DNA of 64,000 nucleotides from Streptomyces sp. NBC_00461. Its GTDB lineage: Bacteria; Actinomycetota; Actinomycetes; Streptomycetales; Streptomycetaceae. The position numbers were made by a program, and so were the translations under genes. Shown piece after piece: positions 1 through 64,000 of the stretch. The number at the start of each line of letters is the position of its first letter. Within the stretch, counting starts at the first letter, position 1. Under the pieces are notes generated by a model, which was not told the DNA's origin, did no database searches, and saw only the letters and a program-made list of their open reading frames with translations. The stretch covers positions 2,451,001 to 2,515,000 of the forward strand of contig NZ_CP107902.1 of assembly GCF_036013935.1 (NCBI RefSeq), given 5' to 3'.

Positions 1-82
1 TGCTGGTCGTGCTCGTCGTGCTCGTCGTGTTCATCGTGCCTGCCGAGACCGTGGTGTTCGTCGTGTTCGTCGTCATGTGCAT
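1..82 (-). CDS. 5' end of a divergent gene, cut by the window edge
   Basis: A minus-strand frame opens with ATG at 82 (a second ATG lies at 76) and runs off the left edge. The 27 or so visible residues are almost only Thr, Asn and Ser, encoded by a run of acg/aac codons. It is divergent from the MocR-type regulator at 124, and such regulators often control the gene next door. Function cannot be read from this fragment. In Streptomyces small AhpD-like proteins sometimes have Thr-rich starts, but that is only a guess. Confidence 0.45.
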   Translation of the reverse strand, partial: MHMTTNTTNTTVSAGTMNTTSTTSTTS

Positions 83-123
83 CAATCTACGAGCTGGAAA
101 GACCCGCTGTAGGGTGCATTTCC

Positions 124-1611
124 ATGGCGGAATCATGGGTCAATTCGGCGGAGCGGATCGGGGCCGACCTGCATCTGGAGCTGACCGCAGCGGGCGGGCG
201 GCGGGCCGCGCTCATCGAGGCGCTGCGCGAGGCCGTGCGCGGCGGGCGGCTCGCCCCCGGCACCCGGCTGCCGCCGTACCGCTCGCTCGCCGCCGACCTC
301 GGTGTCGCCCGCAACACGGTCGCCGACGCGTACGCGGAACTGGTCGCGGAGGGCTGGCTGACCGCCCGCCAGGGCTCGGGCACCCGGGTGGCGGCCCGTA
401 GCGAACCTCTCCGCCACGCTCCACGCGTGCCCCGGAACGCACCTGCACGCGCGCGTGGGTCCAAGGCACCCGCACACACGCGTGGCCCCCGGCACGATCT
501 GCGCCAGGGCACCCCGGACGCGTCCGCTTTCCCGCGTGCGGCCTGGCTCGCGTCCTACCGGCGAGCATTGCAGCAGGCGCCCAACGAGGTGTTCGGGCCC
601 GGTGATCCCGCCGGTCGGGTCGAGCTCAGGGAGGCGCTCACGGAGTATCTGGCACGCGCGCGCGGTGTGCGCACCGAGCCGGACCGGATCGTGATCTGCT
701 CGGGCTTCGCGCACGCGCTGCGCCTGCTCTTCGCCGGCCGGAACCGGATCCTCGGCGGACCACTGGCCGTGGAGGCGTACGGGCTGCCCTTCCACCGGGA
801 ACTGCTCACGGCCGCCGGCGTACGGACGGTGCCACTCCCCCTCGACGAACACGGCGCCCGTATCGACCGGTTGGCACGCGAGCGCGCCGTGCTGCTCACG
901 CCCGCCCACCAGTTCCCGACCGGCGGACCGCTGGCCGCCGACCGCCGTTCCGCGGTGGTCGACTGGGCACGCGCGCGTGGCGGAGTGGTCCTGGAGGACG
1001 ACTACGACGGGGAGTTCCGTTACGACCGCAGGCCCGTCGGCGCCGTCCAGGGTCTCGATCCCGAGCGGGTGATCTACATCGGCTCGGTCAGCAAGAGCCT
1101 GTCACCCGCGGTGCGGCTCGGGTGGATGGTGCTGCCCGGGCGGTACGTGGACGGCGTGCTCGCGGCCAAGGGCGAGCGGGAGGCGTGGGCGAGCGTCCTG
1201 GACCAGCTGAGCCTCGCCGACCTCATCACCTCGGGGTCGTACGACCGTCATGTACGGCGCATGCGACAGCGATACCGGAGCCGCCGCGACCGACTCGTCA
1301 CGGCACTCGCCCCGCACGCGCCGCGGATCGAGGTGACCGGAGTCGCGGCCGGACTGCACGCGGTGCTGCGACTGCCGCCGGGCACCGAGCCGTCCACCGT
1401 CAAGGCCGCCACCTGGCAGGGCGTCGCGCTCGACGGGCTCGCCGAGTTCCGGCACCCGGACACCGACGCGGCCTCGGCCGCGCCCGACGGTCTCGTGGTG
1501 GGCTATGCGACGCCCTCGGAACACGCCTACGGGACCGCACTGGACGCGCTGTGCCGGATCCTGCCGCCGGGCGACCCCGACCACCCCGACGACCCCGACG
1601 ACCCCGCGTGA
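124..1611 (+). CDS. MocR/PdxR-type GntR regulator with aminotransferase domain
   Basis: Transcription regulator of the MocR class, 495 residues, the usual family length. Residues about 25-95 form a GntR winged helix (PPYRSLAADLGVARNTVADAY). Residues about 130-480 form a fold-type-I aminotransferase-like domain with LEDDYDGEFRY and the PLP-lysine motif SVSKSLSPAVRLGW. Family members use PLP or an amino-acid adduct as effector and activate or repress a divergent target, here the gene starting at 82. The C-terminus is a short DPDHPDDPDDPA run coded by a small gac/ccc repeat. The start at 124 follows a weak gtaggg ribosome site. The specific target pathway is unknown. Confidence 0.9.
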   Translation: MAESWVNSAERIGADLHLELTAAGGRRAALIEALREAVRGGRLAPGTRLPPYRSLAADLGVARNTVADAYAELVAEGWLTARQGSGTRVAARSEPLRHAPRVPRNAPARARGSKAPAHTRGPRHDLRQGTPDASAFPRAAWLASYRRALQQAPNEVFGPGDPAGRVELREALTEYLARARGVRTEPDRIVICSGFAHALRLLFAGRNRILGGPLAVEAYGLPFHRELLTAAGVRTVPLPLDEHGARIDRLARERAVLLTPAHQFPTGGPLAADRRSAVVDWARARGGVVLEDDYDGEFRYDRRPVGAVQGLDPERVIYIGSVSKSLSPAVRLGWMVLPGRYVDGVLAAKGEREAWASVLDQLSLADLITSGSYDRHVRRMRQRYRSRRDRLVTALAPHAPRIEVTGVAAGLHAVLRLPPGTEPSTVKAATWQGVALDGLAEFRHPDTDAASAAPDGLVVGYATPSEHAYGTALDALCRILPPGDPDHPDDPDDPA

Positions 1612-1757
1612 TCCACTCGCCGACGGGACAGTTCTCACCGCTGCTCGGCACCCATCAATTCAGCAGCAGCACAAGGGAGTTCAGAGGTCCAGAAGTCCAG
1701 AAGTCCATAGGTTCCGGAGCCGGAAGCCAGAGGTTCAGCGAACATCACGCAACGCCG
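1612..1757. other. Convergent intergenic spacer
   Basis: Lies between the end of the MocR regulator and the end of the DUF397 gene. It contains short direct repeats (ccagaagt copies around 1690-1705) but I see no strong hairpin and no gene. Confidence 0.4.
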
Positions 1758-2012
1758 TCACGAGAGCAGGAAGTCGGCTTCCCCCGCCTTGGCACCCTGG
1801 ATGAACGCCGTCATCTCGTCGGTGGTGTAGATCAGCGCCGGCCCGTCCGGGTCGGTGGACTGGCGTACGGCGATCCGGCCGTCGGCGAGCTTCATCGCCT
1901 CCAGGCAGTTCCCGCCGTTGCCGCCGCTCCACGGCTTGTGCCAGCCCTCGCTGCCCAACTCCCGCGCGGGCATGCCGTTGTAGACGTGTTCGCGCGGCTT
2001 GATGCGATCCAT
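1758..2012 (-). CDS. DUF397 small protein paired with XRE regulator
   Basis: 84-residue protein of the DUF397 family. It carries the family hallmarks GNCLEAMKLADGRIAVRQS and a C-terminal FIQGAKAGEADFLL. The ATG at 2012 directly abuts the TGA of the upstream XRE gene, so the two are translationally coupled. In Streptomyces such pairs (WhiJ-like regulator plus DUF397) are abundant paralogues. Xre-DUF397 pairs have also been proposed as toxin-antitoxin-like modules from genome analysis. The role of this copy is not known. Confidence 0.88.
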   Translation of the reverse strand: MDRIKPREHVYNGMPARELGSEGWHKPWSGGNGGNCLEAMKLADGRIAVRQSTDPDGPALIYTTDEMTAFIQGAKAGEADFLLS

Positions 2013-2873
2013 TCACAGCTCCTTGCGGAGGTCCCGGAGGATCTCCTTCGTGCGATGTGCCGTCGCGGCCTGCGCCGCCATGCGGTCCATGACCTCGAGG
2101 TGGGTCGCCACCTCCGCGCGCGCGTCGAGATAGACGGCGCCGGTCAGGTACTCGCTGTAGACCATGTCCGGCAGTTCTGACATGGCAAATCGGAACAGCA
2201 CGAAGGGCCCGTACGTGCCGGGGTGCGGCCCGTTGGTGAACGGCGCGACCTGCAGGGTCACGTTGGGCAGCTTCGCGGCCTCGAGCAGCTTGTCGATCTG
2301 GGCACGCATCACCTCCGGGCCGCCGACGGGGCGGCGCAACGCGGTCTCGTCGAACACGGCCCAGAACCGGGGCGCGCCCTGACGGGTGAGCAGTTCCTGG
2401 CGTTGTATGCGCAGGGCCACATGACGCTCGATGTCGTCCGGCCTGGTCTGGCCGATCGCGCCCGACCGCAGCACTCCTCGCGCGTACTCCTCGGTCTGCA
2501 GCAGGCCGGGCACGAAGTGCGGATCGTACGAGCGGATCAGGGCGGCCGCACCCTCCAGGCTGACGTACATGGAGAACCAGCCGGGCAGGATGTCGTGGAA
2601 CCGCTGCCACCAGCCCGGCCTGTTGGCCTCCTCCGCCAGCCGTACGAAGGCGTCGGCCTCCTCGTCCGAGACGCCGTAGGACTTCAGGAGCAGCTGGAGG
2701 TACGGGATTTTGAGGCCGACCTCGGCCATCTCCATGCGGCGGACGGTGGCGGGGGCGACACGCAGGACGCCAGCCGCCTCCTCGCGCTTGAGGCCGGCGC
2801 GCTCCCGCAGTTCCAGCAGACGGCGGCCGAGGACGACTTGACCGACCGTCGGCGCGGACCGCGGTTCACTCAC
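2013..2873 (-). CDS. WhiJ-like XRE regulator with DUF5753 domain
   Basis: Helix-turn-helix regulator of about 286 residues. An XRE-type HTH lies near residues 10-70 (LRERAGLKREEAAGVLRVAP). A DUF5753 C-terminal domain follows (YDPHFVPGLLQTEEYARGVL and later TLQVAPFTNG). I choose GTG 2873 (V-S-E-P-R-S); the reading frame stays open to an ATG at 2912, but residues ahead of VSEP do not look like family sequence. It is coupled to the DUF397 gene and divergent from an RsbW-like ATPase at 3092, the arrangement of whiJ/abaA-type developmental loci. Confidence 0.88.
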   Translation of the reverse strand: MSEPRSAPTVGQVVLGRRLLELRERAGLKREEAAGVLRVAPATVRRMEMAEVGLKIPYLQLLLKSYGVSDEEADAFVRLAEEANRPGWWQRFHDILPGWFSMYVSLEGAAALIRSYDPHFVPGLLQTEEYARGVLRSGAIGQTRPDDIERHVALRIQRQELLTRQGAPRFWAVFDETALRRPVGGPEVMRAQIDKLLEAAKLPNVTLQVAPFTNGPHPGTYGPFVLFRFAMSELPDMVYSEYLTGAVYLDARAEVATHLEVMDRMAAQAATAHRTKEILRDLRKEL

Positions 2874-3029
2874 GCTCCACCTCCACTGGCCGCCGAGAGT
2901 CCGAAAAAGCATGCTGACAGCCCTACGGCGCCATTCGAAGACCTATTCGAAGATCTGTACGGATCTCCGTCGATCCCAACTGGCGCCGCTCAAGGTGCTG
3001 TTGCGAGCAGTGTGCCACGGCACTTCACC

Positions 3030-3075
3030 GTGTCACACGCACTCTGCATTTTTCAGAGTGACACTTGCCAAGTGT
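3030..3075. promoter_or_regulatory. Nested inverted repeats between XRE regulator and ATPase genes
   Basis: Three dyads overlap here: GTGTCAC (3030-3036) with GTGACAC (3058-3064); CACTCTG (3040-3046) with CAGAGTG (3054-3060); and ACACTT-gcc-AAGTGT (3061-3075). They sit in the divergent region, 17-62 bases before the ATPase start. I infer an operator for the adjacent XRE protein. Farther towards the XRE gene ATTCGAAGA is repeated directly at 2933 and 2945. Confidence 0.5.
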
Positions 3076-3091
3076 TCACGGCGGGGCGATA

Positions 3092-3724
3092 GTGGCAAGC
3101 GTGATTCCGTCCGCGCCCTTAGGAACAGACGCTGCCGCAGGCCGCCCCCTCGGTCTCGGTGCCGCCCCGGGAGTGAGGCCCGACAGGGCCGCTGCCGAGC
3201 GCCGGTTCCGTTTCGAGCTGGCCGCACATCCGGGCTCTCCCGCGCAGGCCAGACGCCTGACGAGGGCCCGGCTGAACGTGTGGTCGGTGTGCGAGGACAT
3301 CTGCGACACCGCGACTCTGGTCATCTCCGAGCTGGTCACCAACGCCCTCATGCACACGGCGAGCAGCCACATAGTCTGCGAGCTGCACGGCGGTGACGAC
3401 CTGGTCCGCATAGCCGTGCGTGACGAGGGTTGCGCACCGGGTGAGCCCCATCCGTCGCGGGCGCGGCCCGATGAGGAGCACGGGAGGGGATTGCTCCTCA
3501 TCGACGCGCTCTGTGACGCATGGGGCGCCCATGAACACGGCCCGGGGCTGCTGGTCTGGGCGGAGCTGCCGCGCAAGGCGGACACACCCCGTCACGACTG
3601 CGGCCCCTGCAACGATCTGGGCTGGGGAGCCCGCCCCAAGCCGGGCCCGGCCGGCGGTTCGGGCGACGAGGACGAGACCGAGGCGCACCACCGGCAGCAC
3701 GGGACGGGAGGCGCATGGCGGTGA
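3092..3724 (+). CDS. RsbW-like ATP-binding (HATPase) protein
   Basis: About 210 residues with a GHKL ATPase domain of the anti-sigma-factor type. Visible motifs are the N-box VISELVTNALMHT, the G1 box VRDEG and the G2 box HGRGLLLIDAL. No phosphoacceptor or sensor domain is present. The start is uncertain: GTG 3092 or GTG 3101 fit the mean family length better than an upstream ATG at 3065. It overlaps the next gene by 10 bases, so the two are coupled. Streptomyces carry dozens of such proteins, often beside XRE-DUF397 pairs; they may bind sigma factors or other regulators. The C-terminal 40 residues are low-complexity. Confidence 0.85.
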   Translation: MASVIPSAPLGTDAAAGRPLGLGAAPGVRPDRAAAERRFRFELAAHPGSPAQARRLTRARLNVWSVCEDICDTATLVISELVTNALMHTASSHIVCELHGGDDLVRIAVRDEGCAPGEPHPSRARPDEEHGRGLLLIDALCDAWGAHEHGPGLLVWAELPRKADTPRHDCGPCNDLGWGARPKPGPAGGSGDEDETEAHHRQHGTGGAWR

Positions 3725-4155
3725 GGGCTGCGTCCGGGGGTCAGGTGCTGAGCCTGGACACGCTGGTCCGCCTCCGGCGCGGACTGCACACGCCGGGTGC
3801 GCCCCAGCGGCTGCCCTTGCCCGAGGGCATGACGACCCCGCTGGGCTGCGACGCGGTGGAGGTGCCCGCGCGCTTCGGCCCGCTGGTGCTGCCTCGGCTG
3901 CCACGCGTGGGGTGCGTCTACGCCGACGAGGCGCACTGGTGGTGGCTCGTCCCCTCCGACTCCGACTACGCGCTCGAGTGGCCGGAGCCCACGCAGTACG
4001 CCGCCGGGGCGGTAGTTCCGGACGCCCCGGCGGTCCCCGACCTCATCCACCGGCCGTCCGGCACGGTCCCCTACACCCCGCCGATCCCGCTGTATCTGGT
4101 CCTGTGCCGGGTCACGGGGACGACACCCGTATGGTCACGACCGGCCGCCGCGTGA
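3715..4155 (+). CDS. Conserved hypothetical protein coupled to HATPase gene
   Basis: 146 residues, no domain I can name. It has a Trp cluster HWWWLVPSDSDY near the middle and a Pro-rich C-terminal half (YTPPIPLYLVLCRV). The ATG is preceded by a good GGGAGG site and overlaps the end of the ATPase gene, which suggests co-translation and a joint role. No signal peptide and no clear membrane segment. Confidence 0.75.
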   Translation: MAVRAASGGQVLSLDTLVRLRRGLHTPGAPQRLPLPEGMTTPLGCDAVEVPARFGPLVLPRLPRVGCVYADEAHWWWLVPSDSDYALEWPEPTQYAAGAVVPDAPAVPDLIHRPSGTVPYTPPIPLYLVLCRVTGTTPVWSRPAAA

Positions 4156-4290
4156 CCCTCGTGATTGCGTAAACATCGCCCTCTCAGGGCGTACGCCAGC
4201 GCGCTGATCCCTCTCCGACATACGCCCTCCCCCGATGGACCCGGCCCCGCGATAGTGGCCGTTCGTCGAGGTGAACCGGGGGAGGCTTCG

Positions 4291-6333
4291 GTGGGGATGA
4301 CACAGGGCTCGGGCCGACGGGGGAAGACACAGGGCCCGGGAGGGCGAGGGAAGACACAGGGCCCGGGAGGGCGGGGGAAGAGGGGCAGTGTCGAGGCACC
4401 CGAGGTTTCCGAGGCACCCGAGGTCTCCGAGTCGGAGCAGCTGCTCTTCGGGGGGCCGTTGCGCTACGACATGGGCTGGAACCAGCACCGGGACGCGTTT
4501 CTGGAGCTGAACTTCCGGGCCATGGTGACGCGGCTGCCGGCCCTGCTGGGGTCGAGTTTCCGGCTCGCCTGGCAGGCCGACCGGCGGGCGGCGCGGACCG
4601 TGCTGATGGCCGAGGTCGGCCGGGGCGCGATGCAGGCGGTGAGCCTGCTCGCGGTCAACAGCGTGCTGGGCCGGCTGATCACCGGCGGTCCGATCGAGGA
4701 CCGGCTGCGCGGCGCCGTTCCCGCGCTGGTCGCGATGGCCGCGGTCATGCTGGTCGGGGCGCTGCTGCGGGCGGCGTCGACGTATGCCACCGGACGCCTT
4801 GAGCCCAAGGTGGAGCGGGTGGCCACGGAGCTGTATCTGGAGCGGGCGGCGGCCGTGGAGCTGGCCGCGATCGAGGACCACGCGTTCCACAAGCTGCTGG
4901 ACACCGCGCAGTACGGCGCCTCCTCGGCCCGGCGGATGATCTCGTACGCCACGCGCGTGGTGAACGCGATGATCTCGCTGATCGCGGCGGCGAGCGTGCT
5001 GACCGTGCTGCACCCGGCGCTGCTTCCGCTGCTCGCGACGATGACGCTGCCGAGCGCGTGGAGCGCGCTGACGAACGCCCGGCGCCGCTACGAGTCCTTC
5101 CACATCTGGGTGCAGCACGCGCGTGCCGGGCATCTGATCAGCGGGCTGCTCACCGAGCCCGCCGCCGCACCGGAGATCCGGGTGCACGGCATCGGCCCCT
5201 TCCTGCTGCGTCACTTCCGCGCGATGTCGGAGGCCGCGGAGGCGGAGCAGGCCCGGCTGGCCCGGCTGGCCGCGCGCACCGGGCTGATCGCGGCGACCTG
5301 GACGGGCCTCGCGACCGTGGCGACGTACGCGACGCTCGGCGGGCTGCTGCTCACCGGAGCGATGGCCCTGTCGGTGGCCGGCACGGCCGTGATCGCGATC
5401 CGCACGGGTTCATCGAGCCTGGACAGCCTCGTCCTGGAGATCAACGCGCTCCACGAGGAGGCCCTGTTCGTCGGCGATCTGCAGAAGCTCTACGTCGAGG
5501 CGGCCGAGCGGGCGATTCCGGTCGGCGGCCACCCGCTGCCCGAGGACCCGCGGGAGATCCGCTTCGAGAACGTCACCTTCAGCTATCCGGGCGAGTCGGC
5601 CCGCCCCGCCCTCGACGACGTCACGCTCACCCTCCCGCTCGGCCGGATCGTGGCGCTGGTCGGCGAGAACGGCTCCGGCAAGACGACCCTGATCAAGCTG
5701 CTCGCGGGCCTGTACACGCCGGACGCGGGCCGGATCCTGTGGGACGGCGTGGACGCGGCGACCGCGGACCGGCACCAGCTCGCCGAACGGGTCGCCATGC
5801 TGGCCCAGGACTTCAAGCGCTGGCCGTTCACGGCCCGTGTCAATGTCGCCGTCGGACGCTCCTCGGTGCCTCTCACCGAGGAACGCATGGCCACGTCACT
5901 CGCCCAGGCCGGGGCGCAGGACGTGGTGGAGGATCTGCCGCGCGGCCTGGACACCCTGCTGGCCCGCAACTTCAGCGGCGGCCACGAGCTGTCGGGCGGT
6001 CAGTGGCAGCGGCTCGGCATCGCGCGGGCCGCCTACCGGCGCGGCCGGATCCTGGTCGTGGACGAACCGACGGCGGCGCTGGACGCGCGGGCCGAGCTGG
6101 AGGTCTTCGAGAAGATCCGTGCGCTGGCCTCGGCCGGCCAGACCGTCGTCCTGATCACCCACCGGCTGGCGTCGGTGCGCCACGCGGACCTGGTGCACGT
6201 CCTCGACCAGGGCCGCCTCGCGGAGTCCGGCACCCCGGACGAGCTGCTGGCGAGCGGCGGCATCTACGCGGAGCTGTACTCGCTCCAGGCGGAGCAGTTC
6301 ACGGCGCCGGTGCCCGCCCCGAAGGCGGGCTGA
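4291..6333 (+). CDS. ABC transporter, fused permease and ATPase
   Basis: About 680 residues. A membrane domain spans roughly residues 90-400, followed by an ABC ATPase with Walker A ALVGENGSGKTTLIK, signature LSGGQWQRLGIARAA, Walker B RILVVDEPTAAL and the H-loop ITHRLASVRHADL. I choose GTG 4291 because gggggagg lies 7 bases upstream; the open frame extends to 4165. Before the first membrane helix the protein has a low-complexity tail from three 27-bp DNA repeats and a doubled EAPEVS. Substrate is unknown; the family includes peptide, lipid and drug exporters and works as a dimer. Confidence 0.9.
   Translation: MGMTQGSGRRGKTQGPGGRGKTQGPGGRGKRGSVEAPEVSEAPEVSESEQLLFGGPLRYDMGWNQHRDAFLELNFRAMVTRLPALLGSSFRLAWQADRRAARTVLMAEVGRGAMQAVSLLAVNSVLGRLITGGPIEDRLRGAVPALVAMAAVMLVGALLRAASTYATGRLEPKVERVATELYLERAAAVELAAIEDHAFHKLLDTAQYGASSARRMISYATRVVNAMISLIAAASVLTVLHPALLPLLATMTLPSAWSALTNARRRYESFHIWVQHARAGHLISGLLTEPAAAPEIRVHGIGPFLLRHFRAMSEAAEAEQARLARLAARTGLIAATWTGLATVATYATLGGLLLTGAMALSVAGTAVIAIRTGSSSLDSLVLEINALHEEALFVGDLQKLYVEAAERAIPVGGHPLPEDPREIRFENVTFSYPGESARPALDDVTLTLPLGRIVALVGENGSGKTTLIKLLAGLYTPDAGRILWDGVDAATADRHQLAERVAMLAQDFKRWPFTARVNVAVGRSSVPLTEERMATSLAQAGAQDVVEDLPRGLDTLLARNFSGGHELSGGQWQRLGIARAAYRRGRILVVDEPTAALDARAELEVFEKIRALASAGQTVVLITHRLASVRHADLVHVLDQGRLAESGTPDELLASGGIYAELYSLQAEQFTAPVPAPKAG
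4297..4377 (+). repeat. Three 27-bp tandem repeats in ABC transporter N-terminus
   Basis: Units at 4297-4323, 4324-4350 and 4351-4377 share the core acacagggcccggg. The last two differ at one base. They encode a basic Gly/Lys/Arg repeat (KTQGPGGRG) at the cytoplasmic N-terminus. Such in-frame repeats vary in copy number between strains. Confidence 0.85.
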
Positions 6334-6362
6334 CGTCACCTCGGACCGTCACCTGAACCCGC

Positions 6363-6548
6363 TCAGGCCGTCACGTCGGCCGCCTCACCCGGGCGGACGA
6401 TCACCAGGAACATGTCCGTCGCCAGGTCCATGACCACCTCGGCGGGCAGTCCTTCCAGTCGCCGCGCATGCGCGAACTCCTCCGCGGGCCACGAGCCTCG
6501 CGGCCCACCTGCGGGAAAGCGTTCGAGCACTGTTCGCCCGTTCACCAT
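6363..6548 (-). CDS. Small conserved hypothetical protein
   Basis: 61 residues starting MVNGRTVLERFPAGG. The start at 6548 follows a clear GGAGG site; the open frame continues to 6674 but that part is poor in coding signal. The C-terminal half holds VVMDLATDMFLVIV. No known domain. It converges on the ABC transporter gene with a 29-base gap. Confidence 0.7.
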   Translation of the reverse strand: MVNGRTVLERFPAGGPRGSWPAEEFAHARRLEGLPAEVVMDLATDMFLVIVRPGEAADVTA

Positions 6549-6699
6549 CTCGCACCTCCAGAAAGCGTCGTTGTTGGAGTTAACGCCTTCCAGGGGCCGA
6601 ACGCCTCGCTCAGTTGCGGGACTGAGACGTAGTTGACACTCGTTCACTGCGGAGTGTGAAGTTCCGGTCACCATGCGGTCACATGCGCTACCGAACGTG

Positions 6700-7389
6700 T
6701 CAGCTCTCGTACTCGTCGTGATACCGGACGCGCTCGCTCCCCGCCGGCGCCCCGAGAGCAGAGGCGCGCCCCTTGGGCTCCTCCCACTCCTCCTGCCGGC
6801 CCAGCGCGGTCAGGTCGAGGAAGCCGGTGGTCGAGCCGAGCCCGTCGAGGCCTCGCTCGTACGTCGAGTAGGTGTGGAAGACCCGCCCGCCGTCCCGCAG
6901 GAAGCAGCTGACGCCGGGCCGCTCGACCGACTCCCCCTCGCGCTGCAGGGTCACGTCGAAGTCGCGGTTGAAGTCGCTGCCGTACGACGAGTACCAGGGC
7001 ACCGTCCACCCCATCCGCGCCTTGAACGGCAGGATCTTCGTGTACGGCGCCCGGGAGACGGTCGCGAACGTCGTCCCCCGCGCCCCCAGATGCGCCAAAT
7101 GCCCGATCTGATCCAGGAACCCCGAACAGCTGCGGCAGCCGGTGTCCCACTCGGGCGCGAACATGAAGTGGTAGACGACGAGTTGGAGCCGTCCCTCGAA
7201 CAGGTCGGGCAGGGTGGCCTTCCCGTCGCCGCCCTCGAAGACGTACTCCTCGTCCACCTCGACCATCGGCAGCCTGCGCCGCTCGGCGTTGAGCGCGTCG
7301 CGCGCGCGTGTGGCGGCCTTCTCCTTGGCGAGCAGTTCCTCGCGTGCGGCACGCCACTGCTCGCGCGAAACGATCTCCGGAAGCGACAT
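6700..7389 (-). CDS. DUF899 thioredoxin-like protein
   Basis: 229 residues of the DUF899 family, which has a thioredoxin-like fold. The motif DTGCRSCSGFLD carries a CxxC pair at about residues 81-84. Also typical are YHFMFAPEW before it, and FLRDGGRVFHTYSTY and STTGFLDLT in the C-terminal half. The biochemical activity of the family is not established, though redox chemistry is likely from the fold. It is a single gene between two unrelated neighbours. Confidence 0.88.
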   Translation of the reverse strand: MSLPEIVSREQWRAAREELLAKEKAATRARDALNAERRRLPMVEVDEEYVFEGGDGKATLPDLFEGRLQLVVYHFMFAPEWDTGCRSCSGFLDQIGHLAHLGARGTTFATVSRAPYTKILPFKARMGWTVPWYSSYGSDFNRDFDVTLQREGESVERPGVSCFLRDGGRVFHTYSTYERGLDGLGSTTGFLDLTALGRQEEWEEPKGRASALGAPAGSERVRYHDEYES

Positions 7390-7500
7390 GGCCCCTCCTG
7401 TACAACGGTCCGTTCCGGGTGGTGACCGACGGGAGGGGCGGAACTCATCGCCGCCCGGCAGATTTTTTCGAGCAGTTCCGGCAGGTTCTTCTCGACGGGT

Positions 7501-8676
7501 TCAGGTCGAGTACGTCACCGGGAGTTCGACCAGGCCTCGAGCGCGCAGGGAGCGGCGCCACCGCAGCTCGTCGTCCGCGAGGCCGAGTTCGGGGAAGCGC
7601 TCCAGCAGAGCGGCCACGGCGATCTCGGTCTCGGCGCGGGCCAGGGGTGCGCCCAGGCAGTGGTGGATGCCGTGGCCGAGGGCGAGGTGACCGGAGGCGT
7701 CGCGGGTCAGATCGAGTCGGTCGGGGTCGGGGAAGCGGTCCGGGTCGCGGTCGGCGGCGGACGGGGACACCCAGACCGTCTCGCCGGCGGGGACGGTGAC
7801 ACCTCCGATGGTCACGTCCTCGACGGGGAAGCGCCGGATGGCGAGCAGCGCGGGGCCTTCATAGCGGAGGAACTCCTGTACGGCGGCCGGCAGTTGCGTC
7901 ATGTCCTTGCGCAGGGCGGCCAGCTGCTCGGGGTGTTGCAGCAGAGCGAGCACGGCGTTGCCGATGAGCTGCACCGTGTTCTCGTAACCGGCGAAGAGGA
8001 TGAGGAAGGCGAGGGACATCAGTTCGTCCTCGCTGAGCCGGTCGCCCTCCTCGCGCACGGAGATCAGGTCGGACAGCAGGTCGTCGGCGGGCGCGCTGCG
8101 CTTGTCCGCGAGAAGCCTGGTGAAGTAGCCGAGCATGGCGACGACCGCTTCCCTGGCGGCATCGGGCCGCGCAGCCGGGTCCGGGGCGACGAGGGTGTCG
8201 GTCCAGACGCGGAAGTCCAGGCGGTGCTGGTCCGGGATGCCGAGCAGGTCGCAGATGACGGTGATCGGCAGGGGCGCGGCATAGGCGGCGATCAGGTCGG
8301 TGGTGCCGTGCGGGCCGAGCGCGTCGAGGAGTCGGTCGGCGGTGCGGCGGATCGGCCTGCGGAGCTGCTCCATGCGGCGCGTGGTGAAGGCGCGGCCGAC
8401 CAGGCGGCGGATGCGGGCGTGGTCGGGCGGGTCCATGTTGAGGAGGTTGGCGTCGAGCGCGGGCGGCAGGGAGAAGCCCTTGTAGGTGCCCGCGGTGGCA
8501 TGCCGTTTGTCGAGCGAGAGCCGCGGGTCGGCGAGGGCCGCGCGTACGTCGTCGTAGCGGGTGACGAGCCAGGCGGGCGTGCCGTCCGGTCCGGCGATGC
8601 GGTGCACGGGCGCGGTGTCGCGCAGCCGCCGGTAGACGTCGTAGGGGTGGTCGAGGAGGCCGTCGGCGGGATCCAT
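7501..8676 (-). CDS. Cytochrome P450
   Basis: 391 residues, normal for a soluble actinobacterial P450. The I-helix oxygen-binding motif is FAGYENTVQLIG, the K-helix ExxR is EFLRY, and the haem loop is LGHGIHHCLGAPLAR with the proximal Cys. The haem loop begins with Leu where Phe is usual, a variant seen in CYP107-like enzymes. No ferredoxin gene is adjacent, so redox partners must come from elsewhere. The ATG at 8676 lacks a clear ribosome site. Substrate unknown. Confidence 0.92.
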   Translation of the reverse strand: MDPADGLLDHPYDVYRRLRDTAPVHRIAGPDGTPAWLVTRYDDVRAALADPRLSLDKRHATAGTYKGFSLPPALDANLLNMDPPDHARIRRLVGRAFTTRRMEQLRRPIRRTADRLLDALGPHGTTDLIAAYAAPLPITVICDLLGIPDQHRLDFRVWTDTLVAPDPAARPDAAREAVVAMLGYFTRLLADKRSAPADDLLSDLISVREEGDRLSEDELMSLAFLILFAGYENTVQLIGNAVLALLQHPEQLAALRKDMTQLPAAVQEFLRYEGPALLAIRRFPVEDVTIGGVTVPAGETVWVSPSAADRDPDRFPDPDRLDLTRDASGHLALGHGIHHCLGAPLARAETEIAVAALLERFPELGLADDELRWRRSLRARGLVELPVTYST

Positions 8677-8681
8677 GGGTT

Positions 8682-8723
8682 CAGCCTAGGGGCGCCGGGG
8701 CCCAGCCTGGGGGCGCCGGGGCC
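8682..8723 (-). repeat. 21-bp tandem duplication just upstream of the P450 gene
   Basis: Two adjacent 21-base copies, 8682-8702 and 8703-8723, differ at one position (cagcctaggggcgcc and cagcctgggggcgcc). They begin 6 bases before the P450 start codon and occupy the place of the ribosome site and promoter. No gene lies in the remaining few bases up to 8732. Confidence 0.75.
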
Positions 8724-8732
8724 GCTGCGAGA

Positions 8733-8945
8733 TCACCTGCCCGACTGCGTTATGCCCTGGGCGAGTTGGCCGACTACGTCAAGGACTCCCTGGCCGAAGG
8801 CGGTCGGGGCGATCAAAATGCCGAACACCAGCACGATGGCCACGGTCAGCTTCTCGTCGTTCCTGCTTCGGGCCTCCGTGCGGCGCCCCAGCCGCAGGAC
8901 GATGATCACTGCGAGCAGCACCGCGACATCGATCGTCAGCTCCAC
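8733..8945 (-). CDS. Small membrane protein
   Basis: 70 residues with two predicted hydrophobic segments: residues 3-18 (LTIDVAVLLAVIIVLRL) and residues 34-50 (TVAIVLVFGILIAPTAFG). The short loop between them is basic (RRTEARSRNDEK). GTG start at 8945 after a G-rich site. No domain recognised. It sits 56 bases upstream of the P450 gene on the same strand and may share its transcript. Confidence 0.65.
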   Translation of the reverse strand: MELTIDVAVLLAVIIVLRLGRRTEARSRNDEKLTVAIVLVFGILIAPTAFGQGVLDVVGQLAQGITQSGR

Positions 8946-9061
8946 CGGCCGGCCCCCCGTCAGGCGTCTGCGTCCCGGCCTTCATGTGTAGCGTGAAACC
9001 ACTTCGTGTGACTCCCCGGTCACTGGTGGTTGGCGCCAAAGTACTGCTCTGCGACCGGTTT

Positions 9062-10414
9062 TCAGGTCTTGTATTCCTGGACGCGTCGGCCATGGCTCCG
9101 GTCGAGAAGCGCCGGCATCCGCTCCCCCAACTCCCGTACCACCGCAGGGACATCGAGGACGAGCAGCTCGCGGTCGCGCATCAGCACCCGCCCGTCGACG
9201 ATGGTCGTCCGTACGTCGGAGGACCGGGCGCTGTGCACGAGGGTGGCGGCGAGGTCGTGGACGGGCTGGGTGTGCGGGCCGGTGAGGTCGACGAGGATGA
9301 TGTCCGCCCGCCGGCCGGGGGCGAGCGCGCCGAGAGTGTCGCCGAGGCCGACCGCGCGGGCGCTCTGCAGCGTCGCGTGGTGCAGGGCCTGACGGGAGGT
9401 CAGTCGGCGCGGGTCGCCGGTGGTGGACTTCTGGATGAGCGCGGTCAGCGCCATCGACTCCCACACGTCGAGGGAGTTGTTGGAGGCGGCGCCGTCCGTG
9501 GCGAGTCCGACGGGCACGCCGATGTCGTACAGGGCCCGGATCGGTGTGGTGGTGGGCCAGGCGAACTTGAGGTAGCCGCGGGGCGCGGTGGCGACGGCCA
9601 CGCGGCCGGCGGCGCCTTCGAGGACGGGCAGGTCGCGATCGACGATGCCGGTGCCGTGGGCGATCAGGACGTCGGTGTCGAGGATGCCGGTGCGCTGGAG
9701 GATCCCGATCGGGGTGACGCCGTGGCGGTCGAGGCAGGCCTCGGTCTGGTCGCGGTTCTCGGAGGCGTGGATGTGGACGGGGAGGCCGTGTTCGCGGGCG
9801 AGTCGGGCGGTGGCGGTGAGGTCGGCGTCGTCGACGGTGTACGGCGCGTGCGGGGCGAGGGCGGTGGTGATGCGGCCGCCCGCGCCGCCCCGGTGCCGTA
9901 GCGCGAACTCCAGTGATTCCTCCCGGCCTTGAGGGCCCTGGGAGGAGAAGTACGCCTGCCCGAGATGAGCACGCATGCCGCTCTCCTCGACCACGGCGGC
10001 GACCGCGTCCATGGCGAAGTAGTGGTCGGCGAAGCAGGTGACGCCGCCGCGGATCATCTCGGCGCAGGCGAGCCGGGCCCCCAGCTCCACGTCCTTCTCC
10101 GTGAGGTTGGACTCGACGGGCCACACGACGTCGTTGAACCACTCCTCCATGGGCAGGTCCTCCGCGATCCCGCGCAGCGCGACCATCGGTGCGTGCGTGT
10201 GACAGTTGACCAGGCCGGGCATCGCGACCTGTCCGCGCCCGTCGATGTGCTCGGCCGCAGCGAGGTGCTCCACCGCTGAGGCGGTCGTCACCGACTCGAC
10301 GACTCCGTTGCGTACGACGACGGCGGCGTCCTCCTCGAACCCGATCCGTTCCTGCTCGTCGTGCACGAGGACAGTGCATCCGGTGATGACGAGATCGGCG
10401 GGAGAGTCCGTCAT
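9062..10414 (-). CDS. Amidohydrolase (AtzA/TrzA-like deaminase family)
   Basis: 450 residues, metal-dependent hydrolase of the chlorohydrolase / SAH-MTA deaminase type. Metal ligands are visible in NCHTHAP, IHASEN, LIAHGTGI and the Asp of LATDGAASNN. Members deaminate purines, pterins, cytosine, S-adenosylhomocysteine or 8-oxoguanine, and the motifs do not settle the substrate here. N- and C-terminal beta-sandwich parts are complete. The gene stands alone and is divergent from the nuclease-like gene at 10552. Confidence 0.9.
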   Translation of the reverse strand: MTDSPADLVITGCTVLVHDEQERIGFEEDAAVVVRNGVVESVTTASAVEHLAAAEHIDGRGQVAMPGLVNCHTHAPMVALRGIAEDLPMEEWFNDVVWPVESNLTEKDVELGARLACAEMIRGGVTCFADHYFAMDAVAAVVEESGMRAHLGQAYFSSQGPQGREESLEFALRHRGGAGGRITTALAPHAPYTVDDADLTATARLAREHGLPVHIHASENRDQTEACLDRHGVTPIGILQRTGILDTDVLIAHGTGIVDRDLPVLEGAAGRVAVATAPRGYLKFAWPTTTPIRALYDIGVPVGLATDGAASNNSLDVWESMALTALIQKSTTGDPRRLTSRQALHHATLQSARAVGLGDTLGALAPGRRADIILVDLTGPHTQPVHDLAATLVHSARSSDVRTTIVDGRVLMRDRELLVLDVPAVVRELGERMPALLDRSHGRRVQEYKT

Positions 10415-10551
10415 CCCGCCAACGTACGACGCCGTCGTCGGCCGGCGTGAGCCGAACCGCGCATCCTGTCGCCCCCGGTCGCGGAAATGGCCGGTCTCGG
10501 GGACCCTGTCCTCACCACAGCTCGCCGCACGGCTTCTGGAAGGGGCCCGGC

Positions 10552-11505
10552 ATGCTCCTCGGCACCTGGAATCTGGAGAACCTGTACCGGCCCGGCGGCC
10601 CCTTCGGGCCCAAGGACAAGGCCGCCTACGAGACGAAGCTCGCCGCCCTCGCCGCCGTCATCACGGAGCTCGACCCGACGCTGCTCGGCGTGCAGGAGGT
10701 CGGCGAGCCCGAGGCACTGAAGGACCTGGTCGGCATGCTGGACGGCGACTGGCATGTCGCGCTGTCCGGGCACCCGGACGGCCGGGGCATCCGGGTCGGC
10801 TTCCTCAGCCGCACGGCGGTTCAGGTGCTGGCCGACACGAACGCGCTCCCGGCGACGCTGCGCCCCGTGCAGGAGGACGACTCCGGCGCGCAGGTGTCGG
10901 CGGCGGGGCGCGGCTTCCTCGCCGTGGAGGTCGCTACGGACGCCGGGCCGCTGCGGGTCGCCGTGGCCCACCTCAAGTCGAAGCTGCTGTCGTACCCGGG
11001 AGGCCGTTTCTTCCCCCACGACGAGGGTGAACGGGCCCGCTTCGGCGCCTACGCCCTCTACCGTCGGGCCGCCGAGGCGACGACCCTGCGCGCGCTGGCC
11101 GACGACCTGCTGGCCGGGGACGGACGCGCACGGGACGTCGCCGTGCTGGGCGACCTCAACGACGAGGTGCAGGCCGCGACCACCCAGATCCTGCTCGGCC
11201 AGCCCGGCTCCGAGATCGGCACACCGGGCTACGACAAGCCGGACAAGGGCGACGCCGAGCGGCTGTGGGACGTGGCCCCGCTGATCCCCGCCGAGCAGCG
11301 CTACTCCCGCGTCAACTCCGGGCGACGCGAGCTGATCGACCACATCCTGTTGAGCCACCGCCTGGTCCGGCGGGTGACGGCGGCGGGAACGGGGCTGCCC
11401 GGTGAAGGAACGCTGCGGCTGCCGTCGGTGGGTCCGGATCCGGCGGAGCGACAGGGCGAGCCGGGGTCGGACCATGCGCCGGTGTGGGTGCGGGTGGGGC
11501 AGTAG
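10552..11505 (+). CDS. Endonuclease/exonuclease/phosphatase family protein
   Basis: 317 residues with the EEP fold (DNase I-like). Motifs are GTWNLENLY at the N-terminus, LGVQEVG (catalytic Glu), AVLGDLNDE and GSDHAPV at the C-terminus. The start ATG 10552 follows ggaagggg and begins directly with the first strand, so the protein is cytoplasmic with no signal peptide. It could cleave nucleic acids or phosphoesters; the substrate is not evident. Confidence 0.9.
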   Translation: MLLGTWNLENLYRPGGPFGPKDKAAYETKLAALAAVITELDPTLLGVQEVGEPEALKDLVGMLDGDWHVALSGHPDGRGIRVGFLSRTAVQVLADTNALPATLRPVQEDDSGAQVSAAGRGFLAVEVATDAGPLRVAVAHLKSKLLSYPGGRFFPHDEGERARFGAYALYRRAAEATTLRALADDLLAGDGRARDVAVLGDLNDEVQAATTQILLGQPGSEIGTPGYDKPDKGDAERLWDVAPLIPAEQRYSRVNSGRRELIDHILLSHRLVRRVTAAGTGLPGEGTLRLPSVGPDPAERQGEPGSDHAPVWVRVGQ

Positions 11506-11517
11506 AACCATGGCTGG

Positions 11518-11706
11518 TCAGCGGCCCTGTTCATGGTTCAGGCGGGCCAGGAGCAGGTTCGGGTCCGGCTCGGCGGCGAAGTCGAAGTGGGCGACGACGC
11601 GCGGCTTGGACACGACCGGTTCGTCGCCGGACGCGGGAGCCGACGCGAGCACGCCCAGGGCGACGGCGATCACGGCGATACCGGCCAGGTGCGGGAGTCG
11701 GGGCAT
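11518..11706 (-). CDS. Short secreted peptide, possibly a truncated gene
   Basis: 62 residues with a strong GAGGAGAGG ribosome site. Residues 1-28 form a typical Sec signal peptide ending ASAPASGDE. Only about 35 residues follow, starting VSKPRVVAHFDF, and the chain stops 12 bases from the end of the nuclease-like gene. The mature part looks like the first strand of a larger secreted protein (beta-propeller type proteins begin like this), so it may be a remnant. This is inference. Confidence 0.45.
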   Translation of the reverse strand: MPRLPHLAGIAVIAVALGVLASAPASGDEPVVSKPRVVAHFDFAAEPDPNLLLARLNHEQGR

Positions 11707-11831
11707 GGGCCTCTCCTCGGGCTGGGGCGCGGGCCACCGGTGTGGCGCCAGGGGCAGCCTGCGGTACGCCGGTCGGCGCGCCCCGGAATCGCGGCCTGGA
11801 GATCGCCCGCGCGGCTCACGGGCTCCGGGAC

Positions 11832-12623
11832 TCAGTGCGCCTCACCGTCCGGCCGATGGGTGACCCGGATCTTGGACTGCCCGTGCGGAAGCTCCTCCCA
11901 GTCCTCCATGAACCGGGCCCGCAGTCCGTACCTCCCGGCCAGCGCGACCAGGGTCTCGGTCCGGTAGTAGAAGTCCTCCCGCAGCACCTGGTGCTCCTCC
12001 CCCTCCGTACGGTCGAAGGTGAAGTCGAACCAGCCACCCGGCGCGAGCACCCGCCCGACGTTGGCCAGGCACTCCTCGATGACGGGCAGCGGCGAGTGCG
12101 AGAACACGCTGTGCGCGTGTACGACGTCGAAGTGGGCGTCGGGCAGGAAACGCAACGTCAGGTCGCGTACGGGCGTGAGGGTGGGCAGTCGCTTCTCCAG
12201 GCCCATCTCCACGAGCGTGTCCTGCGCGGCGCCGAGGATGTCGGGTGAGATGTCGATGCCGTAGTAGTGCCCGGGCTCCAGATGGCGGATGAACCGCCAG
12301 CCGCCGCGCAGGTTGCCGCAGCCGATCTCCAGCATGCGGTGCTCGGGCCGCAGGCCGTGGCCGACGAGGTAGTCGAACTGCATGGCCCCCAGCGCCAGCC
12401 AGCGCTCCCGGTCGCGGCTGCCGACGGCCGCGTCCGGGTCGGCGCGGGTGTCGGAGCGCATCACGGCGCGGTAGTAGGAGATGTGGTCCGGGTGACGGTG
12501 GCTGAGCCACAAGTCCCGGGCGGCACGGGCGAGATGGCGGGGCACGCGGTCGGGGTGGCGCAGGGCGTAGGTGATGCGGTGGCCGAGGGCGGCTCGGTTG
12601 GCGGTGAGGTTCCTGGCGGGCAT
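11832..12623 (-). CDS. Class I SAM-dependent methyltransferase
   Basis: 263 residues. The SAM-binding motif I is MLEIGCGNLRGGW, followed by the acidic YYGIDIS at the end of strand 2 and HSVFSHSP near motif IV. A 90-residue N-terminal helical region precedes the Rossmann core. I start it at ATG 12623 after a gaaagg site; the frame is open to 12839, but that would overlap the divergent kinase start. Substrate unknown. Confidence 0.85.
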   Translation of the reverse strand: MPARNLTANRAALGHRITYALRHPDRVPRHLARAARDLWLSHRHPDHISYYRAVMRSDTRADPDAAVGSRDRERWLALGAMQFDYLVGHGLRPEHRMLEIGCGNLRGGWRFIRHLEPGHYYGIDISPDILGAAQDTLVEMGLEKRLPTLTPVRDLTLRFLPDAHFDVVHAHSVFSHSPLPVIEECLANVGRVLAPGGWFDFTFDRTEGEEHQVLREDFYYRTETLVALAGRYGLRARFMEDWEELPHGQSKIRVTHRPDGEAH

Positions 12624-12788
12624 GTTTCCCGGCCTTTCCGAGGTGGCGGTGGGTACTGCTGCAAGCCTCGGTGCGGGAGCACGGGCTCCTGCTCGGCCGA
12701 CGGGCGCTGTTCGCCGGACGGTTCGGGTGATCGCGATGTCAGCCGATCGGTTGATGCGGTCCCGGGTCGGCCGCGTTAGACACGGAGC

Positions 12789-14030
12789 ATGGAGAACTCC
12801 ACCGAACCGGACGAGCGCCGGCTGACCGCGGTCGTCCATGCCGCGTTCTTCCTGCTGCTGTGCTCCTCGTTCGCGCGCTTCCTGACCCGCGACCAGGGCG
12901 GCGTACGTACGGGATGGGTGGTGGCGCTGTTCGCGGCGTTCCTCCTGCTCTACGTCCTAGGCCACTTCCTGGCCCCGCCCCCGCGCGCCGGAACCCCGCC
13001 CACCGTCCGGCACCTGGCCTGGCTGGGCTCGGTGTCCGCGGTCTGGGTGACCCTGCTGGCCCTCGCGCCGAGCGCCACCTGGTGCGCGATGCCGCTGCTG
13101 TTCGCCGGTCTGTACGCCCTGCCGCCGCGGATCGCGGTGCCGCTGGCCGCCGTACTCACGGCGTTGGTCGTGGTGTCCGAAGTGCGGGTGGCGCAGGGCG
13201 CGTTGAACCCCAACATGGTGGTGGCCCCGCCCGCCGTGGCCGCGGTCGCCACCGCCGTCTTCGTCCATCTGCAGCGCCAGGCTTCCCGGCAGCGTGCGAT
13301 CGTCGACGACCTGCTCCGCACCCGCCGCGATCTCGCGGCCACCGAACGGCGGGCGGGCGTCCTGGCGGAACGCCAGCGCCTGTCCTGCGAGATCCACGAC
13401 ACTCTCGCGCAGGGCCTGTCCAGTCAGCGGATGCTGCTCCAGGCCGCCGAGCGCGTGTGGGAGACGGACCCGGACGCGGCCCGCGCGCACATCGGCAGGG
13501 CGGCCGACATCACCTCCCGCAGCCTCGCCGAGGCCCGCCGTTTCGTCCACGACCTGGCACCGGCCGACCTCGCGGAGAACGCCCTGCCGACGGCGCTGAG
13601 TTCACTGGCCGACCGGGAGAGCGGGCCGGGTCTCACCGTCGGCTTCCGGCTCGACGGCGACGTCGGCCCACTCCCCGAACGTATCGAGTCGGCCCTTCTG
13701 CGGATCGCCCAGGGCGCCCTGGCCAACGTACGCGAACACTCCGCCGCGACCCGGGCCGCGCTCACCCTGACCTGCCTGGGCGACGAGATCTCGCTGGACG
13801 TCGCGGACAACGGACGGGGGTTCGACACGGCCGCACTGCCGACGGAACCGGACAGGACACGCGGCCACGGGCTGCCGGCCATGCGCATCCGGGCCCACCA
13901 GTCGGGCGGCACGCTCACCGTGGAGTCGACGCCGGGCGAGGGCACGGTCGTGTCGGCCGCGATCCCGCTGACCCCGAACAAGCCCTCGGCTCCTCAGAAG
14001 GCTCAGACCCTGAAGGAGGTGGCCACATGA
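12789..14030 (+). CDS. Sensor histidine kinase, NarL/DesK type
   Basis: 413 residues. Four to five membrane helices occupy residues 15-150 with no recognisable extracellular domain. A short coiled coil leads to the HisKA_3 dimerisation box with the phosphorylated His in CEIHDTLAQGLSS. The GHKL ATPase has ALANVREHS (N-box), VADNGRGFD (G1) and GHGLPAMR (G2). It overlaps the response regulator gene by four bases (ATGA). The stimulus is unknown, probably membrane-related. Confidence 0.93.
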   Translation: MENSTEPDERRLTAVVHAAFFLLLCSSFARFLTRDQGGVRTGWVVALFAAFLLLYVLGHFLAPPPRAGTPPTVRHLAWLGSVSAVWVTLLALAPSATWCAMPLLFAGLYALPPRIAVPLAAVLTALVVVSEVRVAQGALNPNMVVAPPAVAAVATAVFVHLQRQASRQRAIVDDLLRTRRDLAATERRAGVLAERQRLSCEIHDTLAQGLSSQRMLLQAAERVWETDPDAARAHIGRAADITSRSLAEARRFVHDLAPADLAENALPTALSSLADRESGPGLTVGFRLDGDVGPLPERIESALLRIAQGALANVREHSAATRAALTLTCLGDEISLDVADNGRGFDTAALPTEPDRTRGHGLPAMRIRAHQSGGTLTVESTPGEGTVVSAAIPLTPNKPSAPQKAQTLKEVAT

Positions 14031-14656
14031 GTACGGCGCCCGTCCGTCTCCTGCTGTGCGACGACCACGCGGTGGTACGGGCCGGACTGCGCGCGCTGCT
14101 GTCGAGCGCCGACGGCATCGAGGTGGTCGGTGAGGCGGGCAGCGGTGAGGAGGCGCTCGCCATGGCCGCGCGCCTGCACCCCGATGTCGTACTGATGGAC
14201 CTCCAGCTCGGTGAGGGCATGGACGGCGTGACGGCGACCAGGCGGCTGACCACTCAAGGAGACACGCACGTCCTGGTGTTGACCATGTTCGACACGGACG
14301 CCGACATCACCCGTGCCATCGAGGCGGGCGCCACGGGATACCTGCTGAAAGCGGAACGCCCGGACGAGCTGTTCGCGGCGATCCACAGCGCCGCGTCCGG
14401 CCGTACGGCCCTGTCGGCACCCGTCGCCGACCGCCTCCTGGCCCAGCTGCGCAGCCCCCGCCCGACCCTCTCCGAACGCGAACACGAGATCCTCGGCCGG
14501 CTGGCCCAGGGCCTCGGCAACCGGGAGATCGCCCGAGCGCTGTTCATCAGCGAGGCCACGGTGAAGACCCATCTCGGCCGGATCTACGGCAAGTTGGGAG
14601 TGGAGACGCGGTCGGGCGCGGTGGCGGTGGCGAAGGAGCGGCGGTTGCTGAGGTGA
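14027..14656 (+). CDS. LuxR/NarL-family response regulator
   Basis: 209 residues. The receiver domain (1-120) has the acidic pair CDDH, the phosphorylated Asp in VVLMDLQLG, the Thr in VLVLTMFD and the Lys in GYLLKAE. A LuxR HTH follows at 145-205 (LSEREHEILGRLAQGLGNREIARALF, split here as LSEREHEIL and NREIARALFI). It is translationally coupled to the kinase at 12789, its obvious partner. Targets are not evident from neighbouring genes. Confidence 0.93.
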   Translation: MSTAPVRLLLCDDHAVVRAGLRALLSSADGIEVVGEAGSGEEALAMAARLHPDVVLMDLQLGEGMDGVTATRRLTTQGDTHVLVLTMFDTDADITRAIEAGATGYLLKAERPDELFAAIHSAASGRTALSAPVADRLLAQLRSPRPTLSEREHEILGRLAQGLGNREIARALFISEATVKTHLGRIYGKLGVETRSGAVAVAKERRLLR

Positions 14657-14661
14657 TGCCG

Positions 14662-16590
14662 CTACACGGCCAGGGGCAACTCGGGAAGTCGTAGCCTTGT
14701 CCGCTCGCGCTCCGTCTCCAACTCGCCCAGGATCTTCGTGAGTTGCTCCCGATCGCTGTCCGAGAGGCGACCCGAGTCGTCGAGGTGCACGGCGCAGGCG
14801 GTGGTGGTGTCCACGAGCCGTTCGAGGGTGGCGACGACCTCGTCCGCGCCCTTCGAGTGCCGGGCGAGCGCGGGGAGTTCGGCGGCGGCGAGGACGATGG
14901 CGGCGTGGGCCTCGGCGAGCGTGCGGTAGGCCTCGCGGCGGAGGGTCCAGCGGGTGGCGCGGGAGTCGGCGGCGGGTTCGAGGGAAGCGTGGCCCGATCC
15001 GATGGTGACGGGGCCGGTTGCCGGGTCCGGGTCGTGGGACTCACGCAGGACGTGCGCGAGGTAGGCGTACGCCGCGCGGCTCGCCGCCGAGACGCGTGCC
15101 CGCACCCCCCCGCCCCGCTGCCCCGGCATCGGCAGATGCCCGACGAGGAGCACGATCGCGCAGGCCAGCAGCGTCTCGCCGATCCTGCTGGCGGAGGCCT
15201 GCGGCTCCCCGCCGACCATCACCAGGGCGAGGACGAGGACGGTGACGACCGCGGTCTGGGCGGCGAAGTGCCGTGTGGCGACGGGGATGAGGGCGCCGCT
15301 GACGGCCACGAGCGCGATGAGCCCCTCCGGCCGGGGCAGTACGGCGGCGAAGCCGGCGAAGAGCAAGGCCCCCAGAACCGTCCCTGCCGCGCGGTTGAGC
15401 ACTCTGGACGCGAGCGGCCCGAGGTCGGGCTTGACGAGGAAGACGGCGGTGGCGGGCAGCCAGTACCAGTGCGCGTGCTGCCCGTACCAACGGCTGTGAT
15501 GCAGGGCCTGCGCGACGGCGGCACTGGCCCCGAAGCACAGGGCGACGCGCAGGCCGTACTCCCGCCCCCCGGCGCCGAAGGTGAGCCGGAGCAGGTCCCG
15601 GGCCGACCGCCGCCGGGTGTGCAGGTCACCGCCGTTGCCCTGGTCGAAGGCCTCCGCGGCGCGCAGCAGGGCGTCATCGAGGGCGCGCAGGGCGGGACCC
15701 GAACGGTTGGGGGCCGGCAGCGGCCCGGTGTGCGTGTTCTCCCGTACGGCGGCGGCGAGTCGCCGGGGCGCTTCGGACGCCCGCCCGGTGACGGTCTCCC
15801 CGGCCCACGCGAGGGCCGTCGCGGCCTCGCCGAGCGGCAGCGCGGCGGCGTACTGCGCGTGCAGCCGCCGCTCGGCGGAGGAGGAGGCGTAACGCCGCAG
15901 CCGGGGCCCGGCGAGGGCGTCCTGCGCATGGTCGAGGGCGGCGGTGAGCGCGACGCGACGGGCGGTGGCGTCGTCGGTCCCGGCGGCATCGAGGAGGTCG
16001 GCGACGGCGTCGTACACGGCGGCTACGGCGTCCCGCTCGCCGTCGAACCGGAAGTCGCCGGCGATGGCGCCCGGGGTCGGAAGGGCGAGGCGCAGCGCGA
16101 GCAGCCACCCTGCCCCGGCGAGGAAGGCAACCGCCCTCAGCCACCCGGCCTCCGGGACCGGCATCCCGGCGCCCACGGCGGAGGCGACGAGCACCTGCGT
16201 ACCCGCGGCGGAGGCGACGGGCCCGATGGCACTGACACCGCCGGCGAGCAGCCCGATGCCGGTGAGGAGAAGGGTGAGCGCGACCGCTCCGACATGGTCC
16301 CCGGCGTAGGTCCCGACGAGGAGCCCGCCGGCCCCGGCGAGCGCGGGCAGCCCGAGCCGCCTGACGGACACCCGACGGCTGCCGGGCCGGTCGTTGATCC
16401 CGGCGAGCATGGCGGCGATGGCGGCTACGACGCCGAGGGAGGTGCGGTCGAGAAGGACGGCGGCGAGGAGGAGGGGGCCGGCGGCGAGGGTTCCGCGTAC
16501 GACCGCGCTCCAGGGAACCGGGCCGCGCTGGGCACGGAGCGCGTGGGCGAGCCAGGGCGGTAGGGCGAACGGTACGGCGGGGCGGGACAC
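14662..16590 (-). CDS. FUSC-family inner-membrane protein
   Basis: 642 residues with two membrane blocks (about 30-175 and 350-485), each of five or six helices, and cytoplasmic helical domains between and after them. This is the fusaric-acid-resistance / aromatic-acid exporter (FUSC, AaeB-like) layout. Motifs WYWLPATAVFLVKPD and RVLNRAAGTVLGALL in the second block are typical. It converges with the response regulator, 5 bases apart. The substrate is unknown. Confidence 0.85.
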   Translation of the reverse strand: MSRPAVPFALPPWLAHALRAQRGPVPWSAVVRGTLAAGPLLLAAVLLDRTSLGVVAAIAAMLAGINDRPGSRRVSVRRLGLPALAGAGGLLVGTYAGDHVGAVALTLLLTGIGLLAGGVSAIGPVASAAGTQVLVASAVGAGMPVPEAGWLRAVAFLAGAGWLLALRLALPTPGAIAGDFRFDGERDAVAAVYDAVADLLDAAGTDDATARRVALTAALDHAQDALAGPRLRRYASSSAERRLHAQYAAALPLGEAATALAWAGETVTGRASEAPRRLAAAVRENTHTGPLPAPNRSGPALRALDDALLRAAEAFDQGNGGDLHTRRRSARDLLRLTFGAGGREYGLRVALCFGASAAVAQALHHSRWYGQHAHWYWLPATAVFLVKPDLGPLASRVLNRAAGTVLGALLFAGFAAVLPRPEGLIALVAVSGALIPVATRHFAAQTAVVTVLVLALVMVGGEPQASASRIGETLLACAIVLLVGHLPMPGQRGGGVRARVSAASRAAYAYLAHVLRESHDPDPATGPVTIGSGHASLEPAADSRATRWTLRREAYRTLAEAHAAIVLAAAELPALARHSKGADEVVATLERLVDTTTACAVHLDDSGRLSDSDREQLTKILGELETERERTRLRLPELPLAV

Positions 16591-16797
16591 GGGGCTCCTG
16601 TCGTCTCGACGATGGCGGGGTGAGCCTTCGGGCGACGGTGGCCGGGCTGTGGACTGGTGTGGTGTCCACGGTAGATCGCGACCTTGGAGGAATGGGGACG
16701 CTCGTATTTCCAGGATGTGACGATCGAAGGGAAAGCCGCGTTCTTTATGAACAGAATCCCGGTACGGCGGCTGCGCGCCTGCGGAAACGAAGGCGGA

Positions 16798-16822
16798 CCC
16801 GGGGGCGTAGCCTGCCCCCGGG
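16798..16822 (-). terminator. Hairpin downstream of nucleotidyltransferase gene
   Basis: CCCGGGGGC and GCCCCCGGG form a perfect 9-bp stem with a 7-base loop. It lies 45 bases past the minus-strand gene ending at 16867. There is no U-tract, as is usual in Streptomyces. The rest of 16591-16866 shows no convincing gene. Confidence 0.6.
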
Positions 16823-16866
16823 CCCTGTGATGCCGCCCCTGTTCACCCGCCGGCACGCTTGAGGGC

Positions 16867-17661
16867 TCAGGTCAGCGTCATGTCGCCCGCCACCGTGAAA
16901 GCGGACGCGAAGAGCGCCTCCGCGCCGGTGATGACTTGAGCCAACGCCTCGGGATTCGCGGCCAGTTGACCGAGGACCGCATCGATTTCCCGCAGCCCGG
17001 CCCGCTCCAGCAACCGCTTCTCGTTCGTCACCCACTCCCCTCGCGCCGCCAGCACGGCGTGCCCGTTCTGCACGGCGGCCGCGGCGACGGCGCCCGCGAC
17101 CTCCGTGAGGTGGCCCGCTGGGGCATGGTTGGCCTTCGTGTAGGCGAGGGTGGCGTGGGCGGTGCCACGCCAGCGCGCGGCAGCGGAGAGGCGCAGCTTC
17201 TCCGGATACGCGGCCGGTCGGGGAGCCTCGCCCCGGAGCACCTGGTTGATGGCCAGCTCCGCGACAACCAGGTAGCTCGGAATGCCGACGAGGTGAAACA
17301 TCAACGGCTCCACCCGAAACCGCCCTTCCTCCGCCTCCACCAACTCACGCTCCACGACGTCGAGATCGCGGTAATGGACGTCGACGCGTCGCCCGTCGAT
17401 CGTCAGCCAGGCACCGCCATTGAACACACCGCCGCCCCAGCCTCCGACCTCGGAGACCTCGCCCTCCCAGCCGAGGGCACGGAGGTCGGCGGGGTCGAAG
17501 GGTCCGCGATAGTAAACGGCCATGTCCCAGTCGCTGTCGGGCCGGTGAGTGCCCTGAGCGCGGGAACCACCGAGGGCGACAGCCTGGACGGTGGGGAGGG
17601 TGGCGAGGCGGTCGGCGACGGTGTCGAGGAAACGCTGGTCGTCTCTGTTCATCTCAGCCAT
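16867..17661 (-). CDS. Nucleotidyltransferase-domain protein
   Basis: 264 residues of the Pol beta superfamily. The active-site signature is LGGSRAQGTHRPDSDWDMAVY with both Asp ligands, followed by the third acidic strand VDVHYRDLD. C-terminal 150 residues are helical, as in aminoglycoside nucleotidyltransferase-like (ANT) relatives. I choose ATG 17661; another ATG lies at 17652. It could be an antibiotic- or small-molecule-modifying enzyme, but the acceptor cannot be read from sequence. Confidence 0.82.
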   Translation of the reverse strand: MAEMNRDDQRFLDTVADRLATLPTVQAVALGGSRAQGTHRPDSDWDMAVYYRGPFDPADLRALGWEGEVSEVGGWGGGVFNGGAWLTIDGRRVDVHYRDLDVVERELVEAEEGRFRVEPLMFHLVGIPSYLVVAELAINQVLRGEAPRPAAYPEKLRLSAAARWRGTAHATLAYTKANHAPAGHLTEVAGAVAAAAVQNGHAVLAARGEWVTNEKRLLERAGLREIDAVLGQLAANPEALAQVITGAEALFASAFTVAGDMTLT

Positions 17662-17822
17662 GGGGCCAGCCTGCCCTTCACGCGCCCGCCGGTGCCATGC
17701 GTTATCAACGAAGCCGGGCCAACTTCGGTACCACGCACACATCCCGTGAAATTCGGATGCGGCCCCGGTCGGCAGCCCGGACCATCGTTCAGTTGTCCCG
17801 CGTCTGTTCCAGGAGCCGCCCC

Positions 17823-18230
17823 GTGATCCGCCGTGTCACCTCTTCCGCCCTCTTCCCGCCGCCCACCTACTCCCACGCCTCCGTCGTCGAGGCCGGGACC
17901 AAGCTCGCGTTCCTTGCCGGTTCCGTCCCCCTCGACGCCGAGGGGAAGCTGGTCGGCGAGGGAGATCCCGTGCGGCAGGCCGAGCAGGTGCTGGTGAATC
18001 TCAGGGAGCAACTGCGCGCCGTCGGCAGCGACTTGGCGCATGTCGTCGCGACCGATGTGTACGTGGTGAGCGGTGAGACCGCCGTACTCTCCGCCGTCTG
18101 GGACGTCGTCGAGGCGTCCGGGCTCAGCGTCGGACCGCACTCTTCGACGCTGATGGGCGTGGCGTGTCTCGGGTACAGCGGACAGCTGGTGGAGATTACG
18201 GCTACCGCTGTTGTTCCCGAAGGCTCATGA
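17823..18230 (+). CDS. RidA family enamine/imine deaminase-like protein
   Basis: 135 residues of the YjgF/RidA fold. Family features are FLAGSVPLDAEGKLVGEGD near the N-terminus, QAEQVLVNLREQL and LVEITATAV at the C-terminus. RidA proteins hydrolyse reactive enamines made by PLP enzymes. The position that carries the catalytic Arg in true RidA (CVAR) reads differently here, so this may be another RidA subfamily. GTG 17823 follows caggagcc. Confidence 0.8.
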   Translation: MIRRVTSSALFPPPTYSHASVVEAGTKLAFLAGSVPLDAEGKLVGEGDPVRQAEQVLVNLREQLRAVGSDLAHVVATDVYVVSGETAVLSAVWDVVEASGLSVGPHSSTLMGVACLGYSGQLVEITATAVVPEGS

Positions 18231-18299
18231 CGACCGTAGGCCTCCGTGGAGGCCCGCAGGTCTCCGTAGGTCCCCCCATTTCTCAATAGGAGGCTGCAC

Positions 18300-18899
18300 A
18301 TGTTGATCGAGCATCGCGGGCGCCGTCCCGTGGTCCCCGAGTCCGCCTACGTGGCGCCGACGGCCGTTCTCTGCGGTGCCGTCACCCTCGGCGAGCGCGT
18401 CCGCGTGCTGCACGGCGCCGTACTCACCGCCGAGGACGGCGAGGTCCGGGTCGGCTCGGACGTCGTCGTCATGGAGAACGCGCTGGTGCGAGGGCGCGCC
18501 GGGCACCCCGCCGTCATCGGTGACGCCGTACTCGTCGGACCGCACGCCCATGTCAACGGGGCGGCCATCGAGGACGAGGTCTTCGTCGCCACCGGGGCCG
18601 CCGTCTTCCCGGGTGCCGTCGCCGGCGCCGGATCCGAGCTGCGGATCAACAGCGTGCTGCAGGCCAACTCCGTACTGGCGCCCGGCACGGTCGTACCCAT
18701 CGGTTGGATCGCGGCCGGAGCACCGTCGGCGCAACTCTTCTCACCCGAGCAACATGACGAACTATGGGCTGTGCAGCGTGAGTTGGACTTCCCGGGCACG
18801 GTCTACGGGGTCGCCCGCGGCACCTCCATGCGGGACATCATGGCGCGCCAGGTCGACTTCTACGGCGCCCATCAACACGACCGCCCCCTCGACCGTTGA
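18300..18899 (+). CDS. Gamma-carbonic-anhydrase-like left-handed beta-helix protein
   Basis: 199 residues; hexapeptide-repeat LbH fold of the gamma-CA/PaaY type, which forms trimers with metal sites between subunits. Potential ligands occur in VLHGAV, VGPHAHVNG and nearby turns. The C-terminal helix (SPEQHDELWAVQRELDF) is typical of the group. Start ATG 18300 follows a perfect AGGAGG. It is 70 bases after the RidA gene and may be co-transcribed. Whether it hydrates CO2 or acts as an acyltransferase is not clear. Confidence 0.82.
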   Translation: MLIEHRGRRPVVPESAYVAPTAVLCGAVTLGERVRVLHGAVLTAEDGEVRVGSDVVVMENALVRGRAGHPAVIGDAVLVGPHAHVNGAAIEDEVFVATGAAVFPGAVAGAGSELRINSVLQANSVLAPGTVVPIGWIAAGAPSAQLFSPEQHDELWAVQRELDFPGTVYGVARGTSMRDIMARQVDFYGAHQHDRPLDR

Positions 18900-18964
18900 T
18901 CACGGCAGACGATGACTACGACTTCGCCTTCGACTACGACCACGACTACTGACGGGATCCGCAC

Positions 18965-19465
18965 TTGCCTGCCGAACCATCCGCAGCTTCCGCACCGTCC
19001 GCGGTGGAACTCCGGCGGGCCGCCTCGGTCCCCGATGCCGACGCCGACGCCTCTGCCGCAGCCGACGTCTGGCTGAGTTCCTTCGCCGCCGCGCTGCCGA
19101 CGGTCGTCAGCCCCCGTTCAGCCGACGAGGTGCGCGGCTACTTCCGGGATGTCGTGGTGCCCCTGCGGGAGACCTGGGTCGCGGACGCCGGGGCAGGTGG
19201 CGGGATCGTCGGGGTGATGGTGCTCCACGACGACGAGCTCTCCCAGCTCTACCTGCAGCCCGACTGGCGTGGGCGAGGCATCGGTGATCGGTTCGTCGCG
19301 CTCGCCAAGGAGCGCAGACCGGACGGGCTCGGTCTGTGGACCTTCCAGGTCAACACGCCGGCCCACCGGTTCTACGAGCGCCACGGCTTCGTCGCCGTCG
19401 AGTACACGGACGGCAGCGGGAACGAGGAGCGGGAGCCGGACGTGCGCTATGAGTGGCAGCCCTGA
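18965..19465 (+). CDS. GNAT-family N-acetyltransferase
   Basis: 166 residues. The acetyl-CoA binding motif A is LYLQPDWRGRGIGDRFV, and motif B is NTPAHRFYERHGFVAVEY. The first 25 residues are Ala/Ser-rich. An in-frame stop lies at 18950, so the start is TTG 18965 or a GTG further in. It overlaps the convergent MBL gene by 19 bases. Substrate unknown. Confidence 0.82.
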   Translation: MPAEPSAASAPSAVELRRAASVPDADADASAAADVWLSSFAAALPTVVSPRSADEVRGYFRDVVVPLRETWVADAGAGGGIVGVMVLHDDELSQLYLQPDWRGRGIGDRFVALAKERRPDGLGLWTFQVNTPAHRFYERHGFVAVEYTDGSGNEEREPDVRYEWQP

Positions 19466-20487
19466 GGGCGGCCCGCAGAGGCCTGCCGCCCCGCCTCCCC
19501 GCCCCTAGTCCGATGACCGGGACCGTGATGCCGGTAGGCCCAGTCAGCCGCCTGTGCCGCGAGCTGGACCAGGTCCGGGTCGCTGTCGTCGCCGTCGAGG
19601 TGGCGGTATTCGACGGCGGTGAGGATGACGATCCGTTCCCGCAGGCCCAGGTGGTCGTAGAACCCGGAGGTGAGGATGTCCGCGGCGGCCTCGCCCGCCG
19701 GGGCGCCCGCCGCGTGGTGGGCATGCACGAGCGCTTCGAGCTCGCGCAGGTAGGTGACGTAGTCGCGTACGTCCTGCGGGCCCATCACCGGACCGTGTCC
19801 GGGGACTACCACCTCGGGGTCCAGGGCGAGGATCGTCTCGGCGGCGGCGGCGATCCGGGCGAGCGGGCCGTTCCAGTGGACGGGGTGGTCGTCGGCGAAC
19901 AGGACGTCCCCGGCGCAGACGACTCCCTGCTGAGGGAAGTGAACGATGAGGTCGCCGGCCGAGTGCGCCGGGCCCACCTCGATCAGTTCGGCCTCGATGT
20001 CACCCACCCGCAGGGCATGCCGGCCGGAGAAGGTGGTGGTGGGCGGGACGGACTCGACGCCCTCGTACGTGTAGCGGCCGAAGTGTTCGCGCGCGTACCA
20101 GCCGAGCGGCTGGTCGGCCGGTGTCTGGTGGGTGAGGAAGTGCATCTGCTGCGGGGAGGGTTCGCGGCAGAGGTGCTCGGCGCTCGCCTTCGTGGCGATG
20201 ATCTCGGCGCCCGGGAAGCAGCCGTTGCCGAAGGTGTGGTCGCCGTTGACGTGGGTGTTGACGATCGTCCGCACGGCCGCGGCCCCCGCGGGCAGGACCG
20301 GCCGGGCGGCGGCGATGAGGGCCTCGGTCATGGGACGGTCGTACGGGGTGTCGACCAGGGCCGCCTGCTCGCCGGAGGTGACGAGCAGACAGTTGGCGAA
20401 GCCCCAGGTGCCCGCGTGGCCCGGGGACCACAGGTGGAGTCCGTCGGCGACCGGGGTGAGTCCGTCGGGAAGGTTCATGCCGTTCAT
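19447..20487 (-). CDS. MBL-fold metallo-hydrolase
   Basis: 346 residues. The metal-binding motif reads NTHVNGDHTFGN, that is HxNxDH rather than the canonical HxHxDH. Later ligands are in GPAHSAGD, CAGDVLFADDHP and VPGHGPV. It is the third gene of a minus-strand operon with the NCS1 permease and the racemase, 15 bases behind the latter. I infer a hydrolase acting in the same catabolic route, for example on a cyclic amide or ester product. A second ATG at 20478 is possible. Confidence 0.85.
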   Translation of the reverse strand: MNGMNLPDGLTPVADGLHLWSPGHAGTWGFANCLLVTSGEQAALVDTPYDRPMTEALIAAARPVLPAGAAAVRTIVNTHVNGDHTFGNGCFPGAEIIATKASAEHLCREPSPQQMHFLTHQTPADQPLGWYAREHFGRYTYEGVESVPPTTTFSGRHALRVGDIEAELIEVGPAHSAGDLIVHFPQQGVVCAGDVLFADDHPVHWNGPLARIAAAAETILALDPEVVVPGHGPVMGPQDVRDYVTYLRELEALVHAHHAAGAPAGEAAADILTSGFYDHLGLRERIVILTAVEYRHLDGDDSDPDLVQLAAQAADWAYRHHGPGHRTRGGEAGRQASAGRPQGCHS

Positions 20488-20502
20488 TGTCGGTGAAGGT
20501 GA

Positions 20503-21225
20503 TCACAGGTTCTGCGGTCGCCCCCACACCCGCCTCTTGCGCTCCGGCGTCGCGTAACTCCCGACCCTGCTCGTCCTCAGCCCCATCGTCACCAGCGACT
20601 CCGCCAGCTTCACCGCCGCCGCGACCCCGTCCACCACCGGCACCCCGAGCTTCTCCCCCACCACCTGCTGCAGTCCGGTCATCCCGGCGCACCCGAGCAC
20701 CAGCACCTCGGCGCCGGCCTCCAGCGCCCGTTCGGCCGCCGTCAGGAACGCCGCCTCCGTGCGGTCGGCGTCCCCCAGATCGAGAACTCCAAGACCAGTG
20801 CCGACCACCGCGGCGCAGTTGCGCCCCACCCCGGCCAGCTCCAGGCTGTCCTCGATCTGGCCGCAGGAGCGCTCCAGTGTCGTGACGACCCCGTACCGCC
20901 GGCCCAGTAAGCACGCCAGATGCGCCGCGGCCTCCGTGATGTCGACCACCGGCGCGTCGACCAACTCCCGTACGCCCTCCCGCCCGTGCTCCCCGAAGCC
21001 CGCCATGACAACGGCGTCGTACGGCGGCCCCTCGTACGTCCGCAGCAGATCGATGACGGCCGCGGCCGACAGATAACTGTCGAGCCAGCCCTCCGCCGAC
21101 TCGGGGCCCCAGGTGGGGGTCAGCCCGAGCACGGTGGTGCCCGGGCCTGCTGCGGCCCGGGCACCCCGTACGATCTCCTCGGTCATCTCCTGCGTGGTGT
21201 TGCAGTTGGTGACGACGATCCGCAC
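20503..21225 (-). CDS. Asp/Glu/hydantoin racemase family protein
   Basis: 240 residues. N-terminal NCNTT and the C-terminal catalytic loop VLVLGCAGM fit the hydantoin/allantoin racemase group. The first catalytic Cys of that group is replaced: the loop reads VVMAGFGEHG with Gly where Cys is expected. It may therefore be an isomerase or lyase of the superfamily (maleate isomerase, arylmalonate decarboxylase also belong there). It lies 5 bases behind the permease gene and is clearly co-transcribed with it. Confidence 0.85.
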   Translation of the reverse strand: MRIVVTNCNTTQEMTEEIVRGARAAAGPGTTVLGLTPTWGPESAEGWLDSYLSAAAVIDLLRTYEGPPYDAVVMAGFGEHGREGVRELVDAPVVDITEAAAHLACLLGRRYGVVTTLERSCGQIEDSLELAGVGRNCAAVVGTGLGVLDLGDADRTEAAFLTAAERALEAGAEVLVLGCAGMTGLQQVVGEKLGVPVVDGVAAAVKLAESLVTMGLRTSRVGSYATPERKRRVWGRPQNL

Positions 21226-21230
21226 TCCGC

Positions 21231-22733
21231 TCAGGCCTCCGCAGGCTCGTCGGAAACGGCAGACTCAGCGGACGCAGTCGGCAGAGCGGCCGCGGCCGCC
21301 CGCTCCGACCGGCACAGCAGCGCGTACAGCCCGGCCCCCAGCGCCGTGCCGATGAACCACGAGTACGGGGCCACGTCGCTGAAGGTCTTCACGAGCGCGA
21401 GTACGGCCGCGACCCCCGCCGACGGCAGGAACGCCCACAGGGCCTTCGGGTTGACGCCCTTGCGGTAGTAGTAGCGGCTGCCGGGGCGGGCGTCGAACAG
21501 GTCGTTCACGTCGACACGGCCACGCTTGACCCAGTAGTAGTCGAGCATGATCACGCCGAACAGCGGGCCGAGGAAGGCGCCGAGACCGCCGAGGAAGTAG
21601 TTGACGACCGTGGGGTTGGAGAAGAGGTTCCACGGGGTCACGACCAGGGCGGCGACCGTGCTGATCAGGCCGCCGACCTTGAAGGTGATCTTCTGCGGCC
21701 AGACGTTGGCCAGGTCGTACGCCGGTGAGACGAAGTTGGCGACGATGTTGACGCCCATGGTGGCGACGGCGAAGGTGAACGCGCCCACCACGAGCACCCA
21801 GGTGTTGCCCACCTTCGCCACCAGCTCCGCGGGGTCCGTGATCGCCTCGCCGAACACCTTCAGCGAGCCGGCCGTGACGATCACGGAGACGACCACGAAG
21901 GCGGTCGAGTTGATGGGCAGGCCCCAGAAGTTGCCGCGCCGGACGGTGCGATTGTCCGGTGCGAAGCGCGAGAAGTCGCAGAAGTTGAGCATCAGCGTGC
22001 CGTACGTGGCGAGGATCAGCCCGATCGCGCCGAACCACTGCCGCCACTGCTCGCCCACGGAGACCGGGTGCGGGGTGGACGTGAGCGAGATGCTCCAGTC
22101 GGCCTTCCACAGCACCCACACCGCCAGCGCGATCATCACCAGCCAGATCGCCGGACCGCAGAAGTCCTGGAACTTCCGCACGGATTCCATGCCCTGGTTG
22201 ATGATCAGCGCCTGGATCAGCCACAGCGACAGGAACGACACCCAGCCGAGCGCGTCGAGTCCCAGGAAGGAGTGGTGCGTCCAGGACTCCAGGCCCGGCC
22301 AGGCGGCCAGCAGCATCACGTTGACGGCGACGGAGGCCAGATAGGTCTGGATGCCGTACCACATGATGGCGATCACGGCCCGGATGAGGGCCGGGATGTT
22401 GGCCCCCCAGACGCCGAAGCTGATGCGGCTGACGACCGGGAAGGGCACGCCGTGGCGCTGGCCCACCTTCCCCATCCAGTTCATGCCGACGTAGATGAGT
22501 ACGAAGCCGACGAGCAGGGACGTGAAGACCTGCCACACGTTCATGCCGAGGACGAGCAGACCGGCGGCGAAGGTGTAGTTGCCGAGGTTGTGGACGTCGG
22601 ACATCCACATGGCGAAGAGGTCGAAGACCTTCCAGTTGCGCTTCTCGGCGGGAGCCAGGTCTTCGTTGGTGAGCCGGGGGTCGGGGGTGAACGGTGGGGC
22701 GCCGACGACTTCGGCACGATCGGCGAGGGACAC
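21231..22733 (-). CDS. NCS1-family nucleobase/hydantoin permease
   Basis: About 500 residues with 12 predicted membrane helices, of the NCS1 nucleobase:cation symporter type. Typical family sequence includes NEDLAPAEKRNWKVFDLFA, FPVVSRISFGVWGANIPAL and ANVWPQKITFKVGG. I place the start at GTG 22733 because TGGAGG precedes it; an ATG at 22796 would put the 16-bp palindrome inside the gene. With the racemase and MBL hydrolase behind it, hydantoin, allantoin or a pyrimidine is a likely substrate. Confidence 0.88.
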   Translation of the reverse strand: MSLADRAEVVGAPPFTPDPRLTNEDLAPAEKRNWKVFDLFAMWMSDVHNLGNYTFAAGLLVLGMNVWQVFTSLLVGFVLIYVGMNWMGKVGQRHGVPFPVVSRISFGVWGANIPALIRAVIAIMWYGIQTYLASVAVNVMLLAAWPGLESWTHHSFLGLDALGWVSFLSLWLIQALIINQGMESVRKFQDFCGPAIWLVMIALAVWVLWKADWSISLTSTPHPVSVGEQWRQWFGAIGLILATYGTLMLNFCDFSRFAPDNRTVRRGNFWGLPINSTAFVVVSVIVTAGSLKVFGEAITDPAELVAKVGNTWVLVVGAFTFAVATMGVNIVANFVSPAYDLANVWPQKITFKVGGLISTVAALVVTPWNLFSNPTVVNYFLGGLGAFLGPLFGVIMLDYYWVKRGRVDVNDLFDARPGSRYYYRKGVNPKALWAFLPSAGVAAVLALVKTFSDVAPYSWFIGTALGAGLYALLCRSERAAAAALPTASAESAVSDEPAEA

Positions 22734-22771
22734 GGGGCCTCCAGGGACGGGCGGGACGGAGGACTGCAGCC

Positions 22772-22787
22772 GTTTGGTATACCAAAC
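22772..22787. promoter_or_regulatory. Perfect 16-bp palindrome, probable GntR operator
   Basis: GTTTGGTATACCAAAC is a perfect palindrome 39 bases before the permease start and 91 bases before the divergent GntR gene. Its centre (TGGTATACCA) fits operators of FadR-type GntR proteins. The GTATAC core could double as a -10 element of the permease promoter, so binding would block transcription. Confidence 0.72.
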
Positions 22788-22878
22788 TGCGGTCATGGTC
22801 CCCCCGTCAAGCGTTCGGACCGATGTCGCCATCGTTAACGCTCGGTAAAACAGCCCCGAGGTCGGAGAGGATGGCTCC

Positions 22879-23610
22879 ATGAGTTCCCCCACGAGTTCCC
22901 CCACGATGAAGATCGAGCCTCTGGGCGCGGTCCGCGAGCGGGTCCTGGCCGGCCTGCGGCAGGAGATCATCGCCGGCACCCTCCTGCCGGGCGACCGACT
23001 GGTCGAGCGGGAGCTGGCCGAGCGCTTCGGGGTGTCCCGGGTGCCGGTGCGCGAGGCGATCCGGGCGCTGGTCGCCGAGGGCTTCGTCCACTTCGAGACG
23101 CCACGCCGCACGGTCGTACGCCGTCTCACCCCGACGGACGTCCGGGAACTCTTCGAGCTGCGCGAGGCCCTGGAGGTCTACGCCGCCGGGCTCGCCGCGT
23201 CGCACGCGACACCGGAGGATCTGGCCGAGGCCGAGGAGCTTCTCGGCCGCGCCGCCGCCGCGACCGAGGCCGGGGACGCCGAGGTGATCACCGACATCAA
23301 CAGCCGTCTGCACGACCGCATCATGGCCATGGCGGGCAACAGCCTGCTGACCGAAGCGCTGGAGCCGGTCGCCGGCCGACTGCGCTGGATGACCCGGCGG
23401 AACGAGGAGTGGCCCCAACTCCTCGTCGAACACCGCGAGTTGTACGAGGCGATCGCCTCCGGCGACCCGGACCGCGCCCGCGCGCACGCGCTCGCCCATG
23501 TGCGGACCAACTACCGCTCCACGGTGCGGCATCTGTTCGGTGACACAGAGGACACGGAGGGCGAGGGGAACAAGGGGAACAAGGGGAACAAGGGGGACGC
23601 GGAGGTCTGA
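22879..23610 (+). CDS. GntR-family regulator, FCD (FadR) type
   Basis: 243 residues. The winged helix is at about 15-80 (GDRLVERELAERFGVSRVPV) and the FCD ligand domain at about 85-220, with metal-site residues in SRLHDRIMAMAGN and LLVEHRELYEAI. It is divergent from the permease operon and probably represses it through the palindrome at 22772. The C-terminus ends in a (NKG) repeat from 9-bp DNA units. ATG 22906 is an alternative start. Confidence 0.9.
   Translation: MSSPTSSPTMKIEPLGAVRERVLAGLRQEIIAGTLLPGDRLVERELAERFGVSRVPVREAIRALVAEGFVHFETPRRTVVRRLTPTDVRELFELREALEVYAAGLAASHATPEDLAEAEELLGRAAAATEAGDAEVITDINSRLHDRIMAMAGNSLLTEALEPVAGRLRWMTRRNEEWPQLLVEHRELYEAIASGDPDRARAHALAHVRTNYRSTVRHLFGDTEDTEGEGNKGNKGNKGDAEV
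23563..23598 (+). repeat. Four 9-bp tandem repeats at GntR gene 3' end
   Basis: Units aaggggaac at 23572 and 23581 are flanked by one-mismatch copies at 23563 and 23590. They code the GNKGNKGNKGD tail beyond the FCD domain. Length changes would be in frame and likely neutral. Confidence 0.8.
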
Positions 23611-23621
23611 CGGGCGTCAGG

Positions 23622-24584
23622 TCAGCGGCGGGCGTACCTGTCGGTCGCCGCCACCAGTGCGTCGGCAACTCCGGGCGCCCCCACGTCGTGCCCGACCTCG
23701 TCGACGACGATCAACTCGCTGCCGGGCCAGGCGTGGTGGAGACGCCAGACGGTTCCGAGGAGGTTGCCGAAGTCGAGACTCCCCTGGACGAGGGTGCCGG
23801 GGATGTCCTTGAGCAGGGGCGCGTCCCGCAGGACCACGCCTTGGTCGTTGCCCTCGCCCAGGAAGCAGTCGTTGCCCCAGTAGTGCGTGACCGTCCGGGC
23901 GAAGCCCATGCGGAAATCCGGGTCCTCGAAACGCCGGACCGAGCGCGGCGGCGCGGGAATGATCGCCGTCTCCCAGTCGGTCCAGGCGCGCGCCGCCCGC
24001 GTCCGCACCGCGAGGTCGGGGGACTCCAGGAGGCGGTTGTACGCGGCGGCGAGGTTGCCGTCCCGGTCGTCGGCGGGCAGTTCTGCCAGGAACCGCTCGT
24101 ACGCTTCCGGGAAGATCTTTCCCAGTCCCCTGGTCAGCAGCGCGTGTTCCGCGTCGGCGCCGGTGGCGACCAGGGTCAGGACCAGCTCGGACACCGCCGC
24201 GGGATGCGTCTGCGCGTACCGCAGCCCGAGCACCGACCCCCACGAACCGCCCCACACCAGCCACCGCTCGATCCCCAGGTGCGCCCGCAGCAGCTCCAGG
24301 TCGGCGATGAGATGCGCCGTCGTGTTGACGCTCATGTCGGTGTCGTACGCGCTCGCATGCGGTGTGGACCGCCCGCAGCCGCGCTGGTCGAGCAGCACGA
24401 TCCGGTACATGTCCGGGTCGAAGTAACGCCGGAAGAACGGGCCGCAGCCGGATCCCGGCCCGCCGTGCAGCACGACCGCGGGCTTGCCCCCGGGGTTTCC
24501 GCAGGCCTCCCAATGGATGCGGTTGCCGTCGCCGACGTCGAGCATGCCGTGGTCGTACGGTTCGGTCTCCGGGTAAAGAGGCAT
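23622..24584 (-). CDS. pip: Prolyl aminopeptidase (proline iminopeptidase)
   Basis: 320 residues, alpha/beta hydrolase of family S33. The oxyanion loop HGGPGSG, the nucleophile elbow WGGSWGS, the RGCGRSTPH segment and the terminal VDEVGHD (catalytic His) are all present, as is FFRRYFDP of the family. It removes N-terminal proline from peptides in the cytoplasm. ATG 24584 fits the family N-terminus YPETEPYDHG. Convergent with the GntR gene. Confidence 0.92.
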   Translation of the reverse strand: MPLYPETEPYDHGMLDVGDGNRIHWEACGNPGGKPAVVLHGGPGSGCGPFFRRYFDPDMYRIVLLDQRGCGRSTPHASAYDTDMSVNTTAHLIADLELLRAHLGIERWLVWGGSWGSVLGLRYAQTHPAAVSELVLTLVATGADAEHALLTRGLGKIFPEAYERFLAELPADDRDGNLAAAYNRLLESPDLAVRTRAARAWTDWETAIIPAPPRSVRRFEDPDFRMGFARTVTHYWGNDCFLGEGNDQGVVLRDAPLLKDIPGTLVQGSLDFGNLLGTVWRLHHAWPGSELIVVDEVGHDVGAPGVADALVAATDRYARR

Positions 24585-24621
24585 CCGGGCACCGTAGCCT
24601 CCGTACGGTCGGCCCGTCGCC

Positions 24622-25329
24622 TCATTTCCCGGCCGTCCGGACGGGCAGTCCCGCCGCCTCCCCCGCTCTGCGCAGCACGTCCCGCAGCATCTCGGGGGTG
24701 AGCTTGCCGGTGAAGGTGTTGCGCTGGCTGACGTGGAAGCAGCCGAAGAGGTCGAGGCCGCCGCCGAGCGACACGCGCGTGCCGTGCGCGAAGACGGGCC
24801 GCGGGCGGGGCACCGTCCAGCCGGCCTCGGCGAAGGCGGGCAGCGCGGCCTGCCAGCCGAACGCACCGAGCACGACCACCGCGCGCAGGGTCGGCCGCAG
24901 CAGCCTGAGTTCCTGGACGAGCCAGGGCCGGCAGGTGTCCCGCTCCCTGGGGGTGGGCTTGTTCTCCGGCGGGGCGCAGTGCACCGGCGAGGTGACGCGC
25001 ACGCCGAGCAGCTCCAGGCCGTCGTCGGCGCTGACGGAGGTCGGCCGGTTCGCCAGCCCGACGTCGTACAGCGCCTGGTACAGCACGTCCCCGGAGCGGT
25101 CGCCGGTGAACATGCGGCCGGTGCGGTTCCCGCCGTGGGCGGCGGGCGCGAGGCCGACGATCAGGAGCGGGGCGTCGGCGGGTCCGAAGCCGGGCACCGG
25201 GCGCGCCCAGTACGTCCAGTCCTGGAAGGCCGCCCGTTTCGTCCGGCCGACCTCCTCACGCCAGTCCACGAGCCGAGGACACGCGGTACATCGGCAGACG
25301 CGGGCGTCGAGATCGGCCAAGCTGTCCAT
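24622..25329 (-). CDS. Type-5 uracil-DNA glycosylase (UdgB-like)
   Basis: 235 residues. Four Cys fit a 4Fe-4S cluster: CTACPRL near the N-terminus, HCAPPENKP and the downstream C of RDTCRPW. Active-site motifs are VGLAPAAHGGNRTGRMFTGD and FHVSQRNTFTGKL. Family 5 enzymes remove uracil and other deaminated bases from DNA; the absence of the polar residue of other UDGs in GLAPAAHG is typical. It lies 37 bases upstream of pip on the same strand. Start ATG 25329 follows GGTGGGGG. Confidence 0.9.
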   Translation of the reverse strand: MDSLADLDARVCRCTACPRLVDWREEVGRTKRAAFQDWTYWARPVPGFGPADAPLLIVGLAPAAHGGNRTGRMFTGDRSGDVLYQALYDVGLANRPTSVSADDGLELLGVRVTSPVHCAPPENKPTPRERDTCRPWLVQELRLLRPTLRAVVVLGAFGWQAALPAFAEAGWTVPRPRPVFAHGTRVSLGGGLDLFGCFHVSQRNTFTGKLTPEMLRDVLRRAGEAAGLPVRTAGK

Positions 25330-25402
25330 GCCCCCACCGTAGAACCACCGGACTGGCCGCCGTTGACCTGCGGTCCTGCTCGTCCCGACGCATGCTGGAG
25401 GC

Positions 25403-25624
25403 ATGGACGAGAGCCCCCCTGTCGTCGTGCTTCCGCCGCAGTCGGACGGCGGACGGCGGGTGACGGTCAACGGCGAGCGTGTCGGTACCGCCTACAACCT
25501 CTTCGACGTGCTGGATTTCGTGCATCGCGCGGGCCTGCCCGCCGAGGAGGACCGGGCCGTCGACGACCCCGAGCTGATCGAATGGCGCGGCGGCGGACCG
25601 TATGTGTGGAACAGCACGGCGTAG
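25403..25624 (+). CDS. Small conserved hypothetical protein
   Basis: 73 residues, acidic, no signal peptide or membrane helix. Strong ribosome site (ctggagg) 5 bases before the ATG. The sequence NLFDVLDFVHRAGLP and a terminal RGGGPYVWNS are distinctive, but I do not know a function. Divergent from the glycosylase gene. Confidence 0.68.
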   Translation: MDESPPVVVLPPQSDGGRRVTVNGERVGTAYNLFDVLDFVHRAGLPAEEDRAVDDPELIEWRGGGPYVWNSTA

Positions 25625-25668
25625 TCCCGGGCCGGGCGGGCCGTGCACCGTCGCCCCCCCCGAGCGGG

Positions 25669-26424
25669 CTATTCGCCCTCGCCCCCGATACGTACGACGG
25701 CCAGCGTGATGTTGTCGGGGCCGCCGGCCTCGATCGCGGCCTTCCACAGCTCGAAGGCGGCCCGGCCGTCGTCGTGCTCCCGCATGGCCTCCTCGATCAC
25801 GTCCGTCGGCAGCGGGTCGGTCAGACCGTCCGTGCAGACGAGGTGGCGGACGCCGGGCGCCAGGGGCACGGTCGTCACATGCGGGCGGACGGCACGGTAC
25901 GTGGGAGAGCCGCCCAGGCACTGGGTGACGAGTGAGGTGCTGTGCTGTCCGGGGCGGAGCGGCGGGCTGTCGTCCACGCTCACCTGGCGCAGCCCCTCGG
26001 GCGAGGACGCGAAGACGCGGCTGTCGCCCACGTTGAACACCATCAGTGAGTCGGGTTGCACGACGAGTCCGGCGACGGTCGTCCCCATGGCGGTGAACTC
26101 GCCTCCCGCGTCGCCGCCGGCCGCCTCGTACACGGCGCGGTTGCAATTGTCCAGGGCCGCACGGACGGTGTCCTCGCCCGTCAGGGCGGGGCCGAGCGAG
26201 GCGATCCGGCGGACGACCAGGGCGCTGGCCACGTCGCCGCCGGGATGCCCGCCGAGCCCGTCGGCCACGGCCACGACGAGAGGCCCCCCGAGCGGGAAGA
26301 CCAGGGTCTGCGGGCAGTCGGTCACGGTGGCGCACAGGGTCCACGGTCCGGCGACGAGACTGTCCTCGTTCCGCTCACGGAGCAGCCCGGGATGGCTCAG
26401 CGCACTCACGGCGACGTACAGCAT
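25669..26424 (-). CDS. PP2C-type Ser/Thr protein phosphatase
   Basis: About 251 residues. Metal-binding motifs of PPM phosphatases are all present: RNEDS, VADGLGGHPGGD, MVFNVGDSRVF, CTDGLTDPL and GGPDNITLAV. No membrane or sensor domain is attached. I start it at ATG 26424: the 29 codons upstream to 26511 use rare AGA, AGG, CCA and GCA and look non-coding. Such enzymes reverse Ser/Thr kinase signalling; its partner kinase is not in this window. Confidence 0.9.
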   Translation of the reverse strand: MLYVAVSALSHPGLLRERNEDSLVAGPWTLCATVTDCPQTLVFPLGGPLVVAVADGLGGHPGGDVASALVVRRIASLGPALTGEDTVRAALDNCNRAVYEAAGGDAGGEFTAMGTTVAGLVVQPDSLMVFNVGDSRVFASSPEGLRQVSVDDSPPLRPGQHSTSLVTQCLGGSPTYRAVRPHVTTVPLAPGVRHLVCTDGLTDPLPTDVIEEAMREHDDGRAAFELWKAAIEAGGPDNITLAVVRIGGEGE

Positions 26425-26632
26425 GATCCAGCGCCACCGCCTTCCCGCACCGCGCCGGACCCACCGTCTCAGGCCGGGTGCTGGGCTCCAAGTGTAGTAG
26501 TGGATCGTCATCGCCGCAGGTCAGAGGCGGGTTCCCGGCTACGTCGCCGGGGCGGCCGCCAGATGCCGTTCCTGCGGGCCGCGCACGGAAATCAGTCCGG
26601 CTCGGCCGCTGCGACGGACTAAGGTCGGGGCT

Positions 26633-27154
26633 ATGGCTTCCGAAGCTGACGAGGAGACGGGCGGACCGGGCTCCGCCGAGGTTGCGCCTGCCGAGACCGA
26701 TCCCCAGATCGCCGCCGCCATCGCGGCCGCGGAGGCCGCGGGCCCGGACGACGGAAAGACGGTGCGGATCGACAGCTGGATCTGGGCCGTACGGCTGGCG
26801 AAGACCCGCTCGCTCGGCGCCGCCGCCTGCAAGGGCGGGCATGTGCATGTGAACGGTGAGCGCGTGAAGCCCGCGCACTCCGTGCGGATCGGCGACGAGG
26901 TGCGCGTACGGCAGGAGGGCTGGGAGCGGATCGTCATCGTCAGGCGGCTGATCCGCAAGCGGGTGGGCGCCCCGGTGGCGGCCCAGTGCTACGTCGACAA
27001 CTCCCCGCCCCCGCCGCCCCGCCAGGTCTTCGCCCCGGCGGGCATCCGCGACCGCGGCACGGGCCGCCCGACCAAGCGGGACCGCCGCGACATGGAACGG
27101 CTGCGGGGCCAGACGGGCGGCGGCGACGACACGGGGCGTCCGGACGGACGCTGA
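26633..27154 (+). CDS. S4-domain RNA-binding protein (Hsp15-like)
   Basis: 173 residues. A single S4 domain at about 43-110 (RIDSWIWAVRLAKTRSLGAA, then HVHVNGERVKPAHSV) resembles heat-shock protein 15, which recycles stalled 50S subunits with peptidyl-tRNA. The N-terminal 40 residues are acidic and Ala-rich, and the C-terminal 40 are basic (RDRGTGRPTKRDRRD). It is a single gene followed by a long hairpin. Confidence 0.87.
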   Translation: MASEADEETGGPGSAEVAPAETDPQIAAAIAAAEAAGPDDGKTVRIDSWIWAVRLAKTRSLGAAACKGGHVHVNGERVKPAHSVRIGDEVRVRQEGWERIVIVRRLIRKRVGAPVAAQCYVDNSPPPPPRQVFAPAGIRDRGTGRPTKRDRRDMERLRGQTGGGDDTGRPDGR

Positions 27155-27185
27155 CGCTGCCGTAGGAAGCCGCTGTACATACGGC

Positions 27186-27229
27186 GGTGGCGTCCGGCCC
27201 GGACCTCTCAGGTCCCGCCGGACGCCACC
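27186..27229. terminator. Two-stage hairpin between convergent genes
   Basis: Outer stem GGTGGCGTCCGGC (27186-27198) pairs perfectly with 27217-27229. The loop holds a second stem, GGACCT with AGGTCC. It serves both the S4 gene (+) and the DoxX gene (-). Confidence 0.85.
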
Positions 27230-27251
27230 GCTGCCGTTCGCGGAAAGGGCG

Positions 27252-27710
27252 TCACGCCCGTCGTCGCACCAGTCGCAGCAGATCGGCGTTCGAGCCGCGC
27301 CGGGCCCAGGCGATCACGGCGAGCGGCACGATCAGGATCAGCGGGGTCGCCGCGTTCTCGCCGTCGAAGACGGTGGTCTGGACGACGAACGCGCCCACCA
27401 TGAGCCCGCTCAGCGCGATCGCGGCCACCGACTGCAGCACCGGGATCAACAAGGCCACGCCACCGGCCAGTTCGAGAGCGCCGATGGTGTACATGCCCGC
27501 GCTGCCCCAGCCGATCTTGTCGAAGGCGTCGACGGCGTAGGAGTTCCCGATCAGCTTGGGCAGGGCGCTCGCGACGCCGTAGAAGAGGGCGATCAGCACC
27601 TGCACGGTGCGCAGGGCGATCCGGGCGCGGCGGCCGCGGGGCGTCGCGGACTCGGCGACGGTGCTGCCGGAGGAGGCGGCGGAGGCGGCGGGGACGGTGG
27701 TCTCGGACAT
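27252..27710 (-). CDS. DoxX-family membrane protein
   Basis: 152 residues with four membrane helices from about residue 32 onward (VQVLIALFYGVASALPKL opens the first). The N-terminal 30 residues are Ser/Ala/Thr-rich and the tail is basic. DoxX-like proteins are linked to quinone or thiosulfate oxidation and to oxidative stress in some bacteria, but no partner gene is adjacent here. Confidence 0.85.
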   Translation of the reverse strand: MSETTVPAASAASSGSTVAESATPRGRRARIALRTVQVLIALFYGVASALPKLIGNSYAVDAFDKIGWGSAGMYTIGALELAGGVALLIPVLQSVAAIALSGLMVGAFVVQTTVFDGENAATPLILIVPLAVIAWARRGSNADLLRLVRRRA

Positions 27711-27808
27711 GGGGTTCTCCTGTGGTGAGCGGTTCGTCGTGCTGTCACAGGGGTGGACCAGCCGTCACGCCGGAACTCATCGCCGCCGAGCGGACTTTCG
27801 CAGGCACC

Positions 27809-28708
27809 CTAGAGCGGGAACCACCCATGCCCGATGTACCAGTGCCGGCCCGCCCTCAGGTGGTCCCCGACCGCCCGCTCGACCGCCGTGCGCCGGGGCA
27901 GGCTCTCGATGGGCAGCCCCGGGTCGCCGAAGACGAACTGCACCGGTTCCGTGTCGGCCGCCTCCCTGTCTTCGCGGGCGACCCGGAAGCGCTCCTGGAA
28001 CCGGACGATGTTGGAGCCGGCGGGCAGATACTCCCTCAGCTGCGGGTCCAGCAGCCAGGAGTGGCACAGCGCGGCCCGGTACTTCTCCTCGGGGTAGCAC
28101 CGGGTGAAGAACTCCCCGGCCAGCGCCAGCGAGCGCTCGCACGCCGCCGGTGACAGCGGGCCGAGGTAGTCGGGGATGTGGATGTTCAGGCACGGCATGC
28201 CGGGTGCCACGTCCAGGCCGGCCGACGCGAGCACCCGCGAGGTGCGCTGCCCGTGCTTCGTCCGCTCGAACTGCAGCCGCCCCAGCTGGTACAGCTCGCC
28301 CCGGAAGTGGTGGGTGAGCCACCACGGTGCCTGTACGCCCGCCCGGCCGTGCCGCCTGCGGTGCACTGCCATGTTCCGTCCCAGGTCGGCGAGGGTGCGC
28401 CGGGACACCTCGTCCGGCACGCCCCGCGCGCGGTGGTAGGCGCGCGTGTACGGCAACGCCGCCACGAACACGTACACGGGGAAGCAACGCTGCAACGGCC
28501 CCGACGCCCAGTCCAGCTGGGGCAGGTCGACCGCGCCGTCGATCTCTCCCATGCCCCGGACCAGCTCCTCGACCGACGCCTCAAGGATGTGCAGGAGCTC
28601 CGGGTCGTCGGTCACGCGTCGGCCCATCCGGACGAGTTGGTTGATGTCCTCGTGCGGTACGGCGAGGTCCAGCAGCACCTCGGCGAGCTCGTCGGCATAC
28701 GGCAGCAC
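27809..28708 (-). CDS. Acyltransferase-domain protein (NAT_N/GNAT_C type)
   Basis: 299 residues. The two-part layout, with a helical N-terminal half and a C-terminal half with ACLNIHIP-like strand (MPCLNIHIPDYLGPLS) and HSWLLDPQLREYLP, fits the actinobacterial acyltransferase family with NAT_N and GNAT-like C-terminal domains. GTG 28708 follows agggggt; the frame is open to 28996 but overlaps the divergent DUF6343 gene. Acyl donor and acceptor are unknown. My family assignment rests on remembered family sequence. Confidence 0.65.
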   Translation of the reverse strand: MLPYADELAEVLLDLAVPHEDINQLVRMGRRVTDDPELLHILEASVEELVRGMGEIDGAVDLPQLDWASGPLQRCFPVYVFVAALPYTRAYHRARGVPDEVSRRTLADLGRNMAVHRRRHGRAGVQAPWWLTHHFRGELYQLGRLQFERTKHGQRTSRVLASAGLDVAPGMPCLNIHIPDYLGPLSPAACERSLALAGEFFTRCYPEEKYRAALCHSWLLDPQLREYLPAGSNIVRFQERFRVAREDREAADTEPVQFVFGDPGLPIESLPRRTAVERAVGDHLRAGRHWYIGHGWFPL

Positions 28709-28786
28709 GCGGCGACCCCCTAGTCCCGTTCCCTTTGGTGAACGTCCGTCCCGAAGAGTACGTTGCAAACAGGAGTGATGTTCCCG

Positions 28787-29053
28787 ATGCGTACGGGCAG
28801 TGAGCCGACGACCGCGCGCAGTGCGCTGCGTGCGCGCTTCTGGCTGAGCATGTGGGGGCTGGTCTGGGCGGTCTTCGGCACGGCCGTGTTCGCCCTCGTG
28901 GGACGCCCCGGGTGGGCGGCCGCCTGCGGTGTGCTGTGGCTGGTGATCACCGTGGACATGGCCGTCATCCTCAGGCACATCCGGCAGGGCCCGCACTACC
29001 AGCCGGGCCCGGACATCCCCCCGTACCGCCCGCCCGGGAGCCGGCCCCGCTGA
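28787..29053 (+). CDS. DUF6343 family small membrane protein
   Basis: 88 residues. Basic N-terminus (RTGSEPTTARSALRARFW), two membrane helices at about 20-60, and a Pro-rich tail ending YRPPGSRPR. The ATG at 28787 is 11 bases after aggag; ATG 28778 is also in frame. Conserved in Streptomyces, function unknown. Confidence 0.75.
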   Translation: MRTGSEPTTARSALRARFWLSMWGLVWAVFGTAVFALVGRPGWAAACGVLWLVITVDMAVILRHIRQGPHYQPGPDIPPYRPPGSRPR

Positions 29054-29069
29054 CGCTCCGAGCCGGCGC

Positions 29070-29450
29070 TCACGCGTCGAACTGCGCCGCCTTCAAGTAC
29101 TCCGGGTTGGGGTCCAGTGCGGCCGCCAGTCGGAAGTGACGCTTGGCCAGCTCGGGTTCCCCGCGGCGCTCGTAGGTCCGGGCGAGCGCGAAGTGCGCGA
29201 ACGCGTTGTCCGGCTCGCGCTCCAGGACGATCGTGAACTCCAGTTCCGCGGGCCGCAGTTGAGCGGCGGCGAAGAAGGCACGCGCGCGCAGCAGCCGGGC
29301 GGCGGTGTTCTCCGGGTGCGCGGCGATGACTGAGTCGAGCAGCTTCACCGCGCCCCGCGGGTCCCGTGCGTTGAGCAGTTGCTCGGCGGCACGGAAGTCG
29401 ATGACATGCGTCTCCGGAGTACGTCCGGTCGAACCGCTGATCTCGGGCAC
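29070..29450 (-). CDS. Tetratricopeptide repeat protein
   Basis: 126 residues with three TPR-like helix pairs from residue 20 (NARDPRGAVKLLDSVIAAHP; RARAFFAAAQLRPAELEF; FALARTYERRGEPELAKRHF). A small cytoplasmic adaptor is likely. It sits 51 bases downstream of coaE on the same strand and may share its transcript. Confidence 0.82.
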   Translation of the reverse strand: MPEISGSTGRTPETHVIDFRAAEQLLNARDPRGAVKLLDSVIAAHPENTAARLLRARAFFAAAQLRPAELEFTIVLEREPDNAFAHFALARTYERRGEPELAKRHFRLAAALDPNPEYLKAAQFDA

Positions 29451-29500
29451 GGCACAGTCCTTCCCTCACTGGGAGCGTTCAACGCCCCTGAAGGGGGCCG

Positions 29501-30130
29501 CTATTCCTGAGGCTGCCGTGACGACGCCGGCTGCGCCCCCGCTCTGCGCACGAGGTCCGCCCAGACGTCCCGCACCCGGCGCTGGAGCTGTTCCAGCGGT
29601 ACGTCGTTGTCGATCACGACGTCCGCGATCTCCCGGCGCTTCTCGCGGGTCGCCTGGGCGGCCATGCGGGCGCGTGCGTCCTGTTCCGTCATGCCGCGCA
29701 GTCGCACCAGCCGGTCGAGCTGGGTCTCGGGGCTCGCGTCGACGACGATCACGAGGTCGTAGAGCGGAGCCAGGCTGTTCTCGGCGAGCAGCGGCACGTC
29801 GTGGACGACGACCGCGTCCTCGGCGGCCGCCGCCTCGAGCTCACGCGACCGCCCGCCGACGAGTGGATGCACGATCGAGTTGAGGACGGCCAGCTTCTCC
29901 GGGTCGGCGAAGACGATCGACCCCAGCTTGGGCCGGTCGAGGCCGCCGTCGGCGCCGAGCACCTCCTCGCCGAAGGCCTCGACGACCGCCGACAGTCCTG
30001 CGGTGCCCGGCGCGACGACCTCGCGCGCGATGCGGTCGGCGTCGATCAGCACGGCACCGCACTCGACGAGCAGCCGCGACACTTCACTCTTGCCGGCACC
30101 GATCCCGCCGGTCAGGCCCACCTTCAGCAT
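29501..30130 (-). CDS. coaE: Dephospho-CoA kinase
   Basis: 209 residues. P-loop [11 protein letters not shown], the substrate segment [12 protein letters not shown], and HDVPLLAE identify CoaE, which phosphorylates the 3'-OH of dephospho-CoA, the last step of CoA synthesis. Length matches the family core; some actinobacterial CoaE carry an extra C-terminal domain that is absent here. It is 48 bases behind the PAC2 gene. Confidence 0.95.
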
Positions 30131-30178
30131 GAGTGGGAGCTTAGGCCCTGGTCCTGACGGCGGCGCACCGGGTGTCCG

Positions 30179-31117
30179 TCAGTTGTCGCCTTCGCGTTCC
30201 GCCAGGAACCGCTCGAATTCGAGGCCGATCTCGTCCGCCGACGGGATGTCGACGGGCTCGGCGAGCATGTTGCCCCGGCTCTCGGCGCCCGCGACGGCGT
30301 CGTACTGGTTCTCCAGGCCCGAGACGAGGGTGGTGAGCTCGTCGTCCCCTTCCTGGATCTGCCGGTCGATCTCCGTCTGCGTGCGGTGCGCGTCCGTGCG
30401 CAGGGCGTGCGCGATGCCGGGGAGCACCAGACCGGTGGCGGCCGTGACGGCCTCCAGGACGGTCAGCGCCGCGTCCGGGTACGGGGAGCGGGCGATGTAG
30501 TGCGGCACGTGCGCGGCGACACCGAGGACGTCGAACCCGGCCTCCATGAGGCGGTACTCGACCAGGGACTCGGCGCTGCCGGGTACCTGCGCCTCGTCGA
30601 AGGGGCTGCGGTGGCCGGGGACGAGGTCGTTCCGGTTGCCGTGCGGGGTGAGGCCCACGGGGCGGGTGTGCGGAACACCCATGGGAATGCCGTGGAAGTT
30701 CACCGAGAGGCGGACGCCGAGCCGCTCCACGATCTGCTGGACGGCCGCGGCGAAGCGCTCCCACTCCACGTCCGGCTCGGGGCCGGACAGCAGCAGGAAG
30801 GGCGCTCCGGTGGCGTCCTGGACGAGCCGCACGTCGAGGGTGGGTTCCTCGTAGTCGGTCCACCGGTCTCGCTTGAAGGTCAGCAGCGGGCGGCGGGCGC
30901 GATAGTCCACGAGCCGGTCGTGGTCGAAGCGGGCGACGACCTGGTGGGGCTGCGAGTCGAGCAGCCGGTCGACGATCTGGTCGCCGGTCTCGCCCGCGTC
31001 GATGTATCCGTCGAAGTGGTAGAGCATGACAAGGCCGGCCGACTCCTGGGCGAGCGCCATGTCCACCACTGCCAGGCCCTTCGGCTCCCATGCGTACAAA
31101 CCCTGCGGATCAAGCAC
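30179..31117 (-). CDS. PAC2 family protein
   Basis: 312 residues of the PAC2 (proteasome assembly chaperone 2-like) family. Typical sequence is [18 protein letters not shown] at the N-terminus and [20 protein letters not shown] in the second half. The start is GTG 31117, ten bases after GAGGAGG. In actinobacteria these proteins occur near proteasome or cell-envelope genes, but their role is not settled. It is upstream of coaE and probably co-transcribed. Confidence 0.88.
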
Positions 31118-31246
31118 TGTGACCGCTCCTCCTCGTGTTCGTACGTTCCAACGCGCCCTGGAACAGGGGCATTCCCGCCCGGACCCCTGATCAGCCATCT
31201 CTTACGGCCTTCTCATGGCAGGGGGCAGGACGACGCCCCTCGTTCT

Positions 31247-31319
31247 GGGGGCGCGGGGCTGTATCGATATGCGGCTCCGCCGCGTGGGCGCGACAAGCCC
31301 CCACCGGCCCGCAGCCGAA
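31247..31319. repeat. Dispersed GC-rich Streptomyces intergenic repeat-like element
   Basis: Between PAC2 and rpsA. The block runs gggggcgcgggg, an ATCGAT core, a small GCGGC-tcc-GCCGC hairpin, then gacaagcccccaccgg. I know closely similar extragenic blocks from many Streptomyces genomes. Its outer arms (GGGGCT and AGCCCC) can pair, so it may also act in termination. Confidence 0.6.
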
Positions 31320-31337
31320 GCACAGGCCGGGGCAGCG

Positions 31338-31373
31338 CTGAGGGGCCGCACCTCGAAAGGTACGGCCCCTCAG
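31338..31373 (-). terminator. rpsA terminator hairpin
   Basis: CTGAGGGGCCGCACC (31338-31352) pairs with 31359-31373 at 14 of 15 positions around a 6-base loop. It starts 29 bases past the rpsA stop. Confidence 0.85.
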
Positions 31374-31401
31374 TTACCGGCTAAACCTCAGCGGCGAGCG
31401 T

Positions 31402-32913
31402 TCAGCTCTGCCCGCCCGCCAGCTTCTCGCGGAGCGCGGCAAGCGCCTCGTCCGAGGCCAGCGCGCCGGAGTTGTCCGGGCCCTCGGAGGAGTAGGAACC
31501 GCCGCCACCGCCACCACCGGACGCGGCCGGAGCCGCAGCCGCAGCGTCGCCGCCCTCGGCCGCAGCAGCGGCGTCGGCCTCGCGGGACTTGATGACCTGC
31601 TGCTGGTGCTGCTCGAAGCGGGTCTGCGCCTCGGCGTACTGGTTCTCCCACACCTCACGCTGGGATTCGAAGCCCTCGAGCCAGTCGTTGGTCTCGGGGT
31701 CGAAGCCCTCGGGGTAGATGTAGTTGCCCTGGTCGTCGTACGACGCGGCCATGCCGTACAGGGTCGGGTCGAACTCGACCGTCGCCGGGTCGGCACCGAA
31801 GGCCTCGTTGGCCTGCTTCAGCGAGAGGCTGATGCGACGGCGCTCGAGGTCGATGTCGATGACCTTGACGAAGATCTCGTCGTTGACCTGGACGACCTGC
31901 TCCGGGATCTCCACGTGGCGCTCGGCCAGCTCGGAGATGTGCACCAGACCCTCGATGCCCTCGTCCACGCGGACGAACGCACCGAACGGAACCAGCTTCG
32001 TGACCTTGCCGGGCACGACCTGGCCGATCTGGTGGGTGCGGGCGAACTGCTGCCACGGGTCTTCCTGGGTCGCCTTCAGCGACAGGGAGACACGCTCGCG
32101 GTCCATGTCGACGTCGAGGACCTCGACGGTGACTTCCTGGCCGACCTCGACAACCTCGGAGGGGTGGTCGATGTGCTTCCAGGAGAGCTCGGAGACGTGC
32201 ACCAGACCGTCGACGCCACCCAGGTCCACGAAGGCACCGAAGTTGACGATCGAGGAGACGACGCCGGAGCGGACCTGGCCCTTCTGCAGGGTGGTGAGGA
32301 ACGTCTGGCGAACCTCGGACTGGGTCTGCTCGAGCCAGGCACGGCGGGACAGGACCACGTTGTTGCGGTTCTTGTCCAGCTCGATGATCTTCGCCTCGAG
32401 CTCCTTGCCCACGTAGGGCTGGAGGTCGCGGACACGGCGCATCTCGACGAGGGAGGCCGGCAGGAAGCCACGGAGGCCGATGTCGAGGATGAGACCACCC
32501 TTGACGACCTCGATGACGGTGCCGGTGACGATGCCGTCCTCTTCCTTGATCTTCTCGATCGTGCCCCAGGCGCGCTCGTACTGGGCGCGCTTCTTCGAGA
32601 GGATCAGGCGGCCTTCCTTGTCCTCCTTCTGGAGAACAAGGGCTTCGATCTCGTCACCGACGGCGACGACCTCGTTCGGGTCGACGTCGTGCTTGATCGA
32701 GAGTTCGCGGCTCGGGATGACACCTTCGGTCTTGTAACCGATGTCGAGCAGGACCTCGTCCCGGTCGACCTTCACGATGACGCCGTCGACGATGTCGCCG
32801 TCGTTGAAGTACTTGATCGTCTCGTCGATCGCGGCGAGGAAGGCTTCCTCGTTACCGATGTCGTTGACCGCAACCTGCGGGGTGGTGGCGGTGGTCTCGG
32901 TGCTGCTCGTCAT
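31402..32913 (-). CDS. rpsA: 30S ribosomal protein S1
   Basis: 503 residues with four S1 (OB-fold) domains at roughly 37-106, 122-190, 208-277 and 294-363. Domains 3 and 4 carry the repeated SIVNFGAFVDLGGVDGLVH and LVPFGAFVRVDEGIEGLVH signatures. S1 brings mRNA to the 30S subunit. The C-terminal 100 residues are acidic, then low-complexity with a Gly7 run, as in other actinobacteria. It has its own near-consensus promoter and a 190-base leader. Confidence 0.98.
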   Translation of the reverse strand: MTSSTETTATTPQVAVNDIGNEEAFLAAIDETIKYFNDGDIVDGVIVKVDRDEVLLDIGYKTEGVIPSRELSIKHDVDPNEVVAVGDEIEALVLQKEDKEGRLILSKKRAQYERAWGTIEKIKEEDGIVTGTVIEVVKGGLILDIGLRGFLPASLVEMRRVRDLQPYVGKELEAKIIELDKNRNNVVLSRRAWLEQTQSEVRQTFLTTLQKGQVRSGVVSSIVNFGAFVDLGGVDGLVHVSELSWKHIDHPSEVVEVGQEVTVEVLDVDMDRERVSLSLKATQEDPWQQFARTHQIGQVVPGKVTKLVPFGAFVRVDEGIEGLVHISELAERHVEIPEQVVQVNDEIFVKVIDIDLERRRISLSLKQANEAFGADPATVEFDPTLYGMAASYDDQGNYIYPEGFDPETNDWLEGFESQREVWENQYAEAQTRFEQHQQQVIKSREADAAAAAEGGDAAAAAPAASGGGGGGGSYSSEGPDNSGALASDEALAALREKLAGGQS

Positions 32914-33003
32914 GTGGGAAAGGGCTCCGGTACGGACGGTGAGTCGTAGGTACTGCTACGCCGGGAGCCCGTATCGCTCTGAAGAAGCCGGACAGCCAAG
33001 GAA

Positions 33004-33031
33004 GCGCCCCACCGGAAAACGGTGATGGCGC
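33004..33031 (-). promoter_or_regulatory. Hairpin in rpsA mRNA leader
   Basis: GCGCC...CACCG and CGGTG...GGCGC pair around a 5-base loop with a small internal mismatch, within the leader about 90-120 bases before the rpsA start. S1 is autoregulated in other bacteria, so this could be a control element. That is inference. Confidence 0.4.
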
Positions 33032-33111
33032 CTCGACAACCGAGGGGACATACGACAGATGCGAGCGCAGCCTGCTAGGTCTGAGGTGCGCAGGCCCGCA
33101 GCGCAACTTGT

Positions 33112-33140
33112 AGCATACGGGGGCAGCCAGGCAGGGTCAA
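33112..33140 (-). promoter_or_regulatory. rpsA promoter, principal sigma type
   Basis: On the minus strand TTGACC (33140-33135), a 17-base spacer and TATGCT (33117-33112). This is close to the HrdB consensus. Transcription would start near 33105. The 32914-33292 gap otherwise holds only the rpsA leader and the divergent methyltransferase 5' region. Confidence 0.8.
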
Positions 33141-33292
33141 TGCGCGAAGGCGCACACCCGGGGCGGATCGCCCCATACCCGGCACAAGAACCGTCTCCGG
33201 AGGCCACGCAGGCCTGTGAGACCCCTTCTGTGACACCGCCAAGAGGGTGGACGGCGTCGTGAAGGTGACGGAAGAGTACGACGAGGGAGCCG

Positions 33293-34105
33293 ATCATCCA
33301 AGAGGCCGAAGCGTTCGAACCGGAAGCGACCCGGCGTGAGTCGGACATCGCGGAAAGCGCCCGGGCCAACCGGGGCTGGTGGGACCGGAACGCGGACGAG
33401 TACCAGGTCGAGCACGGCACGTTCCTCGGCGACGACCGTTTCGTGTGGGGTCCCGAGGGCCTCGACGAGGTGGAGGCGGTGCTGCTCGGCCCGCCGGAGG
33501 AGCTGAAGGGCAAGGACGTCCTGGAGATCGGCGCGGGCGCGGCCCAGTGCGCGCGCTGGCTGGCCGGCCAGGGTGCCCGCCCGGTCGCCCTGGACATCTC
33601 GCACCGCCAGCTCCAGCACGCGCTGCGCATCGGCGGGCCGTTCCCTCTGGTGTGCGCCGACGCGGGCGCGCTGCCGTTCGCGGACGGCTCCTTCGACCTG
33701 GCGTGCTCGGCGTACGGCGCGCTGCCGTTCGTCGCCGACCCGGTGCTGGTGCTGCGTGAGGTGCGCCGGGTGCTGCGCCCGGGTGGCCGCTTCGTCTTCT
33801 CGGTGACCCACCCGATCCGCTGGGCGTTCCCGGACGAGCCGGGCCCCGAGGGGCTGGGCGTGTCGGCGTCGTACTTCGACCGCACGCCGTACGTCGAGCA
33901 GGGCGAGGACGGCAGTGCGGTCTACGTCGAGCACCACAGGACGATCGGCGACCGCGTGCGCGACGTGGTGGCGGGCGGCTTCCGCCTCGTCGACCTGGTC
34001 GAGCCGGAGTGGCCCGCGTGGAACACCTCGGAGTGGGGTGGCTGGTCGCCGCTGCGCGGCAATCTCATTCCCGGTACGGCGATCTTCGTGTGCGAGCGGG
34101 ACTGA
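33293..34105 (+). CDS. SAM-dependent methyltransferase with no canonical start
   Basis: About 270 residues. Motif I is VLEIGAGAAQCARW, then VALDISHRQ, FDLACSAYGALPFV and VLREVRRVLRPGGRFVFS. The coding signal begins well before the first canonical start: codons from 33293 give an N-terminus with RANRGWWDRNADEYQ, normal for this family. Between the in-frame TGA at 33266 and GTG 33443 there is no ATG, GTG, TTG or CTG. ATC ATC at 33293-33298 follows a gagggag site. GTG 33443 would give a shorter 220-residue protein. Divergent from rpsA. Confidence 0.7.
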   Translation: MIQEAEAFEPEATRRESDIAESARANRGWWDRNADEYQVEHGTFLGDDRFVWGPEGLDEVEAVLLGPPEELKGKDVLEIGAGAAQCARWLAGQGARPVALDISHRQLQHALRIGGPFPLVCADAGALPFADGSFDLACSAYGALPFVADPVLVLREVRRVLRPGGRFVFSVTHPIRWAFPDEPGPEGLGVSASYFDRTPYVEQGEDGSAVYVEHHRTIGDRVRDVVAGGFRLVDLVEPEWPAWNTSEWGGWSPLRGNLIPGTAIFVCERD

Positions 34106-34260
34106 GCGGCGCGTTCCGGCCAATCCCCGGCGCGCACGGCCGCAGGGAGCATGCTCCGGGCGCCGTCAGGGAAAAACCGTCTGGCCGCCACATCGTCCTG
34201 GACCGCGGTTCCCGGTCCTGAACTGCGGTTCCCGCGAGGTACGCACACGGGGGTGCGCGC

Positions 34261-34587
34261 ATGGCCGTCTGCACGCGCTGCAAGCTGGGCGACAGGCTCA
34301 CCAGCCTCGGGCGCCACTGGAGGACGCTGTCGGTCGACGGCCGCGCCGAGGCACCGCACCTCGCGCCGCCCGTCCTCTGCGACGCCCGGTACTCGCCGCC
34401 CGTCGGGCTGCTGGCCCTGGGGGGCGGGCTGCTCGTCACCGGCTCGCTGCTCGGGCTGCCGGTGGTGGCCGGGGGGCTGGTGTGGCTGACGGCGGTCAGG
34501 AACAGCGCCTTCGAGGCGTACCGCCGCTACGGCGAGTGGAAGAGGAAGCTGATCTGCGCGCGTTGCGACCTGATGCTCCTGCCGTGA
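34261..34587 (+). CDS. Small membrane protein with paired CxxC motifs
   Basis: 108 residues. CTRC at residues 4-7 and CARC near 99-102 could form one split zinc ribbon. Between them a hydrophobic stretch of about 40 residues (VGLLALGGGLLVTGSLLG and onwards) forms one or two membrane segments. No name assigned. It is 37 bases upstream of hrpB on the same strand. Confidence 0.7.
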   Translation: MAVCTRCKLGDRLTSLGRHWRTLSVDGRAEAPHLAPPVLCDARYSPPVGLLALGGGLLVTGSLLGLPVVAGGLVWLTAVRNSAFEAYRRYGEWKRKLICARCDLMLLP

Positions 34588-34624
34588 CGGTCTCGCCCGA
34601 CGCCTCGGCTGGAACACTGAGGCG

Positions 34625-37123
34625 GTGATCCGCCAAGACGCCCTCGACCTCCTGCCCGTCCGTTCCGCCGTGCCCGCCCTGCGGGACGCGCTGGAGGGGC
34701 ACGGTACGGCCGTGCTGTGCGCGCCGCCCGGCACCGGCAAGACCACTCTGGTGCCGCTCGCCCTGGCCGGACTGCTCGGGGAGGGTCCCGCACGACGGGT
34801 CGTCGTCGCCGAGCCGAGGCGGATCGCGGCGCGGGCGGCGGCACGGCGGATGGCGTGGCTGCTGGGCGAGAAGGCCGGCGACAGCGTCGGCTACACCGTG
34901 CGCGGCGAGCGGGTCGTCGGACGCCGCGCGCGCGTGGAGGTCGTCACGACGGGTGTGCTGCTGCAGCGGCTGCAGCGCGACCAGGAGTTGACCGGCGTCG
35001 ACGTGGTGGTGCTCGACGAGTGTCATGAGCGGCACCTGGACGCGGACACCACGGCGGCGTTCCTGTGGGACGTGCGGCAGACGCTGCGGCCGGAGCTGCG
35101 GCTGGTGGCCGCGTCGGCGACGACCGACGCGCAGGGGTGGGCGCGGCTGCTGGGCGGGGCGCCGGTGGTGGAGGCGGGCGGGGTCCTGCATCCGGTCGAC
35201 GTGGTGTGGGCGCCGCCCCCGCGGCCCATGCGTCCGCCGCACGGCATGCGGGTCGATCCGGCGCTGCCGGCGTACGTGGCGTCGGTGGTGCGGCGGGCCC
35301 TGGCCGAGCGGGAGGGGGACGTGCTGTGCTTCCTGCCGGGTGTCGGTGAGATCGCGCGCGTGGCAGGGCAGCTGGGGGACCTGGGCGGCGTCGAGGTGCT
35401 GCAGGTGCACGGGCGGACGCCCGCGGCCGTGCAGGACGCGGTGCTGGCTTCGGGGCAGCGGCGCCGGGTGGTGCTGGCGACCTCGGTGGCCGAGTCGTCA
35501 CTGACGGTGCCGGGTGTGCGGGTGGTCGTCGACTCGGGGCTGGCGCGGGAGCCGCGCGTCGACCACGCGCGCGGGCTGAGCGCGCTGACGACGGTGCGCG
35601 CCTCGCAGGCGGCCGGGCGGCAGCGGGCGGGGCGCGCCGGGCGTGAGGCCCCGGGTGCGGTGTACCGGTGCTGGGCGGAGGCCGAGGACGCCCGGCTGCC
35701 GCGTTTCCCTTCGCCGGAGATCAAGGTGGCCGATCTGACGGCGTTCGCCCTGCAGACGGCGTGCTGGGGCGATCCGGACGCGTCGGGCCTCGCGCTGCTG
35801 GATCCTCCGCCGGGCGGGGCGATGGCCGCGGCGCGGGGTGTGCTGACGGCCATCGGCGCGGTGGACGCCGCCGGCCGGGCCACGGACAGGGGCGTTCGAC
35901 TGGCCCGCCTTGGGCTGCACCCTCGGCTCGGGCGGGCGCTGCTGGACGCCGGTGCCGATCGGGCCGCCGAGGTGGTGGCGCTGCTGAGCGAGGAGGCGCC
36001 ACGGGAGTACGGGGACGACCTCGCCGGTGCGTTGCGGGCGGCCCGGAGCGGGGGTGACGGGTATGCGACGCGCTGGCGTACGGAGGTGCGGCGGCTGCGG
36101 ACCGTCTCGGCACAGTTCGCCGAGCCGGCCGCCGGTGCCCCTCTCCCCGGGGAACACGACCTTGCCGGACTCGTCGCCGCCCTCGCCTTTCCCGAGCGCG
36201 TCGCGAAAGCCGACGGCGGCTCCTACCTCATGACCTCCGGCACCCGCGCCGAACTGCGTGACGGATCCGCCCTCCGCGGGGCCCCCTGGATCGCCGTGGC
36301 CGTCGCCGACCGGCCCGTCGGCAAGGGGCACGCGCGCGTGCAGCTCGCCGCCGCGGTGGACCAGGACATCGCCCTGACGGCGGCCGCGTCCCTGTACTCC
36401 GAGGCCCAGGAGGTCCACTGGGCCGACGGGGACGTCGTCGCGCGCCACGTCGAGCGGCTGGGGGCGATCGAGCTCACGGCGCGGCCGTTGCGCGACGCCG
36501 ACCCCGCCCTCGTACGGACCGCCCTGCTCGAAGGTCTACGGCAGGAATGGCTCGGCCTGTTGCGCTGGTCCCCCGACGCCGGCGTACTGCGGCAGCGGCT
36601 GGCGTTCCTTCATGCGCACCTCGGTGGTAGCTGGCCCGACGTGTCCGACGACGCGCTCCACGCGCGCGTGGACGAATGGCTGGAGCCGGAGTTGAGCCGG
36701 GCTCGACGGCGCGCCGACCTGGCGCGGATCGATGCCGGGCAGGCGCTCGCCCGGCTGCTGCCGTGGGCCTCCGGGGAGGCCGGCCGGCTGGACGAGCTCG
36801 CCCCGGAGCGCATCACCGTACCGAGTGGATCCAGAATCCGGATCGACTACGGCAATCCCGAACAGCCCGTACTCGCCGTGAAGTTGCAGGAGATGTTCGG
36901 GCTGCACGAGTCGCCCGCCGTCGCGGGGGTGCCGTTGCTCGTGCATCTCCTGTCCCCCGCCGGGCGCCCGGCCGCCGTCACCGCCGATCTCGCCTCCTTC
37001 TGGAAGGAGGGCTACAAGGGCGTACGGGCGGAGCTGCGCGGCCGGTATCCGAAGCATCCCTGGCCCGAGGATCCGGCCGCCGCGGAGCCGACGCGGCACA
37101 CCAACGCGCGGCTCAGGCGGTGA
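34625..37123 (+). CDS. hrpB: ATP-dependent helicase HrpB
   Basis: 832 residues, DEAH/RHA-type helicase. Walker A is APPGTGKTT, motif II is LDECHERH, motif III ASATTDA, motif VI QRAGRAGREAPG. The HA2 region follows (residues about 380-470), and the C-terminal HrpB domain ends with KEGYKGVRAELRGRYPKHPWPEDP, the family signature. Its cellular role is unclear in most bacteria. GTG start. Its end overlaps the convergent DUF3068 gene by 11 bases. Confidence 0.95.
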   Translation: MIRQDALDLLPVRSAVPALRDALEGHGTAVLCAPPGTGKTTLVPLALAGLLGEGPARRVVVAEPRRIAARAAARRMAWLLGEKAGDSVGYTVRGERVVGRRARVEVVTTGVLLQRLQRDQELTGVDVVVLDECHERHLDADTTAAFLWDVRQTLRPELRLVAASATTDAQGWARLLGGAPVVEAGGVLHPVDVVWAPPPRPMRPPHGMRVDPALPAYVASVVRRALAEREGDVLCFLPGVGEIARVAGQLGDLGGVEVLQVHGRTPAAVQDAVLASGQRRRVVLATSVAESSLTVPGVRVVVDSGLAREPRVDHARGLSALTTVRASQAAGRQRAGRAGREAPGAVYRCWAEAEDARLPRFPSPEIKVADLTAFALQTACWGDPDASGLALLDPPPGGAMAAARGVLTAIGAVDAAGRATDRGVRLARLGLHPRLGRALLDAGADRAAEVVALLSEEAPREYGDDLAGALRAARSGGDGYATRWRTEVRRLRTVSAQFAEPAAGAPLPGEHDLAGLVAALAFPERVAKADGGSYLMTSGTRAELRDGSALRGAPWIAVAVADRPVGKGHARVQLAAAVDQDIALTAAASLYSEAQEVHWADGDVVARHVERLGAIELTARPLRDADPALVRTALLEGLRQEWLGLLRWSPDAGVLRQRLAFLHAHLGGSWPDVSDDALHARVDEWLEPELSRARRRADLARIDAGQALARLLPWASGEAGRLDELAPERITVPSGSRIRIDYGNPEQPVLAVKLQEMFGLHESPAVAGVPLLVHLLSPAGRPAAVTADLASFWKEGYKGVRAELRGRYPKHPWPEDPAAAEPTRHTNARLRR

Positions 37124-38105
37124 CCGGTTCCGGCGTGGACGACTCGGCCGGTTCCGGATCGCCCGGGCGGCGGCCGCGTGCCTCCAGGTAGAGGGAGAGG
37201 GACAGGAGCAGGACGCCCAGGGCCAGGAAGCCCCAGGGCAGGTACGACGTCAGCAGCAGGACGAGGGTGCGGTTGGACTTGACCAGGTCGACCGTGTGCC
37301 TGATGTAGTCCTCGCGCATCTTCACGTCACCGGCGAACGCCGTTACCTTGTCGCGGCCGCCGAGCAGGGTGCCGCCGCGGAGTTCCTCCTTGTGGAGTTC
37401 CTCGCCGTAGACGGGAGCACCGGTGACGGGCTCGACCCAGAACCTGCGGACCGTGGTGTACCAGCGGGTGGTGCCGGTCTTGGCGACCGAATCGGGGGTG
37501 ATGCCCTTGACCGGCATGGTCCTGGGGAACGCCACCTTGGTCCAGGGGATGGTCTGCTCGAAGTAGTAGACCTTGAGGCCGCGGAAGTTCCGCGTCCCCT
37601 TGTAGTGGATGGGGTTGGTGGTGCGGGTCTGGGCGTCGAAGTACTCGTAGTCCCGTTGCTGCGTCAGGAACGGCCACTTGAACTCGATGCCGTCCCGTTT
37701 CACCGGTGCGCCGTCGACCATCTCGCCGGTGGCGTGGACCGGGGCCTGGCTGTGGGCATCGAAGATGTAGCGCTCGGGGATGCGGGAGACCATCTTCCCG
37801 TCGGGGCCCTGGACGTAGGACAGGCCGTCCCAGACGACGACGTCACGGCCTGCCGTCCTCTCGATCTCCTTCGCGGCCTCCACGTTGCCCTTGAGGGTCT
37901 GCACGATGGTGACCTCGGAGACCCTGCGTGCCTTCATCGTGCCGTAGTCGAGGAGGGTCGCGCCCTTCGCCTCCAGCACCATGTCCTGGTACTGGTCGGC
38001 CGGGATCTTGGCGAGACGGGGGAAGGCGTACCAGCGCAGCATCGGGGACAGAGCCGCGAAGAACACGGCGAAGGCGAGCAGGACCAGACTGGCCTTGCGG
38101 CGCAT
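37113..38105 (-). CDS. DUF3068 (PorA-like) membrane protein
   Basis: 330 residues with a membrane helix at each end: residues 5-25 (SLVLLAFAVFFAALSPML) and about 280-305 (LVLLLTSYLPWGFLALGVLL). The 250 residues between them lie outside the membrane and are rich in beta strands. This is the DUF3068 layout found in mycolic and non-mycolic actinobacteria. GGGAGG precedes the ATG. It lies 21 bases behind the SPW_0924 gene. Confidence 0.85.
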   Translation of the reverse strand: MRRKASLVLLAFAVFFAALSPMLRWYAFPRLAKIPADQYQDMVLEAKGATLLDYGTMKARRVSEVTIVQTLKGNVEAAKEIERTAGRDVVVWDGLSYVQGPDGKMVSRIPERYIFDAHSQAPVHATGEMVDGAPVKRDGIEFKWPFLTQQRDYEYFDAQTRTTNPIHYKGTRNFRGLKVYYFEQTIPWTKVAFPRTMPVKGITPDSVAKTGTTRWYTTVRRFWVEPVTGAPVYGEELHKEELRGGTLLGGRDKVTAFAGDVKMREDYIRHTVDLVKSNRTLVLLLTSYLPWGFLALGVLLLSLSLYLEARGRRPGDPEPAESSTPEPVTA

Positions 38106-38126
38106 CTCGGCCTCCCTACCGGGCGG

Positions 38127-38261
38127 TTACGGGTGTGCGGGCACCGTCGTCAGCAGCGGTTTCGGGGACGTCTTGCCCGTGGGACCGCCCATGGCCGTGA
38201 TCGTGAGGATCAGCGCGAACGCGAGGGCGAGACCGGTCGCGGCGGCGATCAGGGCGCGCAT
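38127..38261 (-). CDS. SPW_0924 family small protein
   Basis: 44 residues: a single hydrophobic segment (LIAAATGLALAFALILTI) and a short tail with KTSPKPLLTTVP. This sequence pattern is that of the Streptomyces SPW_0924 family. GGGAGG lies upstream of the ATG at 38261. Likely a membrane-anchored peptide co-transcribed with DUF3068. Function unknown. Confidence 0.8.
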   Translation of the reverse strand: MRALIAAATGLALAFALILTITAMGGPTGKTSPKPLLTTVPAHP

Positions 38262-38360
38262 GCCTGCCTCCCGACGGAGTGGAACCGCATGGAACTGATA
38301 CATCGTCAGGTCCGGCACCGTAGCAACGGGTGGGCGAGATGAGAACACGTTGCACACACA

Positions 38361-38404
38361 ACGAGCGCGGCGCTCCCTCCGGTCGGGGGGAGCGCCGCGC
38401 TCGT
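38361..38404 (-). terminator. Terminator of the lytic transglycosylase gene
   Basis: A perfect 17-bp stem (ACGAGCGCGGCGCTCCC with 38388-38404) around a 10-base loop, starting 14 bases past the stop at 38418. Confidence 0.88.
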
Positions 38405-38417
38405 CTCGTACGGAGAA

Positions 38418-40142
38418 CTACGAGCTGGGGCTCGGGCTCGGGCTCACGGACGGGCTGGGGCTTGCCGAGGCGGCGGGAGCCACGGTCAGCGGGACGTTGA
38501 GCGCGGCACCGCCCGCGGTGGTGACGCGGAGCATGAAGGTGCCGGTGTTGTCGTCGGAGTACAGCTTCGGCAGCTTCAGCACGCCCTTGGCGTCCGTCTT
38601 GAGGCCCGTCAGCGTGCGTACGGGCTTGCCGTCGGCGTCCTTGAAGTACGGGCCCTTGTCGTCCTCGGTCGGGTCGAGCACCGACTTGATCAGGGTCGCG
38701 GTGACGGCGACTTTGTCCGCGACGGCGCCCTTGTAGGTGGCCTTCACCTCGGCCTGGTCGGCGAACTCGCCGCCCGGGGTGCAGGTCAGCGCCGTGTCGC
38801 TGGTACGGACGAGGGTGTCGGCGACGCGCTCGGTGACGGTGGCGGTGTAGTCGAGGCCGGTGACCGAACGGCCCACGACGGTGGCGCGGACGGTGACGTC
38901 GCCGGTCTTCTCGCCCGCCCGCAGCGCGGGGGCGACGGCCACGCCGGAGCTGTTGGTGACGACCGTGGCGACGCGCTCGCCACCGGTGAAGGCGGTGTCG
39001 GTGTCGCCGACGACGGTGAAGCGGACCCTGACCCTGCCGACCGCCATGCCGGCCTTGGTCTCGGCCCTGGTGCTGATCTGCTTGGTGAACGCGTCGCCGG
39101 CCATCGCGGTGAGCTTCGCGGTGCCCGCGTCCTCCAGGTGGTCGACCGTGTCGGTGGGGGTCGGGGTGGGAGTGGGGGTGGGCGACGGACTGCCGGGCGT
39201 CGACGGGGCGGTGGGGCCGGTGCCGTTGCCCGGCCTGGTCGGGCCCGAACCCGGCTTCGACCTGCCCGGCTGCGAGGGCGACGGAGACGGGCCGGCGCCC
39301 GGCGAGTCGTCGCTGCGGCCCGAGGGGACACTGCCGCTGCCGTTCGGGATCTCGTGGGTGCCCTTGCGGTAGTACTCCAGCCACGACAGGACGAGGTTCA
39401 GGTAGTCCTGCGAGTTGTTGTAGCTGAGGATCGCGCGGTTGAGGTCGGACGGGGTCGACAGGTCCCAGTCGTAGCGGCACAGGTAGTGGCCGGCGGCGAG
39501 GGCGGCGTCGTACACGTTGTTGGGGTCCTTGGCCCCGTCGCCGTTGCCGTCGCGGCCCGCCCAGGCCCAGGTGGAGGGGATGAACTGCATGGGGCCCACG
39601 GCCTGGTCGTACGAGCTGTTGCCGTCGTACTTGCCGCCGTCGGTGTCCTTGATCATCGCGAAGCCGTTGCCGTCGAGCTGCGGACCGAGGATCGGGGAGA
39701 TCGTGGTGCCGTCGGCGGAGACGCGGCCGCCGCGGGCCTGGCTCGACTCGACCTTGCCGATCGCGGCGAGCAGCTGCCAGGGCAGGTTGCAGCCGGGCTT
39801 GGACTCGCGCAGCTCGGCCTCGGCCTTCTTGTAGGCGTCGAGGACGGTCGCGGGTATGCCGGACTCGGAGCCGCCCTGCGCCACGGGGGTGCCGCTGGCG
39901 GACGGTGAGGGGCTCGGGCTGTGCAGCGGCGGCAGATCCGTGTAGTACGGCGAGTTGCCGGTGGCGGCGCCGGCGTCCGCGGTCGCGTCGGGAGAGGGCT
40001 GGGCGTCCGAGGCGGTCCGTCTGCCGTGGTCGTCGACGGTCACCCCCGGAGCCTGAGAGGCGGACAGAGCCGCTACCGCGACCGCTGCCACGGCGGTGGT
40101 CGCCGCCCCTTTGGCCAGCCTCCTGCCGAATTGCGCCGCCAT
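38418..40142 (-). CDS. Secreted lytic transglycosylase with Ig-like repeats
   Basis: 574 residues. Signal peptide at 1-33 (RRLAKGAATTAVAAVAVAALSASQA). An SLT/MltB-like domain at about 100-270 has the catalytic Glu in IGKVESSQA and AVGPMQFIPSTW. A Pro/Ser/Thr linker with (PT)n leads to two or three Ig-like (Big_1-type) repeats at about 340-560 (VRFTVVGDTDTAFTGG; AVADKVAVTATLI). The chain ends in another Ser/Pro repeat. It cleaves peptidoglycan during growth or differentiation. GGGAGGGG precedes ATG 40142. Confidence 0.88.
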   Translation of the reverse strand: MAAQFGRRLAKGAATTAVAAVAVAALSASQAPGVTVDDHGRRTASDAQPSPDATADAGAATGNSPYYTDLPPLHSPSPSPSASGTPVAQGGSESGIPATVLDAYKKAEAELRESKPGCNLPWQLLAAIGKVESSQARGGRVSADGTTISPILGPQLDGNGFAMIKDTDGGKYDGNSSYDQAVGPMQFIPSTWAWAGRDGNGDGAKDPNNVYDAALAAGHYLCRYDWDLSTPSDLNRAILSYNNSQDYLNLVLSWLEYYRKGTHEIPNGSGSVPSGRSDDSPGAGPSPSPSQPGRSKPGSGPTRPGNGTGPTAPSTPGSPSPTPTPTPTPTDTVDHLEDAGTAKLTAMAGDAFTKQISTRAETKAGMAVGRVRVRFTVVGDTDTAFTGGERVATVVTNSSGVAVAPALRAGEKTGDVTVRATVVGRSVTGLDYTATVTERVADTLVRTSDTALTCTPGGEFADQAEVKATYKGAVADKVAVTATLIKSVLDPTEDDKGPYFKDADGKPVRTLTGLKTDAKGVLKLPKLYSDDNTGTFMLRVTTAGGAALNVPLTVAPAASASPSPSVSPSPSPSS

Positions 40143-40512
40143 AGAGTGAACCCCTCCCGTGAACGCACCAGCGTCCGTCTTCGTCCTGTCGGGCACTCAC
40201 TGCGCCCGCCCTTGTTGTGACGATCGACCCGGCGTGCGGGTTGCCCTCGATGTTGCTCTTGTATCGCTCGTGTCACTGGTGCCACCGGCGTCCCCGGCAT
40301 CGCTGTCGAGTTGCCCTGTTCGCGTGTTCGAACGTGCTGTCGGCGCGGTGACCCAGGCGACCCTACGACAACTTCCTTTCCACGGGGACCCGTTCGTGCC
40401 CGATATTCACCGGTTGGCCATGTGCGGCCGGGGCACAATCGCGGCACGCATACTGGACCGAAGTGATCACCCGGGCTGCCCGCTCGGGCAACGCCCCGTG
40501 TGAGGAGCCCAG
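40143..40512. other. Divergent intergenic region, 370 bases
   Basis: Separates the transglycosylase and DUF4184 genes. I see no gene. A short hairpin TGCCCG-ct-CGGGCA lies at 40477-40490, just ahead of the DUF4184 ribosome site. I looked for a c-di-AMP (ydaO) riboswitch, common before Streptomyces cell-wall hydrolases, and did not recognise one. Confidence 0.5.
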
Positions 40513-41415
40513 TTGCCGTTCACGCTGAGCCATGCGGCCGCCGTACTGCCCGCGGTGCGCGCCGACGGGACCGGTCGAGGTCGGCTGATTCCGGCCGTGC
40601 TCGTGGCCGGCTCCTTCGCGCCGGATATGACCTATTACGCGGCGAGTGCGGTGTCCCGGGCGATGGAGTTCGGAGACGTCACGCACTCCTTCCCCGGCGT
40701 CTTCACGGTCGATGTGCTGGTGGCCTGGGCGCTGGTCGGGCTGTGGCTGCTGCTGCGCGAGCCGCTGGTGGCGCTGCTGCCACGGGCCTGGCAACCTCGG
40801 CCGGCCGCCCTGCTGCACTGCGGGGCCCCACGCGCGCGCGTCCGGCCGTCCCTGATGGCCCGGTGGTACGCCTCCGCCGCACTCGGCGCCCTGACCCACG
40901 TCGTGTGGGACGCCTTCACCCACCTCGACCGCTGGGGCATGCGACTCTTCCCCGTCCTGGGACACAAGGTCGACGGCTTCCCCCTGTACTGGTACCTGCA
41001 GTACGGCGGCTCGGCGGTGGCTGCGGGCGTGATCGCGGTGTGGGTGGGGTGGGCGTTGCGGCGGGAGTCGGCGGGGGTGACGTCCACCGGCGGGCCGGTG
41101 AGCGCGGGACCATCTGGTGACGGGCCGACGGGTGTCGCCTTGCTGTCGGTACGGGACCGGTGGTGGGCCGGTGCCTTGATCGGCGGGTGTGCGGCGGTTG
41201 GGGCCGTGCAGCGCGCGACCCGGTGGTGGGCGTACTGGGGCTCGACCGCGAAGCCGTGGGAACTCATCCCGACGTTGTGCTTCGGAGCGGGCGCGGGGCT
41301 CGTGCTGGGTCTGCTGCTGTACGCGGTGGGAGTCAGGATGTGGCGCCGCCCCACGCCGAACGCCGCGGAACCGGAGCCGGTCACTGCCGACTGGGGTCGA
41401 CCGGGACGTGGGTGA
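40513..41415 (+). CDS. DUF4184 integral membrane protein
   Basis: 300 residues, about six membrane helices. The N-terminus MPFTLSHAAAVLP and the motifs SFAPDMTYY and ALTHVVWDAFTHLDRWG are those of DUF4184; the paired His/Asp residues suggest a metal-dependent membrane hydrolase, but no activity is known to me. TTG start 40513 with GAGGAG upstream. Confidence 0.88.
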   Translation: MPFTLSHAAAVLPAVRADGTGRGRLIPAVLVAGSFAPDMTYYAASAVSRAMEFGDVTHSFPGVFTVDVLVAWALVGLWLLLREPLVALLPRAWQPRPAALLHCGAPRARVRPSLMARWYASAALGALTHVVWDAFTHLDRWGMRLFPVLGHKVDGFPLYWYLQYGGSAVAAGVIAVWVGWALRRESAGVTSTGGPVSAGPSGDGPTGVALLSVRDRWWAGALIGGCAAVGAVQRATRWWAYWGSTAKPWELIPTLCFGAGAGLVLGLLLYAVGVRMWRRPTPNAAEPEPVTADWGRPGRG

Positions 41416-41442
41416 GGGGGCCTGCGGTCACGACGCACACCC

Positions 41443-41705
41443 TGACCGCCGGTCAGTGCCCGAAACGCCTCCGCCCCGGCGAACAGAGTAAGGGTGCTCG
41501 CAAGTCCCCCACGTACACCCTGACCGTTGGTCAACGCCCGGCGCCGCCGTCCCGGCCCAAGAAAGAAGGGTGCGCGGGCCCGAGGCACACCATGACCGTC
41601 GGTCAGTACCCGGCGCCGCCGTCCCGGCCCAAGAAACAAGGGTGCGCGGGCCCGAGGCACACCATGACCGTCGGTCAGCGCCCAGCGCCGTCGTCCCGGC
41701 GCTCG
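41443..41705. repeat. 72-bp tandem array copying the end of the next gene
   Basis: TGACCGNNGGTCA occurs at 41443, 41521, 41593 and 41665, spaced 78, 72 and 72 bases. The units 41534-41605 and 41606-41677 are nearly identical over 72 bases; the outermost one is diverged. The unit at 41665 contains the TGA stop of the minus-strand gene at 41675-42043, and the other copies repeat that gene's last codons (RRDDGAGR-stop, RDGGAGY-stop, RDGGAGR-stop). No other gene is convincing in 41416-41674. Confidence 0.85.
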
Positions 41706-42043
41706 GTGAGGGTGCCCGTGGTGACGATGAAGACGGGGATCGTAGGGGTGGCTCGGGCGGCACTGGCGTGGCGGGTACGGGCGATGAGTGCGGTCAGGTA
41801 GCTGCGGCCCAGTCCGGCCCATAGCCGCCAGACGGACGGCTCTCCCGGGGTCGGTGCGGGGCGGCGCAGTCGGCGGCGGAGTCTCTTCGCCGTGCGGCGC
41901 AGGACGACAACGAGGTCGGTGGGGATGCGGGCGGTGCTTGCGCGGGCTGCGAAGGCCGGCATCGGCGCGGGCGGTGCGGCGGACGCCGCCTCGGCACTCG
42001 CCTGTGCTCTCGCCGGCCGGCGGTTGAGCATGCGTATACCCAT
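41675..42043 (-). CDS. Conserved hypothetical basic protein beside polA
   Basis: 122 residues, very basic in the middle (LRRTAKRLRRRLRRPAP), preceded by an Ala-rich segment and STARIPTDL. A hydrophobic C-terminal part (TPTIPVFIVTTG) follows. I recall similar small proteins next to polA in Streptomyces. The start ATG 42043 is chosen for its aggatg site; the frame is open to 42151. The stop codon lies inside a repeat unit. Confidence 0.65.
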   Translation of the reverse strand: MGIRMLNRRPARAQASAEAASAAPPAPMPAFAARASTARIPTDLVVVLRRTAKRLRRRLRRPAPTPGEPSVWRLWAGLGRSYLTALIARTRHASAARATPTIPVFIVTTGTLTERRDDGAGR

Positions 42044-42206
42044 GCCCGCATCCTGACGGGGCCAAGGCGGTGGCGCCCTTTTCGCGGGGGCCACCTGAGT
42101 GACGGGCCCTGCGGCGACCAGCCGTAGAGCACGCAGAGCGCTCCGCACCACCGCAGCCGCCCCCGGCTCCGTCGATCCACACCGGTGGCGGGCCGCCCGC
42201 CAGGCC

Positions 42207-42263
42207 GGCGGAGCGTGGGTTTCGGCATCGAGCGGCTGCGCGCAGCCGAACCCCCGCTCCGCC
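42207..42263 (-). terminator. polA terminator
   Basis: GGCGGAGCG (42207-42215) pairs perfectly with CGCTCCGCC (42255-42263), and the stem continues with GGGTTTCGG against CCGAACCC. It starts 9 bases beyond the polA stop. Confidence 0.85.
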
Positions 42264-42271
42264 GCCGGAGG

Positions 42272-45004
42272 CTAGTGCGCCGCCGACTCCCAGTCCGTGC
42301 CCACGCCCACCGAGACGCCCAGTGGCACTGTCAGGTGAACGGCGTCGGACATTTCGCGGCGGACGATCTCCTCCGCCTTCGCACGCTCCCCGGGGGCGAT
42401 CTCCAGGACGACTTCGTCGTGGACCTGGAGGAGCATGCGGGAGGTGAGGTCCGCCGCCCGCAGCGCGTCGTCCACCTTGAGCATGGCGATCTTGACGATG
42501 TCCGCCGCGGTGCCCTGGATGGGCGCGTTGAGGGCCATGCGCTCGGCGGCCTCGCGGCGCTGCCGGTTGTCGCTGTTGAGGTCGGGGAGGTAGCGGCGGC
42601 GACCGAAGAGCGTCGCCGTGTAGCCCGTGGCACGGGCCTCGTCGACCGCCCGGCGCAGATAGTCCCGGACGCCGCCGAAGCGCTCGAAGTACGCGTCCAT
42701 CAGGCCGCGCGCCTCCCCCGCCTCGATGTTCAGCTGCTGGGACAGTCCGAACGCCGACAGCCCGTACGCCAGGCCGTACGACATGGCCTTGATCTTGCGC
42801 CGCATCTCCGCGTCCACCCCGGCGGGCTCGACGCCGAACACCTGGGAGGCCGCGGTGGTGTGCAGGTCCTCGCCGGAGGTGAACGCCTCGATCAGGCCCT
42901 CGTCCTCGGAGAGGTGGGCCATCACGCGCAGTTCGATCTGGCTGTAGTCGGCGGTCATCAGCGACTCGAAGCCCTCGCCGACCACGAAGCCCCGGCGGAT
43001 GGCGCGGCCCTCGTCCGTGCGGACCGGGATGTTCTGCAGGTTCGGGTCCGTGGACGACAGACGGCCGGTCGCGGCGACCGTCTGGTTGAAGGTGGTGTGG
43101 ATACGGCCGTCGGCGGCGATCGTCTTGATCAGGCCCTCGACGGTGACCCGCAGCTTCGCCTGCTCGCGGTGGCGGAGCATGACGACCGGCAGTTCGTTGT
43201 CCGTCTGGGTGGCGAGCCAGGCCAGGGCGTCGGCGTCCGTGGTGTAGCCGGTCTTGGTCTTCTTCGTCTTGGGCAGGCCGAGCTCACCGAAGAGGACCTC
43301 CTGCAGCTGCTTGGGCGAGCCGAGGTTGAACTCGTGCCCCGCGGCCGCGTGCGCCTCCTTCACCGCCTGCTGGACGGCGCCGGCGAACATCTGCTCCATG
43401 GCCTCCAGGTGGGCCCGGTCGGCCGCGATGCCGTGCCGCTCCATGCGGGCCAGCAGAATGGAGGTGGGCAGCTCCATGTCGCGCAGCAGGTCCGCGGCGC
43501 CGACCTCCTCAAGGCGGCCCCGGAACGCCTCCCCGAGGTCGAGGATCGCGCGGGCCTGCACCATGAGCGCCTCGGCCTCGGCACCGTCGTCGGCACCGAA
43601 GGCGAGCTGGCCGTCGGCCGCGGCGGCGGGAGCAAGCTCACGGCCCAGGTACTCCAGGGACAGCGCGTCCAGGTCGAAGGAGCGACGGCCCGGCTTGACC
43701 AGGTAGGCGGCCAGCGCGGTGTCCATGAAGACACCGGCGATGCTCCAGCCGTGCTCGGTGAACACACGCATGGCGCCCTTGGCGTTGTGCAGCACCTTGG
43801 GCCGGTCCTCGGCGGCCAGCCAGGCCAGCCACGCCTTCTCGTCGGCCTCGTCCAGCTGGGACGGGTCGAACCAGGCGGCCGGTCCCCCGGCGGCGGCGAG
43901 CGCGACCTCGGCGACCGAGCCGGTGCCCAGCGCCCACGTGTCGACCGTGGCCACGCCGAGCGTCTGCGTGCCGTGCTCGGCGAGCCAGCCGGCCAGCTCG
44001 CCGGTGCCCAGCACCGTCCCGTCCAGCTCCACGCCGGGGGCCACCGGCGTCGCCTCGGCCTCCTCGCCGCCCGGATCCACGGCGAGCAGCCGCTCGCGCA
44101 GCGAGGGGTTCCTGATCTCCAGGGTGTCCAGGATCATCGCCAGGGCCGTGCGGTCGTACGCGACGCGCTCCAGGTCGGTGACCGCCTTGGGCAGCTCGAC
44201 CGTACGCACCATCTCGGTGAGGCGGCGGTTGAGCTGGACGGCCGCCAGGTGGTCGCGCAGGTTCTGCCCGGCCTTGCCCTTGACCTCCTCGACGCGCTCG
44301 ACCAGCTCCGCGAACGAACCGAACTGGTTGATCCACTTCGCGGCGGTCTTCTCGCCGACGCCGGGGATGCCCGGCAGGTTGTCGGACGGGTCGCCGCGCA
44401 GGGCGGCGAAGTCGGGGTACTGCGCGGGCGTCAGCCCGTACTTCTCGAAGACCTTCTCCGGGGTGAACCGGGTCAGCTCGGAGACGCCCTTGGTCGGATA
44501 CAGCACCGTCGTGTGCTCGGTGACCAGCTGGAAGGAGTCCCGGTCACCGGTGACGATCAGCACCTCGAAGCCCTCGGCCTCGGCCTGGGTGGCGAGAGTG
44601 GCGATGATGTCGTCCGCCTCATAGCCGTCGACCGCGAACCGCGACGCGTGCATCGCGTCGAGGAGCTCGCCGATCAGCTCGACCTGGCCCTTGAACTCGT
44701 CGGGGGTCTTGGAACGGTTCGCCTTGTACTCCGTGAACTCCTCGGAGCGCCACGTCTTGCGGGAGACGTCGAAGGCCACGGCGAAGTGTGTGGGCTCCTC
44801 GTCACGCAGGGTGTTGGCGAGCATCGACGCGAAGCCGTAGATCGCGTTCGTCGGCTGGCCCGTCGCGGTCGTGAAGTTCTCCGCGGGCAGCGCGAAGAAC
44901 GCGCGGTAGGCCAGTGAGTGCCCGTCCATGAGCATGAGGCGGGGCCGCTTGCCGCCGGAGGTCTTCTCGGTCTTCTCGGTCTTCTTCGATGCTGTCTCTG
45001 CCAC
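42272..45004 (-). CDS. polA: DNA polymerase I
   Basis: 910 residues. N-terminal 5'-nuclease (MLMDGHSLAYRAFFALP, GVGEKTAAKW), a middle 3'-5' exonuclease-like domain, and the polymerase with motif A TADYSQIELRVMAHL, motif B IKAMSYGLAYGLSAFGL and motif C LQVHDEVVLE. The exonuclease DxE site is replaced (VATVDTWALG), so proofreading is probably absent, as known for actinobacterial PolA. GTG 45004 is chosen; the frame is open to 45070. Divergent from the FdhF/YdeP gene. Confidence 0.97.
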   Translation of the reverse strand: MAETASKKTEKTEKTSGGKRPRLMLMDGHSLAYRAFFALPAENFTTATGQPTNAIYGFASMLANTLRDEEPTHFAVAFDVSRKTWRSEEFTEYKANRSKTPDEFKGQVELIGELLDAMHASRFAVDGYEADDIIATLATQAEAEGFEVLIVTGDRDSFQLVTEHTTVLYPTKGVSELTRFTPEKVFEKYGLTPAQYPDFAALRGDPSDNLPGIPGVGEKTAAKWINQFGSFAELVERVEEVKGKAGQNLRDHLAAVQLNRRLTEMVRTVELPKAVTDLERVAYDRTALAMILDTLEIRNPSLRERLLAVDPGGEEAEATPVAPGVELDGTVLGTGELAGWLAEHGTQTLGVATVDTWALGTGSVAEVALAAAGGPAAWFDPSQLDEADEKAWLAWLAAEDRPKVLHNAKGAMRVFTEHGWSIAGVFMDTALAAYLVKPGRRSFDLDALSLEYLGRELAPAAAADGQLAFGADDGAEAEALMVQARAILDLGEAFRGRLEEVGAADLLRDMELPTSILLARMERHGIAADRAHLEAMEQMFAGAVQQAVKEAHAAAGHEFNLGSPKQLQEVLFGELGLPKTKKTKTGYTTDADALAWLATQTDNELPVVMLRHREQAKLRVTVEGLIKTIAADGRIHTTFNQTVAATGRLSSTDPNLQNIPVRTDEGRAIRRGFVVGEGFESLMTADYSQIELRVMAHLSEDEGLIEAFTSGEDLHTTAASQVFGVEPAGVDAEMRRKIKAMSYGLAYGLSAFGLSQQLNIEAGEARGLMDAYFERFGGVRDYLRRAVDEARATGYTATLFGRRRYLPDLNSDNRQRREAAERMALNAPIQGTAADIVKIAMLKVDDALRAADLTSRMLLQVHDEVVLEIAPGERAKAEEIVRREMSDAVHLTVPLGVSVGVGTDWESAAH

Positions 45005-45150
45005 GCCCCCGATCCTGCCACGAGCCACTGACACTGAGACCCCCGCACGCCCTGGCCCCCTCGCTGTCACCGCCCCGTGCGAGGATCGAGGAGATGGCTC
45101 GCACGCGTAGGTGAAGCGTGTATGTGCGTGTATGCGAAGGAGAGTGCGCG

Positions 45151-47430
<2,280 letters not shown>

Positions 47431-47482
47431 GCGTTTGCTCAGGCAGGTTGGACGAGCGATCAGGACGAACGGAGCCGGGCCC

Positions 47483-47953
47483 ATGGGCGAGCAGCAGTAC
47501 GTGAAGTTCCCGCAGGAGGTCATCGACGAGTACGCCGCACTCGGCGTCGACCTCCCCGCCCTGTTCTCCGCCGGGCACCTCGGCACACGCATGGGCGTGG
47601 AGATCATCGAAGCCTCGGCGGACCGCGTCGTCGGCACCATGCCCGTCGAGGGCAACACCCAGCCCTACGGACTGCTGCACGGCGGCGCCTCGGCGGTCCT
47701 CGCCGAAACCCTCGGCTCCGTCGGCTCGATGCTGCACGGCGGCAGCTCCAAGCTCGCGGTGGGCGTCGACCTGAACTGCACCCACCACCGCGGCGCGCGA
47801 TCCGGCCTCGTGACCGGCGTGGCCACACCGGTCCACCGCGGGCGCACCACGGCGACGTACGAGATCGTGATCAGCGACGAGGAAGGACGGCGCGTGTGCA
47901 GTGCACGGCTGACCTGCCTGCTGCGTGACGTACAGCAGCCCGCCGCGGACTGA
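47483..47953 (+). CDS. PaaI-type hotdog thioesterase
   Basis: 156 residues of the hotdog fold. Core motifs are QPYGLLHGGASAVLAETLGS (the HGG helix) and LAVGVDLNCTHHRGA. The family hydrolyses acyl-CoAs, often aromatic or branched ones. ATG 47483 lies 52 bases after the molybdoenzyme gene, so co-transcription is possible. Confidence 0.9.
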   Translation: MGEQQYVKFPQEVIDEYAALGVDLPALFSAGHLGTRMGVEIIEASADRVVGTMPVEGNTQPYGLLHGGASAVLAETLGSVGSMLHGGSSKLAVGVDLNCTHHRGARSGLVTGVATPVHRGRTTATYEIVISDEEGRRVCSARLTCLLRDVQQPAAD

Positions 47954-48030
47954 CGACCGGCGACTTCCCCCCACCGGGCACTGTCCGGCCGCGTCCACCG
48001 CGCCTACCGTTTCCCCATGAGGCCCCGGAC

Positions 48031-48783
48031 ATGAGCGGCATCGGCCCCGTCGAACCCGCCGGCCCCGTCGAGGCACACACCGGCGACGCCCCCGCCACCC
48101 CCCAGGACGCACCGCCACCCGACGTCATCGGCACCGACTCCCCCCGCCTGACCGACCGTTGGCACGCACTGCTCCCGCGCACCCGCGCCACCGCACTGGC
48201 AGCGGCCGCGGCCACCCTGGCCGCGGCCGTATGGCTCCTGACCGCCCAACTACCGGCCACACCGCCCGAAGAACCGACCGCACCCTGGCCCTCGACCACA
48301 ACGGCCTTCCACTACAAGGGAGTTGCCGACACTCCCGGCACCACCACCAGGGACTTCCGCTTCGACGTCTCCGTACACGACGGACCCCCCGTCACCATCT
48401 CCGACATCACCGCCACCCCCGCCGGCCTGCACACCCGCACCACACCCCCGACAACCTTCACCGTGCGCGCCGGAACCACCCACCGCATCACCGTGCGGAT
48501 CACCGTGACCGACTGCGGCGGGCTTCCCCTCAACGTCAACCTGCCTTTCCTCGACGTAACGCTGCGTAACACGCAGGCAATACAGCACTACAGTTTCATC
48601 TTCGGCGGCAGCTACTCGCGCGACCTCTCCGACCTCCTCCACACGGCCTGCGACGCCACCCGGGCGCTCTCCTCGCCCCGCGTCCAACCGGAAGTGCGGG
48701 TTCTCACGATGTGGACCCGACACGTTTCCGCCAAACCGGCCGAGAGCGAACTTCCCCAAGGCTCACCTTCCGGCACGTCATAA
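48031..48783 (+). CDS. Membrane-anchored hypothetical protein
   Basis: 250 residues. A Pro-rich cytoplasmic N-terminus (1-50), one membrane helix at about 53-74 (ATALAAAAATLAAAVWLLTA), then an extracellular beta-rich domain. A C in TVTDCGG and a C in LHTACDA could form a disulfide. No family recognised. It stands alone between the thioesterase and the liv operon. Confidence 0.75.
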   Translation: MSGIGPVEPAGPVEAHTGDAPATPQDAPPPDVIGTDSPRLTDRWHALLPRTRATALAAAAATLAAAVWLLTAQLPATPPEEPTAPWPSTTTAFHYKGVADTPGTTTRDFRFDVSVHDGPPVTISDITATPAGLHTRTTPPTTFTVRAGTTHRITVRITVTDCGGLPLNVNLPFLDVTLRNTQAIQHYSFIFGGSYSRDLSDLLHTACDATRALSSPRVQPEVRVLTMWTRHVSAKPAESELPQGSPSGTS

Positions 48784-48960
48784 CAAGAAAGTCACAAGCC
48801 AGCCCACAACGATGCCCTCACCTGACAGACAGGCTTAGAGTCACGCCCAGTCACCGCGCCGCCGGGCGCGTCTGCAGAACGGCCCAGCTCCACCCCAGTA
48901 CGGCCCGGCGAGACACACGGCAGCCCAGCAGGACTGCCGGCGCCAGGGAGAGGATTCATC

Positions 48961-50184
48961 GTGCGACACCGTTCTTTGGTCATACTCACCTCCGTGCTCA
49001 CCACAGGCGCCCTCACGCTGACCGCCTGCGGCTCGCGCAACGACGACAAGGGTGGGGACAGCGGCAGCAAGAAGACCGAGGTCATCATTGGCGTCGACGC
49101 ACCGCTGACCGGCCAGAACTCGGCGACCGGCCTCGGCATCCAGGGCGGCGTCCAGGTCGCCGTCGACGACGCCAACAAAAACAACCTCGTGCCCGGCGTG
49201 ACGTTCAAGGTCCAGGCCCTCGACGACAAGGCCATCCCCGCCAGCGGTCAGCAGAACGCCACCCAGCTCGTCAACAACGACAAGGTGCTCGGCGTCGTCG
49301 GCCCGCTGAACTCCGGCGTCGCCACCCAGATGCAGCAGGTCTTCGCCACCGCCAACCTGGTCGAGATCTCGCCGTCCAACACCGCCCCCGAGCTCACCCA
49401 GGGCAAGAACTGGCAGACGAAGAAGGCCCGCCCCTTCAAGACCTACTTCCGTACCGCCACCACCGACGCCCTCCAGGGCGGCTTCGCGGCCGACTACGCG
49501 TACAACACGCTGAAGAAGAAGAGCGTCTTCGTCGTCGACGACAAGCAGACCTACGGCGCCGGCCTGGCCAAGCTGTTCACCGCCGGCTTCACCAAGGCGG
49601 GCGGCAAGGTCGCCGGCACCGACCACGTCAACACCGGCGACACCGACTTCTCCGCCCTCGTCACCAAGATCAAGAACTCCAAGGCCGACCTGGTCTACTA
49701 CGGCGGCCAGTACGACGAGTCCGAGAAGCTCACCAAGCAGCTCAAGGACGGCGGCGCCAAGGTCCCGCTCTTCGGCGGCGACGGCATGTTCAGCGACACC
49801 TACATCCAGACCGCCGGCAAGACCTCCGAAGGTGACCTCGCCACCTCCGTCGGCCAGCCCGTCGACACCCTCGCCTCCGCCCAGGACTTCATCAAGAAGT
49901 ACAAGGCAGCCGGCCTCAAGGGCGACTACGGCACCTACGGCGGCTACTCCTACGACGCCGCCACCGCCATCATCAAGGCCATCGCCAACGTCGTGAAGGA
50001 CGGCAAGGTCCCCTCCGACGCCCGCGCCAAGATCGTCGACGAGGTCAGCAAGACCAAGTTCGACGGCGTCGCCGGCCCCGTCGCCTTCGACCAGTACGGC
50101 GACACCACCAACAAGCAGCTGACCGTCTACCAGGTCACCAACGGCAAGTGGAAGGCCGTCAAGAGCGGCACGTTCAACGGCTGA
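48961..50184 (+). CDS. livK: Branched-chain amino acid ABC transporter, substrate-binding lipoprotein
   Basis: 407 residues. The signal peptide ends in the lipobox LTACGS with Cys at about 22, giving a membrane-anchored lipoprotein. The mature part is a type-I periplasmic-binding fold (IIGVDAPLTGQNSATGLGIQ; VVGPLNSGVATQMQQVF; YYGGQYDESEKL). It delivers Leu/Ile/Val or related ligands to the permeases downstream. GTG start after a gggagaggatt site. First gene of a five-gene liv operon. Confidence 0.93.
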   Translation: MRHRSLVILTSVLTTGALTLTACGSRNDDKGGDSGSKKTEVIIGVDAPLTGQNSATGLGIQGGVQVAVDDANKNNLVPGVTFKVQALDDKAIPASGQQNATQLVNNDKVLGVVGPLNSGVATQMQQVFATANLVEISPSNTAPELTQGKNWQTKKARPFKTYFRTATTDALQGGFAADYAYNTLKKKSVFVVDDKQTYGAGLAKLFTAGFTKAGGKVAGTDHVNTGDTDFSALVTKIKNSKADLVYYGGQYDESEKLTKQLKDGGAKVPLFGGDGMFSDTYIQTAGKTSEGDLATSVGQPVDTLASAQDFIKKYKAAGLKGDYGTYGGYSYDAATAIIKAIANVVKDGKVPSDARAKIVDEVSKTKFDGVAGPVAFDQYGDTTNKQLTVYQVTNGKWKAVKSGTFNG

Positions 50185-50218
50185 CCAAACCAGCCGAACT
50201 GCCGCTAGCACCACCCCA

Positions 50219-50255
50219 GGGCCGCGCGGCCGACCACACGTCACCCGCGCGGCCC
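50219..50255 (+). terminator. Hairpin between livK and permease genes
   Basis: GGGCCGCGCGG (50219-50229) pairs perfectly with CCGCGCGGCCC (50245-50255), 15-base loop. Its place, between the binding-protein gene and the membrane genes, suggests partial termination or 3'-end protection that keeps the binding protein in excess. Confidence 0.72.
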
Positions 50256-50299
50256 GTTCCACGCCCCCTGCTCACTCCCCACCACATGGAGGCCATGCG

Positions 50300-51232
50300 G
50301 TGCACACCCTGCCGCAGCAGCTGGCCAACGGGCTGTTCCTCGGCTCGATGTACGGGCTGATCGCCATCGGATACACGATGGTGTACGGCATCGTCCAGCT
50401 CATCAACTTCGCCCATGGCGAGATCTTCATGACCGGCGGCTTCGGCGCGCTCACGGTCTATCTCTACGTCCTGCCCGACGGCACATCCATGTGGATAGCC
50501 CTCCCGGCGATGCTCATAGGCGGCGGACTCGTCTCCGTCCTCATCGCCGTCGGGGCGGAACGCTTCGCCTACCGACCACTCCGCGGCGCCCCACGCCTGG
50601 CTCCCCTCATCACCGCGATCGGCCTCTCCCTCGCACTCCAGCAGGCCGTCTTCAACTGGTACCCGGACGCCAAGACCGACCGCAACTTCCCGCAGATCGA
50701 CGCCGGCCCCTGGAACATCGGCTCCATCGGCATCAGCAGCGGCTCCCTCTTCGTCATCATCGCCGCCCCCCTCTGCATGGCGGCCCTCGCCTTCTTCGTC
50801 CGCCTCTCCCGCACCGGCCGCGCCATGCAGGCCACCGCGCAGGACCCGGACACCGCACAGCTGATGGGCATCGACACCAACCGCATCATCGTCATCGCCT
50901 TCGCCATCGGCGGATTCTTCGCCGCCGTCGCCGCCATCGCCTACGGCCTGCGCTACGGACAGATCAAGTACGACATGGGCTTCCAGATGGGCCTCAAAGC
51001 CTTCACCGCAGCCGTACTCGGCGGCATCGGCAACATCTACGGCGCCATGATCGGCGGCCTCGTCCTCGGCCTCGCCGAAACCATGGCCACCTCCTACATC
51101 GACGACATCCCCGGCATGCAGCAACTCGGCGGCGGCGGCTGGTCCTCCGTCTGGGCCTTCGTCCTCCTCATCCTCGTCCTGCTGTTCAGGCCACAAGGCC
51201 TCGTCGGCGAACGCGTAGCGGACAGGGCGTGA
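50300..51232 (+). CDS. livH: Branched-chain amino acid ABC transporter permease LivH
   Basis: 310 residues with eight membrane helices. The N-terminus NGLFLGSMYGLIAIGYTMVY and GIVQLINFAHGEIFMTGGF are the LivH signature. The cytoplasmic coupling segment is DPDTAQLMGIDTNRII. GTG 50300 follows GGAGG. It is coupled to livM. Confidence 0.94.
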   Translation: MHTLPQQLANGLFLGSMYGLIAIGYTMVYGIVQLINFAHGEIFMTGGFGALTVYLYVLPDGTSMWIALPAMLIGGGLVSVLIAVGAERFAYRPLRGAPRLAPLITAIGLSLALQQAVFNWYPDAKTDRNFPQIDAGPWNIGSIGISSGSLFVIIAAPLCMAALAFFVRLSRTGRAMQATAQDPDTAQLMGIDTNRIIVIAFAIGGFFAAVAAIAYGLRYGQIKYDMGFQMGLKAFTAAVLGGIGNIYGAMIGGLVLGLAETMATSYIDDIPGMQQLGGGGWSSVWAFVLLILVLLFRPQGLVGERVADRA

Positions 51233-51237
51233 CCACC

Positions 51238-53019
51238 ATGACAACCACCAAGACCAGCCCCACCACGCCGGACACCCCGCGCGGCCTCATCCCCCTGCCC
51301 CACCCCGCCGCCCGCGTCCTCATCGCCGCAGGCGCCATCGGCACCATCGCCAGCACCTACATGTCCTGGACCTGGACCTCCGACTTCCCCGGGGACCTCA
51401 CCTACTACGGCTCCCCCGCCGGACTCCAGATCCTCGACCTCGTCGCCGGCGTCCTCACCCTCCTCTTCGCCCTCACCCGCTGGAACATACGCGGCCTCAC
51501 CTGGCTCAACCCGGCCGGCGCCACCGCCCCCGTGTTCCTCGCCGCCGCGGCCGCCTTCACCGTCAGCTGGTTCAGCGCACTCGCCATCGCCATCGACCTC
51601 GGCGGGCTCGTCAACCTCGACCCCGGCGCCTACATAGCCGCGGCCGCCTCCCTGGTCGCCCTCCTCGGCGCCCTCGCCCTGCCCAGCCCCGGCAACACCG
51701 CCAAAGCCTGGGTCAGCAAGCCCGACAACATCCCCCCGGCAGGCAAACTCCCCGCCTGGGGCGAACGCCTCGTCATCACCGCCGCCACCGGCATCGGCCT
51801 CATCGCCTTCGCCTACGGCATCGGCGTCGACCCCGACGCCAGCGAAACCTTCATCGGCTTCCTGCTGCTCGTCATCTTCGGCTCCTGGGCCGTGATCGCC
51901 GCCGGACTCGCCGACCGGTTCTCCGCCATCAACGCCCGGCACAAAGGTTTCGCCACCTCCATGGCCTTCCTCGCCGCCGCGATCTTCCCCTTCGTCGAGA
52001 ACAACGAACACAACGCCAACCTCGGCGTGAACATCCTCGTCGTCGCCACCGTCGCCCTCGGCCTCAACATCGTCGTCGGCCTCACCGGACTCCTCGACCT
52101 CGGATACGTCGCCTTCCTCGGCGTCGGCGCCTACGCCGCAGCCCTCGTCTCCGGCTCCGAGTTCTCCCGCTTCTCCGGCGTCCAATTCCCCTTCTGGGCC
52201 GCCATGCTCACCGGCATGGCCGCATCGCTCATCTTCGGCGTCCTCATCGGCGCCCCCACCCTGCGACTGCGCGGCGACTACCTCGCCATCGTCACCCTCG
52301 GCTTCGGAGAAATCTTCCGCATCACCGTCAACAACCTCGACGGCTCCTCCGGGCCCAACATCACCAACGGCCCCAACGGCATCTCGATGATCCCCGACCT
52401 GGAGATCTTCGGCTTCAACCTCGGCAGCAGCCACACCATCGGCTCCATCACCGTCGGCCGATTCGCCAACTACCTGCTCCTGATGCTCGTCATCACCGCC
52501 ATCGTCGTCCTCGTCTTCAACCGCGCCGCCGACTCCCGCATCGGCCGCTCCTGGATCGCCATCCGCGAAGACGAAACCGCCGCCACCGCCATGGGCATCA
52601 ACGGCTTCCGCGTCAAACTCATCGCCTTCGCCCTCGGCGCCTCACTCGCCGGCCTCGCCGGCACCGTCAGCGCCCACGTCGGCTACAGCGTCAACCCCGC
52701 CCCCTACCAGTTCGCCGGCTCCGTACCACCCAACTCCGCATTCCTGCTCGCCGCAGTCGTCCTCGGCGGCATGGGCACCGTCGGCGGACCCATCCTCGGC
52801 GCCACCCTGCTCTACCTCCTCCCCGAGAAGCTCAGCTTCCTCAAGGAGTACCAACTCTTCGCCTTCGGCCTGGCCCTCGTCATCCTGATGCGCTTCCGCC
52901 CCGAAGGCATCATCGCCAACCGACGCCGCCAGCTCGAATTCCACGAAACAGAACAGGCCGACATCCCCGAACAGAGCCTTCCCGACACCACAGTCGGCGT
53001 CACCAAGGCAGGGGCGTAA
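51238..53019 (+). CDS. livM: Branched-chain amino acid ABC transporter permease LivM, long form
   Basis: 593 residues, almost twice a minimal LivM. The C-terminal half (about 285-560) is the LivM core: VGLTGLLDLGYVAFLGVGAYA, APTLRLRGDYLAIVTLGFGEI and the coupling loop DETAATAMGIN. The N-terminal 270 residues add about seven membrane helices with no recognised domain. I favour ATG 51238 over GTG 51229, which overlaps the livH stop but is too close to the ribosome site. Confidence 0.92.
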   Translation: MTTTKTSPTTPDTPRGLIPLPHPAARVLIAAGAIGTIASTYMSWTWTSDFPGDLTYYGSPAGLQILDLVAGVLTLLFALTRWNIRGLTWLNPAGATAPVFLAAAAAFTVSWFSALAIAIDLGGLVNLDPGAYIAAAASLVALLGALALPSPGNTAKAWVSKPDNIPPAGKLPAWGERLVITAATGIGLIAFAYGIGVDPDASETFIGFLLLVIFGSWAVIAAGLADRFSAINARHKGFATSMAFLAAAIFPFVENNEHNANLGVNILVVATVALGLNIVVGLTGLLDLGYVAFLGVGAYAAALVSGSEFSRFSGVQFPFWAAMLTGMAASLIFGVLIGAPTLRLRGDYLAIVTLGFGEIFRITVNNLDGSSGPNITNGPNGISMIPDLEIFGFNLGSSHTIGSITVGRFANYLLLMLVITAIVVLVFNRAADSRIGRSWIAIREDETAATAMGINGFRVKLIAFALGASLAGLAGTVSAHVGYSVNPAPYQFAGSVPPNSAFLLAAVVLGGMGTVGGPILGATLLYLLPEKLSFLKEYQLFAFGLALVILMRFRPEGIIANRRRQLEFHETEQADIPEQSLPDTTVGVTKAGA

Positions 53020-53024
53020 CCACC

Positions 53025-53897
53025 ATGACCACCACCACGGCCACCAGCCCCGTCCTCGAAGCCAGCGGCGTCACCATGCGCTTCGGCGGCCTCACCGCCG
53101 TACGCAGCGTCGACCTCACCGTCAACTCCGGTGAAATCGTCGGCCTCATCGGACCCAACGGCGCCGGCAAAACCACCTTCTTCAACTGCCTCACCGGCCT
53201 GTACATCCCCACCGAGGGCAAAGTCGCCTACAAAGGCACCGTCCTGCCCCCCAAGCCCCACCTCGTCACCAGCGCCGGCATCGCCCGCACCTTCCAGAAC
53301 ATCCGGCTCTTCGCCAACATGACCGTCCTGGAAAACGTCCTCGTCGGCCGCCACACCCGCACCAAAGAAGGCCTCTGGTCGGCCCTCCTGCGCGGCCCCG
53401 GCTTCCGCAAAGCCGAAGCCGCCTCCCGCGAACGCGCCATGGAACTCCTCGAGTTCATCGGCCTCGCCCACAAAGCCGACCACCTCTCCCGCAACCTCCC
53501 CTACGGCGAACAACGCAAGCTCGAAATCGCCCGAGCCCTCGCCAGCGACCCCGGCCTGCTCCTCCTCGACGAGCCCACCGCCGGCATGAACCCCCAGGAA
53601 ACCCGCGCCACCGAGGAACTCGTCTTCGCCATCCGCGACAAGGGCGTCGCCGTCCTCGTCATCGAGCACGACATGCGCTTCATCTTCAACCTGTGCGACC
53701 GCGTCGCCTGCCTCGTCCAAGGCGAAAAACTCGTCGAAGGCACCTCCGACGTCGTCCAGGGCGACGAACGCGTCGTCGCCGCCTACCTCGGCACCCCCTT
53801 CGAAGGCGCCCCCGGCGACGACGAAATCGCCGAAGTCGAAGCGGCCGAGGCCACCGGAGCACAGGGCACCACCAGCACGGAAGGAAGCGCCCAGTGA
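53025..53897 (+). CDS. livG: Branched-chain amino acid ABC transporter ATPase LivG
   Basis: 290 residues. Walker A LIGPNGAGKTT, signature LPYGEQRKLEIARAL, Walker B LLLLDEPTAGMNP and H-loop VIEHDMRFIF. The LivG hallmark SAGIARTFQNIRLF follows the Walker A region. The C-terminal 40 residues are acidic and low-complexity. It starts 6 bases after livM and overlaps livF by four bases. Confidence 0.95.
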   Translation: MTTTTATSPVLEASGVTMRFGGLTAVRSVDLTVNSGEIVGLIGPNGAGKTTFFNCLTGLYIPTEGKVAYKGTVLPPKPHLVTSAGIARTFQNIRLFANMTVLENVLVGRHTRTKEGLWSALLRGPGFRKAEAASRERAMELLEFIGLAHKADHLSRNLPYGEQRKLEIARALASDPGLLLLDEPTAGMNPQETRATEELVFAIRDKGVAVLVIEHDMRFIFNLCDRVACLVQGEKLVEGTSDVVQGDERVVAAYLGTPFEGAPGDDEIAEVEAAEATGAQGTTSTEGSAQ

Positions 53898-54610
53898 CCG
53901 CACTCCTGGAGGTCGAAGACCTCAAGGTCGCCTACGGCAAGATCGAAGCCGTCAAGGGCATCTCCTTCACCGTCGAAGCCGGCCAGATCGTCACCCTCAT
54001 CGGCACCAACGGCGCCGGCAAAACCACCACCCTGCGCACCCTCTCGGGCCTCCTCAAACCCCGCTCAGGCAAGATCACCTTCGAGGGCCAGCCCCTCAAC
54101 GGCATCCCCGCCCACAAGATCGTCGCCCTCGGCCTCGCCCACTCCCCCGAAGGCCGACACATCTTCCCCCGCCTCACCATCACCGAGAACCTCCAACTCG
54201 GCGCCTTCCTCCGCAAGGACAAAGAAGGCATCGAAAAAGACATCCAACGCGCCTACGACCTCTTCCCCATCCTCGGAGAACGCCGCAAGCAGGCCGCCGG
54301 AACCCTCTCCGGCGGCGAGCAGCAAATGCTCGCCATGGGCCGCGCACTGATGTCCCAGCCCAAACTCCTCATGCTCGACGAACCCTCCATGGGCCTCTCC
54401 CCGATCATGATGCAGAAGATCATGTCCACCATCGTCGAGCTGAAATCCCAAGGGACCACCATCCTGCTCGTCGAACAGAACGCCCAGGCCGCCCTCTCGC
54501 TCGCCGACCAGGGACACGTCATGGAGGTCGGCAACATCGTCCTCTCCGGCACCGGACAGGACCTCCTGCACGACGAATCGGTACGCAAGGCCTACCTCGG
54601 CGAGGACTAG
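53894..54610 (+). CDS. livF: Branched-chain amino acid ABC transporter ATPase LivF
   Basis: 238 residues. Walker A LIGTNGAGKTT, LAHSPEGRHIFPRLTI typical of LivF, signature LSGGEQQMLAMGRAL, Walker B LLMLDEPSMGLSP. GTG start overlaps the livG stop (GTGA). Last gene of the operon, followed by a strong hairpin. Confidence 0.95.
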   Translation: MTALLEVEDLKVAYGKIEAVKGISFTVEAGQIVTLIGTNGAGKTTTLRTLSGLLKPRSGKITFEGQPLNGIPAHKIVALGLAHSPEGRHIFPRLTITENLQLGAFLRKDKEGIEKDIQRAYDLFPILGERRKQAAGTLSGGEQQMLAMGRALMSQPKLLMLDEPSMGLSPIMMQKIMSTIVELKSQGTTILLVEQNAQAALSLADQGHVMEVGNIVLSGTGQDLLHDESVRKAYLGED

Positions 54611-54635
54611 CACCCCTCACCGGACACACACGACC

Positions 54636-54670
54636 GAGGCCCGCACCCCTGAACCAGGGGCGCGGGCCTC
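54636..54670. terminator. Bidirectional terminator between livF and the ANTAR regulator
   Basis: A 16-bp stem with one mismatch and a 3-base loop (gaggcccgc opens it, gcgggcctc closes it). It serves livF on the plus strand and the convergent response regulator ending at 54695. Confidence 0.9.
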
Positions 54671-54694
54671 GATCGTCCGTCTGCTGCGCGAGGG

Positions 54695-55351
54695 TCAGCC
54701 CTTCGCGGCCTTCTTCTCGTCCGCGTCCTGAATAACCGCCTCCGCGACCTGCTGCATCGACATCCGACGGTCCATCGACGTCTTCTGGATCCACCGGAAC
54801 GCGGCCGGCTCCGACAGCCCGTACTCCGTCTGCAGGATCGACTTCGCCCGGTCCACCAACTTGCGCGTCTCCAGCCGGAGCGTGAGGTCGGCGACCTCCT
54901 TCTCCAGCTCCTTCAGCTCGGTGAACCGCGAGACAGCCATCTCGATGGCCGGTACGACGTCACTCTTGCTGAACGGCTTCACCAGATACGCCATCGCACC
55001 GGCGTCCCTGGCGCGCTCCACGAGGTCGCGCTGCGAGAAAGCGGTGAGCATCAGCACCGGGGCGATGCCCTCCTCGGCGATCTTCTCGGCCGCCGAGATG
55101 CCGTCCAGCTTGGGCATCTTCACATCGAGGATCACCAGGTCCGGCTTGTGCTCGCGGGCCAGCTCGATGGCCTGCTCACCGTCACCGGCCTCGCCGACGA
55201 CGCTGTAGCCCTCCTCCTCCAGCATCTCTTTGAGGTCGAGCCGGATCAGGGCCTCGTCCTCGGCGATGACGACACGGGTCGTCAGCGGAGGCACGTGCGA
55301 CTTGTCGTCGTCGGGCGCGTCTACGGGCTGGGGCGACTCGGGGGCGGTCAC
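54695..55351 (-). CDS. ANTAR-domain response regulator (PdtaR-like)
   Basis: 218 residues. Receiver domain at about 30-145 with IAEDEALIR, the phospho-Asp in LVILDVKMP, TAFSQ and LVKPF. A coiled coil leads to the ANTAR domain at about 155-215 (RAKSILQTEYGLSEPAAF), which binds paired RNA hairpins and prevents termination. GTG 55351 follows AAGGAG. The sequence matches the PdtaR orthologue family of actinobacteria; the cognate kinase is not nearby. Confidence 0.93.
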   Translation of the reverse strand: MTAPESPQPVDAPDDDKSHVPPLTTRVVIAEDEALIRLDLKEMLEEEGYSVVGEAGDGEQAIELAREHKPDLVILDVKMPKLDGISAAEKIAEEGIAPVLMLTAFSQRDLVERARDAGAMAYLVKPFSKSDVVPAIEMAVSRFTELKELEKEVADLTLRLETRKLVDRAKSILQTEYGLSEPAAFRWIQKTSMDRRMSMQQVAEAVIQDADEKKAAKG

Positions 55352-55455
55352 GGGGGCTCCTTGTTGCGGGCCGGGCAGGTGCTGCTGCCTCTGCAGCCTA
55401 CCTAGCTGCAGCATCTCGTGGTGACCCGGTACACTTCCGAACAGTTCCACGGCCT

Positions 55456-55539
55456 GCCCGGTTGGAGGAATCTGGTCAGACTCGCGGTGCTCAAACCACC
55501 GTGCCTTCGGGCATGTGGGTTCGAATCCCACACCGGGCA
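55456..55539 (+). tRNA. tRNA-Leu (anticodon CAA)
   Basis: 84 bases, class II with a long variable arm. Acceptor GCCCGGT pairs with ACCGGGC, discriminator A. Anticodon stem CGGTG/CACCG with loop CTCAAAC gives anticodon CAA at 55492-55494, reading UUG. The T arm is GTGGG-TTCGAAT-CCCAC. CCA is not encoded. A TACACT at 55430 could be its -10 element; no good -35 is visible. Confidence 0.95.
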
Positions 55540-55552
55540 CAACGGAACCAGA

Positions 55553-55588
55553 AGCGGAGGACCACGTTCGCGTGGTCCTCCGCTTTTT
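55553..55588 (+). terminator. tRNA-Leu terminator with U-tract
   Basis: AGCGGAGGACCACG and its exact complement close on a TTCG tetraloop, followed by five T. Such a textbook intrinsic terminator is unusual in this GC-rich genome. It lies 14 bases past the tRNA and separates it from the next gene. Confidence 0.93.
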
Positions 55589-55626
55589 GCTGCACGGAGT
55601 AGCGATCAGTAACGCAGAGTTTCCGC

Positions 55627-56415
55627 ATGAACTTTCACGGCACTGAGGTTCGACAGCGTGCGCTCACGCTTCTCAGGGATGGCAACAAGAACGCAGATGT
55701 CGCCAGGACGCTCAACATTCCGCTTGGCACAATCGGCTATTGGAAGCATGCGGATCGCGCCAAGCGCGGGGAGTGCCCCGGGGCGCACAATCCGGCTTGT
55801 CCACGATGCGACGGACGCCCTCTGGACCTGGCTGCATATTCCTACTTGCTAGGTCAATACCTCGGAGACGGACACATCAGCCACTATGTGCACCACCGCG
55901 TGCCCAGCCTGATGATCTCTTGTGCCGACGCGTGGCCAGGCGTGGCGAACGAGACCGAAGCCGCGATGCGAGCCGTCTTCCCCACGAACAACGTGCATCG
56001 CGTACAGCGCATCGGTTGTCAGACCATCAAGGCTTACAACAAGCACCTGACATGCCTGTTTCCCCAGCACGGCCCCGGCAGGAAGCACGAGCGCCTCATT
56101 GCCCTCGAACCCTGGCAGCAGGACATCGTCGACGCCCACCCCTGGGAATTCATCCGCGGCCTCATCCACTCCGACGGGTGCCGCATCACGAACTGGACGA
56201 CTCGCCTCGTGGGCGGCGAACGCAAGCGCTACGAATACCCGCGGTACTTCTTCACCAACAAGTCGGACGACATCCGGAAGCTGTTCACCGACACACTCGA
56301 CAAGGTGGGCGTCAAATGGACCACCCTGGCCCGGGGCAGCGACCCGTTCAACATCTCCATCGCCCGCAAAGCCTCCGTGGCCCTCATGGACACACACGTA
56401 GGCCCCAAGTACTAA
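55627..56415 (+). CDS. HTH-LAGLIDADG endonuclease-like protein behind tRNA-Leu
   Basis: 262 residues. Residues 5-40 form a Hin/IS630-like helix-turn-helix (RDGNKNADVARTLNIPLGTI). CPGAHNPACPRC at 50-61 may bind zinc. Two LAGLIDADG-type motifs follow: YLLGQYLGDGHI at about 72-83 and FIRGLIHSDGCRI at about 172-184, both keeping the catalytic Asp. This is a single-chain homing-endonuclease layout with an added DNA-binding head. It is not inside an intron or intein. GC is visibly lower than in neighbouring genes, especially over the first 200 bases. A weak ribosome site precedes the ATG, and an in-frame TAG lies just upstream. Confidence 0.8.
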   Translation: MNFHGTEVRQRALTLLRDGNKNADVARTLNIPLGTIGYWKHADRAKRGECPGAHNPACPRCDGRPLDLAAYSYLLGQYLGDGHISHYVHHRVPSLMISCADAWPGVANETEAAMRAVFPTNNVHRVQRIGCQTIKAYNKHLTCLFPQHGPGRKHERLIALEPWQQDIVDAHPWEFIRGLIHSDGCRITNWTTRLVGGERKRYEYPRYFFTNKSDDIRKLFTDTLDKVGVKWTTLARGSDPFNISIARKASVALMDTHVGPKY

Positions 56416-56436
56416 CCTCAGCCCCCTACTTGGGGC
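56402..56436. terminator. Hairpin spanning both convergent stop codons
   Basis: GCCCCAAGTA (56402-56411) and TACTTGGGGC (56427-56436) are perfect inverted copies with a 15-base loop. The left arm holds the last codons of the LAGLIDADG gene, and the right arm holds the last codons and stop of pyk. Confidence 0.75.
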
Positions 56437-57862
56437 TGTCGTCCTCCCCGATGTGATGCACCCGCACCAGGTTCGTCGAGCCCGAGACCCCGGGGGGCGA
56501 GCCCGCCGTGATGACCACGACGTCACCCTTCTGGCAGCGGCCGTACTTCAACAGCAGTTCATCCACCTGGTCGACCATCGCGTCTGTGGAGTCGACGTGT
56601 GGGCCCAGGAACGTCTCCACGCCCCACGTCAGCGTCAGCTGGGACCGTGTCGCCGGGTCCGGGGTGAAGGCCAGGAGGGGGATCGGGGACCTGTACCGGG
56701 ACAGGCGCTTGGCCGTGTCGCCGGACTGGGTGAAGGCGACCAGGAACTTGGCGCCGAGGAAGTCGCCCATTTCCGCCGCCGCGCGGGCCACCGCGCCGCC
56801 CTGCGTGCGGGGCTTGTTGCGTTCGGTCAGGGGCGGGAGGCCCTTGGCGAGGATGTCTTCCTCCGCCGCCTCGACGATCTTCGCCATGGTCCGGACGGTC
56901 TCGATGGGGTACTTGCCGACGCTGGTCTCGCCGGAGAGCATCACCGCGTCCGTGCCGTCGATGACGGCGTTGGCGACGTCGGAGGCTTCCGCGCGGGTCG
57001 GGCGGGAGTTGTCGATCATCGAGTCGAGCATCTGTGTCGCGACGATGACCGGCTTGGCGTTGCGCTTGGCCAGTTTGATCGCGCGCTTCTGGACGATCGG
57101 GACGTGTTCCAGGGGCATTTCGACGCCGAGGTCGCCGCGGGCGACCATGATGCCGTCGAAGGCGGCGACGATGTCGTCGATGGCTTCGACGGCCTGGGGC
57201 TTCTCGACCTTGGCGATCACGGGGAGGCGGCGGCCTTCTTCGTCCATGATGCGGTGGACGTCCTGGATGTCGCGGCCGCTGCGGACGAAGGAGAGTGCGA
57301 TGACGTCGCAGCCGGTGCGCAGCGCCCAGCGCAGGTCTGTTTCGTCTTTGTCGGAGAGGGCGGGGACGGAGACGGCGGCTCCGGGGAGGTTGAGGCCTTT
57401 GTGGTCGGAGACGATGCCGCCTTCGATGACGGTGGTGTGGATGTGGGGGCCGTCGATGTCGGTGACCTGGAGGCAGACTTTGCCGTCGTCGACGAGGATG
57501 CGTTCGCCGGGGGTGACGTCGGTGGCGAGGCCGGGGTGGGTGGTTCCGCAGCCTTGTTGGTTTCCTTCGGCTTCGTCTTCTGTGGTGATGGTGAAGGTGT
57601 CGCCGCGTTCAAGGAGTGCGGGTCCTTCGGTGAAGTGGCCGAGTCGGATTTTCGGGCCCTGAAGGTCGGCGAGGATTCCGACGCTGCGGCCGGTTTCGTC
57701 GGAGGCCTTTCGTACGTGGTGGTAGCGCTCCTCGTGTTCGGCGTGGGTGCCGTGGCTGAGGTTGAGGCGGGCGACGTCCATTCCGGCTTCGACCAGGGCT
57801 TTGATCTGGTCGTAGGAGTCGGTGGCGGGCCCCAGTGTGCAGACGATCTTTGCTCGGCGCAT
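56426..57862 (-). CDS. pyk: Pyruvate kinase
   Basis: 478 residues. N-terminal RRAKIVCTLGPATDSYDQI, MDVARLNLSHG, the active-site loop VIAKVEKPQAVEAIDDIV and MVARGDLGVEMP identify the enzyme, which makes pyruvate and ATP from phosphoenolpyruvate and ADP. The B domain and the C-terminal allosteric domain (SGDTAKRLSRYRSPIPLLAF) are complete. ATG 57862. Conserved near the ANTAR regulator in Streptomyces. Confidence 0.98.
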   Translation of the reverse strand: MRRAKIVCTLGPATDSYDQIKALVEAGMDVARLNLSHGTHAEHEERYHHVRKASDETGRSVGILADLQGPKIRLGHFTEGPALLERGDTFTITTEDEAEGNQQGCGTTHPGLATDVTPGERILVDDGKVCLQVTDIDGPHIHTTVIEGGIVSDHKGLNLPGAAVSVPALSDKDETDLRWALRTGCDVIALSFVRSGRDIQDVHRIMDEEGRRLPVIAKVEKPQAVEAIDDIVAAFDGIMVARGDLGVEMPLEHVPIVQKRAIKLAKRNAKPVIVATQMLDSMIDNSRPTRAEASDVANAVIDGTDAVMLSGETSVGKYPIETVRTMAKIVEAAEEDILAKGLPPLTERNKPRTQGGAVARAAAEMGDFLGAKFLVAFTQSGDTAKRLSRYRSPIPLLAFTPDPATRSQLTLTWGVETFLGPHVDSTDAMVDQVDELLLKYGRCQKGDVVVITAGSPPGVSGSTNLVRVHHIGEDDSPK

Positions 57863-57985
57863 GGTGTGAGCCTAGGCCTTACCGGTGGGTAGAGAATTGG
57901 TCGCACATGTCTACTCAACAACCTTTGGGTGAAGGGGTGTTGACGGGTATTGAAGTGTGCTTAGGGGTGCTCTGATGAGCATTTT

Positions 57986-58702
57986 TTACAGCTGTGGGGG
58001 TGCCATGGTGAAGCGGGCGTTCACGGCTGCGAAGATTCGCTGGCGTTGGGGTTCGAGGTCGAGTGGTGCGGCTGTGGTGTCTTCGGCGGCGGCTCCGTAG
58101 GCCATGGAGCGCATGCGGCCGGGGGTCTGGGGGTAGGGCTGTGCGTCCTCGGCTCCGATGTCGGCGAGTTCCACGAGTGCTGCGAGTGTGGTGCCGAGTG
58201 CTTCGGCGTATTCGCGTGCTCGTTGGACGGCTTCTTTCACGGCTTGCTGGCGGGCTTGTCGGTGGGCGGGCGAGTTGGGGCGCAGGGCCCACCAGGGGCC
58301 GTCGACGCGGGTGAGGTCCAAGTCGGCGAGGCGGGTGGTGAGTTCGCCGAGGGCGGTGAAGTCGGTGAGTTCGGCGGTGATGTGGACGCGGCCGTGGTAG
58401 GCGTGGATGCGTTCGCCGCGGCCTTTGTCCTTGAGTTCGGGGGTGATGGAGAAGGCGCCGGTTTCGAGGCGTTCGACTGCGTCGCCGTATGTCTTGGTGA
58501 GGTCGAGGGCGGTGGTGTTGCGGCGGGTGAGGTCGTCGAGTGCGGCTCGGCGGTCTTTGCCGCGGGAGGCGACGGTGATGCCGATGCGGGCGATTTCGGG
58601 GTCGACTTCGAGGCGGGCTTCGCCGCGGACGGCGATGCGGGGGGCGTCGGGGGTGCCGTAGGGGACGGTGGGGGGTGGGTCGTCCGTGGGAGGGGTGGTC
58701 AT
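57986..58702 (-). CDS. SIMPL (DUF541) domain protein
   Basis: About 238 residues of the SIMPL family. Typical sequence: IAVRGEARLEVDPEIARIGITV at the N-terminus, split by VASRGKDR, then ARQQAVKEAVQRAREYAEALG. No signal peptide is visible, unlike many SIMPL proteins. ATG 58702; a GTG at 58711 is in frame. Family proteins form ring-like assemblies with unclear function. Same strand as pyk, 123 bases upstream. Confidence 0.85.
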   Translation of the reverse strand: MTTPPTDDPPPTVPYGTPDAPRIAVRGEARLEVDPEIARIGITVASRGKDRRAALDDLTRRNTTALDLTKTYGDAVERLETGAFSITPELKDKGRGERIHAYHGRVHITAELTDFTALGELTTRLADLDLTRVDGPWWALRPNSPAHRQARQQAVKEAVQRAREYAEALGTTLAALVELADIGAEDAQPYPQTPGRMRSMAYGAAAEDTTAAPLDLEPQRQRIFAAVNARFTMAPPQL

Positions 58703-58851
58703 ACGTCCCACTCTGGCACTTGTTGGCTGTTTGGGGGCCGTGGGTGGTGCGGTTGGGTCATCAGATCGAAACCTGTGGGGCCTGTTGCGTTTTGCCGTGT
58801 CCGGGTCAGAATCTACGCGCGTTGTTGACTATTTCGCGAGGAGATCCAGAC

Positions 58852-60648
58852 ATGCCCTTGAACCGTAGGAAGTTCCTGCAGAAGTCCGCCGTGACCGGGG
58901 CGGGGGTGGCGCTGGCCGGTGCCGTGGCGGCTCCGTCGGCCGAGGCCGCTCAGGGGCGCAGACCTGCCAGGCGGTACTCGCTCACGGTCATGGGCACCAC
59001 CGACCTGCACGGGCACGTCTTCAACTGGGATTACTTCAAGGACGCGGAGTACTCCGACAAGGCCGGCAACGCGATGGGCCTGGCGCGTATCTCGACGCTG
59101 GTGAACCGGGTGCGGGCGGAGAGGGGGCGCTGCAACACGATGCTGCTGGACGCGGGTGACACGCTGCAGGGCACGCCGCTGACGTACTACTACGCGAAGG
59201 TGGATCCGATCACCGCCAAGGGCGGTCCGGTGCATCCCATGGCGCAGGCGATGAACGCGATCGGGTACGACGCGGCGGCGCTGGGCAACCACGAGTTCAA
59301 CTACGGGCTTGAGACGCTGCGGAAGTTCGAGGACCAGTTGCACTTCCCGCTGCTGGGTGCGAACGCGCTGGACGCGAAGACGCAGAAGCCGGCGTTTCCG
59401 CCGTACCTCATCAAGAGGTTCCATGTGCCGGGTCTGCCGCCGGTGAAGGTGGCGGTGCTGGGTCTGACGAATCCGGGTATCGCGATCTGGGACAAGGCGT
59501 ATGTGCAGGGGAAGTTGACGTTCCCGGGGCTGGAGGAGCAGGCGGCGAAGTGGGTGCCGAAGCTGCGGGCGATGGGTGCGGACGTCGTGGTCGTGTCGGC
59601 GCACTCCGGTTCGTCCGGGACGTCGTCGTACGGTGACCAGTTGCCGTATGTCGAGAACTCGGCGGCGCTGGTCGCTCAGCGGGTGCCGGGTATCGACGCG
59701 ATTCTGGTCGGTCACGCGCATGTGGAGATCCCGGAGCTGAAGGTGACCAACGAGCAGACGGGCAGGACGGTCGTGCTGTCCGAACCGCTGTGTTTCGCGG
59801 AGCGGTTGACCCTGTTCGACTTCGAGCTGGTGTTCCGTTCGGGCCGGTGGGAGGTCGAGTCGGTGGCGGCGTCGCTGCTGAACTCGAACACGGTCGAGGA
59901 CGACCCGAAGATCACCAAGTTGCTGTCGGACGAGCATGCGAAGGTCGTCAGTTACGTCAACCAGGTGGTCGGTTCGGCGACCGAGACGCTGACGACGGTC
60001 GAGGCGCGGTACAAGGACGCGCCGATCATCGACCTGATCACCAAGGTCCAGGAGGATGTGGTGAAGGCGGCGCTGGCGGGTACGGAGTACGCGGCGCTGC
60101 CGGTGATCGCGCAGGCGTCGCCGTTCTCGCGGACGTCGGAGATCCCGGCGGGCGAGGTGACGATCCGGGATCTGTCGTCTCTGTACGTGTACGACAACAC
60201 GCTGGTCGCGAAGGTGATGACGGGTGCGCAGCTGCGGGCGTACCTGGAGTACTCGGCGGAGTATTTCGTGCGGACGGCGGCCGGTGCTGCGGTCGACGTG
60301 GAGGAGCTGACGAACGCGAACGGACGCCCGGACTACAACTACGACTATGTGTCGGGTCTCGGGTATGAGATCGACATCGCCCAGGCGGCCGGGTCGCGGA
60401 TCAGGAATCTCACGTACGGCGGGGCCGCGCTGGACGACGGGCAGCAGTTCGTGCTGGCGGTGAACAACTACCGTGCCAATGGCGGTGGTGCGTTCCCGCA
60501 TGTGGCGTCGGCGAAGGAGCTGTGGTCGGAGTCGACGGAGATCCGGACGCGGATCGCCGAGTGGGTGACGGCGAAGGGTGTGCTGGACCCGAAGGACTTC
60601 GCGTCGGCGGACTGGAGGCTGACCCGGGAGGGCACGCCGGTGTTCTGA
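58852..60648 (+). CDS. Tat-exported 5'-nucleotidase / metallophosphatase
   Basis: 598 residues. The signal peptide has a Tat-type RRKFLQKSAVTG and ends APSAEAA. The metallophosphoesterase domain has TTDLHGH, DAGDTLQGTP, LGNHEFNYG, VSAHSG and VGHAHVEIP. The C-terminal nucleotidase domain has AVNNYRANGGGAFP. It releases nucleosides or phosphate outside the cell, probably for scavenging. AGGAG lies 9 bases before ATG 58852. Confidence 0.94.
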   Translation: MPLNRRKFLQKSAVTGAGVALAGAVAAPSAEAAQGRRPARRYSLTVMGTTDLHGHVFNWDYFKDAEYSDKAGNAMGLARISTLVNRVRAERGRCNTMLLDAGDTLQGTPLTYYYAKVDPITAKGGPVHPMAQAMNAIGYDAAALGNHEFNYGLETLRKFEDQLHFPLLGANALDAKTQKPAFPPYLIKRFHVPGLPPVKVAVLGLTNPGIAIWDKAYVQGKLTFPGLEEQAAKWVPKLRAMGADVVVVSAHSGSSGTSSYGDQLPYVENSAALVAQRVPGIDAILVGHAHVEIPELKVTNEQTGRTVVLSEPLCFAERLTLFDFELVFRSGRWEVESVAASLLNSNTVEDDPKITKLLSDEHAKVVSYVNQVVGSATETLTTVEARYKDAPIIDLITKVQEDVVKAALAGTEYAALPVIAQASPFSRTSEIPAGEVTIRDLSSLYVYDNTLVAKVMTGAQLRAYLEYSAEYFVRTAAGAAVDVEELTNANGRPDYNYDYVSGLGYEIDIAQAAGSRIRNLTYGGAALDDGQQFVLAVNNYRANGGGAFPHVASAKELWSESTEIRTRIAEWVTAKGVLDPKDFASADWRLTREGTPVF

Positions 60649-60672
60649 CGGCCGTGTTCCAGAGGCGGTTTT

Positions 60673-61821
60673 CTAGAGGTTCAGCAGGGTTGCGTCGATG
60701 GCGTCGGCGATGGCTTTCGCGCCGGCGTCGTTGACGTGGAGTCCGTCGCCGCTGTTGAACTCGTCGCGGATTCTGGTGGGTTGGCCGGGGTCCGCGACGG
60801 CGGTGGCGATGTCGGCGACAGCGTCGAAGGGGTGGTCGTCGCCGAGGAGCCAGGTGTTGACCTGGTGGCGTACGGTCTGGCCCTCCTCGGTGTCGTAGCC
60901 GGGGTAGATGGTGCCGGCGTAGGGGCCGATGGTGCTGCCGATGACGGTGAGGCCGGCGGAGTGCAGGCGGTCGGCCAGGGTGGTGAGGCCGGTGATCAGG
61001 TCGTCGGTGGTGGGGAGTTGGCCGGGTTCGGGGTCCGCGATGGCGCCGGGCAGGCCGAGGTCGTTGAGGCCGACGTGGACGAGGACGTGGCTGACGCCGG
61101 GTACGTCGAGGACGTCGTGGTCGATGCGGGACAGCAGGTGGTCGCCGATCTCGTCGGTGAGCAGGCGGTTGCCGGAGATGCCCTGGTTGACGATCCAGCC
61201 GTGGTCGAGGCGGCGGCTGAGCTGGGCGGGGAAGCTGTTGTCGGTGCCGGGGGTGGTGGCCGCGCCTTCGATCCAGGAGTCGCCGAAGGCTACGGCGATG
61301 CGGGTGGTTTCGGGGGCGAGGACGTCGACGCCTGTGAGGAAGTGGCCGAGGGGCAACTCGTCTGATTCGTCGAGGAGTTCGGCGGAGAGGTGGTTGCCGC
61401 TGACGGCGTGTCCGATGTCGTAGGGGACCGCTGTGTAGGTGGTGAGGCCTGTGTCGCCCGGCAGGTAGAGGCTGATGGTGAGTTCTTCCCCTGCGCTCAC
61501 GGGTAGTTCGACCGGGTCGCTGACGATTTCCTCGCCGACGGGCAGGGTGACGGTTTCGGCGCCCGAGAAGCGCAGGGGTGTGTCGCTGGTGGGGTCGATG
61601 CGGCTGCCTCTGGTGCGTACGGCGAGGTGGGCGCCGCCGAGTTCCAGGGGTTCCTTGCCGTAGCGGTTGCTGAGCCGCACTCTGAGCGCTTCACCTCCTC
61701 CGGCCAGGCGCAGGGTCTGCCTGATGGTCTGGTCGGTGAAGGAGCGGGGTTCGAAGAGGTGGAAGTTCTCGTGGGGGTTGATGACGGCGGCGCGGTGGGC
61801 TGCGATCCAGGTGGTGGTCAT
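60673..61821 (-). CDS. SGNH/GDSL hydrolase
   Basis: 382 residues. The C-terminal hydrolase domain has all SGNH blocks: AFGDSWIEG, GISGNR, VHVGLNDLG and DGLHVNDAG. An N-terminal beta domain of about 170 residues (RVRLSNRYGKEPLELGG) resembles the accessory domain of secreted SGNH esterases, yet no signal peptide is evident. No clear ribosome site at ATG 61821. It lies 50 bases downstream of the desB-like gene on the same strand. Confidence 0.87.
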   Translation of the reverse strand: MTTTWIAAHRAAVINPHENFHLFEPRSFTDQTIRQTLRLAGGGEALRVRLSNRYGKEPLELGGAHLAVRTRGSRIDPTSDTPLRFSGAETVTLPVGEEIVSDPVELPVSAGEELTISLYLPGDTGLTTYTAVPYDIGHAVSGNHLSAELLDESDELPLGHFLTGVDVLAPETTRIAVAFGDSWIEGAATTPGTDNSFPAQLSRRLDHGWIVNQGISGNRLLTDEIGDHLLSRIDHDVLDVPGVSHVLVHVGLNDLGLPGAIADPEPGQLPTTDDLITGLTTLADRLHSAGLTVIGSTIGPYAGTIYPGYDTEEGQTVRHQVNTWLLGDDHPFDAVADIATAVADPGQPTRIRDEFNSGDGLHVNDAGAKAIADAIDATLLNL

Positions 61822-61871
61822 GGCGGGGCCAACGCCTCGGCCGTCGGGGTTCTTCCCTGCGGCCTGGTTTT

Positions 61872-63338
61872 TCACCTTCGGTGTTCCTGCGTTCCGTCGA
61901 CGAGTGGTGTGAGTACTTGGGCGTGTCGTGCGTGCGGGATGCGTGGCTGAGGCTGTTGGTCGAGTCCGAAGGTGGTGAAGGCGGTTCGGGTGGGGAGGGG
62001 GTAAGTCTCTTTGCCGGTGAGGGAGTTGAGGATGGTGGCGCTGCGCCAGGCGGCGAGGCCGAGGTCGGGGGTGCCGACGCCGTGGGTGTGGCGTTCGGCG
62101 TTCTGCACGTAGATGTGGCAGTCGGAGCCGCTGATGGAGGGGTCGAGGGCGAGGCGGAAGTGTTGGTCGATGCGGGGGCGTTGGCGGCTGTCGCGGCGCA
62201 GGTAGGGGTCGAGGCCGGCGAGGATGCGGTCGAGGGGGCGTTCGCGGTAGCCGGTGGCGAGGATGACGGCGTCGGTGGTGAGCCGGGAGCGGGTGTCCTG
62301 TTGCAGGTGTTCCAGGTGGAGTTCGACCTTGGTGGTGGCGAGGCGGCCCGCGGTGCGGACTTGGACGCCGGGGGTGAGGACGACGTCGGGCCAGCCGCCG
62401 TGCAGGGTGCGGTCGTAGAGCTCGTCGTGGATGGCGGTGATGGTGTCGGTGTCGATGCCCTTGTGGAGCTGCCACTGGCTGGTGACGAGGCGGTCGCGGA
62501 CGCGTTCGGGGAGGGCCCGGAAGTAGCGGGTGTAGTCGGGGGTGAAGTGTTCGAGGCCGAGCTTGGAGTACTCCATGGGGGCGAAGGCCTCGGTGCGGCC
62601 GAGCCAGTGGAGCTTTTCGCGGCCTGCGGGGCGGGCGCGGAGCAGGTCGAGGAAGATCTCGGCGCCTGACTGTCCCGAGCCGATGACGGTGACGTGGTCG
62701 GCGGCGAGGAGGGTGTCGCGGTGGGTGAGGTAGTCGGCCGCGTGGACGACGGGGACGGCAGGTGCTTCGACGAGCGGTTTGAGGGGTTCGGGGACGTAGG
62801 GCTCGGTGCCGATGCCGAGGACGATGTTCCTGGTGTAGGTACGGCCGAGCGCTTCGGCTTCTCCGTCGGTGTCGAGCTGGGTGAAGTCGACTTCGAAGAG
62901 GTCGCGTTCGGGGTTCCAGCGGACGGCGTCGACCTGGTGGCCGAAGTGGAGTCCGGGGAGGCTGTCGGCTACCCAGCGGCAGTAGGCGTCGTATTCGGCG
63001 CGCTGGATGTGGAAGCGCTCGGCGAAGTAGAAGGGGAAGAGGCGGTCGCGGGCCTTGAGGTGGTTGAGGAAGGTCCAGGGGCTGGCGGGGTCGGCGAGTG
63101 TCACCAGGTCGGCGAGGAAGGGGACTTGGATGCGGGCTCCGTCGATGAGGAGGCCGGAGTGCCAGTCGAAGGAGGGTCGCTGTTCGTAGAAGGCGGTGTC
63201 GAGTTCGGTGAGGGGGTGGGCGAGGGCGGCGAGCGAGAGGTTGAAGGGGCCGATGCCGATGCCGACCAGGTCGCGGGGTGCGTCGGGCTCGTGGTGTGGG
63301 GGGTGGGGCTGGGGCTGGGCGTGGGGGGTGGTGCTCAT
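61872..63338 (-). CDS. desB: Lysine/ornithine N-monooxygenase, DesB-like
   Basis: 488 residues, flavin-dependent N-hydroxylase. FAD motif GIGIGPFNLSLAAL, substrate segment FLADLVTLADPASPWTFLNHL, NADPH motif VIGSGQSGAEIFLDLL and ATGYRERPLD. The best fit is the cadaverine/lysine hydroxylase of desferrioxamine biosynthesis, supported by the PLP decarboxylase gene just upstream. Its N-terminal 20 residues are His/Pro-rich and the last 20 are extra. ATG 63338 follows ggaagg. Canonical clusters continue with desC and desD; here an SGNH gene follows. Confidence 0.85.
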   Translation of the reverse strand: MSTTPHAQPQPHPPHHEPDAPRDLVGIGIGPFNLSLAALAHPLTELDTAFYEQRPSFDWHSGLLIDGARIQVPFLADLVTLADPASPWTFLNHLKARDRLFPFYFAERFHIQRAEYDAYCRWVADSLPGLHFGHQVDAVRWNPERDLFEVDFTQLDTDGEAEALGRTYTRNIVLGIGTEPYVPEPLKPLVEAPAVPVVHAADYLTHRDTLLAADHVTVIGSGQSGAEIFLDLLRARPAGREKLHWLGRTEAFAPMEYSKLGLEHFTPDYTRYFRALPERVRDRLVTSQWQLHKGIDTDTITAIHDELYDRTLHGGWPDVVLTPGVQVRTAGRLATTKVELHLEHLQQDTRSRLTTDAVILATGYRERPLDRILAGLDPYLRRDSRQRPRIDQHFRLALDPSISGSDCHIYVQNAERHTHGVGTPDLGLAAWRSATILNSLTGKETYPLPTRTAFTTFGLDQQPQPRIPHARHAQVLTPLVDGTQEHRR

Positions 63339-63435
63339 CGGGGGGTGTTTCCTTCCGCGAGTCTTTCGGCGGCCTGTTCGGCGGGTTCTTGGGCGGCCTG
63401 TTCGGCGGGGTCTCCGGCAGGGTCTTGGGGGCCTG
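63339..63435 (-). repeat. 24-bp repeats between the decarboxylase stop and desB
   Basis: On the minus strand near-identical 24-base units (gaacccgccgaacaggccgcc and relatives) follow the decarboxylase stop. In another frame they read AEQAAQEPAEQAAERLAEG and end in a TGA that overlaps the desB ATG. The first unit carries the TAA stop itself. Confidence 0.75.
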
Positions 63436-64000
63436 TTAGGCGGGTTCTCCGGTGGCCTTTTCGACGAGGGTGAGGAGGGTGGCCAGGTCGTCGGGGCGGG
63501 TGTGGGGGTTGAGGAGGGTGGCCTTGAGCCAGAGGCGGCCGTCGAGGCGGGCCCGGCCGAGGACGGCGCGGCCCTGGTGGAGGAGTTCTCTGCGTACGGC
63601 GGCGATGGCGTCGTCGGTGGTGTGTGCGGGCCGGAACAGGACCGTGCTGATGGTGGGCCGGTCGTGGAGTTCGAAGCCGGGGTGCTCGTGGACGAGGGCG
63701 GCGAACTCCTGGGCCCGGTCGCAGACTTGGTCGACGAGGGCGCCGAGGCCGGTGCGGCCGAGGGTCTTGAGGGTGACGGCGATCTTGAGGACGTCGGGGC
63801 GGCGGGTGGTGCGCAGGGAGCGGCCGAGGAGGTCGGGGAGACCGGCGGCGGTGTCGTCGTCGGCGTTGAGGTAGTCGGCGTGCTGGGTGAGGGCGGCGAG
63901 GTCGCGGGGGTGGCGGACCGCGAGGATGCCCGCGGCGACCGGTTGCCAGCCGAGTTTGTGCAGGTCGAGCGTGATGGTGTGGGCGTGGTCCAGGCCGGCG
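63436..64000 (-). CDS. desA: 3' part of a DesA-like PLP amino-acid decarboxylase
   Basis: The window ends inside this gene; 187 C-terminal residues are visible. They open with ITLDLHKLGWQP, the group-II decarboxylase motif whose Lys binds PLP, and continue RRPDVLKIAVTLKTLGR and TISTVLFRP. In desferrioxamine synthesis DesA turns lysine into cadaverine, the substrate of DesB. The chain stops at TAA 63438-63436 after TGEPA, 97 bases before desB. The N-terminal two thirds and the promoter lie outside. Confidence 0.85.
   Translation of the reverse strand, partial: AGLDHAHTITLDLHKLGWQPVAAGILAVRHPRDLAALTQHADYLNADDDTAAGLPDLLGRSLRTTRRPDVLKIAVTLKTLGRTGLGALVDQVCDRAQEFAALVHEHPGFELHDRPTISTVLFRPAHTTDDAIAAVRRELLHQGRAVLGRARLDGRLWLKATLLNPHTRPDDLATLLTLVEKATGEPA

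What the first reader, a model, noticed from the sequence alone, without database searches (positions are those of the whole stretch)
55456..56436. Free-standing HTH-LAGLIDADG gene directly behind tRNA-Leu(CAA)
The sequence shows an intact single-chain LAGLIDADG protein with both catalytic Asp, an N-terminal helix-turn-helix and a CxnCxxC cluster, outside any intron or intein. It starts 39 bases after the tRNA terminator and is lower in GC than its neighbours. Homing endonucleases normally hide in introns or inteins. One locked behind a tRNA gene may target the tRNA gene itself (and home by repair), or may have been domesticated as a regulator. It is the best candidate for an undescribed system in the window.
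Basis: partly seen in the sequence, partly recalled or inferred. Interest (0 to 1): 0.75.

Follow-up and report, generated by a model that had tools for sequence, protein, structure and literature searches.

The report
Homing gene travelling with tRNA-Leu alleles
A gene that looks like a DNA-cutting homing enzyme sits beside a leucine tRNA gene in most Streptomyces examined, and its front half is inherited together with one of two very different versions of that tRNA, as if the enzyme spreads by replacing the tRNA gene.

Summary

Unexpected: the tRNA itself is hypervariable, either long-arm (class II) or short-arm (class I), independent of host flanks but tied to the N-terminal part of the endonuclease (24/4 versus 5/41, p=9e-11; in 105 other genomes 36/2 versus 8/59). 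Leu tRNAs UAA, CAG and GAG stay class II and vary little. The equally variable UAG tRNA has HNH endonuclease genes near it in 5 of 13 loci.

Best reading: a chromosomal free-standing homing endonuclease that targets tRNA-Leu loci and moves by gene conversion, carrying a replacement tRNA. Cleavage is not shown; outside Streptomycetales the class association was not significant.

The parts
55456..55540 (+). tRNA-Leu(CAA), class II (long variable arm); the only CAA tRNA gene found in the genome by pattern
55551..55589 (+). intrinsic-terminator hairpin and T-run after the tRNA
55590..55626 (+). leader of the endonuclease gene
55627..56415 (+). free-standing HTH-LAGLIDADG homing endonuclease gene, 262 aa
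55642..55767 (+). N-terminal helix-turn-helix, residues 6-47
55774..55809 (+). Cys50-Cys58-Cys61 cluster (Cys50 only partly conserved)
55837..55872 (+). first LAGLIDADG motif, residues 71-82, catalytic Asp81
56149..56181 (+). second LAGLIDADG motif, residues 175-185, catalytic Asp183
55386..56154 (+). allelic block, approximate: tRNA leader, tRNA, spacer and endonuclease residues 1 to about 176; in relatives the left border lies roughly 40-120 bp before the tRNA and the right border between about residue 137 and 197
   Evidence: inferred from relatives, not seen in the window itself
56401..56437 (.). inverted repeat formed by the 3' ends of the endonuclease gene and pyk (possible shared hairpin)
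54695..55351 (-). left flank: response regulator (ANTAR type; name recalled), conserved neighbour in occupied and empty loci
56426..57862 (-). right flank: pyruvate kinase (name recalled), conserved neighbour in occupied and empty loci

Best explanation
The gene encodes an active-looking single-chain LAGLIDADG homing endonuclease with an added HTH. It is a selfish, free-standing element that lives beside tRNA-Leu genes in actinobacterial chromosomes. I propose that it cuts HEG-less or differently typed tRNA-Leu loci, with the target in or right beside the tRNA gene. The break is then repaired from the HEG-bearing chromosome by recombination in the conserved flanks (response regulator on one side; endonuclease C-half or pyk on the other). 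The repair replaces the recipient's tRNA allele together with the N-terminal specificity part of the endonuclease. Shown: linkage, presence/decay/absence, conserved active site, fold, block exchange independent of host flanks. Inferred: DNA cleavage, the exact target, and that the carried tRNA is uncleavable.
Against: No cleavage data and no defined target. Within a tRNA class, tRNA sequence tracks the HEG hardly at all (partial r 0.04, p=0.16 for class II; 0.11, p=0.013 for class I). tRNA-only swaps occur beside an unchanged or similar HEG (L060/L058, L192/L188). Outside the family of Streptomyces the class-HEG association is not significant (10 changes versus 12.2 shuffled, 29 of 200 as low). 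Class I tRNA(CAA) also occurs, by pattern, in families without an HEG match. Block inheritance could follow simply from lack of homology between alleles. In the replication set HEG residues 177-262 (0 and 3 of 100 shuffles as low), one pyk piece and one response-regulator piece (1 of 100 each) show a weaker association too. Most Streptomyces tRNA-Leu(UAG) loci read (8 of 13) vary without an HNH gene found beside them.
Confidence: 0.62

Rival explanations
1. Ordinary homing into the spacer. The enzyme recognises the HEG-less junction between tRNA terminator and pyk, and the tRNA merely hitch-hikes because it lies within the conversion tract.
For: The gene lies between tRNA terminator and pyk stop in an occupied/empty pair with 96% identical left flank (L103/L136). 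The nearest HEG match starts about 27-257 bp from the tRNA.
Against: The family also sits on the other side of tRNA(CAA) and beside tRNA-Leu(UAG) at a locus where neither the response regulator nor pyk was found within 1.5 kb. The response regulator, about 100 bp from the tRNA, does not hitch-hike in the first sample, while HEG residues up to 176, some 600 bp away, do.
Confidence: 0.22
2. Domesticated regulator or tRNA-handling factor, comparable to WhiA: the protein binds tRNA-Leu DNA or RNA and controls or matures it.
Against: Absent or broken in 47 of 119 Streptomyces, with both tRNA classes. Catalytic Asp are 99% kept. N-part types do not follow the host flanks.
Confidence: 0.08
3. The tRNA polymorphism is driven by something else, such as tRNA-cutting toxins or phage defences, and the HEG only marks a recombination hot spot.
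For: Class I tRNA(CAA) occurs in families without an HEG match; phages carry class I Leu-anticodon tRNAs of the same body. Within a class, tRNA sequence hardly tracks the HEG. tRNA-Leu(UAG) varies also in loci without an HNH gene nearby.
Against: Strong variability is seen in the two Leu tRNAs that have endonuclease genes beside them in at least some strains (CAA; UAG with HNH genes in 5 of 13), not in UAA, CAG or GAG. The class is tied to HEG residues 1-176.
Confidence: 0.25

Closest known systems
T4 SegB and other free-standing phage endonucleases (intronless homing)
   Same: Free-standing endonuclease gene beside tRNA genes. SegB inserts at tRNA-Arg/tRNA-Ile with the tRNA intergenic region as listed target (PMC2988022, passages), and cleavage peaks lie within tRNA genes (PMC13096335, passages).
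   Different: SegB is GIY-YIG and phage-borne. This is LAGLIDADG with an HTH, chromosomal, mostly single-copy, spread over actinobacteria, and linked to alternative versions of an apparently sole tRNA gene.
I-DmoI and I-Tsp061I, single-chain LAGLIDADG endonucleases
   Different: Those are intron-encoded (PDB titles). This one is outside any intron and has an N-terminal HTH plus Cys cluster.
WhiA/DUF199
   Different: HTH on the other end and active site lost in WhiA (both recalled). Here the active site is kept and the gene is often absent or broken.
Mycobacterial tRNA clusters with HNH endonucleases
   Same: A tRNA-Leu(TAG) with a short variable loop in a cluster that also holds an HNH homing gene (PMC6582537, passages).
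   Different: There an extra tRNA cluster besides a normal copy. Here the only CAA tRNA found in the genome is replaced, with a LAGLIDADG-linked block.
Engineered cleave-and-rescue drives
   Same: Concept: nuclease plus uncleavable copy of an essential target (concept recalled; such drives seen only in the listing).
   Different: Natural, bacterial, and not shown to cleave.

Membership tests
LAGLIDADG homing endonuclease | two LAGLIDADG helices with catalytic Asp | tested here: met
   Asp81 and Asp183 99% of 166; 4 of the 72 open Streptomyces copies of the 119-locus sample lack a first motif recognisable by a simple pattern
LAGLIDADG homing endonuclease | LAGLIDADG fold | tested here: met
LAGLIDADG homing endonuclease | site-specific DNA cleavage | not testable with these tools
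   needs purified protein
Free-standing (intronless) homing element | gene outside any intron or intein | tested here: met
   uninterrupted tRNA, no intron family in Rfam scan of 54600-57000
Free-standing (intronless) homing element | occupied and empty alleles with shared flanks | tested here: met
Free-standing (intronless) homing element | co-conversion of neighbouring sequence | tested here: met
   block exchange of tRNA and HEG N-part between sister strains; comparative evidence only, no transfer observed
Cleave-and-rescue system | carried copy of the target resists its own nuclease | not testable with these tools
   only the allele association is known
Cleave-and-rescue system | target gene is sole copy | tested here: met
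   one CAA tRNA judged by eye in each of 59 of 60 genomes by pattern, at this locus wherever I compared positions; none found in G030
WhiA-like domesticated regulator | loss of catalytic residues (recalled as a WhiA feature) | tested here: not met
Integrative element at a tRNA attachment site | carries an integrase and starts at the tRNA 3' end | tested here: not met
   the 885 bp between tRNA and pyk in the window hold the HEG and no other gene recognised as an integrase; the HEG starts 72-188 bp beyond the tRNA in Streptomyces

The most novel reading that the evidence does not exclude
A natural cleave-and-rescue gene drive in bacteria. The endonuclease destroys the only tRNA-Leu(CAA) gene of the other structural class, and the repair installs its own uncleavable tRNA version along with the matching N-terminal specificity domain. 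Two such haplotypes (class II tRNA with N-type A, class I tRNA with N-type B) then chase each other across the genus, which would explain why a tRNA gene switches architecture again and again.
Probability: 0.3. Interest if true: 0.93.

Novelty: new variant of a known kind. Interest (0 to 1): 0.8.

Why it matters
tRNA genes are treated as among the most conserved genes of a cell. Here what looks like the only tRNA that reads UUG by Watson-Crick pairing is exchanged between class II and class I forms across a genus, in step with part of a homing endonuclease, while UUG still falls at leucine positions. If the enzyme cuts tRNA-Leu genes, it would be a chromosomal homing system acting on a probably essential RNA gene, a natural counterpart of engineered cleave-and-rescue drives, and a possible explanation for short-arm leucine tRNAs in actinobacteria and phages. 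It makes LeuRS recognition of short-arm tRNA-Leu and the causes of tRNA turnover directly testable.

Tried and rejected
Spread versus descent by synonymous divergence: median synonymous divergence of the HEG exceeded that of both flanks, so there was no simple 'younger than host' signal; block comparison was used instead. Fine-scale tRNA-HEG matching within a class: absent to weak. Class association in other families: not significant. Idea that class I tRNA means UUG is no longer leucine: rejected, TTG codons of class I genomes fall on response-regulator and pyk columns where other genomes have Leu in 89% on average (46 codons), as in class II genomes (90%, 84 codons). Idea that class I arises only with the HEG: rejected. 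Viral carriers of the HEG: no viral contig has the exact peptide patterns used, and none of the 35 viral stretches with the class I tRNA body has a match. Group I intron or other RNA: Rfam finds only the tRNA above its cut-off in 54600-57000. Integrase-type tRNA island: no integrase.

Corrections to my own counts: the script called L198 and L203 intact, but their two tblastn pieces lie in different frames, so I count them as broken (72 open, 23 broken); both rows stayed in the tables and trees, where L203 counts against the association. A recheck shows that L021, L195, L205 and L250, counted as open, lack a first motif recognisable by a simple pattern; L205 and L250 look partly degenerate. In one search the window itself is one of the 24 A/class II loci. 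Dropped rows: one search used 138 loci (of 166 unique HEGs, 141 had both flanks; 3 repeats removed); one search used 55 of 74 and one search used 85 of 105 loci with both flanks readable. L098 and L310 are the two HEG loci without a tRNA: L310 ends at the contig end in a hairpin and L098 continues into unrelated sequence from inside the terminator. G030 and G107 of the 121 genomes had no locus fetched. Of 43 HEG-bearing genomes outside the family, 40 were fetched (not G312, G349, G468); small extra matches in G481, G504 and G557 were not looked at. tRNA-Leu(UAG) was found by pattern in 13 of 20 Streptomyces; CAG in 20 of 20 (17 with one form and small changes, 3 with a second form) and GAG in 19 of 20, compared from the anticodon on; 21 GAG/CAG loci were read in full. 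Lists were cut by the tool.

Papers: PMC13096335, PMC6582537 and PMC2988022 were seen as passages; all others only in search listings. No described system of this kind was seen in the listings (open-access library only).

Full report
What is there. The window is a Streptomyces chromosome segment (the 120 listed homologues, 75-86% identical besides itself, are Streptomyces wherever named; own genome 10.37 Mb, one copy). tRNA-Leu(CAA) lies at 55456-55540, followed by a strong terminator hairpin, and an ATG at 55627 opens a 262-codon gene ending at 56415. A response regulator flanks on the left and pyruvate kinase on the right, both on the other strand (names recalled from the sequences).

Linkage to tRNA-Leu. 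Counting fetched loci with a homologue: 134 of 135, 40 of 40, 31 of 31, 39 of 40 and 80 of 80 adjoin a tRNA-Leu gene, 324 of 326 in all. The sets overlap somewhat in species, and loci fetched twice are not counted. The two exceptions are a contig end (L310) and a change to unrelated sequence inside the terminator (L098). The family matches 93 of 121 Streptomyces, 151 of 197 genomes of the order, and 65 of 296 genomes in 22 of 114 genera of the class. Of the 39 tRNA-linked loci, 30 have the Streptomyces arrangement (response regulator, tRNA, HEG; pyk seen within reach in 17 of them). Four (one genus) have the gene on the 5' side of tRNA(CAA), divergent. Five, from one genus of mycobacteria (named through one protein whose contig length equals that of G473), have it on the 5' side of tRNA-Leu(UAG) at another locus. 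In all these arrangements the 5' end of the endonuclease gene faces the tRNA. The common factor is the tRNA-Leu gene, not either flank.

Life cycle. In 119 of 121 Streptomyces genomes whose locus was read, the gene is open in 72, broken in 23 and without a match in 24 (two rows corrected by hand, see Tried and rejected). HEG-less loci keep response regulator, tRNA and pyk; the gap from tRNA to pyk is 31-401 bp in the 21 of 24 where it could be measured, against about 840 bp or more with an open HEG. In L136/L103 (96% identical left flank) homology runs through tRNA and terminator and resumes at the pyk stop; whether L136 never had the gene or lost it is open. Median pairwise dN/dS is about 0.24 for the HEG, 0.23 for the pyk part, 0.13 for the response regulator (Nei-Gojobori, rough).

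The tRNA varies. At this locus the tRNA has CAA anticodon but is either 83-88 nt with a long variable arm or 74-77 nt with a short one; 126 distinct sequences of the first 72 nt occur in 243 loci. Pattern searches find one CAA tRNA, judged by eye, in each of 59 of 60 genomes (G030 none). bldA (UAA) differs at one base among five genomes. GAG and CAG tRNAs are class II in all 21 loci read and have few variants; neither they nor bldA has a relative of either endonuclease family within 1.5 kb. tRNA-Leu(UAG), found in 13 of 20 Streptomyces by pattern, varies as strongly as CAA, also between classes. Of these 13 loci, 4 carry open HNH genes, a fifth has a long HNH match, and the window's own genome has an HNH remnant beside it. 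UUG remains at leucine positions.

Block exchange. In 7 class-switching sister pairs, flanks are mostly 90-100% identical while identity drops from roughly 40-120 bp before the tRNA into the HEG, or across the tRNA alone; right borders within the HEG lie at about residue 137 to 197. HEG residues 1-137 fall into two groups by identity to the window: A, 55-74%, and B, 27-53%. In the 119-locus sample A goes with class II 24 to 4 and B with class I 41 to 5 (Fisher p=9e-11). In 105 other genomes the counts are 36/2 and 8/59 (p=6e-18); the 80 of these that were not among the top matches give 11/2 and 8/59 (p=4e-7). On trees of successive pieces, tRNA class changes 5-7 times for residues 1-176 (shuffled about 17.5) and 18 times for residues 177-262; pieces of response regulator and pyk give 17-21. 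In the replication the numbers are 6-8 (shuffled about 28) for 1-176, 20-23 for 177-262, and 22-29 for the flanks. The main border thus lies near the second LAGLIDADG helix, at the resolution of 44-residue pieces, and is less sharp in the replication. A larger set, enriched for window-like genes, gives 14-16 changes for residues 1-137, 23 for 138-200 and 31 for 201-262 (shuffled about 38), and 34-37 for flanks.

Results against a tight tRNA-enzyme match. Within a class, tRNA sequence barely tracks the enzyme. Four type A enzymes sit beside class I and five type B beside class II tRNAs in the first sample, two and eight in the second. Outside the family no association is seen. Class I tRNA(CAA) exists, by pattern, in families without an HEG match.

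Interpretation. A free-standing homing endonuclease must carry neighbouring DNA with it, because its cut site lies away from its gene (PMC2988022, passages). SegB of T4-like phages acts at tRNA genes (PMC13096335, passages). A break in or beside tRNA-Leu, repaired from the nearest homology (response regulator on one side, HEG C-half or pyk on the other), predicts the observed block. Whether the carried tRNA is immune, which would make this a natural cleave-and-rescue system, cannot be decided from sequence. Lack of homology between alleles would by itself keep the block together.

Noticed in passing
L353, L354, L355, L364 (open HNH genes within 1.5 kb of tRNA-Leu(UAG)); L350 (long HNH match); remnant in L359, the window's own genome: At the tRNA-Leu(UAG) locus of Streptomyces, HNH endonuclease genes with repeated N-terminal DTSHF-type units occur near an equally hypervariable tRNA: apparently a second, unrelated endonuclease family on another leucine tRNA. 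Two viral stretches (L270, L297) hold relatives of these HNH proteins together with a tRNA-Leu(CAA).
   Followed up: partly
L275, L284, L286, L287, L289, L291, L298-L300 (viral contigs): Phage class I tRNAs of the same or a similar body carry leucine anticodons CAA, CAG, TAG and TAA, a possible source of the chromosomal class I tRNA-Leu.
   Followed up: partly
L014, L054, L175, L186, L307, L314: Two endonuclease genes in tandem behind one tRNA, as if a second copy had invaded an occupied locus.
   Followed up: no
window 56401-56437: The 3' ends of the endonuclease gene and pyk form an inverted repeat, a shared hairpin that may end both transcripts.
   Followed up: no
L175, L166, L169, L185 around the tRNA: By eye, class I tRNA genes have complementary leader and trailer (clearest in L175) that would extend the acceptor stem of the precursor.
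   Followed up: no
L098 1-355: In this S. turgidiscabies contig the sequence upstream of the endonuclease gene changes to unrelated sequence inside the terminator; misassembly or rearrangement.
   Followed up: partly
families coded f20 and f26 (G316, G336, G353, G368; G322, G340, G357, G371): Some families without an HEG match look uniform for tRNA(CAA) from the anticodon on (f20 class I in four genomes; f26, one genus, class II in four), while others without a match (f11, f30) are mixed; the list was cut by the tool.
   Followed up: partly
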